Part shown: one piece after another, positions 1 to 64,000 of the stretch
Position numbering within the stretch: position 1 is the first letter of the stretch
Layout: each line of letters opens with the position of its first letter
Origin: Jaapia argillacea MUCL 33604
Lineage: Eukaryota > Basidiomycota > Agaricomycetes > Jaapiales > Jaapiaceae
Assembly: GCA_000697665.1 (NCBI GenBank)
Contig: KL197731.1
Location: 210,563-274,562 of the forward strand
Length of the DNA stretch: 64,000 bases
Direction: 5' to 3'
Translations under genes and position numbers: made by a program
The notes under the pieces: generated by a model
Databases searched by the model: none
The model's input: only the letters and a program-made list of their open reading frames with translations
What the model was told of the DNA's origin: nothing

Positions 1-351
1 ACTTTTGTATCATATGATACATAGAACATTCCTTACTATTCCAGCCCATAGCATTAACGACTCTTCTGACTCAGTCATTGACTCTCTGCCAGTAGCATTA
101 AGATCTCGGTATGACGCCTTATGGTCCCACGGACTATTCTTAGGATAGTCATGTAGTATATAAGCTTGTACCATCTTAATGCAAACGCCAGTCTTGAGCT
201 GGTCTATTCCAAACCAGCCACTCTTGTGTGTCATCGGTCGACCTCATTACTCCTTGTCGCTACTCGCACTCCTCATCCAGCGCTGCTGCCAGTCACATCC
301 CTGGTTGTTGTTTGTTGCTGACACAGTCTCATGCCTCTTCACTTGATACCA

Positions 352-1023
352 CAACTTCTGTCAGTCAGACCACTGATGATGATAATCCGTTGAAGTTATT
401 CAACATCGTAGCGTCCCGCAATAGAGCTTTGACGCAGTTCTTGGAGAGCCCTTCCGGTCCTGACAATTCCAAACGTTGGACCTCCACTTGTATTGGTACG
501 TGTTGATGCTGCAACCGTTTCCCGACTCTTCCGACACTGAGGGTGAGTTCTCCAGTAAACGGTGTTGAACAAGGCAATGGTTCTGCGCAAAATAAACGAG
601 ATGCCAAGTACGCTGCAGCTCGACAAGCAATCCTGAATCTAGGGTGGGATCAGGTTCCGACACGCTCACCACCACCCATGTCGGGCACTGGAAGGAATCA
701 CCTCACTTTCATCAACGAAATTGCTGCGCAACAGGGGTTGCAGGTTGTTTTCCCACCTCCCGTGAATACAGGCCCCCCGAATGATCCACGTTGGGAAGTA
801 GTTTGCTTTGGTATGTCTCCATCTGTACAGATGGCTGTATCACTGAGACTGATCGTAAACGTGCCTTTACCTAGTCAACGGGGTAGAGAAAGGTCGTGGA
901 ACAGGCAAATCAAAGCAGAGCGCTAAGGACGAGGCTGCCAGGGAGGCTTGTCGTACTATGGGTTGGGCGAGTTGTAGGTATTCCCCATCTCTAGTCCCCT
1001 ATGTGTCTCATCAGAGCTTTTAG
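352..1023 (+). CDS. Copy A: dsRBM pair of the kinase-dsRBM family, 5'-truncated or partial
   Basis: Three open exons (about 352-495, 556-810, 875-1023) encode two dsRNA-binding motifs that closely match copies B and C. dsRBM1 runs from LFNIVASRNR to AILNLGW. dsRBM2 runs from FINEIAAQQG to the classic basic end GRGTGKSKQSAKDEAA and ends at GW. Both internal introns are phase 1 and fall at the same place as in the paralogues, and the middle exon is 255 nt in all three copies. No kinase domain lies upstream in the window. Similarity to copy B starts only in the Ser/Pro linker near 300, and the open frame around 228-352 has no ATG start. Either the gene is a decayed remnant or its first exons lie left of the window. 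The frame stays open over the whole dsRBM pair, so loss of function is not certain. Confidence 0.6.
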
Positions 1024-2158
1024 AATCGTGGCGAGAACATCCACCAATGTGTTCTATACATGGACTCCAGGGCATTTACGATTTGCGTCCGTATGGACAT
1101 TGTATCTTGTAACAGTAGTTCACAGAGGACGGGCCAAGCATATTCAAAAAGGGATAATCCGGGGTGGACATACGAGTGCAGCATCAGTATATTTGGTCAC
1201 GCCGGTGGAAGGTAAGGGCTTGGGAGTGGAATACCGACGGTGGGTTCGCCTAAACTGGAAATCACATCTCAGCTTAGTGTTCAATCGTTAGTCCGTTGCT
1301 CAAAGAAATCTCCTCAGGAAACCGCTGAATACCGAGCGTTTGAATCGCCGTTATAGTCATTCACATGTACCGCATATTTGTTGGCGCCCACGAGCCTGGA
1401 GGCGATCCTCCGAAAACCGTTCCACCTCGTCGTCCCATTCCAAACGCTTCAATATTCAGCTGTACTCACCGAAAGTCCAACAGGTCTGCTGTAGCTGCTC
1501 CTCCTATAGTACTTCAACCGCTCCTAGAACAGTATCTCAGGAAAGACCGAAACCGAAGTGCCAGTCGTGCGAGTACTTCGGTGAGTACTTCAAGTTCAAC
1601 CGCAAGAACAGCTTCTTCTTCGGTGCAGACAGGGATAGCGAGGAATCGCGTTGCCATGTCAAGAGGGAAACAACTGGCTTGCCGGATCAGAATTCAGATA
1701 TGGGACGATGAGATATGAATAAGAGAGGAATGAACTCACTATGTATTAATATAGTGTACGGAGGGCAAACCAGTGTGCGAGTACGAGTTCGAGAACCAAA
1801 TGACTGCTTTCAACTTCTAGATATCCTCTCAACCAAGCAGCCAGTGGAAGGAAGGGTAAATTTCCAGGTTCAAAGAAGAGGGTCTAAATCAAGTCGAAAT
1901 CATGGTTTGGACTTCGGTAACGCGGATGCAGGCCCACTCTCAGGCTGGTCCAAGGTTAGTCATTTGTCGATCCCGACCGGTAAGCGCTTACTTGATCAAC
2001 TTTCACTCCCATGATCCCCTCCGAAAAATGGCACGTGACCGCTACGAGTCCGACATGTCTTTTGATCAGTCTTGACGAAACCCCTCATGCACTGGTAAGG
2101 CCGTTCAATAAATTCCCAAAGCCGCATCCGCCTGGATCAAGCTCCCAAAACATCTACC
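1024..2158. other. Duplicated 3' flank of copy A, no recognisable gene
   Basis: Nearly all of this stretch up to about 2070 is similar to 7140-8160 behind copy B, for example the segment around 1380-1450 against 7570-7640 and 1690-1800 against 7850-7950. Reading frames are short and disrupted in both copies. A weak resemblance of 1001-1170 to a dsRBM (an IRAF..VAR helix followed by VVHRGRAK) could be a decayed third motif, but I cannot support it firmly. Confidence 0.5.
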
Positions 2159-3096
2159 ATGTCCACCGGGTACACTCTCCTGCTGCATACCCCCGACCGA
2201 CGGCTCTCGTCCCTGGCAATCCATTACCCCTCCCGATCCCAAGAGTGGCTTACCAGCTTCGAACTTTGGTTCCGAGAACCACCCAGCAGAGATCGAAAAC
2301 GTTAGGAGGAAAGAAGAGAGTTATTCACTGGACAGTCCTGGCTTCTAATTCCACAAGCGAGAAGCGAGGCATATGGCGTTCAATGATGATGCTGTCATTG
2401 CGAGGGAGTATTACCCGGAGAATATCGAGTTCATCAAGGAATATACTTGAGCCAACAAAGTTGTCATCTTTGATCGCAGTGAGTTTGTTTGTGTGCTATC
2501 AGATGGGGTTATTTGAACTGATAAATGTTATTCGCCTCTACAGCCATTCGTCGCCGTCGCCTTGGAGAGACAGATAATACCCCTCAGAAGCGGCAACCCG
2601 TTCCTCGAGTTCACGTTGACTAAACCAAAGCGTCTGCCACAGCTCGTGTCCATCGTCACCTTCCTGGGGATGAAGCACCATCCGTCGTGAAGCGCCGCTT
2701 CCAAATCATCAATCTCTGGCGTCCCATCAAAAACCCTGCAATCGACTAGCCTCTCGCATTCTACGACTACAGGACCGTCGACCCGAACAAGGATTTCGTC
2801 CCTACAACGCTCACGTATCCGAACTATGATGGGAGGCCGTGGCTGTATGGTTCAATCCGTCACGCCGGTGGAAGTATATCAAGGGTATGACTCCAGATGA
2901 GTTCGTTCTCATCAAATGGTAAGTGTTTTCTTGACGTTGGAAGAGCGAGAAGCTGATTGTTGTGGATAGTTTCGACTCCAAGGAAGGAGTGGCTGCTTTT
3001 GTACCACATACCGGATTCGAGGATCCTTCTACCCCTCCCGACGCTCCTCTTCGGGAGTCAATTGAACTTCGTACACTTGTATTTTACGACGAGTAA
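2159..3096 (+). pseudogene. Broken CmcJ/NvfI-like (asaB hydroxylase/desaturase family) oxidoreductase
   Basis: Conceptual translation gives an almost complete member of the fungal CmcJ/NvfI-like family, annotated elsewhere as asaB hydroxylase/desaturase or GA4 desaturase-like. Recognisable blocks in order are DGSRPWQSI, FGSENHPAEI, AREYYPENIEFIKEYT, IRRRRLGETD, VPRVHVD, KRRFQIINLWRPI, FYDYRTVDPNKDFVPT, RRWKYIKGMTPDEFVLIK and the end block DAPLRESIELRTLVFYDE. Two family-type introns are still visible, about 2482-2543 and 2921-2970. The frame carries stop codons (for example after DSPGF near 2345, after IKEYT near 2450, after VHVD near 2622 and after NPAID near 2748), plus frameshifts near 2175 and about 2850. 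It is a host-gene relic. It interrupts the spacing between kinase copies A and B, so it accounts for part of their greater separation compared with B and C. Confidence 0.75.
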
Positions 3097-4464
3097 TTCG
3101 CCAAGAGATTCGAATTTGACGCGTAGCACTTGTACTTCGATATCTTGAAGAGCCATATGATCCCCGTATTGGATGGTTGTAGTGTAACGATAAATGGAAT
3201 CAGTCCAGACAATAGCAATCAAGAAGTCACTTGTCACTTGTGTTAAAACCCACTCCAACCCTTCCCATCCCCTGTGCGCTTGATGAGCGTCCCGAATAAA
3301 ATGGGTACCGGTTGAGAGCTTTGCAACGCAACAAAACGTCGGGCTATCTTTTTGGTTAATGTTCCCCCGAGTTAGGCTATGTGGTTGCAGTTGGAGGAGG
3401 TTGGAGGGTGGTGAGGATCCCGGTAATAGCCGCTCGTTTGAACTTGAACTCCCATCCCCCGCCTCCGAATCACCGAGCAAGCTCCTGCCCGACAGTTTTC
3501 GTCGATGATTCCCCTTGGATCCTGCAACGAAGGATCGACCCCCCCCCCCCCCCGCCTGTCCCATGGCATGGGATCCAGCACTGAACCGCCGCAGACCTCT
3601 GCACGGCGTCGAGGTGATGAAGGCAAACGATGGATAGAAATACCGTCCTTTCTTCTGGTTGCTGGAAACTTGAAACAGGTGAGCTTGGCGACGCTGGCAT
3701 CAATTCAACGTCCGCGAGCACAAGTCCCGAATCGACGACGACTTTTCACCTCGAAAACATCTTGAAAACATCTTGCTTTTGCATCCCTCCTGGTTCTGTA
3801 CACCTTGTTGTATGTATGACTCGGAGAATCTCCCCACCTTTCTTTACAAATTGGTGTTCTCGCATTCCTGAAGACAGGACGCGATCATCCCTGGGTCAAG
3901 TACAATAATTCGAGCTCCCTGACCGCGCCTATCGGCGACCAGAGAGACCGAAGTAACAAGTACTAGTCTATTGGACAACATCGCAGGGAGGATATAGAGG
4001 TGAAAGGGGCACTGGTGGAAAAAGCATGAAAGTGGTCGCAGAACGCCTCACGGCAATAACTTGGTTCGTGTGCCACTGCAGCTAGAAAAGTACGGAAAAG
4101 GAACTCAGGCCAATTGGACGAAAAGACGAGTATCAGATTACTTACCTTCAGTAAGCACTGTGGTTTCTTTCATAAGGGTTTGGTTGATTTGGCCTTCACG
4201 CGACTAGTTGATGGTGGTGTTTGTCGGAAGATATGCCTGAACGGTCGGACCGCTTCAAGCAAATAAACCACACGTGAAGCCGTCGCTCTGCATTCTGATG
4301 GGGCGTGGGCAGGGTACGATCCTTATCGAACATGCATAATGGACCTGCACAGCTTCGTAACTTGGCGTCGTACCCTCAAATCGCCCAGGGAGACTCCTCG
4401 TCTGAACCGCTTTTCCTTAGCTTCCAACAACACAGAAACCGCGTGTTGAACATCACAACATACA
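3097..4464. other. Intergenic region with decayed duplicate of 8270-8900
   Basis: From about 3650 this stretch is similar to the region in front of copy C. The coding-like fragment at 3650-3955 corresponds to 8290-8540, and the promoter-side block around 4230-4320 corresponds to 8800-8890. A run of about 15 C residues lies at 3539-3553. I see no intact gene. Confidence 0.5.
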
Positions 4465-4574
4465 ATGCCTTTGCATGACGATGACGTACAGGGTAGGCGT
4501 ATCTTCACTCAGAATGGATTGGTCCCGCTGAGACTTGCATTGGTAGCCCTAGATTCCAGTATATTCATTCATTT

Positions 4575-7370
4575 ATGGATTCGAGGGTCCTTGTTGACAC
4601 CTTTTCTCTCTGTTCCTCAAAGGTATTCAAAGGTATGACCTCCAACCGCTTCGTCTTCGTTGGTATTGATTGGTTGTGTAGGTTGTGCGGTATATCTCTT
4701 CTGCTCACGAAATCCGATGAGGCTCGAAGCGTCATTGACAGCTTGGAGTCCACGACGGAGGCTTTGCACCACCTTCTCCTGTACCAGTCGGATGCTGAGG
4801 CTATTAACAAATTGCTCCCCAAATCTGAGGAAGGGTTCCAAGATGTTCTTGACTTCTTAGTCCGAGTGCGTCTTGCTGATGCAATGGATCAAGGCTCTGA
4901 TTAACGGCACATCTCAGGTTCAGCGAGATTGGATATGGAGTAAACTATTGAGCAAAAAGGAGCGGGCTCAGTGCCATCGGTTGCTTGTCGCTTTGTCGCA
5001 GATACGTGACCAAGTACCGCGATCCCTTCTGATCCAAGATGTCGTACCGACGACTACACATATCGGCGGAGGGGGATTTGGCGACGTCTTTGAAGGTTCA
5101 TACAAAAACGAAAAGGTCGCTGTCAAGGTTATCCGCCTTCACCTAGGGCCGGACATCAAGAAGGTGTGATCCCACTGTGCAGGTCAGTTCTGGCTCCTAC
5201 TGATGCGTATTCATAGTTCTTCATGCGCGAGGCCTTGATGTGGTTTGCACTGAACCATGAGCATGTTGTTCCATTGATTGGCATTGTCCCGAAGTATGAT
5301 GCGGGTCCGAGTCCACGCTCGGCTTTGGTATCCCCATTGTACCAGAATGGCAACTTACTCGACTACGTCAAAAAGAAACACCCGACCATCGACCATCTCG
5401 ATAGCCTGGTATGTGCTCCGCTCTACACTCATCCCACCCACTTCATTGAGATACCACGGATAGCTTGGTGACGTGGCTAGAGGTTTGGAATATGTCCATG
5501 AACGAGGAATCGTGCATGGCGATCTTCGAGCTGTACGTCCAGTTTTCCTTGTCGAGAAATGTAACTCCTTGTGTTAAGGGATGTGATCCATAAGGTTAAC
5601 GTTCTCGTCGACGACGCAAAACGAGCTCAGATCTCCGACTTCGGATTAGCGTACCTTTTTGAAATGACTCAAAGCACCAATGTTCGCGGCAATCTGTTGT
5701 GGATGGCCCCTGAACTGCATGCACCTTCTTCCTCTAAAGACGACAGGACTCCAGCTCAAGACGTCTATTCCTTTGGCATGGTTTGCATTGAGGCACGTCC
5801 CTCGCTGTCCCTCGCTTGGATACATCTACCATAGAGAGCACAAACTAACGGGCTCCCCTTAGGTGTACACGGGTAAAGCTCCTTATGGGAATCTTAATCA
5901 TGCAGCAGCATTAGCATGCATTCGAGATTTTATGTCTCCCCCCCGACCCGCGAATCCATCAGGGGAATGTTTGATGTCAGATCAGCTCTGGAATGTTGCC
6001 CAGATGTGCTGGAAGCCCAGTCCTAAAGATCGCCCCACTATACGGAAGGTTATTGAACTACTCCCTCGGTGCCACCCGCCTGCGCCTCTGGACGATACAT
6101 CTCCGTCGAGGTCTGCGACGTTGCGGCCTGCTGACGTTCAAAGCCAGGGTGGTCAACCCACTACCCTGGATGTTGGTTCCTCATCTCTTGGAATGTCTGC
6201 CGAGTTTTTGGCGGAAAGTCCCACGAACATGAAAACGCCCGTGTTACCCTCAAACCAAGTCTCACCACCCGCAGATCCCACCTTGCCACACACCCACAGT
6301 TCTTCGATTCCGTCGCCCTTGGAGGCAACAGATCAAAGTCCCGCTCAACCCGTCGACAACATGACGCCACCCATCCAAACGGAACTACCCTCGTCTCACC
6401 CATCCGGCTCAGACCCTCCACTAGTTCAGGAACCCTCCTCTCCTAGAAGCCAGGGACAGTGGTCACCCCAGCAGACCTCCCTCCCTCATACGTCTTCCAG
6501 CTATCCTCACGCCTCTTCATTTGGCCCCACAACTTCTGCTAGTCAGACCAGTGATAATGATAATCCGTTGGAATTATTCAACATCTTGGCGTCCCGTAAT
6601 AGAGCTGTGACGCAGTTCTCGGAGAGCTCTTCAGGTCCTGACAATTCCAAACGCTGGTCCTTCACTTGTATTGGTACGTGATGATGCTGCAACCGTTTCC
6701 CGACTCTTCCGACACTGAGGATGAGTTCCCCAGTAAACGGTGTTGAGCAAGGCAATGGCTGCGCGCACAATAAGCGAGAAGCCGAGTACGCTGCGGCTCG
6801 ACAAGCAATCCACAACCTGGGGTGGGATCAGGTTCAGACAAGCTCACCGCCACCCATGTCGGGCACTGGAAAAAATCACCTTGCTTTCTTCAACGAAATT
6901 GCCACACAACGGAGGTTGCAAGTCGTTTTCCCACCTCCCGTGAACACAGGCTCCCAGCATGTTCCACGTTGGGAAGTAGTATGCATTGGTATGTCCATCT
7001 GTACAGATGTCTGTATTACTGAGACTTATGGTAGATGTGCCTTTGCCTAGTCGACGGGGTAGAGAAGGGTCGTGGAACGGGCAAGTCAAAGCAGAGCGCT
7101 AAGGACGAGGCTGCCAGGGAGGCTTGTCGTAATATGGGTTGGACGAGTTGTAGGTATTCTCCATCTCTAGTCCCATATATGTCTGATCAGAGCTATCAGA
7201 ATCGCGGCGAGAATATCCATCAATGTATGTTTTGTATACATGGACTTCAGGGCATTTGCGTCCCTATGGGCATTGTATCCTGTACTAGTAGTTCACGGAG
7301 GACGGGGCAAGCATATTCAAAGAGGGATTATCTCTTGCTGGGCATACAAGTGCAGCAACAGCATATTTGA
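4575..7370 (+). CDS. Copy B: TKL-type protein kinase with C-terminal tandem dsRNA-binding motifs
   Basis: Eight exons (4575-4865, 4918-5163, 5217-5408, 5464-5532, 5595-5792, 5863-6673, 6734-6988, 7051-7370) give 793 aa. An N-terminal helical region is followed by a full kinase: glycine loop GGGGFGDV, lysine in VAVKVI, catalytic loop HGDLRAVN, DFG, APE and DVYSFGMVCIE. A Pro/Ser-rich linker of about 150 residues then leads to two dsRBMs; dsRBM2 has the canonical GTGKSKQSAKDEAA. Oddities: the homologue of copy C's first exon (4465-4492) opens into a stop at 4595-4597, so a start at ATG 4575, with the next intron retained, is my fallback. The intron at 5793 begins with GC instead of GT. The C-terminus continues about 75 residues past dsRBM2, where copy C stops. 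Kinase and dsRBM calls are secure; the ends are not. Confidence 0.75.
5793..5862 (+). other. GC-AG intron in copy B kinase
   Basis: The exon ends in the IEV block of kinase subdomain IX. It joins a donor reading GCACGT, where copy C has GTGCGT at the homologous position (10327). The acceptor TTAG lies at 5859-5862. Either this is a tolerated GC donor or a disabling mutation. Confidence 0.6.
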
Positions 7371-8269
7371 TCACATCGGTGGAAGGTAAAGGCTTGGGAA
7401 TGGACTACCGATGGCGATGGAAGTGGTTCGCTTAAGCTGGACGTCTCATCTCAACTTATGGTTCAATAGGTAGTCCGGTGCTCCAATAAACCTCCTCGGG
7501 TGACTGCTGAGTGCAGAGTGTTTGAATCGCCATTATAGTCATTTATATGTACGATATTTGTTGATGCCCTCGAGCCTCGAGGTGATCCTCCGAAAACCGT
7601 TCTACCTCGTCGTCCCGTTCCAAGCACATCAGTGTTCGGCTGTGCTCACCGGACGCCCAGTAGGTATTCTGTAGCTACTCCTCCCACGACTGTATCTCAG
7701 GGGCGACCAAGACCAAGCTGAGGTACCGGTCGTGTGAGGACATCGGTGAGGCCTTCAACAGCAAGAGCAGCTTCCTCTGCGGAGCAGATTGTGATAGAGA
7801 GGAATCGTGTTGTCATGGATGTCGAGAGAGAACAACGGGATTTCCAGATCAGATATGGGGACGATGAGATATAAATGTAAGAGGAGTGAACTCACCAGAC
7901 GTGATCGTGTGTGGAGGGCAAACCAGAGGGCAAACACGAGTTCAAGAGTCAAATGACAGCCATGGTTTTTTCACCAGACAACTGGTAGAAGGATGAGTAA
8001 CTTTCCGGGTTCAAGGGGCTCGAAATGATCGTTTAGTAATGCGGATCATGATGCAGGACCAGGATGGTCAAGTGTCGATCCCGACTTCACAAGCGCTCGC
8101 TTGTTCTTCACTCCCATGATCCCCTCCCGAAAACGGCACGCGACCAGGCGCGACCGCTACGAGTCCAACTTGATCCTTGAAGGGACGGCAATCTTGGTTA
8201 TGCATCACATTTGCTAGGGACAATCAACTTCTCCCATGATCGGTGCGTAGTACGAGCCCCGCAAGGCGA
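7371..8269. other. Duplicated 3' flank of copy B, no gene seen
   Basis: Matches 1024-2070 over most of its length. The frames are short and interrupted. It belongs to the tandem duplication unit and I do not recognise a product. Confidence 0.5.
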
Positions 8270-8284
8270 GAATCCCGACAGTCT

Positions 8285-8540
8285 TGTGGTCGCCGGCAAG
8301 CTGATACTGGTGAACTTGGCCCACCAATTCAACATCCCCGAGGAAAAGTCCGCCGTGATTTCGTGGGGTTGACAAAGATCCAGTCAATGTCGTGGCTTCG
8401 ACAAGACCTTGGTCTCGCATCTCGCCTAGTTCGACGACGGCGACCTCATTGGAGCCATCAGCAAAGTTTGCTCTTGGTGCTCTCACAATCTCGAGCTCCC
8501 TGACCGCATCTATCAGCGGCCAGAGAGACCGAAGTAACAA
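8285..8540 (+). pseudogene. Unidentified gene fragment in the duplication unit
   Basis: On the plus strand, protein-like stretches (GKLILVNLAHQFNIPEEKS, DDGDLIGAISKVCSWCSHN, then NLELPDRIYQRPERPK before a TAA) are separated by stops and a frame change. This is what a decayed C-terminal gene fragment looks like. A further-decayed copy lies at about 3650-3955. I do not recognise the family. A 162-aa open frame on the opposite strand (8214-8702) is probably a shadow of this fragment. Confidence 0.35.
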
Positions 8541-9024
8541 GCACATTATAATAACATCAGAGATATCGTGGTGAAGAAGGAATGCCAGTGGGGCTTGAAA
8601 GCGGCCCGGGTCGTAGACGCGCAAATAATCAACCTTGGTGTGTGCTTCACCTGAAAATACCGAAAAGGAAGTCAGCCGAGTCGGGCAACGCAGAAGATCC
8701 AATTTATACCTCGAGTGAGCACCATCGTTTTTTTCTGAGGACGAGGGTAATCTTTTCCCTTCTTGCAGATGGAAGAGGGTAGTTGCTTGTCTGGATGGTT
8801 CAGCTGTAGGACCGCTTCAAGCAAACATCAGCACATGTAACGCGTGTCGTTCTGTATTCTGATGGGGCGTGGCGATCGTGCCAAACTTGCACGAGGCATC
8901 CTTACAACTTCATAGCCTGGTATCCTTCCCTTAAATCGCTCAAGTCGACTCCTGATCGCCACTATCTCTGGACACTTGGCTCTCCTTCACCACCGGATTT
9001 ACTGTGTAAGGTTGGCGATAGAGA
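8541..9024. promoter_or_regulatory. 5' flank of copy C, shared with copy B
   Basis: The block around 8800-8890 matches 4235-4325 upstream of copy B, including a shared GACCGCTTCAAGCAAA and CATTCTGATGGGGCGTGG-like core. The two copies therefore probably inherited the same promoter. No individual transcription-factor site is claimed. Confidence 0.4.
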
Positions 9025-11578
9025 ATGTCCTTGCGTAACGACGACACCCAGGGTAAGCGCTTATCCCATAGCTGATCACCTTGGTTGAGACGTATGTCGA
9101 TAGTCCTCGATTCCAGTATGTTCATTTGTTCGGAGCGTTGAGGCCGCCTCGTTGAAACTTTTTTGTTCCCTTTCCCGAGGTATCGACATGTAAAGAAATC
9201 TATGCTCCTCGACTTAGTGGTTGTGACTGATTGTCGCAGGTTGTGGGCTACATCACAGTTACTTGTGAAATCCCAAGAGGCTCTTAGCATTATTTCCACC
9301 ATACAGTCCACGACGGAGGCATTACGGAACATTCTGCTGCATCAATCGGAGCCTGAGGCTATCAATGCGTTGATTCCTGAATCCAAGGAGGGGCTTCAAG
9401 ACGTTCTTGACTTCTTAGTTCACGTACGTCCTGCATAGGTGTGGTTTAAGGTGGAGGTTCACGTCGTATCAGGTTCAGCGAGATTGGCTCTGGATCAACC
9501 TGCTGAGAAGCGAGGAGCGGACTCAGTGCCGTCGCCTGCTCGTCACTCTATCGAATAAGAGCGATCAGCTGCCGCATTCTCTTCTCGTTGAAGGAGTGGG
9601 ACCGAAAGGTGCCCACATTGGTGGAGGTGGCTACGGAGATGTCTGGGCAAGTTCATATCGAAACCAAAAGGTCGCTGTCAAGGTTTTGCGCTTTAATCTA
9701 GATGTAGGGAACATCAAGAAGGTTGATTTTGCAGCGCCATTTCCCTCTGATGTTTGTTCACCCATCTTCACAGTTATTTCGGCGTGAGGCCCTGATGTGG
9801 TTTGCGCTGAGCCACGAAAATGTCGTGCCTTTGATCGGTCTTGTGATGAACTTCGAGGGCCCACACCCAGCTTTGATATCCCCGTACTTGGAAAACGGTA
9901 ACTTGTTAGCCTATGTAAACAACAATCACCTCTCCGTGGATCGCGTCAATAGCCTGGTTCGCACATCACTTCACATCGGTCTTCACTTGATTAAGGTCCT
10001 ACTTTAGCTTCGTGATGTGGCTGCGGGATTAGAATATGTCCACGAGCGGCAAATCGTCCACGGTGATCTTCGAGCTGTAAGTCTATTCTTTGTACTCATC
10101 TCCAGGTATTGAACAATTACTTCACAAGGTCAATGTTCTCGTGGATGGTGAAGACCGAGCTCGCCTCTCCGACTTCGGATTGGCTTACATCGGGGATATG
10201 ACGCGAAGCTCAGCCGTTCGGGGGAATTGGCTTTGGATAGCTCCCGAACTTCATGATCCTTCTGCTACTATATATGAAAGGACTTCGGCTCAAGATGTTT
10301 ATTCCTTTGGCATGGTTTGTATCGAGGTGCGTCGCCGTAGTTAGTTCTCCCAATGAGGCGGCGGGCTGACGGTCTTATCATAGGTGTACACCGGCGAAGC
10401 TCCATACGCGGGCGTTCCGGAACCTGCTGCATTTTCGCGCATCCGACAGGGTGTCACACCCGACAGACCAACAAGCCACACTGGTGGCAGGGCGATGTCG
10501 AATGAACTCTGGAGGGTTGTCCAGTTGTGCTGGACCTTTCGTCCTAATGATCGACCGAGTATCTGCAGAGTTCTTGAAGAACTGCGAAAATGCCCGTCGG
10601 AGGAAGTTCAAGGTGATTCAACCATGTCCAGATCGGCCACCCTACGTCCTCTTACTCGAATCCAAAATACACCACTCGCTACGCAAGCCAATTCCTTGCC
10701 ATTTCGCCAAGGTTCCGCCGAGGTCCTGACAGAAAGTCCTACGTGGATAACGAGTACGAGAACGTTCCCTCCTTCCGCTCAAAGTGTAAGGTTAGATCAA
10801 CTATTCGGCACATCAGCACCCCAACCCGGCCCATCCTCGACGCCCAGTAACCAACCACGCCAGGTTCCTCGCCAGGTGTCACTACCTCCCCCCTACCAGA
10901 CTGTTATGACTCCTCCGGTTCATCAGTACAGAGTGCCATCTTCTCCGCCTTCCGGTGGCCCTTGTGCGGTTCCTCCTGTCTCCTCAACTACCAGCAGCAA
11001 TGCCCTATCGGAATTCAACCGACTTGCGGCTCAACATAAAGTCAAGGCAGTGTTCAAAGACAGTTCTACGGGTCCTGGCCATCAGCTACATTGGACAGTC
11101 AGATGTTTTGGTAGGTGACACTTCCATGAATCCGTTGGTGTTGCTGAACATGAATCAAACAGTGAACGGAGTTGAGCGAGGGAGCGGGAGTGCAGACAAC
11201 AAACGAGAAGCTAGCGAAACTGCGGCTGCAAAAGCCATGGTTAACCTGGGGTGGGGCGGAGGACAGAGTAGCTCCTCATCAACGTTGACGGCGATGAGTG
11301 GAAAGGCTGCCATTAAAATTTTTAACGAGAGGGTAGGACAACCGGGTGTATCTGGAGATTTCGCATTCGAGCAGTCAGGCCCCCCTCACCTTCCAGTCTG
11401 GCAAGCACGTTGTATAGGTATGTCGCCAAATCGTTGCTTGGATAGCTGTGAATCTGATGGACTGCGCGATTACTTAGTCAATGGCGTGACTAAAGGCCAC
11501 GGACGAGCGGTTTCAAAGCAGTTGGCGAAAGAGGAAGCTGCCAAAGAAGCTTGTCGTGCAATGGGTTGGGCGAATTGA
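9025..11578 (+). CDS. Copy C: intact protein kinase with two C-terminal dsRBMs (PKR-like parts in reversed order)
   Basis: Ten exons (9025-9052, 9117-9189, 9240-9423, 9473-9721, 9774-9956, 10008-10076, 10129-10326, 10384-11110, 11163-11417, 11478-11578) sum to 2067 nt, 688 aa, with no frame break. A helical N-terminus (about 1-135) of the basidiomycete TKL style precedes the kinase: GGGGYG 145-150, K165, HGDLRAVN 257-264, DFG 277-279, APE and SAQDVYSFG. A low-complexity Pro/Ser linker spans about 410-530. dsRBM1 (about 534-603) shows an ALSEFNRLAAQHK helix, TGPGH, WTVRC and VNGVERGSG. dsRBM2 (about 619-686) ends SKQLAKEEAAKEAC..MGW. All catalytic residues are present, with Arg for Lys in HGDLR. 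The family composition implies a dsRNA-regulated Ser/Thr or dual-specificity kinase; ligand and substrate are inference. Confidence 0.88.
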
Positions 11579-12704
11579 AAGTCTACCCAAGCCCTTCCCC
11601 AATCTCGTTCTTGATTCAGAGCCCTCCAGAGGTCCAGGAAGTGGGACGAGAAAGCAGACTACAGAGGAGTTCCATGATCGCATTTTCTGCACTTCATTAG
11701 TTTCCATCACCAAGGACATTTCAAGTTGTATCAATAGTTCGTGGATGTGGATCATAACCAACAATCACAACGTTTTTGGCGACAAAGGGTGAGGCAACGG
11801 CCGTCACATCAAAGGAGGCGCGAAGTTGGCGAAGGCTGCCGTAGTCATTCGATCCATAAAAGAGGTAGTTGGGGGGGGCGAGTTTCTCCAGCTCTTGGCT
11901 CTGTATTAACGAAATGAGGGTATGTGCGAGTGCGCTGCGCCGAGCGTAGTTTTGATACAACGCGAGTGAAAGTAAGTAAACATAGTCCTCCTCCAATAAC
12001 ATACCCCTACAAAAGCGAGTCCAGCCCAAGATACGGCGCCAGCACACTATTTCGTAAAGGCACGGATAATCTTGGCTGAAATATGGAGGAAGAAGATGGA
12101 TGCAATGAAGGACAGCGACAGGATGAGGACGACAAAGGGGTCTCTGGAAGGTCAACGCGTCAGGGTGAATTGTCGCCCAAAACAGATGGGAAAGTGGCAC
12201 TCACACTCTCAGCCCTGGTGAATCGTCCGTGTAAAGCTTCAACATCGTATTCGATGATCCGCCAGCACCTGCTGCGCGCGAGGAGTTCGGCTTGCTGACC
12301 TGCTGTCCAGTCGCTCGTCGACTACCGGGAGTGGTTGAAGCTTCAGTCATGGAATGATCCAAAACAAAATACACGACTCACCGAATGGCACCTGGAGGTT
12401 TACCTGCAGCGGCAGGTCGACCGACGGTATTGGGAGAGGAGGCTACGTCGGAGTCGGACTACAGTAGCAAAGAATTTCAGCATTCAAAAAGTCTGGCATC
12501 ATCAAGGGAGGGGATCTTCAGCTCACCATGGTTTAGAGGTCGTGGTGGAAGGAGTTTGAGTTGCAGCCACGACAGCAGACACGAAATGAGCTGGCACGAG
12601 GATGTGAGAATAAAGTACCAAATTTGGACAGCCGTTACATCACTGGCTTGGTGTTCCCCTCAACGACGCGCAGCTCCTAGTCCTCAATTATTCTCTAATC
12701 TATC
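11579..12704. other. Region without a convincing gene
   Basis: A 159-codon open frame on the minus strand (11721-12200) has a protein-like stretch (QNYARRSALAHTLISLIQ, then PNYLFYGSNDYGSLRQLRA). I cannot place it in a family or build a multi-exon model around it, so it is at best a hypothetical exon or a decayed gene. Nothing else is supported. Confidence 0.3.
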
Positions 12705-13668
12705 ATGTCCCTGGTATGTCTCCTTGATCTTGCGGAAATGGTTACTCTCTTGACGCCAGAAATGTAGATTCACGCTCTCGTGGCTCGAGGATCTACTATT
12801 CTCGCCGAACACCAGGCCGGAAAACGAGATTTTTCACAAGGTAGCCATTTTGTCTTCATGGTGATAGAACACTGAGATGAAGATATCCGTTCGTAGCCAC
12901 TCAGACGATATTGTCGAAGATTCCCCCGAACAACAGCAAGTTGACATATGTCTGGGAGCAATACCTCTTTCATTACATTTCGGAGAATGGCTTCACCTAT
13001 CTAGTGATGGCTGATGATGCGGCGGGGAGGTATGTCGTTGCCTTGCGTCAGTTGTAGATTGGTTGATCCAACGAATGGTACTTTTGGGTAGGAGGATGCC
13101 CTTTGCGTTCTTGTCCGATCTTCAACGAAAGGTGCAGTGGCAACGATATGGATACCACAGTCGAACACTAATCCGTCTTCGTTCAGTTTACCTCCTTACC
13201 CTCGTCATCTACGTCCACGGAGACACCTGCGTATGGCCTTCAAGGCTCCTTCTCACCCGTTATCGCACAACTCGTGGAGCAATACAACACATCCCCACCA
13301 ACCGACGAACTAACTCGCGCTCAGAACGAACTCAACCAAGTGAAAGATATCATGGTCCAAAACGTCGAGCAAATCCTAAGCAGAGGCGAAAGGATCGAAT
13401 TGCTAGTGGATAAAACAGATAATATGGCTCAGCAGGCAACGGCGTTCAGGAGAGGTGCTAGAGCTGTAAGGAGACAGATGTGGTGGAAGAATGGAAAGAT
13501 TCTGATGCTCAGCGGTTTGGTGGCATTGGTGAAGTGTTTAGGGTTTAATTCTTTCGGATAATCACTGACGGAGATTGTACAAAAACACTCACACAGATTC
13601 TTCTTTGGATCATCGTGGCCCAATGTTGCGGTGCAGGTCTTAACCAATGCGGGACCGCCCAGTCATGA
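12705..13668 (+). CDS. VAMP7-type longin R-SNARE (vacuolar/endosomal v-SNARE)
   Basis: Six exons (12705-12713, 12768-12840, 12897-13029, 13092-13131, 13187-13528, 13597-13668) sum to 669 nt, 222 aa, the usual VAMP7 length. The first exon is only MSL. A longin domain fills residues 1-115 (IHALVARGSTILAEH, KLTYVWEQYLFHYISENG, RRMPFAFLSDLQRK). The SNARE motif starts near residue 127 (LTRAQNELNQVKDIMVQN) and carries the zero-layer arginine at residue 151 in ILSRGERIELL. A tail anchor (LVALILLWIIVAQCC) follows, with a short cysteine-containing tail. The protein should sit on vacuole/endosome membranes and pair with Q-SNAREs in fusion, as Nyv1 does in yeast. The exon 5/6 junction lies inside the anchor; reading through it would replace the hydrophobic segment, which supports the splice. 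Confidence 0.92.
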
Positions 13669-14408
13669 TCGTACCTACTATATTCTCCGCCGTCCATTGT
13701 CGATTGTCGAACCCTCTCGACACTTTCATTTCCACCCACATGTATCTCACCCCGCATCTTACTTCCCCCATGAATCTTTACGTTGTGTATTGTTAGCATC
13801 TTGGACGCTAATTGACTATTTTGACCAAGCCGCGTTCAACCTGACCGATGAACCGCAACATTCTTCGCCTCAATGATGGGCCTCTCGGTCCAAAAACCGT
13901 TAAGTTACACAACTCAACGGAAACTCAGCGGAAGGGTTAAGCTTTGATTCGTATATCAACCAACGGTCCATCGATAACCCTACATACAGCCCCTTCAACT
14001 CGCGATAACCACGCCTCCACCCTCGGCCTCGGAAAGATCGCGTGGTCTTGTGACTATACACGATGAACGATTCATTCCATCCAATAGCAACAGTGGATCA
14101 CCGGTGCAAGGGCAACTCTCGTTCTCGGAGGGGTGATACAGTGCTATTAACACAGGTGAAAATACAGTTTGAAAAGGCTCGACAGCAGGAGTATGATAGC
14201 ACATGGAATGACAGGGAAGGGACAAACAAAAAGACAGACGACATAGCATGCCACGACAGGCATTCGATCATCAAGAACAAAACCGAATGACGTGAGCTAC
14301 CCCCGATAATAATCAAACACACACAAGACCGGCTTCGTTACATTCGCTCTAGAGAGTGTCGTGCATCATAATACATGAAAAAAATCCAACAAATACTTAG
14401 TCCATAGC
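13669..14408. other. Intergenic, convergent 3' ends
   Basis: Lies between the 3' ends of the SNARE gene and the first RING gene. I see no coding signal beyond short open frames. Confidence 0.5.
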
Positions 14409-16850
14409 TCATACCGCGATCAAGGGGGTTCCTCGAGACTTGCTACCTCCGCTGATGGAACCCTGACGAGAGACGGTCGTGTTATAAGAACCACCCGAAC
14501 TTGAGTTCGAGTAGTTACGGCCCTGACTGGAGGGTTGATCATAGTTCGAAGGAGCTTGCGTAAATTGTGGCGGGAGATCACTTCGTCGAAGAGAGTTGTA
14601 GCGTGACGGTGAGTCCGTGTAGGAACGTCCTTGGCTCGAGTCGAGCGACAAGGTGCCCTGTTGGGGCTGTGGCGGAAGATCATTTCTTCGTAGGGAGTTG
14701 TGCCGACTGGGAGAATCAGTGTAGGTACGCCCTTGGCTCTGGTCGAACGACATGGCCTGGGATGGAGCATCTCCCGACCGAACGCGTTCGCGGAGACTAG
14801 GATTCGATAGAGGTGGCCCAGAGGAAGAAGAACCAGCTTCTTTACGAAGACGTTCAGTAGCGGCTGCTCGTTGCTTCTCCGCTTCTCTCGCAGCGCTGCT
14901 TGCACGAGAGATACCTCGAGGAGGAGGGGGGAAGGGAGGAGCCAAGCTGCTGCCATATGGGGCAAGACCGGAAAGCTGCTGCTGGCGAGATTGTGCAGTC
15001 GATGGGGATGGTGAACGAGGAGGGCTGACAGAGAGCTGGAAGGGCGGAACGGTGGTGGTATAGTTATCACTATAAGAGCGATCAGTCTCGGGACGTGTGA
15101 TGGTCGGACGGGTATCTGTAGGCTCGGTATTCCGGCGGACTGGAACTGGTATATTGCTCTGACGAGTTTGGCTTCCACTACTCGTCGGCGAGGCGGAACG
15201 TGACCTTGAGCCCGACTCGCGACTCCCGGAAGCATGGCGAGTGCTGGCGCTATCCAGAGTAATCAGATCAGTCGATGAGGACGAGGGAACTGGGTTATCG
15301 AGGAGCTCCCAGAGCTGATTTCGCCACTGCTGACGCTGCTCGTCGGGATCACGTGAGTCTCTGGGGGCGGGGGCGGGCGGTGGCATCGGCCGCTGCTCGT
15401 TGAGAAGCGACTGACGCGGAGCCGAAGAAGAGAGCATGACGACGTCACCCTCCAGATCCCGATTCGCTTGTCTGATCCTGTTGACCGTCGTCGCGGGTCT
15501 CGGAGGTGAAGGACCCCGACTGGACATAAGCGCATGAATGCCGCCTTCATTGCTGGGTAAAGATCGCGATATCTCCATGTCGGTGGCAGAGTCCTGCAAC
15601 TGACGGGTCAGCATGCTCGAGAACCGAGGTTCTGGCGCCTTGATGGAGATTGGCTGGATGCTCCGCAAGAGATACGGACTCTCCCTCTCCGTCCGTGCCG
15701 GCTCCTTGTCAACCGAATCGGGAAGTTCAATAGGAGTCGCGATGGTGGACGGAAGAGGGGATAACTTGAACATCGGTTCTTGATATAATTCTTGGGCCGG
15801 CTCTTCGTCGATAGCGATAAGCGGATCGGCGGAGGTGATGAAGTTGCCATCTGGGAGCTGGAAGTAATGATCCAAAGCACGGGGTGGTTGAGGAGCCTGG
15901 GGAACGTACTCGCCGAGGCTACGACGAAGGCGCTTGACCTCTTCGTGTAGACGACGGCATTCTGCCAAAGCCACTTCATACTACAATCACCGTTAGCATC
16001 CCAAACAGAATTCTCATTTGCGAACTATTACTTACTTTCCTGGTAGATGTTCTCCGTGATCAATATAGTCCTCAGCACAGATAGAGAACTGTGGTACTCA
16101 CCCGCTCCACTCCGTATTCATACGAGAGTAATGTTCTCTCAGACTCCTCTCAACAGCTAAAGCGGTCTCCTTCTCGTCCTTCCACTTCTGAATCTGATCC
16201 TGAAACTTCAACTCCGCCTCGACCAACTCCTTCTTTGACGCCTCGGTCTCCTTCTTCAAACTTTCAATCTCCTGAGTTTGCGCGGCAACTTGTCGTTTAT
16301 CTTGAAGTGAAGTGCGTTGCATTTCCGTAACACGATACAATAGCAAGAAACTGGCACGAAGGTCGACCCACTGGGCAAGCACCAGTATATCAGTTACATC
16401 GCGTGGCGTACATCATCGAGAACGTACCTGATCTTGAGGCTGGCCTTTGAGCCAAAGATGAATATCGTCAATAGTAGTCTTGACGTCACTAAGGGATGCC
16501 CCTTCACGGACGATCCGTGTGATGGCATCCTGCATTCGTCGTACTTCGGGAGACGCCTTCGCGAGATCAGCAACTGCAGTTCGGGGAGACAAAGGTATCG
16601 CAGGATCGAGATGAAGGCGTCGGACCTCTGGGATCTCGAACTTGACACGACAGAGTGGGCACGACAGCTTCGTTAGCGACTGAAGACATCTGCATCACGA
16701 CGTCAGCGACGACAAAGCAAGGTGGAGGATTCGCTGTACATACCTCAGACAGAAGATGTGCCCACACGCCACAGCATGGGGAACACAGTTAACACTGTTG
16801 TACCCCTCGAGACAGACATCGCAGGTAGAGCTTGGGTGGATGATGAGCAT
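14409..16850 (-). CDS. RING-HC finger protein 1 with coiled coil and long disordered tail
   Basis: Five exons on the minus strand (16744-16850, 16428-16689, 16102-16370, 16036-16039, 14409-15980) sum to 2214 nt, 737 aa. The start MLIIHPSST is chosen because paralogue 2 begins MLVIHPLSR. A C3HC4 RING follows at residues 10-48 (CDVC, CGHIFC, CLQSL, CPLC). Next come a helical region and a charged coiled coil (RQVAAQTQEIESLKKETEAS, then CRRLHEEVKRLRRSLGEY). The last 500 residues are Ser/Pro/Gln/Arg-rich and repetitive. The domain layout suggests an E3 ubiquitin ligase. Substrate and location are unknown. The fourth exon is only 4 nt, and without it the frame does not connect. Confidence 0.85.
14490..14755 (-). 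repeat. Degenerate tandem repeat in the RING protein 1 tail
   Basis: About 33-codon units of the form S-(F/L)-D-x-SQGR-x-YTDSPSR-x-NSLRR-x-DLPPQ occur twice in full, followed by a degenerate SQGRNYSNSSS unit. DNA similarity between units (for example the CTTCGTAGGGAGTTG and CTTCGTCGAAGAGAGTTG blocks) shows recent tandem duplication. Confidence 0.75.
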
Positions 16851-19800
16851 TGGTCCACACGGGACAAGGACGAACCCGAGCCTCCGAGACAGTAGAAACT
16901 TGTTATAAGCCGGAAAGGGCCAGAGCACCTGGCCAAACACGCATGCCCCTTGGCGCAGTGATCGAGAGCATTTGCTCCCAACCTTCCTGTAAAGCGCTTG
17001 CCCGGCCACGAGGCTGCCAGTCTCTCACCCATCTGTCGGAATTCTCGGTTTGGAGGTTTCGTGATCACAGTGGGCTTCACTTTCGGCATCGCTACCAAGC
17101 CTTTGGAATGCTGATGAGTTCTAGTAACCAGGTAAATCCCGAGCTCTTGTGAGATTAAGATAAGCCTCGGGTATCATTTTAAATGAGGTCACATTGTGGG
17201 GATATCTGTCTTCTCTTGTGACCTTCTTTCATGGTCCGCCGCTCAAATGGACCGGAAATCGGATCGGCCAAACATCCTCAACAAGATATCATCTCATCCT
17301 GCCTCATGTTGCCAGCGTGTCGGAGATCCTTCATTCAGCCACAGAACCTAATTATATACCAACCAACCTCAGACACCAAGTGACCTCTAGTCTCGAATTC
17401 AAAAGCTCAGAATAAGCAGTGCAGGATGCTCAAAGTTTGTGGGGTGGAGCCTCTCATCAGACTATGTGCACATCCATGACCATAGTTTGAGCGCAAGTCA
17501 TGAGCGACGTGAACTTTGATAGTGAGAACCACTTGACCCTGAACGTTGTCTCAGATCGGTCAATCTGACGAAGGAGATGAGCGATACCCCAGGCAGACGG
17601 CGAATGCATGCGCGGGCTTCACTTGATGTGAGGTTATTTCCTTGCTTCAGAGCCCTAGCAGAACCAACGGTGATTGAGAGGATGCCGCTCGACTTGTCAA
17701 GTTCAGCATAGCAACTTCAGGCAACTCCCTTGCGCCACGAGGATAACGTTCTTCTGGAAGGAAGTCTGACGGTTTGCCCGCTCTTCAAATGGAACTTTGA
17801 CCGTGGATCACACGTAAATACGCACCTGAGATCTCGACGACAAGGTTAACACCATCATTGGTTATTTCTCGCTGAAGCGGTCTGCCAGATGTGTGAGTCG
17901 AGGATCGGTTCAGAACGGTTCAGATGAAAGAAGCATATTAGGATTACGTGCCCAGATCTCGTCGAGAACGGGAACTTGTTTTACGTCTTGAGGTCGACGT
18001 GCTAGTGCCTGGCGGTATGGGATGAAGGGGCTGGCGAAGGTATGTGTATGGGTTCAGGGTTGATTTGCTAGCCAACGTGGAAAGTGGACCCACACGCAAA
18101 GTTAAAACGACACTCCGAAGCTCTGATGCAGAATCACTTTGTGTCGTTCAGTCTATGGAAAACATACGTTCGATGTTTTGACTAGAAACTTAGAAATAGG
18201 TCAGAAAATGAATGTGAACATTAGCCTATGATGACGCACAGAAACCTCCACAATACATCGCTATGACCTTACACAGGAAATTTGTTCGTCAATCTCCTCA
18301 CCGACAACGCCTGGTGTCGATACCCACCACTACTCACCGTCTTCACAGGATCCCGGATCAAGTGGGAGAACGGCGTAGTGGTAGCAGCAGGTATCTGGCA
18401 GGCCACGAGAGAAGATCTGTCTCGTTAGACGTAAGTCAGCCGATCAGCACACAGGTCACCAGAGCAAAGAACTCACATGCCGCTGGGTTTTGCACGAGAT
18501 TCCCTACTTCACTGGGAAAACGGTTGACTAAAGAGAGTCAATAGGTCTTCGCAAAGCTGTGCAGAGTGAAACCCAGTTCTTTTCTTCCGGAAGCTAGAGG
18601 ACGGAGGTGGTAGATCACAGATTTACTTGGGCATAGGGATTTCTTGATCGCTGAACCGAAGCTAGAGCAGGGCCAATGACGATACTGGGACAGTGGGCAT
18701 AGACCAAGGGCTCCAGGAACTTGAAATCCTGTTGGGAACGAGGAGCGCACGACTGCTCATAGTCCTCGTGAGCTCCATCAGTACAAGGCGTGGGGTTGGT
18801 TTATGACCGAGAAATTGACCACATCACGACGCGCTTTGGAGGTGATCGAGGTGTTCCGGAGAAGTTTTCAAGAGAGAGAATTGAGTCTGGAAAACACGAC
18901 GTGAAAAATAGGCGATTGCTCGTCCATCTCCCCTGGGTGCGCAGTTGTGAGAGTTTCAAAACGGTGGGTATGTGGATGAGACGAACACGGTCCGACTTTG
19001 GTGACCGTTGTCACGCCGTCACGGTCCTCCTCGGGTCGGAGTCGACTTTGTTCCGACGGTGCTACAGCAGTCTGGCAGACCTCCCTTTTTCTGGCCTTAA
19101 TGCATCCTTTCTCCACCCAACCAAGGTGATTGGAGTGTCGCAGGACCAAGGAAATGGTATTTTTTCTTTCAAATTCGACATCAAGTTTCGACTTTTGATG
19201 ACGCACATTTTGTAGCGCAAGAAATCGATGGCGTCAAATTCCAACACAATTTCATCGAATTGTCCACATGTTACAGAGGGAGACGATACGATGCTTGCGG
19301 GTGAGGTCTCCCTATGTCATTTGGCCGTAACTTAGTTGAGGGCGACGTTGCATTTCGTCCATTAGAATCTCAGACTGGCATATTCCGACATGTTATACTT
19401 TGTCCTACGCCTTCGCAAACCATCTTGTCCCAGGAACTACGGGGCCATTAGGATCCTTTCGATAAGCACCTACATGGCCCTCTCCGTTGATTGCAGATTC
19501 TAACCGCCGTCTGACATTCATTCGTCTTCGTCCCTACAAGCTCAGAAAGCTGCAGTAGGATGCAGTCACGAGAATCAATTGCTCTGCGAGCTTTCGGCCT
19601 GCCCCCTCCTCGTGTGTTTTAACTTTAGAGCGGTCCTTTCCGATTTCTGACATCTCATCCACTCGATTCTGCGGAACGTCTGCGCTTTCTCTATCGAGAT
19701 CAGATGGGCTGGCTTCCTGATGAACGTCAGATTGTCTCTTCGACTCGTGTATGTTGCCTCTGGTATGAGCTCAGAGCTGAGTGTCGCTGCAATCTGCTCG

Positions 19801-21187
19801 TGTGCTTGTGATCATCTCATGGCCAACCTTTATCCGGCCTCGGACTTCTTCGATGCTTTGCTCCGTTAACCTTATTCATCGACAGAGATAGGGCCCTTTA
19901 TTTGACCAGCAGGTCTGCGGCTTTCTATGCTCCGAATGACTTTCCCCAACCTTCATCGCATGCGTTGCTCCACTGATAACTTCTGCTCTTCAGTCCCCTT
20001 CCGTCACATAAGCGGCGAAGTCTCTCTTTCCATTCATGAAGGTTCGAGCTAGGATCAGCGTTGTGCTCTTTTCGCTCCAAGTGGCTCGTTCCGAGCTCTC
20101 AGCCAACGTGTTGGTACCCCTTACCCCTGCTCATGTTACCGGACTGCGCCTGCTATTCCTATCAATACTACCGTCCTGCAACACAGTTCACAGCTTTTAC
20201 GATCAATGCTGCTGGCGCTCCTGATTTCCGACCAGCAAGGAAGCGCAGACGGCAGGCCAGGATCTCTTCCTCGGCCACGAAACAACGTGCTTGTTTATCT
20301 TCTTTCTTGGTCCGGCTAATCACTTGTCCGACCTCCTCTGGCGGCGACGTTGAGTGCGGAACTTTCACCGTGTCTCAAATTCGCGACATCGCGCTCTCAC
20401 TGGTCTATCTTGGCTCCTTATCTCCCGTCGGCCCGCGCCAAGATAAGGGCATTCTCTCCCTCGCTCCGCCAATCTATCCAGCTATTCATCGATAAATTAG
20501 CATTGTCAGTCCCTATCCATCCATCTCCGTGGAAAACACGACTGTCTCTCGGCGTCTCATCGTCAAGGTCCTACACCCAAACACGTTTGACCCTCTCATT
20601 CCTTCTAACACGCGAAAGACCTGCGCCCTTTGTGCTGTTGAGTTTCCTTCCGTCTCCTCGTTACCCCTTTTGTTTCCGTTCGTGATTGTTTGCCTTTGGT
20701 TTGCCTCACGGATCGCCGACCTTCCATCAGACAACCATCACAGTCACACCCTTCCAATTGGTATTTATTGTCAATCAAGTTGTCCCCCCTGGATACTTCT
20801 TGCCATTCTGTTCTTGTCTGGTCGACATCTGCCAGCGGCTTGCCCCAAAATTGGCAGCACGAAGGAGGTTGGAATGGGAACCTCGACGTATCGATCGCGA
20901 TCCATTTTGATCCACCCTTCACTCGCCTACCAGAGCTGAGAACTCCAAGCTGAGTTGAAAAGTCTCCTGCGTGTCTCCGACATTCATTCTCCCCTTCATC
21001 CTCGCCCTCTGCCGACTAAGGCGTCATACAAACATGCCAGTTCGTTGGGTTATATAAATACACACATCTAAATACAAACGCGATAGCGATGAATCCTGCA
21101 ACAAAACATTATGCAAAACTATAACAAAGATACACTGTCAGCAATGGTGGGGGTAACCGTCTATGTTTGAATACACCGAACTCCTCA
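16851..21187. other. Long gene-poor interval between the two RING genes
   Basis: About 4.3 kb with only short overlapping open frames on both strands. The part next to 16850 must hold the RING 1 promoter and leader, and the part below 21187 the RING 2 terminator. Pyrimidine-rich sequence dominates 19600-20950. I find no motif, RNA gene or repeat family here. Confidence 0.5.
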
Positions 21188-24100
21188 TCAACGCATACTT
21201 CCCGACCTCCAATAGTCGAGGATGTTTTGCCCATGAACGGGCGTGGGCGCAACGATTGGTGCTGTAGTCCCAGTTGTTGGCCTACCATGCGGAGGTGCTC
21301 GTGGAACACCAGCGCCATTTGGGAAAACTGGCCTAGAAGAGTTAGGTTGAGCTGAAGGATAGTGAGGAGCGTTCCCGGATGTTGGTACAGGCACGTAATT
21401 GTTTGAGTGCGGTGGAGGAACGAACGACTCGGGAGGCGCCATCGTCGTGTACCGGCGTGGTCGACCTGCAGGGTGGTAGGTATCTTGGGTCGTAGGAGGG
21501 TTGACAGGCTGAGTAGTAGGGTGAATTACTACTTGATCCGAGATTGAACGGTGGTGAGGAGGACGATTGCTGGTGTCGTTTCGTCCACTAGCCAAACTCG
21601 AAGACACCGAATGCTGACCCGATCCACGCACATTATCAGATCCCGAGCTGGAGGTATGTGATACCGATATAGGCATCGTTGGGCGCGATACATGTGCGGT
21701 CATCATCGTAGTCGGTTGCGGGGGGTGAGGGGTGTGGAAGAACGGTCGGGGAGTGTAGAACTGATCGGCGTCATCAACTTCGTCCTGACGCTCCTCCGGG
21801 CTCTCTCGCATGATGCGATTAATAGGTTCAGTTTCAACCCTTCTATCGCCCATATCCATAGATCCAAAGATCAATCCAAGTCCTCCTCCAACATTAGCAA
21901 GATCAGTTTGGGAAGCCTCAGCACCTGGGTTTGAAAACACTCCCAATCCCAAATCGCCTAGGCTCGCTCGTGAATTACGAACGTTATCTTCGGTATGGAC
22001 GGTTCCCCAAGACGACACACTGCTAGGGGTGTCCCTTCCATTCTCACTGGCTTCGCCTCGATTACCAAAAGTCCCCAGGAGCGGAGGAAAGCCAATTGGT
22101 CGAGTACCGGTTCCATTAGCCGGAGCAGTGGAGGTAGCCCGACCGCCAGCATCCACACCCAATACCGAACTGACATGGCGAGGGTTTGCGACAGGACCCG
22201 TAGCAGGGGGCTGCACCAGGCTGAAAGCGCTCAGTCGCATCACTGCGCCATTACTAGCACTACCAGAGGGAGCTAGAGATCTGTCATCCCGAGGAGCTCC
22301 AGGGATCCTTAGGAACTCCGAAGCTGGCATCTCGCTATTCCTCCTTCTCCTTCTCTGCTCGCGTGACCGGGAAGTGTTGATGTCATCCTCAGTTCGATGG
22401 GTGTTAGACGAGCGACCTCCGAAATCTAACGACGATAAGGAATCCTCGGCAGCCGGTCCAGCATACAACACCATGGAACCGTCAGAAGAACTGGATTGCG
22501 ACTGCGCGTTGGATGGGTTTTGTTGAGGTGGTGATACACGTGGTGGGGAAATGCGAGGTTGAGAAGGTCCCGCGACAGGCGGGGTAGGAACAGGTTCAGC
22601 CTCCGCTTGCGTCCGTCTCGCCCATTCCTCAATGTTGTGCGCGGCGGCAGGAGCAAGAGACTGGTGTGAAGGCCCAGGTTCCCTCACAGCAGCAGGCTCC
22701 CTCACTTCCCTAGCTCTCTGCTCCCCACCTCGCAACGGAACGATCCGCCTATCAACAGGTGCTCCAGGGACGACAGCCTGAATTTTAGGTTCCCTTTGTT
22801 GGTTAGCTGGATCGGACGACCCATTTTGGTGGCCATTGACAACGGTAGTCGTAGTAGTCGCGGGCCTGGTCGCATGATGATCGGGTTGGGTGTTTTGCCT
22901 CGTGTATCCTGTAGGTCTTTCCACTGTAGCAGCAGGACGCTCGACTTGAGCCCTCAACATTCGACGAGCTCGAGCCGCAAGTGGATTGTGTCTTTCGGCT
23001 GAACCACTTTCACCAGACCAAGAAGTGGCGATGCCGGGAACAACCACGCCGTTTGGTACAGGGCGGGAATCTCTATGATGATTTTCGGGGGGTGGTGGAG
23101 GTGGATGGGGTCCGTGAGCGTGAGCATGGGGCTCGTGATGGCGTCCATCGCTTTCAAATCCATCTTCCACAAAGGGCCCAGCGTCACGCGAATTGGACTC
23201 GATCATGTTTCTTGAGCTCGAAGGTTGTGTGGTGGTAACGGATCCATTACTGGTCACAACCGCCGCTGGCGCGACAGCGGGGACTGGCGCTGGTAGTTTG
23301 GCTTCGTCAGGATACCGTCGAATCCAATCTGAGGAGTAGGCAAATGGACGAGGGGGCGCAGGGAGGGGGTTCGATGAGAACACATGAGGAGCGAGAGGGT
23401 CGGGTTGGTGAGCGTTGGAATGAGTGGGGTGAACTGTGAGGGCGTTGTTAGGGAGGGGGGCGGGTGTGAAGTAGGCGGTAGAGGGGGCGTTGTTTCCTGT
23501 TCGCACGGATAGAGGAGGGTGGGTGTAGCCCTCCAGTTGAGTCTTCAGCTCGGCGATCTGTTTCTGGGCGTCATCCAGCTATACGGAGGAGTTAGGGGTG
23601 GGGAGAAAGGAGTTAAGGTGGAATAACCGACCTGACTGCATTAAAAATTCAGATAGTGAGGTAGACGAAATGCCAGGGTCGAGAGGGGGGAGAGGATATG
23701 GTCAGCAACATGAAAAAGGATAGCCAAATCCAGGATAGGAACAGGAACGAAACAGGGTGTGCCATAAGTCAAGTACAGTGCTGAACAAACTCACGTTTTA
23801 TGCTGGCTTTCCAAATTTTGTACATGCTCGAGGAAATTCTTGTGAATAATCTCCATGTTCTTGCTCTTATGCGAATATTCACTCTTCTTGGATTCATAAC
23901 GACTAATTTGGATCGCAAGCTTCTCCTCCAGATTTGCGTAACGACGAATAGCCTCCACAGCGTTACGAAGGGGTCGATGCTGACGACAAAACCCAGAGTC
24001 AACTCGAGTAAAATCAACAATACGGACGACTCACTCGATCACCGTCATTCTCCGACAGCCACCTCTTCACATCCGTAATGACCGAATCGACATCAGCCTG

Positions 24101-24529
24101 CGGAGCGTTCTCGCGCCATACCAACGCCAACCGCTGCAGCAACAAAATCTCCTCCCTCTCTAATTGTGACGGTAAGGGGGGACCCGGTGTTCCTGGAACT
24201 TCAGCAGCTTCGTTGGGCGGTAACCGGTCCACCACCAGCCTCTTGACCCGATCCCTCGTAAACCCCTTCCGACAAAGCGGACACTGACTTGGATTACACC
24301 TCTGCAAACAACTGCGGCCCACGATCGAGTCAGAGCGCGCGAATTAGGAGCGCCAACGAGATAAATAGGTAAGGATTGTCGCTATAGTTTCACAAACAAA
24401 AGGGGGGGGTACGCACACGTTACAAAAAATATGGCCACAGCTGATTGCGTGTGGGGTCTGGTCTGGGGTGGCGAAGCTGTATTCGTCGAGACAGACATCA
24501 CACCGACTGAGGGGGTGAATGACTAGCAT
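21188..24529 (-). CDS. RING-HC finger protein 2, paralogue of RING protein 1
   Basis: Five exons (24417-24529, 24035-24311, 23795-23979, 23632-23635, 21188-23578) sum to 2970 nt, 989 aa. MLVIHPLSR leads straight into a C3HC4 RING (CDVC, CGHIFC, NVC, CPLC, residues 10-51). A helical linker follows, then a coiled coil (RRYANLEEKLAIQISRYESK, then KNFLEHVQNLE and LDDAQKQIAELKTQLEG) and a tail of about 780 residues rich in Pro, Ser, Asn, Arg and His. Architecture, splice positions and phases match RING protein 1, including a 4-nt microexon. Both genes lie on the same strand 4.3 kb apart, so they look like an old tandem duplication. A role as an E3 ubiquitin ligase is likely from the RING alone. 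The donor after the microexon is GTCGGT, a weak consensus. Confidence 0.83.
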
Positions 24530-25764
24530 TGCTATTAGCAAATAAGTATGGCAGCAAGATCAGAATTCGCGAGCATAGTCATCCCGGGGAGTTTAAAGTA
24601 GAAAGTCAAGGTGTGATCTTGTTCTGACGGTTTATGGGAATTTTGTGGCGGAGCTTCTGACACGCCTAAAAAGGGAACTGATCGTAAGGCGGGGACGACT
24701 CCGAGTCCTGTACAGCACCCACGGAGCTGTGTCTCCGTCCATTGTTCTGGCTGTACACCACGATTCTACAACTCTGACTGTCTCTAGGATATTTCTCACA
24801 ACCGCATGCTGCTGCTGTTCAGGTTACTACAAAACCCTTTGCCCTAACAGCCTTCTCCGGGGCTTTCCAACCCACATCTCTCTCGAACGGGAAGCCGAGA
24901 GACCCTCCGACATCAGGAGGGCGCTAGTCAGCTCTTGCCCGGAGCGCTGCAGATATGGAAAGCCAAACAGAGTTCATTCCCCTTTGCTCGGGCAAATCTT
25001 CCCAATAAGAGGCAACATCTCCTTCTCCAGCGCCCGCTCAAAATCACGCTAGACAATGGTTGAAATTCGGGCACACTATTCATGGCATCCCAGCATCCAA
25101 CCAGGGCAGCCTGGTTTGCAAGTCGGCCAGCAGTCGTATGTCCGCATTGCTAGTTCTTGGAGAACAGTTGCTTGTTGTGTGGATGCTCACCTCTTCCCGG
25201 TTCTCCCGAGTGGCACTGTCGCCCTCTGGGCCCTCCCCCTTGTGAGCAGTAGACGCAGAAATGGGAGCGAGACTACAGATAGACCATTCGAAGACTCTCA
25301 GTTGCCTGATCCCAGTCCCGCTGCTGACTGATCCGCAGAAATATCCGCAGGCCAATAGGCGCCGGAAAGCATCAGAGGACCTTTCGACAGACATCGCTCA
25401 AGCCACGCCAATTCCGGTCGAGTTCGCTTCATTGCATACCATGACCAAACCGACACTTTGTCACAGTGCCAGAGCGAGACAGAATTGCCAGTGTCGGACA
25501 GAGTATAGTTTCCCATGTTAGTCCCGCCTGGCCCTAATCATACTATCTTCATCCGACCACTATAATCAGCTTCGCAAAGTGATAGAACAACAGACCTCCT
25601 CGTTCGAACTAGCCCAAATGCTCTCCAACTCCGAACGACAGAGCCTCCAAAACTACAATACACAAATAAATCACGAATTAATGTAACAACGGCGGTCCCA
25701 AATGGCGAACTCGATCCCTGATTCAAGACCTATCATTACAATCGTCCTTTACCCCACCTCATCT
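24530..25764. other. Intergenic, nothing recognised
   Basis: Holds the RING 2 promoter side and the acyltransferase 3' end. Short open frames only. Confidence 0.5.
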
Positions 25765-28700
25765 TCACCCAAGCCCAGGCCAAACCCTCCCCAACTCCTC
25801 ATCCCCCCACCCCTCATGGCCACTCATCATATCACAAGCAAACTCCATCAAAGCCTCCCAAGCCTCCCATCTCGCTTCCAACAAGTGTCGAATCAGTTTC
25901 CTCGAAGCGACAGGCGGAGGAGCTTCCGTCTTTGGAATCGTGTTTGCCTGTGGAGCGGGGTTTTCCAAGTCATTAGATGGTCCGACAGGCTGTCCGGTGT
26001 GGCTATTCGCCTTCCGTTTAATAAATGGATTCTCAACCCGCGCTGGAGGCTTCGTGTACTTCCCCAATTCGCCAAGCGGTACATCAGACGAAGGAGGCGA
26101 GAGAAGTCCTATCAGGACTTTGTATGACGTCCGAAGGCGTTTGAACCTGCGCTACGTTCAACAAACCTGTTTCGCAAAAGAGATGATGATAAGACGTACT
26201 GAGTGTAATTCCCTAAAAAGGTCGATGAAAAAAGTCAACACAAGACAAGAATGAAAGGATCAGAACGAGAACGTACCTCCCACAACCATATTATGCCACT
26301 TCACAATTGCCCACCCTACAAACCATACAACACCAATATATCCAACCGACACTCTCGCCTTCTCCCCGAACCCTCCCGTTCCATTTCCAGAACCAAACAC
26401 AAGCCTTCCCGCTTTCCAAGCAACGTCAACGACACCAAGTCGGGTCAAGGAATCAAATACTCCAAGTCTCCTCAACACATCTCCCAGCACACCCACTTCA
26501 CCTCCCCGTCCAAGCCCCCTCCAAACACTCGCAACACCCCACCCAACCCCTCCCAAACTAAACCCAATCCCAACTCCACCAAAAATGACTTTAAACTGCG
26601 CTTGAGCTTCTTCTTCTCCTCTCGGCGCAAGGAATTTGGATGCGAGCTAACGCGACGACGTAAGTCCGCGCATATAACCACCAAGAAAGGTGAACAAAGA
26701 CGCAACTCACCAAACCAAAAACATACCCAGGAACCCAAAGAATACCTGGGGTTAGGAACACCCACAACCTCGGATGACCCACCAAACCAACCACCTCCCT
26801 CACAAACGTCCCCATCGCGCGTCCCAAACCCGGTATAGAAGCCCTCATCAACGGCAGTAAACCGGAAGGTTGTGGCGGGGCAAGTAATCGAGTCCTTTCG
26901 CCACTCGAACGCCAAATCGCTGACACGAGTGTTGTGAACCGTGTGTATAGAGATGCGGAGGACTGGCGAGGTAAGGGGAATATGGCTTCTAAGCTTGCGT
27001 GAGAGATCTTGGTATGGTATAATAATGAATGATATTTGAGTAAAGCCGACTTTGCTTTGGCTTGGAGGTCTAGGTCTCTTGGCGGTAGAGGTACTGAAGA
27101 GGAAGCCGTGGTGGGGGAGAATAAGTCGACATATCTGAAATGAGAACGAGTTTCAGTAAAGGACGACGGAAAATGAGAGAAGTGTTTTGAGAAGTGAAGA
27201 AAACGAGAACGCATTCGCGAATTCAAAGTCAAAACGAATAACGCTGAGAACACCAAACTACACACTTGTAACGAAAAGAGAAGAAAACAGAATGACGAAC
27301 CTCTGGGTGACATCTACAAATTCCTCCAAGGGTAGATTCTTCTCGTCTCCCCAAACAATATCTCGAGCTAGGCGGGCAGCGAGGAGTGTGTCCCTAATGA
27401 GGCGAGGTTAATGTCAGCAATGAGGAATGGGTCCCCTTGAGAGCAAATTCCATGTAATCAAAATAAAAGGCGCGTCGAAACCAATATTGAAAGTAGAATA
27501 CTGGGAGAAAAGGAAAGCGCATATAGCCACAACCGGCGAAAGGAAATGCGCATATAGCCATGTCAGCGACAGGAGGGGCGCATACAGCCCACCCCGACGA
27601 ACGGGATGCCGTATATAGTCCGCTACAACAGAGGGAAGGCACATACACCCGCCGATATCATCGTAAATGAGACGAGAAACGGTAGAAAAAGTCTCAAATC
27701 AACATCACAAGGAAGCGAAAAACAAAAATGAGAAGAAAAGGAAAGGAAATAAGGAAACTAACCAATCAGGAGCGTTCACACTAGCTTCCACCATTCCCTT
27801 CTCAATCTCTCTCGTTATCTCTTTAACGATCTTCCCAAGTGAGTCACCCTCCTCCCCATCCCTCCGGAGAACATGGAGGGTATCTTGTGTTGGAGAAGGA
27901 GAAAGCGATAATGAAGTCGACGATGAATCGGAGGAATTTGGGAAGGGAGATATGGTGTTCGACGACGGAGGGGGGGAAGGTGTGGGAGAGTGCAGAACCA
28001 CATCGATTGACGATTCAGAGGGCGACGAAACCGTTATCGAGGGCTGAGAAAGTTTTGGTGGGAAGGAACAAGCCAAAATCCGAGATTTGTAGGTAGACAT
28101 CTTGATGGGTTTTCCATACCTAACAACGAAGGCGCAAAATAAGCGATCTGCAACACATTTGCACGGGAGACAAGAAGAGAGAGTGGTGAAGGGACTTACT
28201 TGACGCATACCTACTCAGAACCAAATATTCATCAATGGGTAATCAAACATGCAGAATGAGAGGTTACTGACCCGGCTGAGATACTGTGATTTGTCAGTAT
28301 ACACGATGGGCGTCGGTACAATAACCAGCTCTTCCTCTCCAACCTCCATTGCTCTTACACCTGTACCGTTGTCGCGACCCTCCCTCTCCCTCTGTTTAAC
28401 CCACCTAACAAACTCAACCCCAGCCCACGCAGCCCCCTCTTTCACCTGTACAATCCCCGGTTCTGTATAACTAGTCCCCTCTGGAAAGACGCCAACGACA
28501 GAGGATGAGGCGAGGGCAAGGGAGGTGGAAGTGAAGAGGGAGGTTTGGGCGTGTGGTTTGGTGGGTGGGACGGAGGAAGAGGAGGACGAATTTGAGGTTG
28601 GCGTTTGAGTCTGGGTTTGAGTTTGGGAAGAAGAGTTGAGGTTCCTCGTAACAGGTATCGCTCCACTGGAATCGAGGATAGCCTTCGATATGGGGTTGGA

Positions 28701-29200
28701 GAACATGGTTGATTTGGCCCAGAAGGAGACGTGGCGGCGGTGGGGTATCGTTGCAGCTGGTGCGAAAGGGTCAGATTAGGAAGAGGAGAGGTAGGAAGGT
28801 GTGCGCAGCGAGGGATATAGTATGGTTAGGGTTGAGTACTTGAGTTTGAGTGGAAGGAGAAGTGAAACTCACCGAGAGTTGCGATGTCAATAATCTCGTT
28901 ATGATGCGTTGACGCTCTATACCAATAACCCAAGGATATTAGCTCGTCTTTCTAACAGGAACTCCCCCCTCCTTCAGGAACAACCAGACCTCGTCGTCCT
29001 CACCCAACACGAATGAATAATATCATCATTTCTGCAATAGACGACACCGAAACCCAGGGGTGATGTAAGACTCACATAATAACACCCCCCTTCTCAGGAA
29101 CGTTCTCTTGCCCTTCCACACAAACCTCCTCATAAAACCCAGAGAGGGCCAAGTCCGATATGTAGCGAAGGATTCGGTATACAAGTTTAGGTTCCATCAT
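25765..29200 (-). CDS. Glycerol-3-phosphate / dihydroxyacetone-phosphate acyltransferase (SCT1/GPT2-like)
   Basis: Ten exons (29076-29200, 28873-28916, 28272-28756, 28200-28210, 27763-28119, 27301-27393, 26711-27134, 26277-26646, 26200-26212, 25765-26146) sum to 2304 nt, 767 aa, close to yeast Sct1 and Gpt2. The PlsC-type motifs are present: HHNEIID (HX4D, H47-D52), WAKSTMF, GAIPV, FPEGT at 147-151 and VCVKYGKPI. The C-terminal half carries several hydrophobic spans, including LWVFLTPGILWVPGYVFGL and VGYIGVVWFVGWAIVKW. The enzyme should acylate sn-1 of glycerol-3-phosphate or DHAP at the ER as the first step of glycerolipid synthesis. Ser/Thr/Gln-rich inserts split the catalytic core. Two exons are only 11 and 13 nt. 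The 369-nt intron after residue 340 is unusually long and holds a minisatellite. Confidence 0.88.
27517..27650. repeat. Intronic minisatellite of about 30 bp units
   Basis: Five imperfect units each begin with a GCGCATATAGCC-like core, at about 27517, 27548, 27578, 27608 and 27637, so the period is 29-31 bp. The array lies wholly within the long intron 27394-27762 of the acyltransferase gene. Confidence 0.75.
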
Positions 29201-30031
29201 ACTTTACAAACTGATTGATCAGAGACCGAGTTGGGACGAGCAAGGGACGAGTTCGATTTCTTGCCGAAACGTTGAAGAGGGGGGGGTGAATTGGAACAGA
29301 GGGTATACGTAGGAGGGTATCAGGGAAAGAGGGATCGAACGGTGTGACCACGCAGCCCGATCCCCAAAACAAGCAGGCGATGCTGGAAGCAGAGCAGCGA
29401 GATGGCGATCGAAGGAAGGTTCCTGGTCACAGAATGGGACCAGGTCTCACTCAATATTTGCCTTATGTCGAACAAGCGATGGGCAAGTTAACGTGTGTTG
29501 ATTGGTTGATGATAGCCGTTGCTTTGATTGGCTACCCCTCAGTATGATGTAATGGTGTGGTCCATCTTTATTGCAGTCCACCGACGTGTTACCTTCATTC
29601 TCCCTCACCCTGCAACATCATGTTGCACCGTCGTCGAGTCTGTTCAGTTCACAATGACAAATTCGAGGAAAGAGCTATTTTATACGAGAGTGACCAGGTT
29701 GCCCAGAGGGCGTGATTATGTTGTGATGATCATTTCGGGCTCAGTCACTTCTCACCATCCTGACATCTCCACCACATCTCTTGCCTATCGGTTGCTAGTT
29801 GGATGTAGCCTTGCAAGGTGACAAGAACGGCACTCATAAAATGAAAGACAAGGAAAGGCTCGACCACGGGGCAGGCTCTCGAAGAACCTGTTGCGCGTCG
29901 AGCGGCGACATTTAGAGAACAACAAATCCTAATCTACCAACAACACCAGTCCACCCTTGTAAATACAGCTCAAAAGCCAAGATACGAAAAGATGACGGTG
30001 GTAGTGGTGAGATGCAAGAGTAGATAGATGA
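29201..30031. other. Intergenic between acyltransferase start and RPS14 end
   Basis: Contains the acyltransferase promoter and the RPS14 3' region. A plus-strand frame at 29380-29540 is short, without a family match, and not supported. Confidence 0.5.
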
Positions 30032-31105
<1,074 letters not shown>

Positions 31106-31325
31106 GATGGATGTCTTGAAGGGGGTAGTCTTGAAGTGTCGGGGAGGCGGAGGAGGGCTTTGACGGTGATGGGGTCAAGTATGAGGGGAATGGAAAGTTT
31201 ATGGGTGGCGTGGGAGGTTTTTAGAATAAGGTTTCGCCACCTTGCCAGGCTTGCCTTTCCCCCTCAACTCTTTAAGCTCACGTCCCAAGTATCAAGAAAG
31301 CTAGGAGGATTACACACATCTACAT

Positions 31326-32816
31326 TTATCTATAAAACTTTCTGTGGTCGCTCGGACTTGGCGGCGCATATATCCAAGCCCAAAAAGCAGCGATGGACTG
31401 CCTAATACTCCAAACCGGCTTTCGCCCAACTAGAGGCGCCAAGAACGATCCCAACACTTTAAGACAATACCAAAATGAAGCAGCGACACCAATGAAAGGG
31501 AAAAAAACGAACACGGAACGGTAGATCACATTGCATAAAGTGTGCCCATCGTCAAATTGCAAGGCAGCCCACGTGCACAAGGAGGAAAATCCGAATGCAG
31601 AGAGCGTGGCACACAGCAAGGCGGTGTGAACAAGGGTATGCCCGATAAACCGGAGTACTGTTGGCCTTTGTTAGAGCCTACGTCGGTGACGGAAGGAGAG
31701 GCTTACTCGATAGTAAAATGCGGGATATGAATGAGCGAGGTGCTGCATTCGCGTAGCGCACACTGGCAGGACGGTGGTCGAGTCCAAAGTCCGTTGTGCT
31801 CGTCACCGAAATCACCAAGAGAGCGACATTCTTTAACAGAAACAAGAGCGATAAACACCACGAACCGACTGCATAAAGTTGCATAAAAATGAACAGCGTC
31901 AGTCCACCCCACCAAAATGAACCCTCCGTGGTCGTTGGCGAATCAGGGGTATTGATAGGTTTCGTCCAAGGTGTGGGGAACATGGTGCACACAAAGTACG
32001 ACCATCCTGTGCCGATTGAAAACAAGACCACTGGAGCGATAATGGATCCATCTGAGGGAAGATACAGTACCGAACATGAGGACAATCTCTTGTGAGACAA
32101 TCGAATTTCGTACCTAACGTGAAGAGAGGCCGACAGTCGGCGGTAAACAAGAAAGGCATGACGTCTGGTGGACCATCCTCAAGCAAACCCAAGTAGTAAA
32201 GCCTTCCAATCACGTCCATATTGGTGAGATGTCGAACACCGAGGACAGCCACTACTTACCCGATGGATGCGAAAGTGCCTGAAACCCAATCGAGAGTGGT
32301 AGGAACTGTGGAGTATCCTGCATACGCGAACACGGCCTTCGTCAATCCAAGGCCAACCACCGACCCTGTAACCAAAACACGATAGGGAGTGAGGAGGGCA
32401 GGACTTCTCCTCTTCTGCCAGTCGGTCGTGGGGGAAAGGTACCAGGAACCGAGCCCGCGCCTGATAGCTTTTGCGTAGTCCTTTTCGAAGAGCCTTGGGA
32501 ATAATTCTGGGTAGGTGGTCTCATACAACCCCAGCCAGTACAGCCTTTTTTGTGCGTGTAACATGAGTCTACGGCTGGCCCAGTATTACGCGTGAACTTG
32601 AGGAACTCACGCAAGAGATACTACCACTCCATACACCCATTCGATGGTGATAGGAACAAAGGTGCGACCATTGTATGATACAAGGGCTTTGGAGAGACCG
32701 AACGCAGCGGTCAGCACGATGACGAGCAGACGATATCCAGTTACTTTTGGATACCAAGGCACAGGCAGGGAACGCGACTTCTGTGGGTCTGGGGCGTAAT
32801 CGGGGAGGTTATCCAT
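31326..32816 (-). CDS. Multi-pass membrane protein with internal duplication, unknown function
   Basis: Five exons (32611-32816, 32260-32544, 32114-32202, 31707-32051, 31326-31657) sum to 1257 nt, 418 aa. Hydrophobic spans recur, for example LLVIVLTAAFGLSKALVSY, TLFIFMQLYAVGSWCLSLLF and VFVFFPFIGVAASFWYCL. Residues around the first two intron boundaries repeat: FVPITIEWVYGVVVSLA-LYWLGLYE and TVPTTLDWVSGTFASIG-LYYLGLLE. Both are split by a phase 2 intron at the same point, so the N-terminal half arose by exon-pair duplication. I do not recognise the family; it looks like an uncharacterised basidiomycete membrane protein of about seven to nine spans. Confidence 0.8.
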
Positions 32817-33101
32817 CAAGGTATGTTTCGATGGGATAGTCTACGAGCTGCCTGACGGGTTTTTGGATGGTCGCGTTCAGGGGATATTGCTGCATTTGTG
32901 TCGACAGTTGGAATGGGAAATTGTTGGTACGCATTGCCTTCAAGGTTGTGATATTCGTGATGTGACCGCGCCGCGTTCACCGCGATAGGCTGCCAGTGGT
33001 GCTGTGATACTATTCATACAGATGATACAACTCGACAAGCTATTGAAAACAGAAGCCAACTCTCCGAACGAACTGAAGTCAATCTCCATCTTCACCATAA
33101 T

Positions 33102-33512
33102 TTACTTGGTAACATGAGCAGCATCGTGAGGCTAACGCGACGGGAACAAAGGGAGACTCAGGAAAGGAGTCCAAGATAACGTCCTTGACAGTTAGACTCA
33201 CCGCAGCAGAGACATCTAAAATCCTGGCCAACGAATTGAACTCATCCTGCGAGGGGGTAGAAGCTCCAGTGCAAACTAGAACATCCAAGAGACACATTGA
33301 TCTCTCATCGAAACGCAATGGAGGGTTTGTAAACCTACTGTCGATAACATGTTGCTCTGTCGTGCCCATCTGCGTTGCAATCGCAGAATAGGACAAACCT
33401 ACGAGCGATTCATCGTGCATGAGTGGATGGTCTTGTGCCACATGTAATGTGGGCACTGACCTTTCCTCTTCTGGGCAGCGGCGAGGGCGGTGCAGCGAGG
33501 ATCAGGAGCCAT
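33102..33512 (-). CDS. Stand-alone N-terminal domain of cyanase (cyanate hydratase), catalytic domain absent
   Basis: Four exons (33461-33512, 33339-33398, 33202-33275, 33102-33131) sum to 216 nt, 71 aa. The product reads as the helical N-terminal domain of cyanase: LAAAQKRKGLSYSAIATQMG, TTEQHVIDICTGASTPSQDE and FNSLARILDVS, in place of the usual KGLSFEDLG..GRDEVWVAA..FYGQA..LAKVLDI. It ends PHDAAHVTK and stop. The C-terminal catalytic domain, with its Arg, Glu and Ser active-site residues, is not found downstream. The product is therefore unlikely to hydrolyse cyanate. It may be a truncated gene or an assembly or regulatory partner. The last exon is the least certain. Confidence 0.65.
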
Positions 33513-34656
33513 TATGTTCGGATGGTGAGGGATGGAGTGAGGGATGTGGTGAGGTGGAGATGGGGATGCTCAGAGCTCGAGACTCCGCACTTATACGATG
33601 CCTTCAGCTGATTGAGGGTGCTGTGGCGTATCAGGTGATATGGGCAATGATCTTATCACCCTTCCATCTGCTTATCTCATCAAAGGGGTTGAATCATCTG
33701 TGCTTCCATCCGCACTTGGTTGACGAGAATAACGTTGAAAGCTGAAGATATGGGCATATTGTCTCGTCTTCAGGCTGCGGCCGACGTAGGTGGGAGATGT
33801 AACGCCAAAGAGATATCTCATCAAGCGCAAAGTTGCGACCATCAGGAAGGCAGACCGTTTTATAACCGAGTCGTGGGCGAGAGCTGGGAAAGGGAATTGA
33901 TGAGCTCGAAGAACGATGATTCGGGTAACTAGACCGACCCATGTCGCGTCGGTTCTGTTCTGCTTTCTGGTCAGCTACCAAGTTGAGTCGAACTGCTGAC
34001 CCTGACTGCATAGACTCCAAAATCAGAAAGTTGACCTCGAGTAAGGTCGTGTTGGAAGCATGCCCAGAAGCGAGGGATTCTACAACTCCAATTGAACAAT
34101 CAATCTGTCATGGCAACTCCTGGGAGGGTATTGATAGACCTTGTCAATCAGATAAGGTCCTGAGTAAGTTGGAAGGGGTATGAGGCGGAGATTGGGAGGA
34201 ACGTAAAGCAGAAAAGCCTCGAGGGATGTTGGAAATGGAGGCAGAGAGGAAGTACCCGAGGAAGACGCGTTGGGCGGTGATGACACAAACCCTGCCATTG
34301 GATAGACGGTGGTCGGATTCACTTGCGATAGTTGACTGAGAATCGAGACCAGCTCGAGCGAGGACTATTATCTGCTCCCGGGCAGCAAAATTCCACGATA
34401 TTTTCCGATAAACCAGAAGACATGGAGCCTTTCGCCGTCGACAGTTGTTGGGTAGGTGCAATGTCATCCTAGAGGATCGAATGCAAAGAATTGATGATTG
34501 TTGTGACGCTCTGAAGTCGTGAGTAGTATGGGAGAGGCCAAGGGACTCAGGAGACGGGTAACTGTGTGGACATGGCACGTGGCACGGTCCAGTTGAAAAC
34601 CTCATACGCCCTCCTCCTCCTCAAACTACCATTGCACCGATTGATTTGCGCGCAGC
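33513..34656. other. Divergent intergenic region
   Basis: Separates the cyanase-like gene and the F-box-like gene, which point away from each other. It must hold both promoters. Minus-strand frames at 33694-34020 and 34144-34605 have no family features and are treated as chance. Confidence 0.5.
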
Positions 34657-36356
34657 ATGCACTTTGCCTTACGGGTTTTAGATATTGTCATCGTTGTAGT
34701 TGGATACATCGATGACAGCGGTCTCCCTTCCGACCTCCCTGCTTTCGCTCGAACTTGCAAACTTTTTATAGATCCAGCACTCGATGCACTTTGGCGCATC
34801 CAAAACGATCTTGCCCCACTAATCATGACAATGCCGTCTAACTTATGGTCGGAGGAGAAGACAGTGACGGGTCGTCCTTACTTGGTTCGTGTCAATTCAT
34901 TAATCCACTCGGTCGATGATCTGATGCACACCAGTGCTTTCAACGAGCACCACGACCTACTGACTGGGCGAGATTCGAATTCTATGCTCATCGAATCAGA
35001 GAATTGGGTGTCTCTGAATATCCACCTAGCGTTCCGGACGGTCAATTCCAAAAGCTACTAGTAGCTCCTAGCGTCTTCCAGTCGTTGGCTACGCGTCGCC
35101 CCTTCCCCATCCTCCCTCAATTGAATGATCTTGAATGGTCATGGCCTTTGCCTGGTTGGCAACATGACAGAGGCGATCGCGATCGTAACTGGGATCCCGC
35201 CATGGAGATCGATTATTGTCCCTACGCCCCGCTCTTTCTTGGTCCCCGACTAGTTCGATTGTCCATAAGAGGTCGCGTTCCAGGAACTTCCGTAGCGGAT
35301 TGCCTTGTGTCTTTCCTCCGTCGACTTCCCAAGCACTGCCCCTTCCTTCGCGAACTCTCCTTTCATCACGATCGGGCTCCTTCCTCAGTCAATGCTGCAC
35401 TTTCTGAGGCCTTACGAGCTCTCAATCACATCACCACCCTCGCCATTCACATTACCACTCGCCCCATCTCCTTGGATACCGCAGCTTGGACACACCTCGC
35501 GAGCTTGCGGACAGTGAAGAGCATCCGGCTTGCCAATTTCGTTCTCTACAATCCAAGCCTTAGGTCGAAACCGGAGGCCGGATTTAACTTCCTCATTGAA
35601 AGTCCCAATGCCTTCCCTGTACTCCAAGAGCTGGACCTACGAGTTCTTTCATATGATCCATATTTATCATTAGTGCGCGCTTGTAGCTCTCCCGTCCTAT
35701 CCCAAATCAACATAGTCGTCGGACGTCCGTCTTCACCGATTTCAACCCGTCAGCTCGTCTCAGTATTGAGCGACAAGACATCACTCACGCTCATCAACAT
35801 CACCCATATGAACCGTATCCCCAGCGATACACTCCCACCGCGGGATCTTTCCATCTCACTAAGGCCACTCTTTAAGCTTCAGAATCTTATTTCATTCTCG
35901 TGGAACACCCCTTTTCCCTTTGATGATTTAAGTGATAGCACGATGTCAAACCTCGTTGCTTCATGGCCATCCTTGCGCTGTCTGCACCTAATCCGCCCTC
36001 CCCCGCTGCCCGGTCAGTCGGAATCAACTTCCATCACACTCCGCGGGTTACTTCCCTTGGCCAGCCATCCCTTCCTTTCGGAAATCTGCGTCCCCTTAAT
36101 CGCCAGGGCATCTGACATTGTCTCCATGCCTCTTCCCGAAAACAGTAGCAGCGCAGTCATGGAGCTGCGTTTAGATCAGTGGATTGTAGTTGACGACGCT
36201 GATGGAGACCTGGAGGTGATTGCTCGGTACTTGCTATCCCTTTTCCCGAGGTGTCGTTGTGGCCAGAACCCTCTTGACGCACCCAGAAAACCACGCGAGC
36301 TCCAAGTGCTGATGAACTCGGACGAATTTCGTCAGAGCGTTTTCAACGTTGCTTGA
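34657..36356 (+). CDS. F-box-like / LRR-type protein of basidiomycete style
   Basis: Two exons (34657-34884 and 34935-36356) give 550 codons, 549 aa. The N-terminus MHFALRVLDIVIVVVGYI, then FARTCKLFIDPALDALWR, is the degenerate F-box helix set typical of the very large agaricomycete F-box-like family. The rest shows loosely repeated leucine-rich blocks (LPQLNDLEWSWPL, APLFLGPRLVRLSI, CPFLRELSFHH, FPVLQELDLRVLS, WPSLRCLHLIRPP). Such proteins usually act as substrate adaptors for SCF ubiquitin ligases; the target is unknown. The 50-nt intron restores the TDWARFEFYAHRIREL block to frame. No disruption seen. Confidence 0.82.
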
Positions 36357-36912
36357 TGCATTTTGGGATCAGAATTGGGCGGGCGCATCTATCTGTCTTC
36401 GTAGGTCGTGCACGTCAGTCTTTGTTCTGTAGCCCGTGGCTTTGAGAGTCTGGAATAGTTCCTTCTCGAACGACCAACTCCCACCAATCGACGAGTTTCT
36501 AATATGATGATAGTTGCGCGAGCTTGCGATATGTATCTTTGCGACCGCTCTGGGACCACTGTATTGTTGCCCTTGTGTACTTGGGTCCTTCCTAGCACCT
36601 CTGCCTGAACGTAGAGCGACGTGGAGTTCTGTCGCTGGTACTGTTTGGGACTCCATTCACGATTGATACCCTAGAAGGTTCCCTGTAGTCTACAAGGTAT
36701 ATGTGCATCTACGCTTGGGATGTTTGTTGATCATTGTCCAAGCCTCGGATCGCGATACCATTGTTAGTGACCAGAGCATCGAGTCCAATCTCAACGCCAA
36801 AAGAACTACCAGAAAGGACATAGCTGGATCTTCTTCCATCGACACCAAACCTCCAACAGGGTTATAGTGAATCATAAACCACAATGGCATTGTGAACCGC
36901 AGAGCCACAGCA
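36357..36912. other. Convergent intergenic region
   Basis: Between the 3' ends of the F-box-like and SET genes. A 95-codon minus-strand open frame (36369-36656) is not supported by any motif. Confidence 0.5.
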
Positions 36913-38299
36913 CTAGTCCTGGACCGCCACCCGATTGTTTTCCTTCTCTCGCATCTCCTCCAAACACCTAGAACACTCGCATTCAAAATACCAACTCTCC
37001 TTCAACCCCTCCCTCCTCTCTTTCACGTCAAGGTCATCATCGATAAACCCATAGCTAATACACAACTCTTCTCCCTCTTCCACGTCGGAGGATGTGTAAA
37101 ACTCAAAGATGCGACCGTTGCGGACTTTGTGGACGTTAGGGTCACAGCCTGAGTTTCACGAATTTGAGAAATGGGTCGAGTGAGTGGAGTGAGAAACAAG
37201 GATGGGCGCAGATCTTTTTGGAGGATGACTCACTGTGATTGAAAAATGAAGCGCTAACCCAAATACCCCACCCGAACATCTCACTCTCGCCGCCACTAGG
37301 TTGTTGCCAAATCCCAAACGAGTTTCCAGCATCTCGTGCTTGGAGTTCCCTCACCGACAAAGGCAAGTACTTGATGAGCGGATCATCACTTCCTGGGCCA
37401 GGCAGATATTGCAAAAGGGGAGGAGGAAGGGTCTGGAGAGTGAATAGGTAGACGCGCAGAGCTTGACAGAGCGCGGCGGGAATGGACTGTAGATGTGCGA
37501 GTTCGTTGTTTTGGAGGTTAAGGAAGGCGAGCCAATCGTTTCCGGATAGTTCGGGCGAAGGTAGAGGGAGGAATGACTTGAGGGATGGAGACGGTGAGGT
37601 AGGAGGGGAAGATGGGAGAGACTGGGAAAATGATTGCAATGAGGGAGTGGGGCTTGGGCTCTTAGAGGTTGAGGGAGAGGTTGAGGGAGATGGGGGAGGT
37701 GTGGGGTGGTTGTCCTCAATGTAACGATGTACGAGAACTGTTGAGATGAATCGAGCGACATCGACATCGGACTTGTGGAGCTCGGCCACCATATCTTCAC
37801 CGTGGTTGCGAGACTCAGCAATAGCTTCTGCCGATTTCCAAGCCTGGTCAATAAGATCTTGCGTGATTGCCTCCCCTTTCTTCGGGATCGTCTTCTCCAG
37901 TTCTTGAATCTTGCTCCTAGGCTTCCCATCATCCTTGCCCTTGCCCTTCTCATTAGCCTTGCCCAATCTCTTCGCCTCCCTATCGATAGCATCATAAGCG
38001 CTCATCAACATCCCATCAACGTTATCCTCCTCCTCCCACCTATCCCGACACTCTTCCTTGCAAAACCACACACCGCCCTTCGCACTCCCATCCCCATCAC
38101 AGGCAATCTTGACGCCCCATCCACTCTTTCCAGAATCAAAAGCATACACAAAACAATAGGCGCAAATCTCCTTCCTGAATGCTCGATAGACTAGGTGGGC
38201 GAACGGTCCTGGGCATGTGTGGATTAAGGTGTCTTCGGGGATGGCCTGGGAGGCGAAGGCACCTCGGCCACCGTAGGGTGTTCGTTGGATGCGGAACAT
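36913..38299 (-). CDS. SET-domain protein, SMYD/Set6-like lysine methyltransferase candidate
   Basis: Two exons (37234-38299 and 36913-37148) give 434 codons, 433 aa. The SET domain is split as in SMYD/Set6 proteins. An N-terminal GGRGAFASQAIPEDTLI block is followed by a Cys/His-poor MYND-like segment (CAYCFVYAF..VWFCKEECRDRW). An insert rich in Lys, Ser and Pro comes next (about residues 130-240). The catalytic SET core follows: GWGIWVSASFFNHS joined across the intron to CDPNV, then GEELCISYGF, and a post-SET cysteine cluster CECSRC. SAM and lysine-channel motifs (NHS, GEELCISYG) are intact, so methyltransferase activity is plausible; the substrate is unknown. Confidence 0.88.
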
Positions 38300-40051
38300 C
38301 AGGATCAGAGGGTGGAAATTGACTGGAGACTGAGGGTCGGTTTCGAGTAACTCATCGTGAACGCTATTGGTGGAGGTTCGTCGGTGCGTGTAGAGAGTGT
38401 GGAAGAAATGCTTTTGGTTATGTATTTTTGGGGTGGATGGCGTGGCGAGACTATGGGGACCAATGGGACCGCGCCGTGGACTGCGGGACCTTGATCTTGC
38501 AAGGGAGAACTTAGGGAGAACCTCAAAAAGATCGAGGGAGCTATCAAGGACGAACTCGACTGCTGAAGTTTGAGGGAGTATTCATCTATACAGACATGAG
38601 CCAGTTAATGGTGTTGACGATGTGAGTGATGGAGAGGAACAGACGTTCCCTTGCACTCGAGGGAGGTCCGAGTGTTCTGGAGGTTGGGCCAGAGGCAACA
38701 AAGAGTCGAAGGTAGTAAAATTTTCACCCAGATATCCACCCCGAGATAAACGTGGTGGGAGGTAGGTCTCCAAGTGGTTCGTAATTTTGGAGAAGTTGAG
38801 GATGGATAGATCGCGAGGGTCTTTCCACGGGATGAATATTACTTGGCCGTTAAATCGGGAGGAGTGTGTCAGGACTTGATGAGCCCTTGACGCTTGCCAG
38901 TGGAAACGATGGCATAGACACGAGCAAAACACGAGCTACAGCACTCCACCTCTCCTAGGGGGCAAGTCAAGGGAGGTCGTGACCTGCATAAGTACGGCCT
39001 TGGTCAATGAGAAGGTGCGTGAGGTTGGATTGTACAGAAGCTGTAGAGGTCGGGAAGAAACGGAGAATGTCAATGTTAAACGGAAGTTTGTGGTGGGCAA
39101 AATCAAATATGAGAAAATGTAAGCTTGACACTCACCTGGTAAGATAGGACAGCGCCGTATCGCCCAAAGTGTGAGAATAAACAACTCTTATAGATACACC
39201 TTTCTGGATATGTGACGAGTTGATCAAGTAGGAACTAGCGCAACAATCTGGACAGTGAGACACATCTCGCGTTTTCCATCGGTAGACCCAATCATCAGCG
39301 AGACGGCCTGGTTTTTAAAGTGGTAGCATAAAGAAATACCATCTGCTCTGAACCAAGAGTGTGGTACTCGAAGTTCGAGTCTGGCTGTCAAGAACGGATC
39401 AGAGCAAAACGCGAGGTCCCGGAGTGAGTACTTGAAGGACCGATAGCGGTCCGGCAGAGGTCCACCGTCTGTCAGGCTGGTGTTGACGCTTTGGACGGAA
39501 TGATCACCCACAGCTCGCAGCACCGCGACAGCCAGGTTTTCCCTTTCGTACTTCATAACCATGGAGGTTTCAATCAAGATAAGACTATTTATATCGTACT
39601 GACTTCATACACGTCTTCGTTCACGCCCCTGCATCCGGATGGAGTGGCATCTGATTCAAATCCTTTGCTGGCAGCTGAACTGGACATACTGCTGGATGAG
39701 CCTCATCTGCTTGAAGCTGAGACTGGCGCATCGCCGTAACAAAACCTTATTCTGCTGGGCCTATTCCATTCTTTGAACAATCTCTGGACTTTTTACTCCG
39801 TTGGGTTACGTTCTTGGTGACCCTCATTCTCATGGCGCCTTCGAAGATCTGCTTCCACCCAATAACATCAAACCTCCAGACCGGCCATTTACCGCAAGCC
39901 TTCATAGTTCCCATCCTGCATCTCTTCTTCACTTCTTGTTAGAAGGGGTATCGCCGACACTAAACCTACCCGCGCAATGAGAGGTCAGATGATAAGACCT
40001 CTCCTGCTCAGACCTCTGTTGCTCTAGCATTCGACCCTCCTCCTCTTTCCT
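38300..40051. other. Region with unassigned minus-strand open frames
   Basis: Three minus-strand frames (38582-38932, 38936-39184, 39224-39577) sit close together and might be exons of one uncharacterised gene. I could not connect them by consistent phases and see no known domain. The stretch next to 40052 should hold the P450 promoter. Confidence 0.3.
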
Positions 40052-42282
40052 ATGATACTTGAAAACCCTGTACTCTGGTTGGTGTTTTTGGCATACTTCA
40101 CTTGGAAGTTCTTCGCAAAGTCCACCCGGAATGGTTTGCCACTTCCTCCCGGACCCCCTGGCCTCCCCTTGATAGGCAACCTCCTGGACGTTCCAAAGGA
40201 GTTCATGTGGTTAACATTTGAGAAATATCGTCAGGAATACGGTACTGTATCCTATGTCGCCTAGCACTCCTCATTCACTCATTCCAAGCCCATCCCAGGC
40301 CCAGTAGTCTCGTTGCAACTCCTAGGGAAAACGCTCATAATCATCAACACTGTCGAAGCAGCTTCCAACATTCTTGAAAAACGATCTTCCAACTATTCTG
40401 ATCGAATCAGGGTACCTATGCTAGGAGAGCTGTGAACCTCTTTCCTTGTCCTCGATCTTTTCCCTTTCCCGCTTCTCACCTGAAATTGTTTGATAGGATG
40501 GGATGGAGCTGGAACTTCTCGTTTCTGCCCTACGGTCCTAAGTGGCGTAATCACAGAAGGGTGTTTCATCAATACTTTAACCAGCACGCCATCGAACCAT
40601 ATAAACCAATCCAACTCCGGGAATCTCGAGCATTCCTTCGACGTCTTTTAGATAAACCAGAGGAGTTCGGTGATCATATCTGCTTGTATGTTCATCTGAC
40701 TTAGCCCGCGGCTGTCCCTGTAATGCTGTCTTTTTACCAGAGCGTTCACTGCCACCATCATGGATGTCACGTATGGTATCAAAGTAGCGGACAAAGAAGA
40801 CAAGTATGTGACAATCGCTGAGGCGGCGATCGAGAGTGCTTCGCGCGCAGGGGTTCCGGGTGCTTATTTGGTGGACTTCTTCCCAATACGTGAGTGCATT
40901 TCGATTCCAAACGGACTTGGTTGTGCAACAACGTCTGACCGAATGTCTCTGGTGACATGGATGATCGTGTAGTGAAACATGTGCCTACCTGGTTTCCCGG
41001 TGCTGGGTTCAAGAGGAAAGCAGAGGCCTGGAGACGACTCAGCGATGAGTTCATCAATGGACCTTTCGAAGCCGTTAAGACCACTTTGGTGAGCATCGTC
41101 ATTCCCCTCACTGGTATCACGGCAATCAATTTAGATTCAGAGAGAACATGGCTCTGATACACAACCGTCGATTGCTTCGGCGTTGTTGCGAAACCTGCCG
41201 GAAAGGGACTCAGAAGAGGCGGAGGAACTTGCTAGGAATGTCACTGCTCTTGCTTATGCTGGTGCGTGGGCGTTGTACTATCTCGCCGAAGTTGTGCTTA
41301 ATGTTGAGGTCCTTTCAGGTGGTGCGGATACAGTAAGAACGCTCATCCCTCTAATCAACTCCAGTATTAACAACGACCTCGCCAAATCCTATAGTCTGCC
41401 AACGTGATCAGAGTGTTCTTCCTCGCAATGGTATCATATCCAGAAGCCCAAAAGAAAGCTCAAGCAGAATTAGACTCTGTAATCGGGAACTCTCGTCTAC
41501 CTGACTTTTCCGATCAGAAGGATCTGCCGTATGTCAACGCACTGATTAAGGAGACGCTGAGGTGGCAACCCGTTACGCCTCTCGGTACGATCCTTTCATA
41601 TTCTATCACCACTCTTTTTGGAGCCACTCACCTCGATTGGTACAGCCATTCCTCATTCAGCTACAGCAGACGACGTCTATGAAGGGTATTTCATTCCCAA
41701 AGGGTCGATTATCCTTGGTAATAGTTGGTATGGTCGCATCTTTCGCGGGATCCGTTCGTCTTGCTTATCTGTTGAAATCACAGGTCGATGCTTCGCGACC
41801 CTATCGCCTATCCTGAGCCTGAGGAGTTCAAACCGGAGAGATTTTTGAAAGATGGGGAGTTGAACCCTGCCGTTAGGGATCCTGATACCGCAGCGTTTGG
41901 TTATGGCCGACGGTGAGTTCTGTTCCGCTATATTGTGGTGTCGAGCTTCCTACTCACATTTGTGTGGGTGGCAGGATTTGCCCTGGAAGACATTTCAGCA
42001 GTAGCCTCCTATACGCCCTCATCTCCTCGACTCTCGCCGTCTATGAGATTGGTCCGCCTCTCGATGAACGAGGCGAGCCGGTTCTAGTGACGCCGGAAAT
42101 GACATCCGGTCTTTTGTCGTGAGACGTGCCTTCTCGATTTGTCGGTAGATGCTGAGCTGTTGATTTTTCTCTTCGTCTTTTGCAGAGCTCCCACCCTTTT
42201 CAAGTGTACCATTAAACCTAGGTCACAAGCTGCCGAAGACCTAATCCGCGAGACGCAGATGGAGGAAGGCGTCGCTGGTTAG
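40052..42282 (+). CDS. Cytochrome P450 monooxygenase, CYP64-like
   Basis: Twelve exons (40052-40241, 40299-40431, 40497-40685, 40741-40889, 40973-41088, 41141-41261, 41319-41332, 41395-41584, 41646-41727, 41784-41912, 41975-42118, 42186-42282) sum to 1554 nt, 517 aa. An N-terminal membrane anchor (VLWLVFLAYFTWKFFAK) precedes the proline hinge LPLPPGPPGLPLIGN. The ExxR motif KETLR lies at 356-360, PERF follows, and the haem loop FGYGRRICPGRH has its ligand cysteine at 440. The overall pattern resembles the large agaricomycete group annotated as O-methylsterigmatocystin oxidoreductase-like (CYP64). It should be an ER-anchored mono-oxygenase; the substrate cannot be read from sequence. Exon 7 is 14 nt. 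No biosynthetic partner gene is adjacent. Confidence 0.9.
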
Positions 42283-44483
42283 ACAAGCTAACTTGGATCC
42301 ATTCGTTTCTGTCGGCGTTACGAGCGTATATCTTTTCTTGAGCTACTTACCAGGGTTCGGTCATGTTCATGTTCAATAATTTGCATCTATCAGTCTCGTC
42401 CGAGTGGGGTGCGTTCATCTGCTCTGACAAGAGAGGCGACGATACCAACGATTCATGATTCACTGCACGATTTCAAGTAGGGGATGACATCGATGTTCAG
42501 ACTATAAATCGAAGGACTCCAGCCTTGATCCGCAATTGAACCATCCAGCTGCTGAATCCTACCCATTTTATGAACGTTCCCAGCCTGTCGAATGAATCGA
42601 GGATGAAGTAAATTATAGAAAGCGCTGACTGATGTGGTGCCCGCAGCGAGGTGGTTGACGCTGACAATATAGTACTACGACTAGAATAGTCACTGACTGA
42701 TATGATGTGGGTTGGATGTGGGTGGTAAAAGTGAGGTTCCCCCAAATTGGGTTACGGGTTTTATAATCACCGGCGACCGCAGAGAGAAAATACTAGTCAT
42801 GAAGGGTTAATGAGCATCTGAGAATAGCTTTCATTCCGAATAATGGCGACGATCATGCTGAGCATGATACATCAAGAATCATGCTGCTGCGCTCGTGGAT
42901 GTCCGTGGTGCCTCAAAATAACTAGATGATTGAGGCAAGGACGTGATGACGAAAGGGAGATGGTGAATGATGGTATTTTGGGAGTAGAGAAGAAGGTTTG
43001 AAGAAGATCGTGTGTGTTGGATTTGGCGTTTTCGTTCGTTATGCTGGTCAGCGGCTGAAAATTGTAACCAAGGGATGGCTTGTGAATCATGTTCGATGCT
43101 TACCACCCCTCCACGATGACCGACGTCCATCTGCAAGGAGGTAAACGAAAATAATACAGCGTCCAGTCAGGAAAGGTTCTATCTTGGAGGTTCGGATTCT
43201 TGGGCAAGAGTAGACCATAAACCGTGGATTTAATGGGTGGATTCCGGTGAAGTACGAGATATGCTAGAAAGTGTACCGTGGTGTGATGGCTTGACAACAA
43301 GCTTCGTTCCACGGCCGACCACAGTAATCGGAGAGGAGTCAGTGGGAAGGCCAAGACACGGACTCACCGCACTGGGAGGAGAAAGATGCATCCACTCCAG
43401 GTGATATGTGGTTCCTATTTATAATCAAAACGCCCTGCCGCCCCCATAGCGTCATGCTGAGCACGTCCATGAACGCGATGTATCAAAGAAGGATGGAGTG
43501 GGCCTTTCTGATGATCATGGGAATACTTATTCAGAGAATTAAGTATCAGGTGGAAGCTCCCACAGTCTCAAGCCCATCCGGAACGTTGACAACGAAAGAG
43601 AGACGCATGGAAGTTATTCGCGGAAGAGAAGAGACGAGAAAACATACGTTGGCGGAGATGACAAGACGGTGAACGCGGAGACCACCTCCTCCGCAAATTT
43701 GATCCGCCTTCGACAGGGTGCGAACCGTATCCTCCGCTAACCACCATCGTCTCGCCGATGGCCTCGATAGCCTTCAGGAACACTTGGCGAAAACAAGCCA
43801 GGCCAGGATTTGAAAACGATTCCTTATCGCAATTCGCTCCCTGAATGAAAAGGTAATCAGAGTTTCGGACCTGGTCGACGTCGGCGAACTTGTCCAGCAT
43901 CGACCAATTGCCTTGAATCACACGACCGAACCCTTATCGGCTTTGACAGCACCCCTCCGCACCCCGCAGTCCATCGTATGTCGGCGGCTGCGTTTCCAGC
44001 ACGTCCTTGACGACAGTCATGGCACAAAAATATCACCCCGTGAACTCCATTATCGGCCATCACAGGGATCATTCAACACTCCCCATCGCACTCGGCGGAC
44101 TCGACTCCGAGGGAGGCTTACGGAACGCTTCTACGGTCAATGCTGATAGACAGGTCCACCCGGTTCAGAATCCTTCTCTCAGAGTGCCTGGGTGTAACTT
44201 CATAAGGTAGCACATGGCACCCGTAACCTCGGCTATTCATTTTCCAACTCCCAAACTCCAGCCGGCCACCACCCACTCCATCATGCCACACTCTCCCACT
44301 CATGATAAGAGAGATAAGGAAAAAATGTGGTTTTCCAGTTATAACACTCGACTCACGGGCCTGGCCTCGCGTGTTCTTTTCTTCTCGACGAGTTGGCTTG
44401 ACCCCTCCACCGACTACTCTCATTTTCATTTGGGATCGTCGACGTAGCCCTCCTAGGTGCTAATACCCCCTTTGCCGTCAATC
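42283..44483. other. Long interval without a supported gene
   Basis: Minus-strand frames at 43568-43921 and 43857-44072 contain protein-like stretches (PPTYDGLRGAEGC, LDKFADVDQVRNSDYLFIQG, AIEAIGETMVVSGGYGSHP) interrupted by stops. They may be a decayed gene that I cannot identify. The 3' portion contains the permease promoter. Confidence 0.35.
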
Positions 44484-46375
44484 ATGGCATCCGAAGGCCA
44501 TTCCTCCCTGGAGAAGCTCCCCCCCTCCGATCACGACGTTGAAAAACAACCTCATCATCCCTCCCATCCCATCTCGACCGTCGTTGAGCTAGAGGCACTC
44601 GATGATGGCGTCCCCCGTACCAAGGGCATCTTTGCGAAGATGTGGGCCGTAGTCCAAGCCCTAGACAAGTTTGGTGTCGAAGCCCGAGGTATCGAACGAG
44701 TCCCACCTGAGGATCGTCCCCAACAAAACGTTTGGGATTGTTTCACAATGTGGTGTGCTGCCAATACAACCATCAGTACTTTCAGTTTGGGTACACTTGG
44801 AGCTAGTATCTTCGAGTTGGGATTCAGGGATGCGGCGTTGTCGATTATCTTCTTCAATTTGTTATCTACCATCCCCGTGGTGAGTTAAACCTGGCATTGG
44901 TTTGCGATATGGGCGCAACTGAGTATTTTGGTGTATAGGCTTACTTTTCGATCTATGGTGCACGTACTGGTCTGCGTCAAATGGTCTTCTCTCGCTTCTC
45001 GTTTGGTTACTGGGTCTGCATGTTCCCAGGTGTATGTTCCTTCTCTCCCACCATACAGGACCACGGGACCTGATCTCTCAACCAGGTGCTCAACGTAATT
45101 GCCACAATCGGTTGGTCCACCATCAACTCAATCGTCGGTGGTCAAACTCTTCGTGCCGTCTCCTCAACCCACCAAATCCCCGTCTGGGCTGGCATCCTCA
45201 TCATCGCAATCCTCACCCTCTTACCTCCCTTCGCCGGCTACAAATTCGTTCACACATACGAGAGATGGAGTTGGATCGCACCCGCCATCATTTTCTTCAT
45301 CATGTTAGGAGAAGGCAAGAAGTACATGTCAGTTGGAGCTTGGGGTGGAACTGGCCCTATCGAAGCTGCTAGTGTTTTGAGCTTTGGAAGTAGTATTGTG
45401 GGCTTTGGATTGGGATGGGTCAGCTATGCTGCCGATTACACTGTGTGAGTCTTCATCACTCTCATCTCTCAATCCGCTTCCGATCGTCTCATCGTCTCGA
45501 CACTTACATATCAATCGGCATGTTCCAGCAACCTCCCAGAAGATACTCCAGGATGGAAGATCTTCACCGCAACCTACCTCGGACTCAACATCCCTCTAAT
45601 CCTGATCGAAATCCTCGGTGCCGCATTCATGACAACCCTCCCTAATCAACCCGACTGGGCAGCTAGATACGACTCGGACGGTATCGGTGGACTCATCGCA
45701 GCTGGTCTCTCACCAATTGGTGGATTCGGTCGCTTTTTAACCGTCATCATGGGCTTATCAATCGTAGCCAACAACATCCCCAACATCTACTCCCTCTCCC
45801 TCACTTGCCAAATCTTCGGTCCTCTCTTCCAAGCCGTCCCGAGGTTGTTCATCACACTCATCGGTACGGGTGTTTACATCGTCCTGAGTATTGTCGGTGC
45901 CAACCATTTCGAGACTTGGTTGGATACGCTTTTGGTTTTGTTGAGTTATTGGTTGGCGATCTATGCTTCGATCGTTGTGGAGGAGCATTTGATTTTCAGG
46001 AGGAATGATTGGGGCAAGTACGATTTTGAGGCCATCAATAAGATTGGGATGTTGCCTGTTGGGTTTGCTGCGGCTTTCGCTCTTGGATGTGGTATTATGG
46101 GTGCTGTACTTGGTATGGCACAGACTTGGGTGAGTCGAGATCGTTCGTTATCGTCAACGGTGGTTACTGATGAGGTTTTGGTAGTACGTTGGTGTTCTTG
46201 GTAGGAAGATTGGCCTCCCCGAGTTCGGTGGAGATATAGGATTCGAGTTGGCTTGTGCTTTCGCTGGGATTGTAAGCTTCCCTCGTCCTTTCTTACCTCG
46301 TCCTGTGCCTCATCGTCGTTCCCTCAGGCCTACCCACCTCTCCGATACCTGGAGAAGAAGTACTTTGGTCGATGA
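44484..46375 (+). CDS. NCS1-family purine-cytosine permease (Fcy2-like)
   Basis: Six exons (44484-44879, 44939-45031, 45086-45444, 45529-46129, 46185-46271, 46328-46375) sum to 1584 nt, 527 aa, normal for fungal Fcy2-type transporters. A hydrophilic acidic N-terminus leads to family blocks VWDCFTMWCAANTTISTF, ARTGLRQMVFSRFSFGYW, NVIATIGWSTINSIVGGQ, GLGWVSYAADYTV, LTVIMGLSIVANNIPNIYS and WLAIYASIVVEEHLIFR. About twelve membrane spans are visible, and the protein ends KKYFGR. It should import nucleobases such as cytosine, adenine or hypoxanthine, or a related compound, across the plasma membrane by proton symport. Substrate specificity among Fcy2/Tpn1-like members is not determinable here. Confidence 0.9.
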
Positions 46376-46740
46376 AGCGTGATTTCTGTTAGGGTCAGCT
46401 CCCAAGCTTTACGGACAGCGTCTATGGGTTTTATCGTTCACTTCTTTGTGAAGATCTGGGTGTGTACCTGAGTTGCGTGCCCCTGATCTGGAACAGAGAT
46501 GAACAAAGAGTATTTAACTTATGATCACTGGGATTCATACCAGTCCCTTTACGATGTCGGTGTATGTTGGATAATGTCATTTTTAATTAGATGGGAGGAT
46601 ATTATCGATGCTTCTCAACCATCGTACACCGAGGCTGACTTCGCGCTTGGTCTTGGTCATGCAGTAGTTCACAATCAAGAGAACGAAGCAACATAACACG
46701 ACAAGTATCGAATCAGTCCACTATTGCGGTTACAATGAGG
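46376..46740. other. Convergent intergenic region
   Basis: Short 3'-to-3' spacer between permease and WD40 gene; no feature seen. Confidence 0.5.
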
Positions 46741-48072
46741 TTACAATTTCCAGAACCGTACGTCCTTATCACTATCAGCAGAAACCACGATGGAGGACGC
46801 GGTATTGAAGACGAGATCTTGGCTGCCGATATACATCCCGTTTTCAACAGAGTCAAACTCCCACTTCAAGTTCTCTTCTCCATCATAAACCACAACTCGA
46901 CCATCAGCCATCTTGAAGGCGAGTTTCGTCCCATCCGGTGAATATTGGAGGTCGCTGATCTCGAAAACTGGCCCTATGTGAACTGACTTCACCTGCCATT
47001 GCTGCACTCTACGCCCCGTGGCCATTTCAAACACCTGAACTGTGCCCGAACCAGAACCGGCCGCCAGGAAGGCACCGTCAGGTGTGAACGACAATGTCCT
47101 AACCCAACCCCTAAAGCCCTGGAAATGATGGACGAGCTCCCCTGTCTCCACATTCCAGACGTAGACGATGCTGTCACCAGAACCGACTGCGATGAGTGTC
47201 CCGTCGGGGGAGAAACTTCCCGCCCAATTCTGATTCTTCGATCCCGCTAAGGTGCGGATGAGTTCACCAGAGTGGGCGTCCCAGAGGCGTACTGTGCGAT
47301 CCCAGGAGGAGGTACCGACGACATTGCCGTCAGGACTGGCCCCAACCCACATGATAGCATCTGAATGGCTCATACGGAACTTTTCCGTGAGAGTCGATGT
47401 TTCCAAAGCGACGGCGGTATTGTGCTCGGAAATATAGAACATCAAGCTGCCGTTATGGCTGAACGTGTGCGAGCCGAATTTCGCAGCAGTGCCTACGAAG
47501 GCGCGGTCATGTCGAACGTCGCGCCTGGTTTCTGCAGCACGAAGGGTTTCCTCGATACCCTGCTGCAGGGCGGCGGTCTCCATTTCAACGTCCTCCGCTG
47601 ACCACATCCCGGCGAGAACGAGTTCGTGCGTAGCGGTCGACGCGGCCTTTTCAGCGATATCTGAAAGGCCGTGGGTGACTTTTCGCTCTTCCTCCGCCTG
47701 GGTCAGATTCCAAACCCGCACCAATGTCTCCATGTTGCGTCCCATTCTCTCAGAACCGGAGATGAACCTCTGGCCGTCTGGGTGGAACTCGACATGGGTG
47801 ACAATTCCTGAATGACCTTGAAGAAGGTGACGGCGCTCGAGGGACGAGGTGTCGTAGATTTCGACCTCAGTACCGAAGGATACAGCAAGGAGACTCCCCT
47901 CGGGGTTGAACGCCAAGGCCGCAGGTCTGTCACCAAAGTTTAGCTTGAAACTCTCCTCTCCCCATGCCTGCGGTTGGTCAGGTGCCCATTTCGCGACCTG
48001 ACCGTCCTTCTCGAAGTCGTGGCTGAGGGGAATAGGAGACCTACTGCCCGCCGGTTGGCTTACTGCTTGCAT
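46741..48072 (-). CDS. WD40-repeat protein, single exon
   Basis: One uninterrupted frame of 443 aa from MQAVSQPAG to FWKL. At least six WD repeats can be traced by their GH-to-WD spacing: HSGIVTHVEFHPDGQ..VRVWNL, HSDAIMWVGASPDGN..VRLWDA, GSKNQNWAGSFSPDGT..VYVWNV, FRGWVRTLSFTPDGA..VQVFEM, ISDLQYSPDGTK..VVVYDG and QDLVFNTASS..VRFWKL. The region between the first two repeats (about 130-210) is helical and acidic. A seven-bladed propeller acting as a protein scaffold is likely; no catalytic domain is attached and the partners are unknown. Lack of introns is unusual beside intron-rich neighbours. Confidence 0.88.
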   Translation of the reverse strand: MQAVSQPAGSRSPIPLSHDFEKDGQVAKWAPDQPQAWGEESFKLNFGDRPAALAFNPEGSLLAVSFGTEVEIYDTSSLERRHLLQGHSGIVTHVEFHPDGQRFISGSERMGRNMETLVRVWNLTQAEEERKVTHGLSDIAEKAASTATHELVLAGMWSAEDVEMETAALQQGIEETLRAAETRRDVRHDRAFVGTAAKFGSHTFSHNGSLMFYISEHNTAVALETSTLTEKFRMSHSDAIMWVGASPDGNVVGTSSWDRTVRLWDAHSGELIRTLAGSKNQNWAGSFSPDGTLIAVGSGDSIVYVWNVETGELVHHFQGFRGWVRTLSFTPDGAFLAAGSGSGTVQVFEMATGRRVQQWQVKSVHIGPVFEISDLQYSPDGTKLAFKMADGRVVVYDGEENLKWEFDSVENGMYIGSQDLVFNTASSIVVSADSDKDVRFWKL

Positions 48073-49309
48073 AATATTGTTAGTTCACGCGGCATGTCCT
48101 GAGAGATGATACCATCTTACAGGGTAACTGCAACATCGTGGTGAGCCAGAGCCACAAATAACCGGCCGCGTAGACGAGAGGATTCATTGTTTCAAGATAG
48201 GGAGTCCTGTATTTCGTCAAGAGTATTTAATGACCAGTGGCACTGCTGCGATCAAAACTGCGGGACCGGCAGGATTCTTGATCTCTATTTCCATCAGATA
48301 AGGCGGTTGGACGTGCCCACCGTGGGTTTTGCTTGGGTTCTTGGGGATTCGATTCTCACTTCGGGCAAACAAGTCCTACTGACTTCCGGTAGCGTTTGGG
48401 GGTGAGCAGACTTCATTGGCGCCAACGAGAAAGGCAAGGCGACGGTGCAACCTTGTCATTGCTGGATAACTTCCAACGCGTTGCCATGTGCAATGCCATT
48501 GGGACAGACAGGTCATAGACGCTCGATTTCGAAACGCCTCCGAACCAATCAAAGCCGGAGTCCTGGTAAGCTATCGTGGTGTGGTAATGTGACGATTCGC
48601 TCAACTCTTTATGCATTGTGAAAATACGGGACTGAACTCACCATTGGGACCGCACCTGAAACGCTGGGTGTTGTTATCACCAGGCTAACCATCCCAGGTG
48701 GTGACGTCGTAGCCTCCTACTAGCATCCTCAAAACTCATGATGGAGAAATGTCCATGATGTGAATGATCCAGCTACTGCGAGGCAAGTGGCAGACCACAC
48801 CACCTTCAGTGGTATATGGGCGCCAAGCAACGTCGACGAAAGCCGAACGTTGGCCACTGGAGGGCGATAGCCTAGGACTCACGAGCAGAGGATGGGATCT
48901 GTCCTGGATGCCAGATAATCTGATAATGAACGGATCAGCACTAGCATAAGACCATCGTAATTTCCGAGTCAGTTGGTAATGAAACCAACACTGCCCCATG
49001 ACAGCAAGTCTAGAAGTACTAGCACTAGACTGTAACGTGAGTCGAGCGACGAGGACACGATGGAACCTCCAATCAAACAGGCCTTTGATATTGCCATGCG
49101 CAAGCTGTGAGACTATCTGTGTAGCAGGGATCATGGGAGACACGGTTTCCTGGATTGACGAGCAGCATGAGCGCATGATTGGCCCATTGAAAGAACCGTA
49201 GTTATGGGCGCTCTATCGGTCTAAGATGAAAGAAGGTTGCAAGTCGGAACGCACAGCGTCGAAGGGGTATATAAGCATAGAGGAAGGCGAAGACAGAAAC
49301 CAAACTGAC
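48073..49309. other. Intergenic region with promoters
   Basis: Between the WD40 start and the first small membrane-protein gene; these point away from each other. Only short frames are present. Confidence 0.5.
49268..49275 (+). promoter_or_regulatory. TATA box of small membrane protein gene 1
   Basis: TATATAAG lies 42 nt before the ATG at 49310. Paralogue 2 has TTATAAGG at 51237-51244, 47 nt before its ATG. The conserved spacing supports a real core promoter with a very short leader. Confidence 0.6.
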
Positions 49310-50411
49310 ATGGCCGACACTAACAGTACCAGTAGCCTGCGAAGTACGACAGCCAATGGCTCGCCATCCCGAACTCCCGTCCCCTCACAGGCACCCAACC
49401 GACGTGACGGCGTCGTACACCGTATACTCTGGAGCCTGATCAATTTGTTCTTCCTGGGATTTGCAGAGAAGTTCTTTTTCAGGCTTCAGGTTTACACGAA
49501 GGCCTCCGAGTCCTTGAATGTCTCCAGGCCCTCCTCGGACTCTCCCCAAGGAGAGGCCATACGAGAGTGGAGGGAGGGTCAACAGCAAGAATGGGATCGG
49601 TTGGGGACGACAGTGAGCCTTCACTATCCTAGATATTCCTCTCTTGCTGAGATGCGTTGCAGATTTCGCTCCTTGCCACAATTGCCGCTGCCTCACTCGC
49701 GTTCTCCGGGATAGACGACTCTTGGTGGGTTGGACGAGCACTCTTCGCAGGAGCGCTTGGATTGAGCCTTTGCGGGTTCTTCGTCATCCATTATTTCGGC
49801 GTCTTGGCTGAAGGAATGGAGGATGAACATACCTTCAAGGCGGCCCAAGGAGAGTTTACAGGAAAGAAGCAGCAAATCGTGGCCGCTGCGATGGCAGTAC
49901 CAGTCGTTGTTGCTGCGTACTCCACCATCCTCATTCTTGTCGGCCATTGCATATTCGTCATCACCGTCAGGTCTTCCGGAACATCTCCCACCAGTACTGC
50001 CCAACCATTGAAGAAGTTTTCCGGGATGTTGTCGGAGCCGGGGTTTATGATCGTCGCTGGAGTTCCTATCCTTATCGGGATAGTCATTGCGCTTGGTGCA
50101 GTGCTGGTAGCAGAGGTGATGTACAAGGAGAGCGTGGCGCAAGCTAAGGGGGAATTCAGGAGAGAGATTAAACGCAGGGCGAGACAAATGGGAATCGGGT
50201 CGAAGGGATTAGATCAAATGCAGAAAATGTCTAGGAATGCTATTTACCGGGTAAGTGTGAGTCCTGGCTGTTTGCTTGCATTCCAGATGCTAATATTCTC
50301 CCATAGGATGGCAACATGCTGGTCAATAGCCAATTCTGCGGGACGCCGCAAAGGCGCGAACGGGACGAGGAAGCCGAAGTAGGGAGCTTGACGCTGCCTC
50401 CGAGTTGTTGA
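49310..50411 (+). CDS. Small multi-pass membrane protein, paralogue 1 of a tandem pair
   Basis: Three exons (49310-49612, 49663-50250, 50307-50411) give 332 codons, 331 aa. A Ser/Thr/Pro-rich N-terminus is followed by a basic amphipathic segment (HRILWSLINLFFLGFAEKFF) and a conserved EWDRLGTT block. Hydrophobic spans follow: SLLATIAAASLAFSG, GALGLSLCGFFVIHYFGVL, AYSTILILVGHCIFVITVR and GVPILIGIVIALGAVLVAE. Each intron junction is in phase 0. A basic C-terminal tail (KRRARQMGIGSKGLDQMQK) extends beyond the point where paralogue 2 stops. I do not recognise the family; it appears to be an uncharacterised agaricomycete membrane protein. Confidence 0.8.
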
Positions 50412-51283
50412 TCAGCTCGCAACATCAGTGAACGATTTCATTATGGAATCATGAATCTTCCGAACGTCGATTGGGAGGAAGATGGCCGCGGTCCTCCTTG
50501 CCCAACTTTTTATTTCTGGTCAATATGCTCATTGGACCCACGCTGCCAATCCGAAAATTGGAAAGTTTGCCTCAAGGCTGATAGATGTAGTAAAGATAGT
50601 ACTGACTGGCATCTCTAACCTCTCGCTAATGCTTCCCACTTGTATGCAGAAGAGCCCCAAACCCATAATCAGCATATCGATGACGAATGACCCCATTGAT
50701 GAGTGGGTCGTCACAGAACCTGGATGGATCGGATATAACGAACCTCGCTGTGGGCAAGAGAAGTTGGAACTTGTGAGGAAGGAAGGCATATACCGCTTAC
50801 TTCCTTGCAAATCGCGTCTTGGTCAGATTCCGAGATGCGGGATGTCGGAGGATGGAGCAGTACACCCATGCAGCTGCATCATTGCAGGTCGTTGACTGAG
50901 CAACGACGTCGTTCGGGTTGATTTGGACAGCAAATATGAGTCAGAGTTCATTGCACAGAGAGAGAGGCAGCGACATCCAAGCTAATCACGACTTCGCTTC
51001 CCCACACGAATTCACCACGAACGCGAAGCTGTGATGATTGGTTCATTCACGTCGCGCAAACACGAGGAGGAACGCAGGTGAAAGACCACATGTTGTCATC
51101 GTGTATGGCTGTGCGATAGGGTTTGGCCAATCACAAACAAGCTTTGGGCGCTCGTGTCACAATGAGGCTACTTACTCGGTAGCTCACTCTCTCCGGAGGT
51201 CGAGATGGCGCTACATGCAAGAGCGCGCTGGGCTGTTTATAAGGACGGCTAATGCTCAAGCCTGAACAACTTTCCGAGCCGAT
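50412..51283. other. Spacer between the tandem membrane-protein genes
   Basis: No supported gene. Its end carries the paralogue 2 promoter with TTATAAGG at 51237-51244. Confidence 0.5.
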
Positions 51284-52227
51284 ATGGACACCAAAGGACT
51301 CAATCCTCACAACTCGGCAACCTCAGCCAGCAAAGAACATGTATCCACCGCTAGCTGCCATGAAGATACCCCATCGCCACCTCCGGCCACTCAGGGACAG
51401 CGCGACACACGAACGTCGACCATTGTCCAGAGGAAGAAAGGCGGCTCCCGAAACCGAGTACTTTGGCACATCATTAACCTCCTCTTCTTGGGCTTCGCAA
51501 GGAAGTTCCTCATCAGACTCAAGGTTTACGCAAAGGCTTCCTCGGGCGTTGCGAATGAGAATCGGACCGATGAAGAGAGGAAACTGGACAAGGAGGCTAT
51601 AGAGGAGTGGAGGTCAGGCCAACAGGCTGAATGGGACCGGCTGGGAACCACGGCAAGTATTCTGTCGAGGTGACCATCATCAGGCTTTCTAATAATCTCC
51701 TCGGAGCATAGATTTCACTACTTGCTACAATCGCCGCTGCATCGCTCGCCTTCTCTGGCAACGCCAACTCCTGGTGGGTCGGCCGGGCCATCTTCGCAGG
51801 AGCGCTTGGATTGAGTCTTTGCGGCTTTTTCGTCATTCACTATTTCGGAGTGTTGGCCGAGGGGATGGATGATAAAGATGTCGCCAAAGCGGCTTCGGGA
51901 GAGCTGACAGGAGAGACGCAGAAAGTCGTCGCCGTTGCGATGGCAGTACCGGTTGTCATTTCTGCATACTCGACGATGCTCATCCTTTTGGGTCATTGCA
52001 TATTCGTCATCACGCTCAGGTCGGGCAACACCTCGGCGCCACTCAAGTTTTCGGGTGTACTGTCGGAGCCTGGGTTTATGATAATTGCCGGTGTTCCAAT
52101 CATCGCGGGGGTGATAATGACGCTGGGTGCAGTGCTGGTAGCAGAGCTGATGTACAATCAGAGTTTGGGGGAATTTGCGCTGGACGACGACGAAAAGCCT
52201 TACAACGGGGAGCATGACGCAGCATAA
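51284..52227 (+). CDS. Small multi-pass membrane protein, paralogue 2
   Basis: Two exons (51284-51652 and 51712-52227) give 295 codons, 294 aa. It is clearly homologous to paralogue 1: RVLWHIINLLFLGFARKFLI, EWDRLGTT, SLLATIAAASLAFSG, WVGRAIFAGALGLSLCGFF, YFGVLAEGMDDKD, GHCIFVITLR and LSEPGFMIIAGVP. It shares the four hydrophobic spans. It ends EHDAA without the basic tail and third exon of paralogue 1. The intron at 51653 starts with GCAAGT, the classic GC donor, while the homologous intron of paralogue 1 starts GTGAGC. Function unknown. Confidence 0.8.
51653..51711 (+). other. GC-AG intron in paralogue 2
   Basis: The donor ACG|GCAAGT matches the extended consensus required of GC donors. The acceptor CATAG is at 51707-51711. 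Splicing joins EWDRLGTT to ISLLATIAA exactly as in paralogue 1. Read-through would stop after seven codons. Confidence 0.8.
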
Positions 52228-52610
52228 TGCGACGATCCATCGTTTCGTTTTCTGTACCCGTATGTCTGTCTTCTAAACCTCTCTCTGCGACTTTGACTGA
52301 ATTCTGGTGTAGAACCATAACGGTGGGGAAAGTGATGCAAAACCTGTAGAAGCTACAGTTGTGGACCAGCTGGGCGATAATGTTTGTTGTATCGATCGAC
52401 TCGGTCAAAGAAATTTACGAGATCCAGATGAAAGTCACAGTGAGCATCAAAACGACGAAGTTGGGGATTGAATCAACGCGTGACACGTGGATGTTCGACC
52501 TTCAACGGCAGCACAGACATCACATTTTCATTACATCGTACAAATGACCACCGACAGCCATAATATCGTGAGTGAAACGAAAACAGAAGAAACCATCCCG
52601 GCCTTCCTTC
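52228..52610. other. Convergent 3' spacer
   Basis: Between membrane protein paralogue 2 and the sugar porter 3' end; nothing seen. Confidence 0.5.
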
Positions 52611-54952
52611 TCAAGCCTTCTCATCAATATGTTCATGAGAGTCATGCTAAAAAAAAAAGAAAACAATTAGCACCGAAATCCCAACCCAGAACAACAAGAA
52701 AAGCACTCACCGCCCCCTTCTCCAACCTCTCATTCCGATGCACAACCTCATCAACAGTCTTCTTCCCAACATCCCTCGACACCTTCCAAGCAGTAAACGC
52801 ATGTCCCTGCGCAAACACATCCTCAATCTCCTCAAGGGTCCTCCCAGCAGTTTCGGGGAAACAGAAAATGAAATGAATACAAGCCGCAAAGTTGAAAGTA
52901 CCAAAGATGAAGTAAGTTTTGTATGCGATTGTTGAGAGACCTGGTGGGACCGCCCAAGCGAGAGCAAAGTTGAAGATCCAGTTGGTAGCGGTTGCGACGG
53001 AGACTGCTTTTGCCCGGACACGCATTGGGAAGATCTCAGCTGGGTACGTCCATGAAACTGGTCCCACAGTGATAGCGAAACTGAATTAAAAACAATTCAG
53101 TACGACGTCGTAATGGAGGATATATGCACGGAAAGGAGGTTTACCTGCAAACGAATAGGTAGGAGCAAACGATGATAGCCTTGGTAGCCGCCTCGTGTCC
53201 ATTGATCAACCAAACACCTAGCCATTCGTGCATAAGTACCAAACGTCCCCCTGAAAAAAGAAGAAAAAAAGGGTGGACTTACGAGAACCGCCAACATCAC
53301 CCCAAGCTCCGTACTTCCCTTGCAAACCACCGACGAGGAAGAGCCAGAAGCCCATAAGCAGTGTACCGATAATCAACATTGGACGACGACCCCATTTATC
53401 AATGTAGATGATAGCAGGAACTAATGAACGGAATCTCGATGAGTGGAGAGTCGATATATGCGGGGTAATGCTGGATACGTACTGGTGAGAGCGACGTTCA
53501 AGACGTATTGCACGGAATCAGCGATGAGGTTTCCACGTCGGCCGGTCAGACCAGCTCCTTGGAAGACGTAGACAATGTAGTACCTAAACAAAGACAACAA
53601 ATAGGGTTCAATACCACTCACGGAACGGAGAAAAGGAGAAAAAACCACTGACATCATGATGTTCATACCAGTCAACTGAGACCACATCTGCAACGAACAA
53701 CCCAAACCAACCCTCCTCAAAATCCCAGGTTTCAATAAATCCTTATACGATTTAGCACCTTCCGTCCTCTCAAACATAACCTGCCCTTTAATCTCCTCAA
53801 ACTCCAACACCACCAATTCATGATTCTTATCTCCTCCACCATGCAAATCCGCGAGGATTTGCAAAGCCTCTTCCTCTCTGTCGTGATCAATAAGCCATCT
53901 GGGACTCTCGGGGAATAGGAGCATGCCGGTGGAGAGGATGATAGCTGGGATCATTTGGAGACCCCAGGGGATACGGAAGGAAGCAACGCCGTTGATATAT
54001 GAACAACCGAATTGGACGAAGTATTGGAGGAGGATACCCCATGTGATGGCCCTAACAAAGACAACGAACCGAGTCAGGATTCAAGTAAACATCGAAAATG
54101 GACGGGAAGGGAAGGCGATGGGAGACTGGTACGAACCATTGTTGCATGGACACCAATCGACCACGGATGGAAGGAGCTGTGATTTCGGATTGGTAGATAG
54201 GTACGATGGACGAAGCCAAACCGACTGCAAGACCGGATACGATACGACCAACGACGAGCATGCCACGATTCTACCACAACAAACCACCCTCAGTCACGGT
54301 TCTACTTCAAAAAAGCAAGGAAATGACTTACGATAGAAGCACATTGTAAGATACTCCCAACAACCCAAACCCACCCAGACAAAATAACCGTGTTCCTCCT
54401 GCCAATTTTATCGGCCAATTTACTGACCAAGAGCGAGCCTACGAAGGAGCCAGCAGGCATCGACGCCACGATAGCTCCCTGGGCATTTGAGGATGGCTAA
54501 AGTGAAATCTGGTGAGATTTTGGGCTTGTATGAGATGAAAGAGCGTAACGTACGTTGTGGTAGAGGTTGAGGTATGCATTATTCTTCATTAATGATATAT
54601 GATGTGAGCCAAACTCGTCTTATGGTAGGTAGTGAGCATCTTACGTTGAGGACTCCGGACATGGACGAGATGTCCAAACCGCTACATGGTTGAAAGTGTT
54701 GTCAGTATTGTAGACAGGGAGGGGAGAGGTCAGAGACGTACAATAACATGCCACCCAAACATGCGAACGACCCGACAATGTACTAGACACGCGAAACAGG
54801 ATAAACACTTGCGCATAGTAGCATATATGCGCAACGGGAAACATACGGGGTTGGAAGCGATGAACGCACTATACTACAAGACCAACCCAAGCAAGGTCAG
54901 TCCATTGCAAGAAAACCGTCAGAAAAGAACGAGAACTCACGCCTCGAGCCAT
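52611..54952 (-). CDS. MFS sugar porter (hexose transporter family)
   Basis: Thirteen exons (54941-54952, 54847-54873, 54742-54782, 54645-54681, 54554-54583, 54332-54496, 54137-54270, 53653-54051, 53483-53583, 53283-53420, 53145-53217, 52711-53080, 52611-52646) sum to 1563 nt, 520 aa. Sugar-porter signatures are all present: FACLGGMLFGLDISSMSGV, LADKIGRRN, GRIVSGLAVG, IPWGLQMIPA, PESPRWLID, the DKWGRRP repeat, SWTYPAEIFPMRVRAKA and FCFPETAGRTLEEIE. Twelve membrane spans are expected in the plasma membrane, with proton-coupled or facilitated uptake of a hexose or related sugar. Its 5' end is split into very short exons (12, 27, 41, 37 and 30 nt), a pattern seen in agaricomycete sugar porters. 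No damage is visible. Confidence 0.92.
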
Positions 54953-57085
54953 CTTAGAACCCTTTCAACAGCTTCACGAAGAAGGGGAGAAGAAGTAAGG
55001 GGGAAGGGAGGACACGGCGAAATCCCGTTCCCCCGCTCCTTTATGTTTTGTTTTTTTCTGCGGGAAGGTGGGACGGTAGGCGGGCCGCCCGGTTGATAGA
55101 AGTCTGCCATAAGGGACGGTGGAAGTGTCATGTGCGAAGGAGGGTTAACCTATTGAACCCCAGACTCGAAGCCACCCACACACGCTTCGAGTCTGGGGTG
55201 GGGATAGAATCGATAGAAGGAGAGCTATTCTTGGGAATGGTTAACGTTGTGGATACGTTGACCGGATCAGGAACGTGGAATGGTTATGGATATCGAGTCG
55301 TGTGATTGGAGGTTGGGTGGGAGCTTTCGGTTCCGCGTATGCCGAAAAATCGAGAGGAATGGCAACGGGAGAGGGTTGGTGTTGGTGCAAAGGGTGAGGT
55401 TGGGCAGATACGATAGAGCGGAACTGCTGGCCGTACATCCGGATCATGCTCCACAATTCTCAGTGTTCGGCCTTGTGGGGTGGAATTCCCAAGCTTCGAA
55501 GCGATGATCGCGGGTGGGGGTGGGTCAATCATAGGCATCAAAAGTTGAATGCATCTTCGAGGATAGAACCCGTCGAACAAAGCCAACGCCCAGGAGCTCG
55601 ACACCACATCGGTCGCGAGCGATACTAGTATGCATAGGACGCAGGAATGAACACCCAAGGAGAAAGCTTGAGCTAACGCAGTCCACTGCACCAGGGGACG
55701 ACAAAGCCGGCTCCTGGAGGAAAGTTAAGATTTGGATGACTCGCCGAGGAAGAATTTCGGGGCATCAAGCTGCATCAAGAGCCAGGCCGAGGGCGGCAAG
55801 CGCGTGTCGGACAACCAGCACACCCAACTTGAATTGAACTTGAAGATAAACAACGACAAGGTCCGAATGTGAGTCATGTTGCAAAGATGACCCCTCATTG
55901 CATGATATCCAAGGTTCCTGGATCGCGATACCTGAGCACGAGCTAGAGTTTCGTCCAAGACTTGTTCTGCACGTCCGTCGTTGAGCTCAGTCAGAGACGT
56001 GGCGACCACGTTCAGGTCCTCCCACGTGGCAACTCTTGCACCGAAATATTCCCGCGCCGTATCATGAAACGTATTCCTCAAATCCTTCGTCTCCGCTTGA
56101 TTCTATTGCCCTCCGCACGGAACTCCTGCCAGCTGGGTGTTGTTTCACCCTTCAATTCTACCTGGGCAGATCTACACGATCCTGGACGTCGACGGTTGAA
56201 ACCAAAATACTTACACCAAAGGCAGTCGAGAGGTATACGCGACCACCGGCACCCTGCGACCATCGGTAACGCGGTGTGGCACAGATTCATTATCGCACCT
56301 CCATCCAAGAGGCACGGCGATTGCTATCTTGCCTCACCAACTTCTTCACGACTATTATTGACCAAGAAGACTTGGTCGTGCCTCAGCCCTTACATCGAGG
56401 ATTCCATCATCCCACCCTGACTCTATCAAGGTCTTGTACGAGAACGTGATGAACCTACCTTATCGCGAAGCATCGATGTATCACTTGACATCCCTCGGGT
56501 GCTTCTATGTTGACCGAAGGTGGAGTTACCTACCCCCCTTATGATTCACGAAATGTTGCTTTAACGCCGCATGGATCCAACGATCATCTCAAATCATCTC
56601 TGGATGGACATCTACCATCTCTCCCTGTGATCCACTGCTGTATCTGCTACATTCAGCCTGGTAGCCAAAGCGGCAGTCATTTCCTTGCGCAGAATTCGAA
56701 TTCGCCATTTGTATATTCCGTCTCTTTGTGGGGCCGACACACTGCATTCATATCAGGGTACAAGGCACGTATGCGGGTTCAAAACACAGCTTCTGCCTTG
56801 TCTATACCTCGAATCGGTTTATCATCGCTCGATATCGTGTTCATGCATACTCTTGCCTCGAGGCCATGCAGTGAAAGCAGCGCACTTGTGGGTCTTTGTG
56901 GGTGGACTTTACGGCGTCTTCGAGCGTCTCTGGCAAAACACGCGGATGGAACGATGGCGTAAGGCGCCTCTACAAATTCGGAGCACAGCCTCTGCCTTGT
57001 TCATAACTCGGATCGTTGTTCCATTCTTGAAACCATCAATCTACAGGATTATCCCCACCTCTCCTCTCACCCTGAGATCCTCATC
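54953..57085. other. Interval with a hairpin and part of the exonuclease duplication
   Basis: No supported gene. A minus-strand frame starting MRNTFHDTAREYFGARVATW (56081 downwards) is helix-like but isolated. From about 56590 the sequence is the upstream part of a duplicated unit repeated from about 58210. Confidence 0.45.
55157..55199. repeat. Perfect inverted repeat, 16-bp arms with 11-nt loop
   Basis: Left arm 55157-55172 (ACCCCAGACTCGAAGC) is exactly complementary to the right arm 55184-55199 (GCTTCGAGTCTGGGGT). It lies about 200 bp upstream of the sugar porter start codon. Confidence 0.9.
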
Positions 57086-57688
57086 ATGAACCCCACCTCC
57101 GTGTCTTACACACTCTGCGATACTGGGGTTGCAGTTGAGCAAGCCGTCTCCCACCTGATGGCCTCTCCCTTCGTACTCTTAGACTGCGAAGGGAGAGATC
57201 TAGGAAAACGGGGAGGCGCCTTGAGTCTCATCTGCATAGGGACGAGCAAAGCCGAGACGATCTACGTCTTTGACGTCCCCACACTATCGCAAAGTGGTAG
57301 CTCCATCGCAACGCTCTTCGAATTATTGAGGAGCAAGGAAGTGAAGAAAGTCATGTGGGATGGACGCATGGATTTCGTTTCGATTTTGGATACCTTTGGT
57401 GTTGGTATCGAGAATGTGGTGGATTTGCAAGTGGCTGAAGTCGTTTCGAGGGGTGTTATTAGAGGGGAAGGAGAGAAACAACGTTTGAGGCATCTTCATA
57501 CGAAACCAGAGGACTTGGTACATGTGTGTGCTGGGTGTCGATGTAGGTTGGCGGTGGATGTTTTCGTTAATAGAACGAGACGGTTTGGAGAGAGTAGGAG
57601 GGTGCAGAGGTTGTCGAGGTGTAGGGTTTGTAATCTTATGGCTGGTAAGAAAGGTCTCAAGCCCGATGTGGATTGGGTGGATGTTTGA
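57086..57688 (+). CDS. Duplicated 3'-5' exonuclease, copy 1 with internal deletion (motif III lost)
   Basis: A single open frame of 200 aa from MNPTSVSYTL. It has the first two motifs of a DEDD-type 3'-5' exonuclease (RNase D/WRN-like): FVLLDCEGRDLG with the D-x-E pair, and VKKVMWDGRMDF. After KQRLR it jumps directly to HLHTKPEDLVHVC, where copy 2 has about 125 further residues and an intron. The lost part includes the third catalytic motif (LLRYAATDIYLL). The frame is kept across the deletion, so a protein may still be made, but it should be inactive as a nuclease. The C-terminal cysteine cluster (VCAGCRCR..SRCRVC), perhaps zinc-binding, remains. Confidence 0.75.
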   Translation: MNPTSVSYTLCDTGVAVEQAVSHLMASPFVLLDCEGRDLGKRGGALSLICIGTSKAETIYVFDVPTLSQSGSSIATLFELLRSKEVKKVMWDGRMDFVSILDTFGVGIENVVDLQVAEVVSRGVIRGEGEKQRLRHLHTKPEDLVHVCAGCRCRLAVDVFVNRTRRFGESRRVQRLSRCRVCNLMAGKKGLKPDVDWVDV

Positions 57689-58823
57689 GTGCTCGCGATG
57701 GGCCCTTGAAGGTAAGTAGTTACCAGTGTTTGTATTTCTTGGTCAGATGATAATCGCAATTCTCAGGTCTTTGCTTGAAATGTGTGTACAGTAGCTCCTT
57801 GTTCCCTCCATCGATATCCACTTCACCTGTTCCGTCTGTAGCATACTGTATCTTATTCTTGATATCCGTGTGTTTCCGTTCTGCGGTCATGAGATCACGA
57901 CTTGTAATTCCCACTCCTCTACATCTTTGATTTCGTGCATCCCTTCATGGCGACCAATAGTCCAGCCCAAGACAACTCGATTTATCCTTGAAATATGTAG
58001 CCCAGCTTGAAGTTACAAGTAAAGACCTGGATCTACATCAGAGAGTCGGGGGTACACGGGTCCCGAAACCCGAAGGCATATCACTACGTACCATCGATGA
58101 TTCGATAGTAGTCGCCACATCTCTCCTCTCCTCCTTACCTCCATAACCTCAACGATCACCCCAACCCTTTCGAAAACAAGATGACTCGTCAATTCTTCTA
58201 TCTCAATTCATCTGTGGATCGCCACCTACCACATCTCCCTATGACCCATTGCTGTATCTGTCGCCCATTCGGTCTGGTAGCCAAAGAGGCAGTTACCCCC
58301 TGCTTGGAAGTCGAATCTACCATTTGTATATTCCACTGACTTATGGCGCCAAACCACCGCATTCATATCGGGGTATAGGGCGCCTCCGCGGGTTCAGAAC
58401 AGAGCTTCTGTCTTGTCCATACTCATCCCATCCCAAAATCTCTGGATCATATGCGCTCTATTGAGCAAGCTGTTTCCTATCTGATTGCCTCAAGGCAGTT
58501 CGCTTCCTACGAAGAGCTCGCCATTTGATATTCCAACTACTAGGGGGGCCAACCATCGCGCTCATACATACTCTCGCCTCGTGGCCATGCAGTGAAAGCA
58601 GCACACTCCGAGTCGTGGGTCCTTGTGGGTGGACTTTTTACGGCGTCTTCGAGCGTCTCTGGTACACAGCAATCAAAACACGCGGATGCGACGATGGAGG
58701 AAGGCACCTCTGTAAAATCAGAGCACAGCCTCTGCCTTGTTCATAACTCGGATCGTTTTTCCATTCTTGAAACCATCAATCCGAACAATTGTCCCCCTCT
58801 TCTCCCACTCTGAAATCTCCATC
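57689..58823. other. Duplicated spacer between exonuclease copies
   Basis: 57689-58197 matches 59888-60400 and includes a captured TPI promoter (own entry). From about 58210 it matches the upstream flank of copy 1 (from about 56590). The unit boundary lies near 58197. Confidence 0.7.
57950..58197 (+). pseudogene. Relic of the TPI promoter and first six codons
   Basis: The sequence follows 60125-60400 closely, including ACCTGGATCTAC, GAGTCGGGGGTACACGGG, TCCCGAAACCCGAA and CGAAAACAAG before an ATG at 58181. The codons read MTRQFF, as in the real TPI, then diverge at 58198-58200. This is the 3' edge of a tandem duplication whose breakpoint fell inside TPI codons 6-7. Confidence 0.85.
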
Positions 58824-59887
58824 ATGAACACCACCTCCGTGTCATACACACTCTACGATACTGGCGTTGCCGTTGAGCAAGCTGTCACTCATCTGATGGC
58901 CTCTCCCTTCGTACTCTTAGATTGCGAAGGGAGAGATCTAGGAACATCGGGTGGCGCTTTGAGTCTCATCTGCATCGGGACGAGCAAAGCCGAGACGATC
59001 TACCTCTTTGACGTCCCCACACTCTCACAGGGTGGTGCCTCCATCACACCCCTCTTCGAGTTGCTGAGGAGCAAGGAAGTAAAGAAAGTCATGTGGGATG
59101 GACGAATGGATTTCATTGCGATTTTGGATGCCTTTGGTGTTGGTATCGAGAATGTAGTCGATTTGCAGGTGGCTGAAGTCGTTTCGAGGGGTATTGTGAG
59201 AGGGGAAGAAGAGAAACAACGTTTACGACGACTTGCATCCAATTTTTTTGGTTTTCAGGCAGTGAAAGTTGATCCGAAGAGGTTTGAAGGGATTCATCTT
59301 GCTATTGGGATGCAAAAGTGTTTGGACCAGAATAAACTTGGAGGTGGGATTGAGAAAGATCGTACGTTCGCCTCTGTCGATTCATTGCGCCTGGCAGCTG
59401 TAGATCCTGACTTGACATCTTTTTATCAGCGGAAGTCACCGCTATGCACAAGGCGAACAAAACGGGTGTATGGATGGACCGTCCTCTCTCTCATCAACTC
59501 CTCCGATACGCCGCGACGGACATCTACCTACTCTCTATCCTGCACGAATCCTTTACCGAGAAAGGATGGCTCTTCCCTGCAGTGATTGATACCATCTCTT
59601 CTCAATCTCAATGCTACATTTCGATGTTCCAAGGTGTTGACGTTGTGGAAGATGGGGTCTTTCGTCCGGGGCCGCTGATCAACCTGAGGCATCTTCATAC
59701 GAAACCAGAGGACTTGGTACATGTATGTGCTGGGTGTCGATGTAGGTTGGCGGTGGATGTTTTCGTGACTAGAACGAGACGGTTTGGAGAGAGTAGGAGG
59801 GTGCAAAGGTTGTCGAGGTGTAGAGTTTGTAATCTTATGGCTGGTAAGAAAGGTCTGAATCCCGATGTGGATTGGGTGGATGTTTGA
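58824..59887 (+). CDS. 3'-5' exonuclease (RNase D/WRN-like) with C-terminal cysteine motif, copy 2
   Basis: Two exons (58824-59361 and 59430-59887) give 332 codons, 331 aa. The DEDD exonuclease fold is complete: motif I FVLLDCEGRDLG (D and E about residues 32-34), motif II KKVMWDGRMDF, and motif III LSHQLLRYAATDIYLL with the last aspartate after the tyrosine. A C-terminal segment with VCAGCRCR and SRCRVC could bind zinc. The family removes nucleotides from RNA or DNA 3' ends with two metal ions; the substrate here is unknown. This copy is the complete one of a tandem pair. It sits about 0.5 kb upstream of TPI. Confidence 0.85.
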
Positions 59888-60124
59888 GTGCTCGCGATGG
59901 GCCCTTGAAGGTAAGTAGTTACCAGTGTTCGTATTTCTTGGTCAGATGATAATCGCGGTCTTCAGGTTTTTGCCTGACATGTATGTACAGTAGCTCCTTG
60001 TTCCCTCCATCCAGTTCATTCGTAACGTCTCTATTATGAGTCTTATTATTGATATCTGTGTGTTTCCGTTCTGCGGTCATGAGATCACAACTTGTAATTC
60101 CCACTCCTCCATATCTTTGATTTC

Positions 60125-60382
60125 AAGCATCCCTTCATGACGACCAGTAGCCCAGCCCAACACAACCCATCCATTTATGCTTTTCATCCTTGAAATATGT
60201 AGCCCCAAGTAGACCTGGATCTACGTTCAGAGTCGGGGGTACACGGGCCATTCCAGGCGTCCCGAAACCCGAAAGTGGGTTGCGAGATGCATATCATACA
60301 TCGATAGTAGTGGCCACATCTCTTCTCTGCTCTTCCTACCTCCAACAACCTCAACGACCCCTCCAACCCTTTCGAAAACAAG
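60125..60382 (+). promoter_or_regulatory. TPI promoter region
   Basis: Upstream of the TPI ATG, with CT-rich leader CTCTTCTCTGCTCTTCC and CGAAAACAAG directly before the start. A second copy of this whole block lies at 57950-58180, which marks its extent in the duplication. Confidence 0.6.
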
Positions 60383-61450
<1,068 letters not shown>

Positions 61451-61982
61451 GGGTGAGGGGAATTGTGCGGAGAGAATTGCCATGGAAAAGAAGTTGTTGT
61501 ATCGTTTAAATTGGCAGTGGTCAATATAGATGTAGGTTATTATTTGTGACTTGAGAAGTTGAAGACAATCAGTGTGGACCCAAGTACTCAGTGTCCAGTT
61601 CCAAGAGGTTTGAGGAGGTTTTCCAGTCATCATCTTCAGTGAGGGGCGTTACGTGTGGCTGCGTTAACGACGCGATCGCACCTGTTTCAAATCGACAAGT
61701 ATCGTGCGGGTGGTAGTCGAGGCGACATGATCGCATTCCCCCGACTTTTGCGCACGTCCACATGAGAAACGCCACGGGCCGCGAGTCATTTTGGACCTTT
61801 CTCGTCAGGGTCCTTACGCGCCTGTTTGGTGGACTTCGCTCAATTGGAAGCCAAAGAGCCGATGGACCTACGTGTGTTGCACGGCTTTCTGCCTGCGCTT
61901 TCGCGGTCCCGATCTTCCTTGACTAGTATTTAGCGAGCACTGAGTGGTCTCTTCAAGACGTCGTTGGCCCCTTTCCACAGCG
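61451..61982. other. TPI terminator and ABC transporter promoter
   Basis: Short intergenic spacer; no specific element identified. Confidence 0.5.
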
Positions 61983-64000
61983 ATGGGCAATCCGTTTCAT
62001 CCACCACCGGCACCCAAAGGATTCGGACAGGGTACTGTGTTGCCAGAGGATCGAGCTTCGTGAGTACAGCTTTTGTCGCCGTGTGGCGGACTGGGTGGAA
62101 TGGGATGTTGTGCTGCGGTTCGGCGAAGACGATGGGAGTGGTGTGGCCACAAGATTGCTGCGGTGCTAGTCTACGCCGTGGTAGGGCTATGCCCAGAGAC
62201 TCTTACTCCGGATGGACGACCATTCACCGGGATCATCAACCTCTTTCATTCCGCCAAAATAACACGTTGTTGATCATTTCGTCTCTTGTTATCAGATTAC
62301 TCTCCAAGCTCGTCTTCGAATGGCTCACTCCATTCCTCTCCGTTGGATTCTCGAGACCTCTCGAGAAGGAAGGTCTGTTCACTACTTCCCTCCCTATTGA
62401 TGTGAATCCCGAGCGCTGATGTGAAGCATAGATCTATGGGATCTCCCACCCAGACTCGTTACACACAACCTCACAGAGAAACTACAAACCAATTTCTATG
62501 ATCGCTGCCCTCCCGAGAAGAGACCTTCTTTCTTGCGTCATGGGCATGAAGGTTCACAAGCCGAGACGTTGTCGCCGCGTGGATCGGAGGAGGATGGCGT
62601 TGACAGTGAGAAGGGACCGCATAGCGAGGAGCCAGAATCTCCCGTGGAGTCGAAGGTGACTCCGAAGGAAACCAGATCGAAGGGAAGGGGAAAGAAAGGA
62701 GAGGGGAAGCCAAAGTACGACTCTTCGCTATTGAAGGCTTTGCACACGACGTTCTTTTGGCCATGGTGGGCGGCTGGATTCTGTAGACTTATTTCTGGTC
62801 TGTCAATTCTCTTGATTATCTCGGTGCATCCTCTCACCCTTCGCAAATATCATCCACTGATAGATACCCTCAAGACGACGACACCTTTAATATCCAAACT
62901 TCTTCTGGAATGGCTTACGGAGGCTTATATGTATGCTCGATTAACCGATGCTGAGAAGGCTGCGCTTGGGATGGCGAAACCACGGGGTATTGGGTATGGT
63001 ATGGGACTCGGAGTGGCGCTATTTGCTATGCAAGGTGAGCTGACAACTTTTAGTGTTGCTTGCCTATCTAATCCGATACCCCATCTTATTTTCTAGAACT
63101 TGCGAGTCTGGTTTGTCACCTTTGAGAATATCTTTTCCATCCTTTGCCTGACTTAACTTCATACAGACGAACAACCACTCTCAGATGAGTAAGTATCACT
63201 AGTTTCTCACCTTCTGCTACATACTTAATTTCTTGAATAGTGTCCATGACTGTTGGTATATCGATGCGAACGTCGGTGCGTAAAGGATCCTGGCAAATGC
63301 TGACGACTTTCCCGCTTACATTGGTCAACGTCTCAGCTTATTGGTAACATCTTCCGGAAGAGTCTCCGGTTGTCAGGCAAAGCTCGAACCGAACACAGCT
63401 CGGGGCAGATCACTACGATGATCTCTACTGATGCGACGAGGATGGACAGGGTTGGCGCCTTCGCGCATATGTGAGCGGTTCGCTTTCATACTTTGTGGTG
63501 AAATTCTGACCTTGACCTGGATGCCTTTAGTGCTTGGATTGCGCCAATCCAGGTATGTTACCAATCTCTGGATGGAGGTATTCTATGTTGATCGATTTGG
63601 TGTTGTACAGATCGTAATTGGTATCGGTTTGTTGATTGGGAATGTACGTCCTTGGCCCGTATCGCTTTTGGTTACTCTCTGCTAACCCGAACACACACTT
63701 AGCTGGGATATTCGGCTCTCGTTGGGCTCGGTGTAAGTTGTCCCATATGTTGACTCTTGTTTACGCCTTTGGTTAATCGTCTTCTGCCCGTAGGTTCTGA
63801 TTCTTGGTTTTCCACTTCAAATGTTCCTCGTCAGTATATTTTTCGGTCAAAGGAAAAAAGGGGTCAAGATTACCGATATGCGTGTTCGGTTATTGAACGA
63901 GGTATGTATCGTTTATCTGGCTTTCTCTCTGGCACTGTTCATTCATCTGTCGGTGATAGGTGCTCCAAGGTATCCGACTCATCAAATTTTATGCCTGGGA
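61983..64000 (+). CDS. ABCC (MRP/Yor1-like) transporter, 5' part, continues beyond the window
   Basis: Exons 61983-62059, 62296-62372, 62432-62797, 62864-63034, 63097-63110, 63167-63188, 63241-63275, 63337-63470, 63531-63552, 63611-63643, 63703-63732, 63794-63901 and 63960-64000 join in frame. The start MGNPFHPPPAPKGFGQG leads to the ABCC entry block FEWLTPFLSVGFSRPLEKEDLWDLP and NLTEKLQTNFYDR, then a Lys/Glu/Ser-rich insert. The first membrane domain follows: FRKSLRLSGKAR, SSGQITTMISTDATRMDR, IAWIAPIQIVIGIGLLIGN, LGFPLQMFLVSIFFG and LQGIRLIKFYAWE at the edge. There is no TMD0, as in Yor1. Both nucleotide-binding domains must lie to the right. It should export drugs or conjugates at the plasma membrane or vacuole. 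Several exons are tiny (14, 22, 22, 30 and 33 nt). Confidence 0.88.

Follow-up and report, generated by a model that had tools for sequence, protein, structure and literature searches.

Gene structure at the locus

The window, a stretch of 64,000 nucleotides from the fungus Jaapia argillacea, holds on its forward strand a ten-exon gene (gene C, 9025..11578) predicted to encode a 667-aa protein in which a kinase domain is followed by two tandem double-stranded RNA-binding motifs (dsRBMs). The gene was defined by a spliced model, realignment, Pfam profiles and dN/dS against a neighbouring copy, gene B. Exons 1-3 (9025..9423; 9025-9052, 9180-9189 and 9240-9423) cover the N-terminal region (aa 1-74) and have the same structure in gene B. 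Based upon the kinase profile match and a table of kinase motifs, exons 4-7 (9473..10326; 9473-9721, 9774-9956, 10008-10076 and 10129-10326) encode the kinase N-lobe, the HGDLRAVNVL catalytic loop and the DFG, APE and YSFG motifs. Exon 8 (10384..11110), within a stop-free frame at 10384-11118, carries the kinase C-lobe, a Pro/Ser-rich linker of ~130 residues and the first half of dsRBM1. Exon 9 (11163..11417) contains the second half of dsRBM1 and the first half of dsRBM2, as placed by the model and by the Pfam dsrm match on the spliced protein, and exon 10 (11478..11578) completes dsRBM2 and ends in the stop codon. Each dsRBM is split by one intron.

Intron boundaries in genes C and B were placed manually. 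A spliced aligner with the gene C model as query returned identical exons, which shows that the model is consistent but does not prove it independently. All nine introns of gene C fall at matching places in gene B, itself modelled on gene C, and the ten-exon layout of an earlier reading made from the sequence alone is retained in the present model. The 10-base micro-exon (9180-9189) is the least certain part, and copy B gives the same reading there (M..DD..QGI..L). Two splice sites are odd: the seventh intron of gene B starts with GC and the fourth of gene C with the unusual GTTGAT.

Two further copies lie upstream on the same strand. Gene B (4465..7148), identified by Pfam and spliced alignment, has the same kinase and tandem dsRBM build (kinase E 3.9e-47; dsrm E 2e-20, 73.5 bits vs 23, in two stretches); its coordinates stop at the last dsRBM residues (MGWTS), and the frame stays open on to 7370. 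Copy A (342..971; exons 342-495, 556-810 and 875-971) matches Pfam dsrm with E 9.7e-22 and 77.8 bits vs a cut-off of 23. The 10 kb upstream of the window consist of N (L005 is all N), and copy A is known from its dsRBM tail alone. Direct repeats (D1-D3, D7, D8, D10 and D11) pair positions 328..1504 with 6506-7684 as one A/B block, for which no strand is assigned, with an identity of 80-94% and extending ~0.5 kb past the coding end into the 3' flank. Judged from these repeats, the block appears to be a fairly recent tandem duplication.

Elsewhere in the window, two tandem near-copies (56963-57688 and 58716-59585) look by eye like 3'-5' exonucleases (LLDCEGRDLG...), and a stretch at 60834-61529 looks by eye like a triosephosphate isomerase.

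Domain assignment in gene C

The kinase domain was recovered with PF07714 (aa 121-374, E 3.7e-45, 154.7 bits vs a cut-off of 23.1) and the tail with PF00035 (E 1.6e-14, 54.7 bits vs a cut-off of 23), the latter in two stretches that each pass alone. The sequence-only reading had proposed a catalytically complete kinase followed by two dsRBMs and had named profile searches as the check on the latter; with the catalytic motifs intact and both dsRBMs significant, this description holds. Its figures needed correction, from 688 to 667 aa and, for the dsRBMs, from residues 534-603 and 619-686 to approximately aa 513-580 and 597-665, as located from an alignment with copies A and B.

Other collections gave compatible matches. 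Positions 155-216 of NCBIfam TIGR02191, the dsRBM part of RNase III, aligned to aa 516-575 (E 6.9e-8, 32.3 bits, far under the whole-protein cut-off of 166). The NCBIfam kinase matches were all under their own cut-offs and mean "protein kinase" only. When the tail was compared to the PDB using phmmer, matches included ADAR1 (4.5e-10), ADAR2 (8.9e-5), TRBP (5.6e-4) and PKR (2.7e-3, 1qu6). When the genome was searched with PF00035 one exon at a time, four matches were returned, none of them in the window, because an intron cuts each dsRBM of gene C; it takes the spliced model, or a query from the family, to reveal these dsRBMs.

Genome-wide census of kinase and dsRBM genes

The census covered the genome from which the window comes, 43.7 Mb in 95 contigs. 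By spliced alignment, contig C17 holds four more kinase and dsRBM genes, K1-K4, at 709-733k. Profile tests were made on K1 (kinase 1.6e-38; dsrm 2.3e-14 in two stretches) and K4 (kinase 1.1e-36; dsrm 1e-10 in one stretch, dsRBM1 having no Pfam stretch of its own); the builds of K2 and K3 are based on the spliced alignment. The first dsRBM is divergent in K2-K4, and the second dsRBM of K3 was not seen in the readable stretch.

A genome search with the dsRBM pair of gene C gave 26 matches at E<=1, and one with its kinase gave at least 134 exon matches (104 of 507 candidates scored). Twelve of the 26 dsRBM matches, all on contigs C23 and C17, have a kinase match no more than 4.2 kb away; the other 14 are more than 700 kb from any kinase match among the at least 134 found. 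With genes C and B and K1-K4, the genome carries at least six kinase and dsRBM genes at two unlinked places, a family and not an isolated case. Scanning viral_contigs with the kinase part of gene B returned no relative.

Several of the introns within dsRBMs are open in frame. Retention of the 60-base intron in dsRBM2 of gene C (11418-11477) would lengthen the beta2-beta3 loop by 20 aa; the introns in dsRBM1 of K2 and in both dsRBMs of K4 likewise have no in-frame stop, and their retention would extend this loop, not truncate the protein. AlphaFold models with introns read through had a mean pLDDT of 58 for dsRBM2 of gene C, folded from an alignment with single rows of K4 and C1, and of 41.8 for the K4 pair, too low to weigh for or against an alpha-beta-beta-beta-alpha fold. 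The low-confidence gene C model gave 119 PDB matches at E<=10 in Foldseek, 0 of them at E<=0.001; the top two were dsRBDs (E 0.22-0.25).

The kinase-dsRBM joint

The gene C frame at 10384-11118 starts in the kinase C-lobe (VYTGEAPYAG, later CW..RP), runs through the linker and ends in the middle of dsRBM1. A gene B frame (5863-6681) likewise carries the kinase end and the dsRBM start, as do single frames on C17 in K1 (711713-712591), K2 (716481-717785) and K4 (730654-732138), the last of which spans both dsRBMs. As the kinase and the dsRBM start share one open frame, the joint is independent of predicted introns, and the fusion is real at the DNA level. The possibility raised earlier that kinase and dsRBM exons might never be joined appears largely answered by the single-frame joints in five genes.

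Selection was estimated as dN/dS by the Nei-Gojobori method. Between genes B and C the ratio was 0.28 overall (N-terminus 0.28, kinase 0.24, dsRBM1 0.35, dsRBM2 0.36; linker saturated), between K2 and K4 0.27 (519 codons) and between the A and B dsRBMs 0.31 (154 codons). Both domains are conserved at the protein level. An explanation by chance neighbours, pseudogenes or a splicing artefact could appeal to the hand-set introns of C and B, to gene models known from DNA alone and to the silent exon-wise dsrm search, but the joint within one frame in five genes, the matching B and C introns and dN/dS well under 1 leave it scarcely credible.

Kinase type and catalytic motifs

Gene C has a Gly-rich loop, VAVK, HGDLRAVN, DFGL and APE, with HGD in place of HRD in the catalytic loop and an activation loop reading DMTRSSAVRG. 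The Lys, the catalytic Asp and Asn, DFG and APE are kept in all six dsRBM kinases. The kinases sampled come from 30 loci out of the 134 exon matches. Gly replaces the HRD Arg in 16 of 18 other sampled kinases as well (L041 and L061 read HRD), and four of these 18 (L042, L050, L051 and L053) lack, in their automatic models, either the catalytic-loop Asp or the DFG Asp. For L051 and L057 the motif script marks no Lys; the rows show AVK, and no losses were counted.

Against the PDB, the kinase of gene C had 254 matches at E<=1e-20, and the best 60 of these were tyrosine kinases (EGFR, LCK, CSK, HCK, ABL and others), MLK4 and CTR1. By eye, DLRAVN of genes B and C is close to the tyrosine-kinase motif DL(R/A)A(A/R)N, the FslK Pro at position 4 of GXR(L/M) is present in 6/6 dsRBM kinases (DRP, PRP, NRP, ERP) and the motif 2 Pro is absent. 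FslK are described in the main text of Zhao et al. 2014 (PMC3937382) as a fungi-specific lineage that is expanded in Agaricomycetes and lacks tyrosine-kinase residues. The dsRBM kinases would fit this mushroom tyrosine-kinase-like or FslK type and not the type of PKR. The earlier assignment to the TKL style, outside the eIF2alpha group, agrees with the best 60 of the 254 PDB matches, as far as such matches indicate kinase group. Since the kinase is not of the eIF2alpha group, any likeness to PKR would be convergent, as had been anticipated.

This bears on whether the protein could be a functional PKR that phosphorylates eIF2alpha and halts translation upon dsRNA. The same two domain types are present, but the kinase falls on the TK/TKL side, with no eIF2alpha kinase among the best 60 of 254 PDB matches. 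The genome also has matches to HGTP_anticodon2 (GCN2-type) at two loci, and passages of a 2025 review (PMC12394161) describe PKR as vertebrate-specific and GCN2 as the only eIF2alpha-type kinase conserved in fungi. Such a role is very improbable.

Fusion history

In a first kinase tree (23 rows; L050 dropped from 24) the dsRBM label needed 3 changes and K1 was unresolved. A 17-row set was then obtained by removing seven of the 24 rows (long, outlying or L050). With this set, the six dsRBM kinases as one clade were rejected (AU p 0.013), and neither B+C+K1 (AU p 0.10) nor K1-K4 (p 0.16) was. Rooted on L049, the dsRBM kinases formed a grade, for which two gains, or one gain with one loss, take equally few changes. 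A dsRBM tree of 20 rows over 68 columns, built without the third C6 gene and the dsRBMs of L002, L003, L004 and L023, was poorly resolved with long branches, and the kinase-linked dsRBMs as one clade had an AU p of 0.016. Given the ambiguity of both trees, no firm claim is made for independent fusions. Whether fused once or repeatedly, the kinase-dsRBM association has persisted through duplication at two unlinked places.

dsRBM sequences and kinase-free relatives

The pattern common to 20 dsRBMs of the genome is approximately FN...GPPH..W...C.VNG...G.G...KQ.AK..AA..A...MGW. Both dsRBMs of gene C keep the loop-2 His (GPGH, GPPH) and a basic start of helix 2 (KREAS, KQLAK), and those of K1 read GPPH twice, with KQGAK and KQAAK. 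Among 13 kinase-linked dsRBMs, a count that includes copy A with its dsRBM tail alone, the loop-2 His is kept in eight (both of C, both of K1, dsRBM2 of B, and dsRBM1 of K2, K3 and K4) and absent in five (dsRBM1 of A and B, and dsRBM2 of A, K2 and K4).

Kinase-free dsRBM genes are present as RNase III-like genes at C1:895k and C2:1008k and as paired dsRBMs alone on C6. The C1 gene passes PF00636 (E 1.6e-6, 29.2 bits vs 27), and the C2 gene scores 26.2 bits with PF14622, under the cut-off of 35. The C2 stretch (1007.5-1009.2 kb; L018, L015 and L016) holds an RNase III-like part and two dsRBMs, and by eye the catalytic acids seem to be missing. To judge from its sequence, the gene may be an inactivated RNase III that now serves as an RNA-binding protein. 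On C6 (480.9-496.1 kb; L019, L030, L014 and neighbours) there are three kinase-free copies of a two-dsRBM gene, one of which was examined with Pfam, and each copy is followed by an acetyltransferase-like frame (GNAT, by eye).

Across the 20 dsRBMs compared, those of the C2 and C6 genes are the nearest kinase-free relatives. The C2 dsRBMs are 56% identical to both K1 dsRBMs, 54% to dsRBM2 of B and 49% to dsRBM2 of K4; those of C6 are 52% identical to dsRBM2 and 43% to dsRBM1 of C. Because of this closeness and the RNase III-like stretches in the C2 and C1 genes, it is plausible that the dsRBM pair derived from an RNase III-like source.

The dsRBMs could on this evidence be an address label that brings a constitutively active kinase to RNA-silencing bodies or structured RNPs, the RNA being no switch. 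Occurrence of the same dsRBM type on the RNase III-like proteins and alone in the C6 pairs would suit this, as would the position of the C2 dsRBMs as closest kinase-free relatives of K1 and of dsRBM2 of B, but tandem dsRBMs on a flexible linker are just as compatible with a switch that works by allostery or proximity, and we consider the address label rather unlikely. Some Dicer-partner dsRBMs are protein-protein modules, and the dsRBMs could similarly have become docking modules that join the kinase to RNase III, to Dicer or to stand-alone dsRBM proteins. The five dsRBMs without the loop-2 His point that way, and kinase-free two-dsRBM genes exist as possible partners; against it, the RNA-contact signature is kept in both dsRBMs of C and of K1, making this pairing role improbable.

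Proposed function

The reading that we favour is that these are RNA-duplex-responsive signalling kinases of the fungal lineage concerned, clustered and activated by dsRNA through their dsRBMs, and we regard its prospects as even. Since dsRBMs recognise the A-form helix, binding shape and not sequence, several kinase molecules could load on one duplex once their C-terminal dsRBMs engage dsRNA or an RNA with strong folding. The long flexible linker would let neighbouring kinase domains meet, trans-autophosphorylation would follow in the activation loop (in gene C, DMTRSSAVRG), and downstream proteins would then be phosphorylated on Ser/Thr. Candidate natural RNAs would be mycovirus, transposon or sense-antisense transcripts. 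PKR works by dsRNA-driven dimerisation and autophosphorylation, according to passages of the same review (PMC12394161). This proximity principle could also work in the reversed domain order by way of the ~130-residue linker. Repeated duplication together with partial dsRBM decay suggests a fast-changing sensor family.

Several observations favour duplex-responsive kinases. The kinase and dsRBM profiles are far above cut-off in C and B, and the build is repeated in C17. Motifs are complete in 6/6 dsRBM kinases vs Asp losses in four of 18 others, RNA-contact residues are kept in C and K1, and dN/dS is 0.24-0.36. Close to half of the dsRBM matches (12/26) sit beside kinases, and the genome has matches for the RdRP, Argonaute and Dicer families, so that cellular duplex RNA is to be expected. 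The RdRP (PF05183) matches lie on seven contigs (C2, C5, C6, C15, C19, C24 and C53), some in frames with stops, and appear to represent a large repertoire of cellular RNA-dependent RNA polymerases.

Other observations count against this reading. Contact residues are uneven, with the loop-2 His missing in 5/13; dsRBM1 of K2-K4 is divergent, and a second dsRBM of K3 was not seen in its readable stretch. The catalytic loop is of the non-RD kind, and non-RD kinases are often not switched through activation-loop phosphorylation; Gly for the HRD Arg is general here (16/18 others). Repeated duplication together with partial dsRBM decay suggests a fast-changing sensor family.

Fungi carry many dsRNA viruses, and the antiviral defence described in them is RNA interference; we know of no described PKR-like RNA-sensing kinase in fungi. 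It is a tentative idea, which we lean against at present, that mushroom-forming fungi evolved, perhaps repeatedly, their own PKR, a multi-copy set of dsRNA-switched kinases forming an antiviral or anti-transposon signalling arm beside RNA interference. A fungal kinase with a dsRNA-binding tail would turn the question "do fungi signal on dsRNA?" into one testable with a single recombinant protein. If true, it would be a clean case of an immune sensor convergently assembled from unrelated parts.

Comparison with known systems

No description of a fungal kinase with dsRBMs was found in the literature searched, the longest result lists being covered at their top. In a 2010 survey of the kinases of fungi and the domains they carry (PMC2838846), the terms "dsRNA", "double-stranded" and "RNA binding" do not appear in the main text. 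Further domains occur in 16 of 241 FslK and are named in Table S3 only, according to the main text of Zhao et al. 2014 (PMC3937382). The earlier remark that no fungal kinase of this build had been described fits the literature covered by these lists and main texts, and the build is provisionally taken as undescribed.

Like gene C, PKR (EIF2AK2) combines a kinase and two dsRBMs in one protein, and in the PDB the gene C tail also matches the dsRBD of PKR (1qu6, E 0.0027). Gene C differs in its reversed order (kinase aa 121-374 before dsRBMs at ~aa 513-665), which had been recognised as PKR parts in reverse, in its kinase group, in being fungal and in being multi-copy. PKZ is a Z-DNA-binding eIF2alpha kinase whose domain order and kinase group differ from those of gene C. 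In fish, PKZ likewise pairs a kinase with a nucleic-acid-binding domain, but the domains are Zalpha and the kinase is PKR-like (PMC4027156).

The dsRBM kinases appear to share with FslK, as these are described in the main text (PMC3937382), a near-tyrosine-kinase domain without all TK motifs, the subdomain X Pro and many paralogues; as a further likeness, several of the paralogues sampled resemble one another by eye in how many kinase introns they have and how these are spaced. Most FslK have no further domain, whereas tandem dsRBMs are attached here. Within the genome itself, the RNase III-like gene at C1:895k has the same dsRBM type as the kinase genes, and the one at C2:1008k shares with them the dsRBM type, the presence of two dsRBMs, the position of an intron and a linker rich in Pro; both differ from the kinase genes in carrying a nuclease-like part in place of the kinase.
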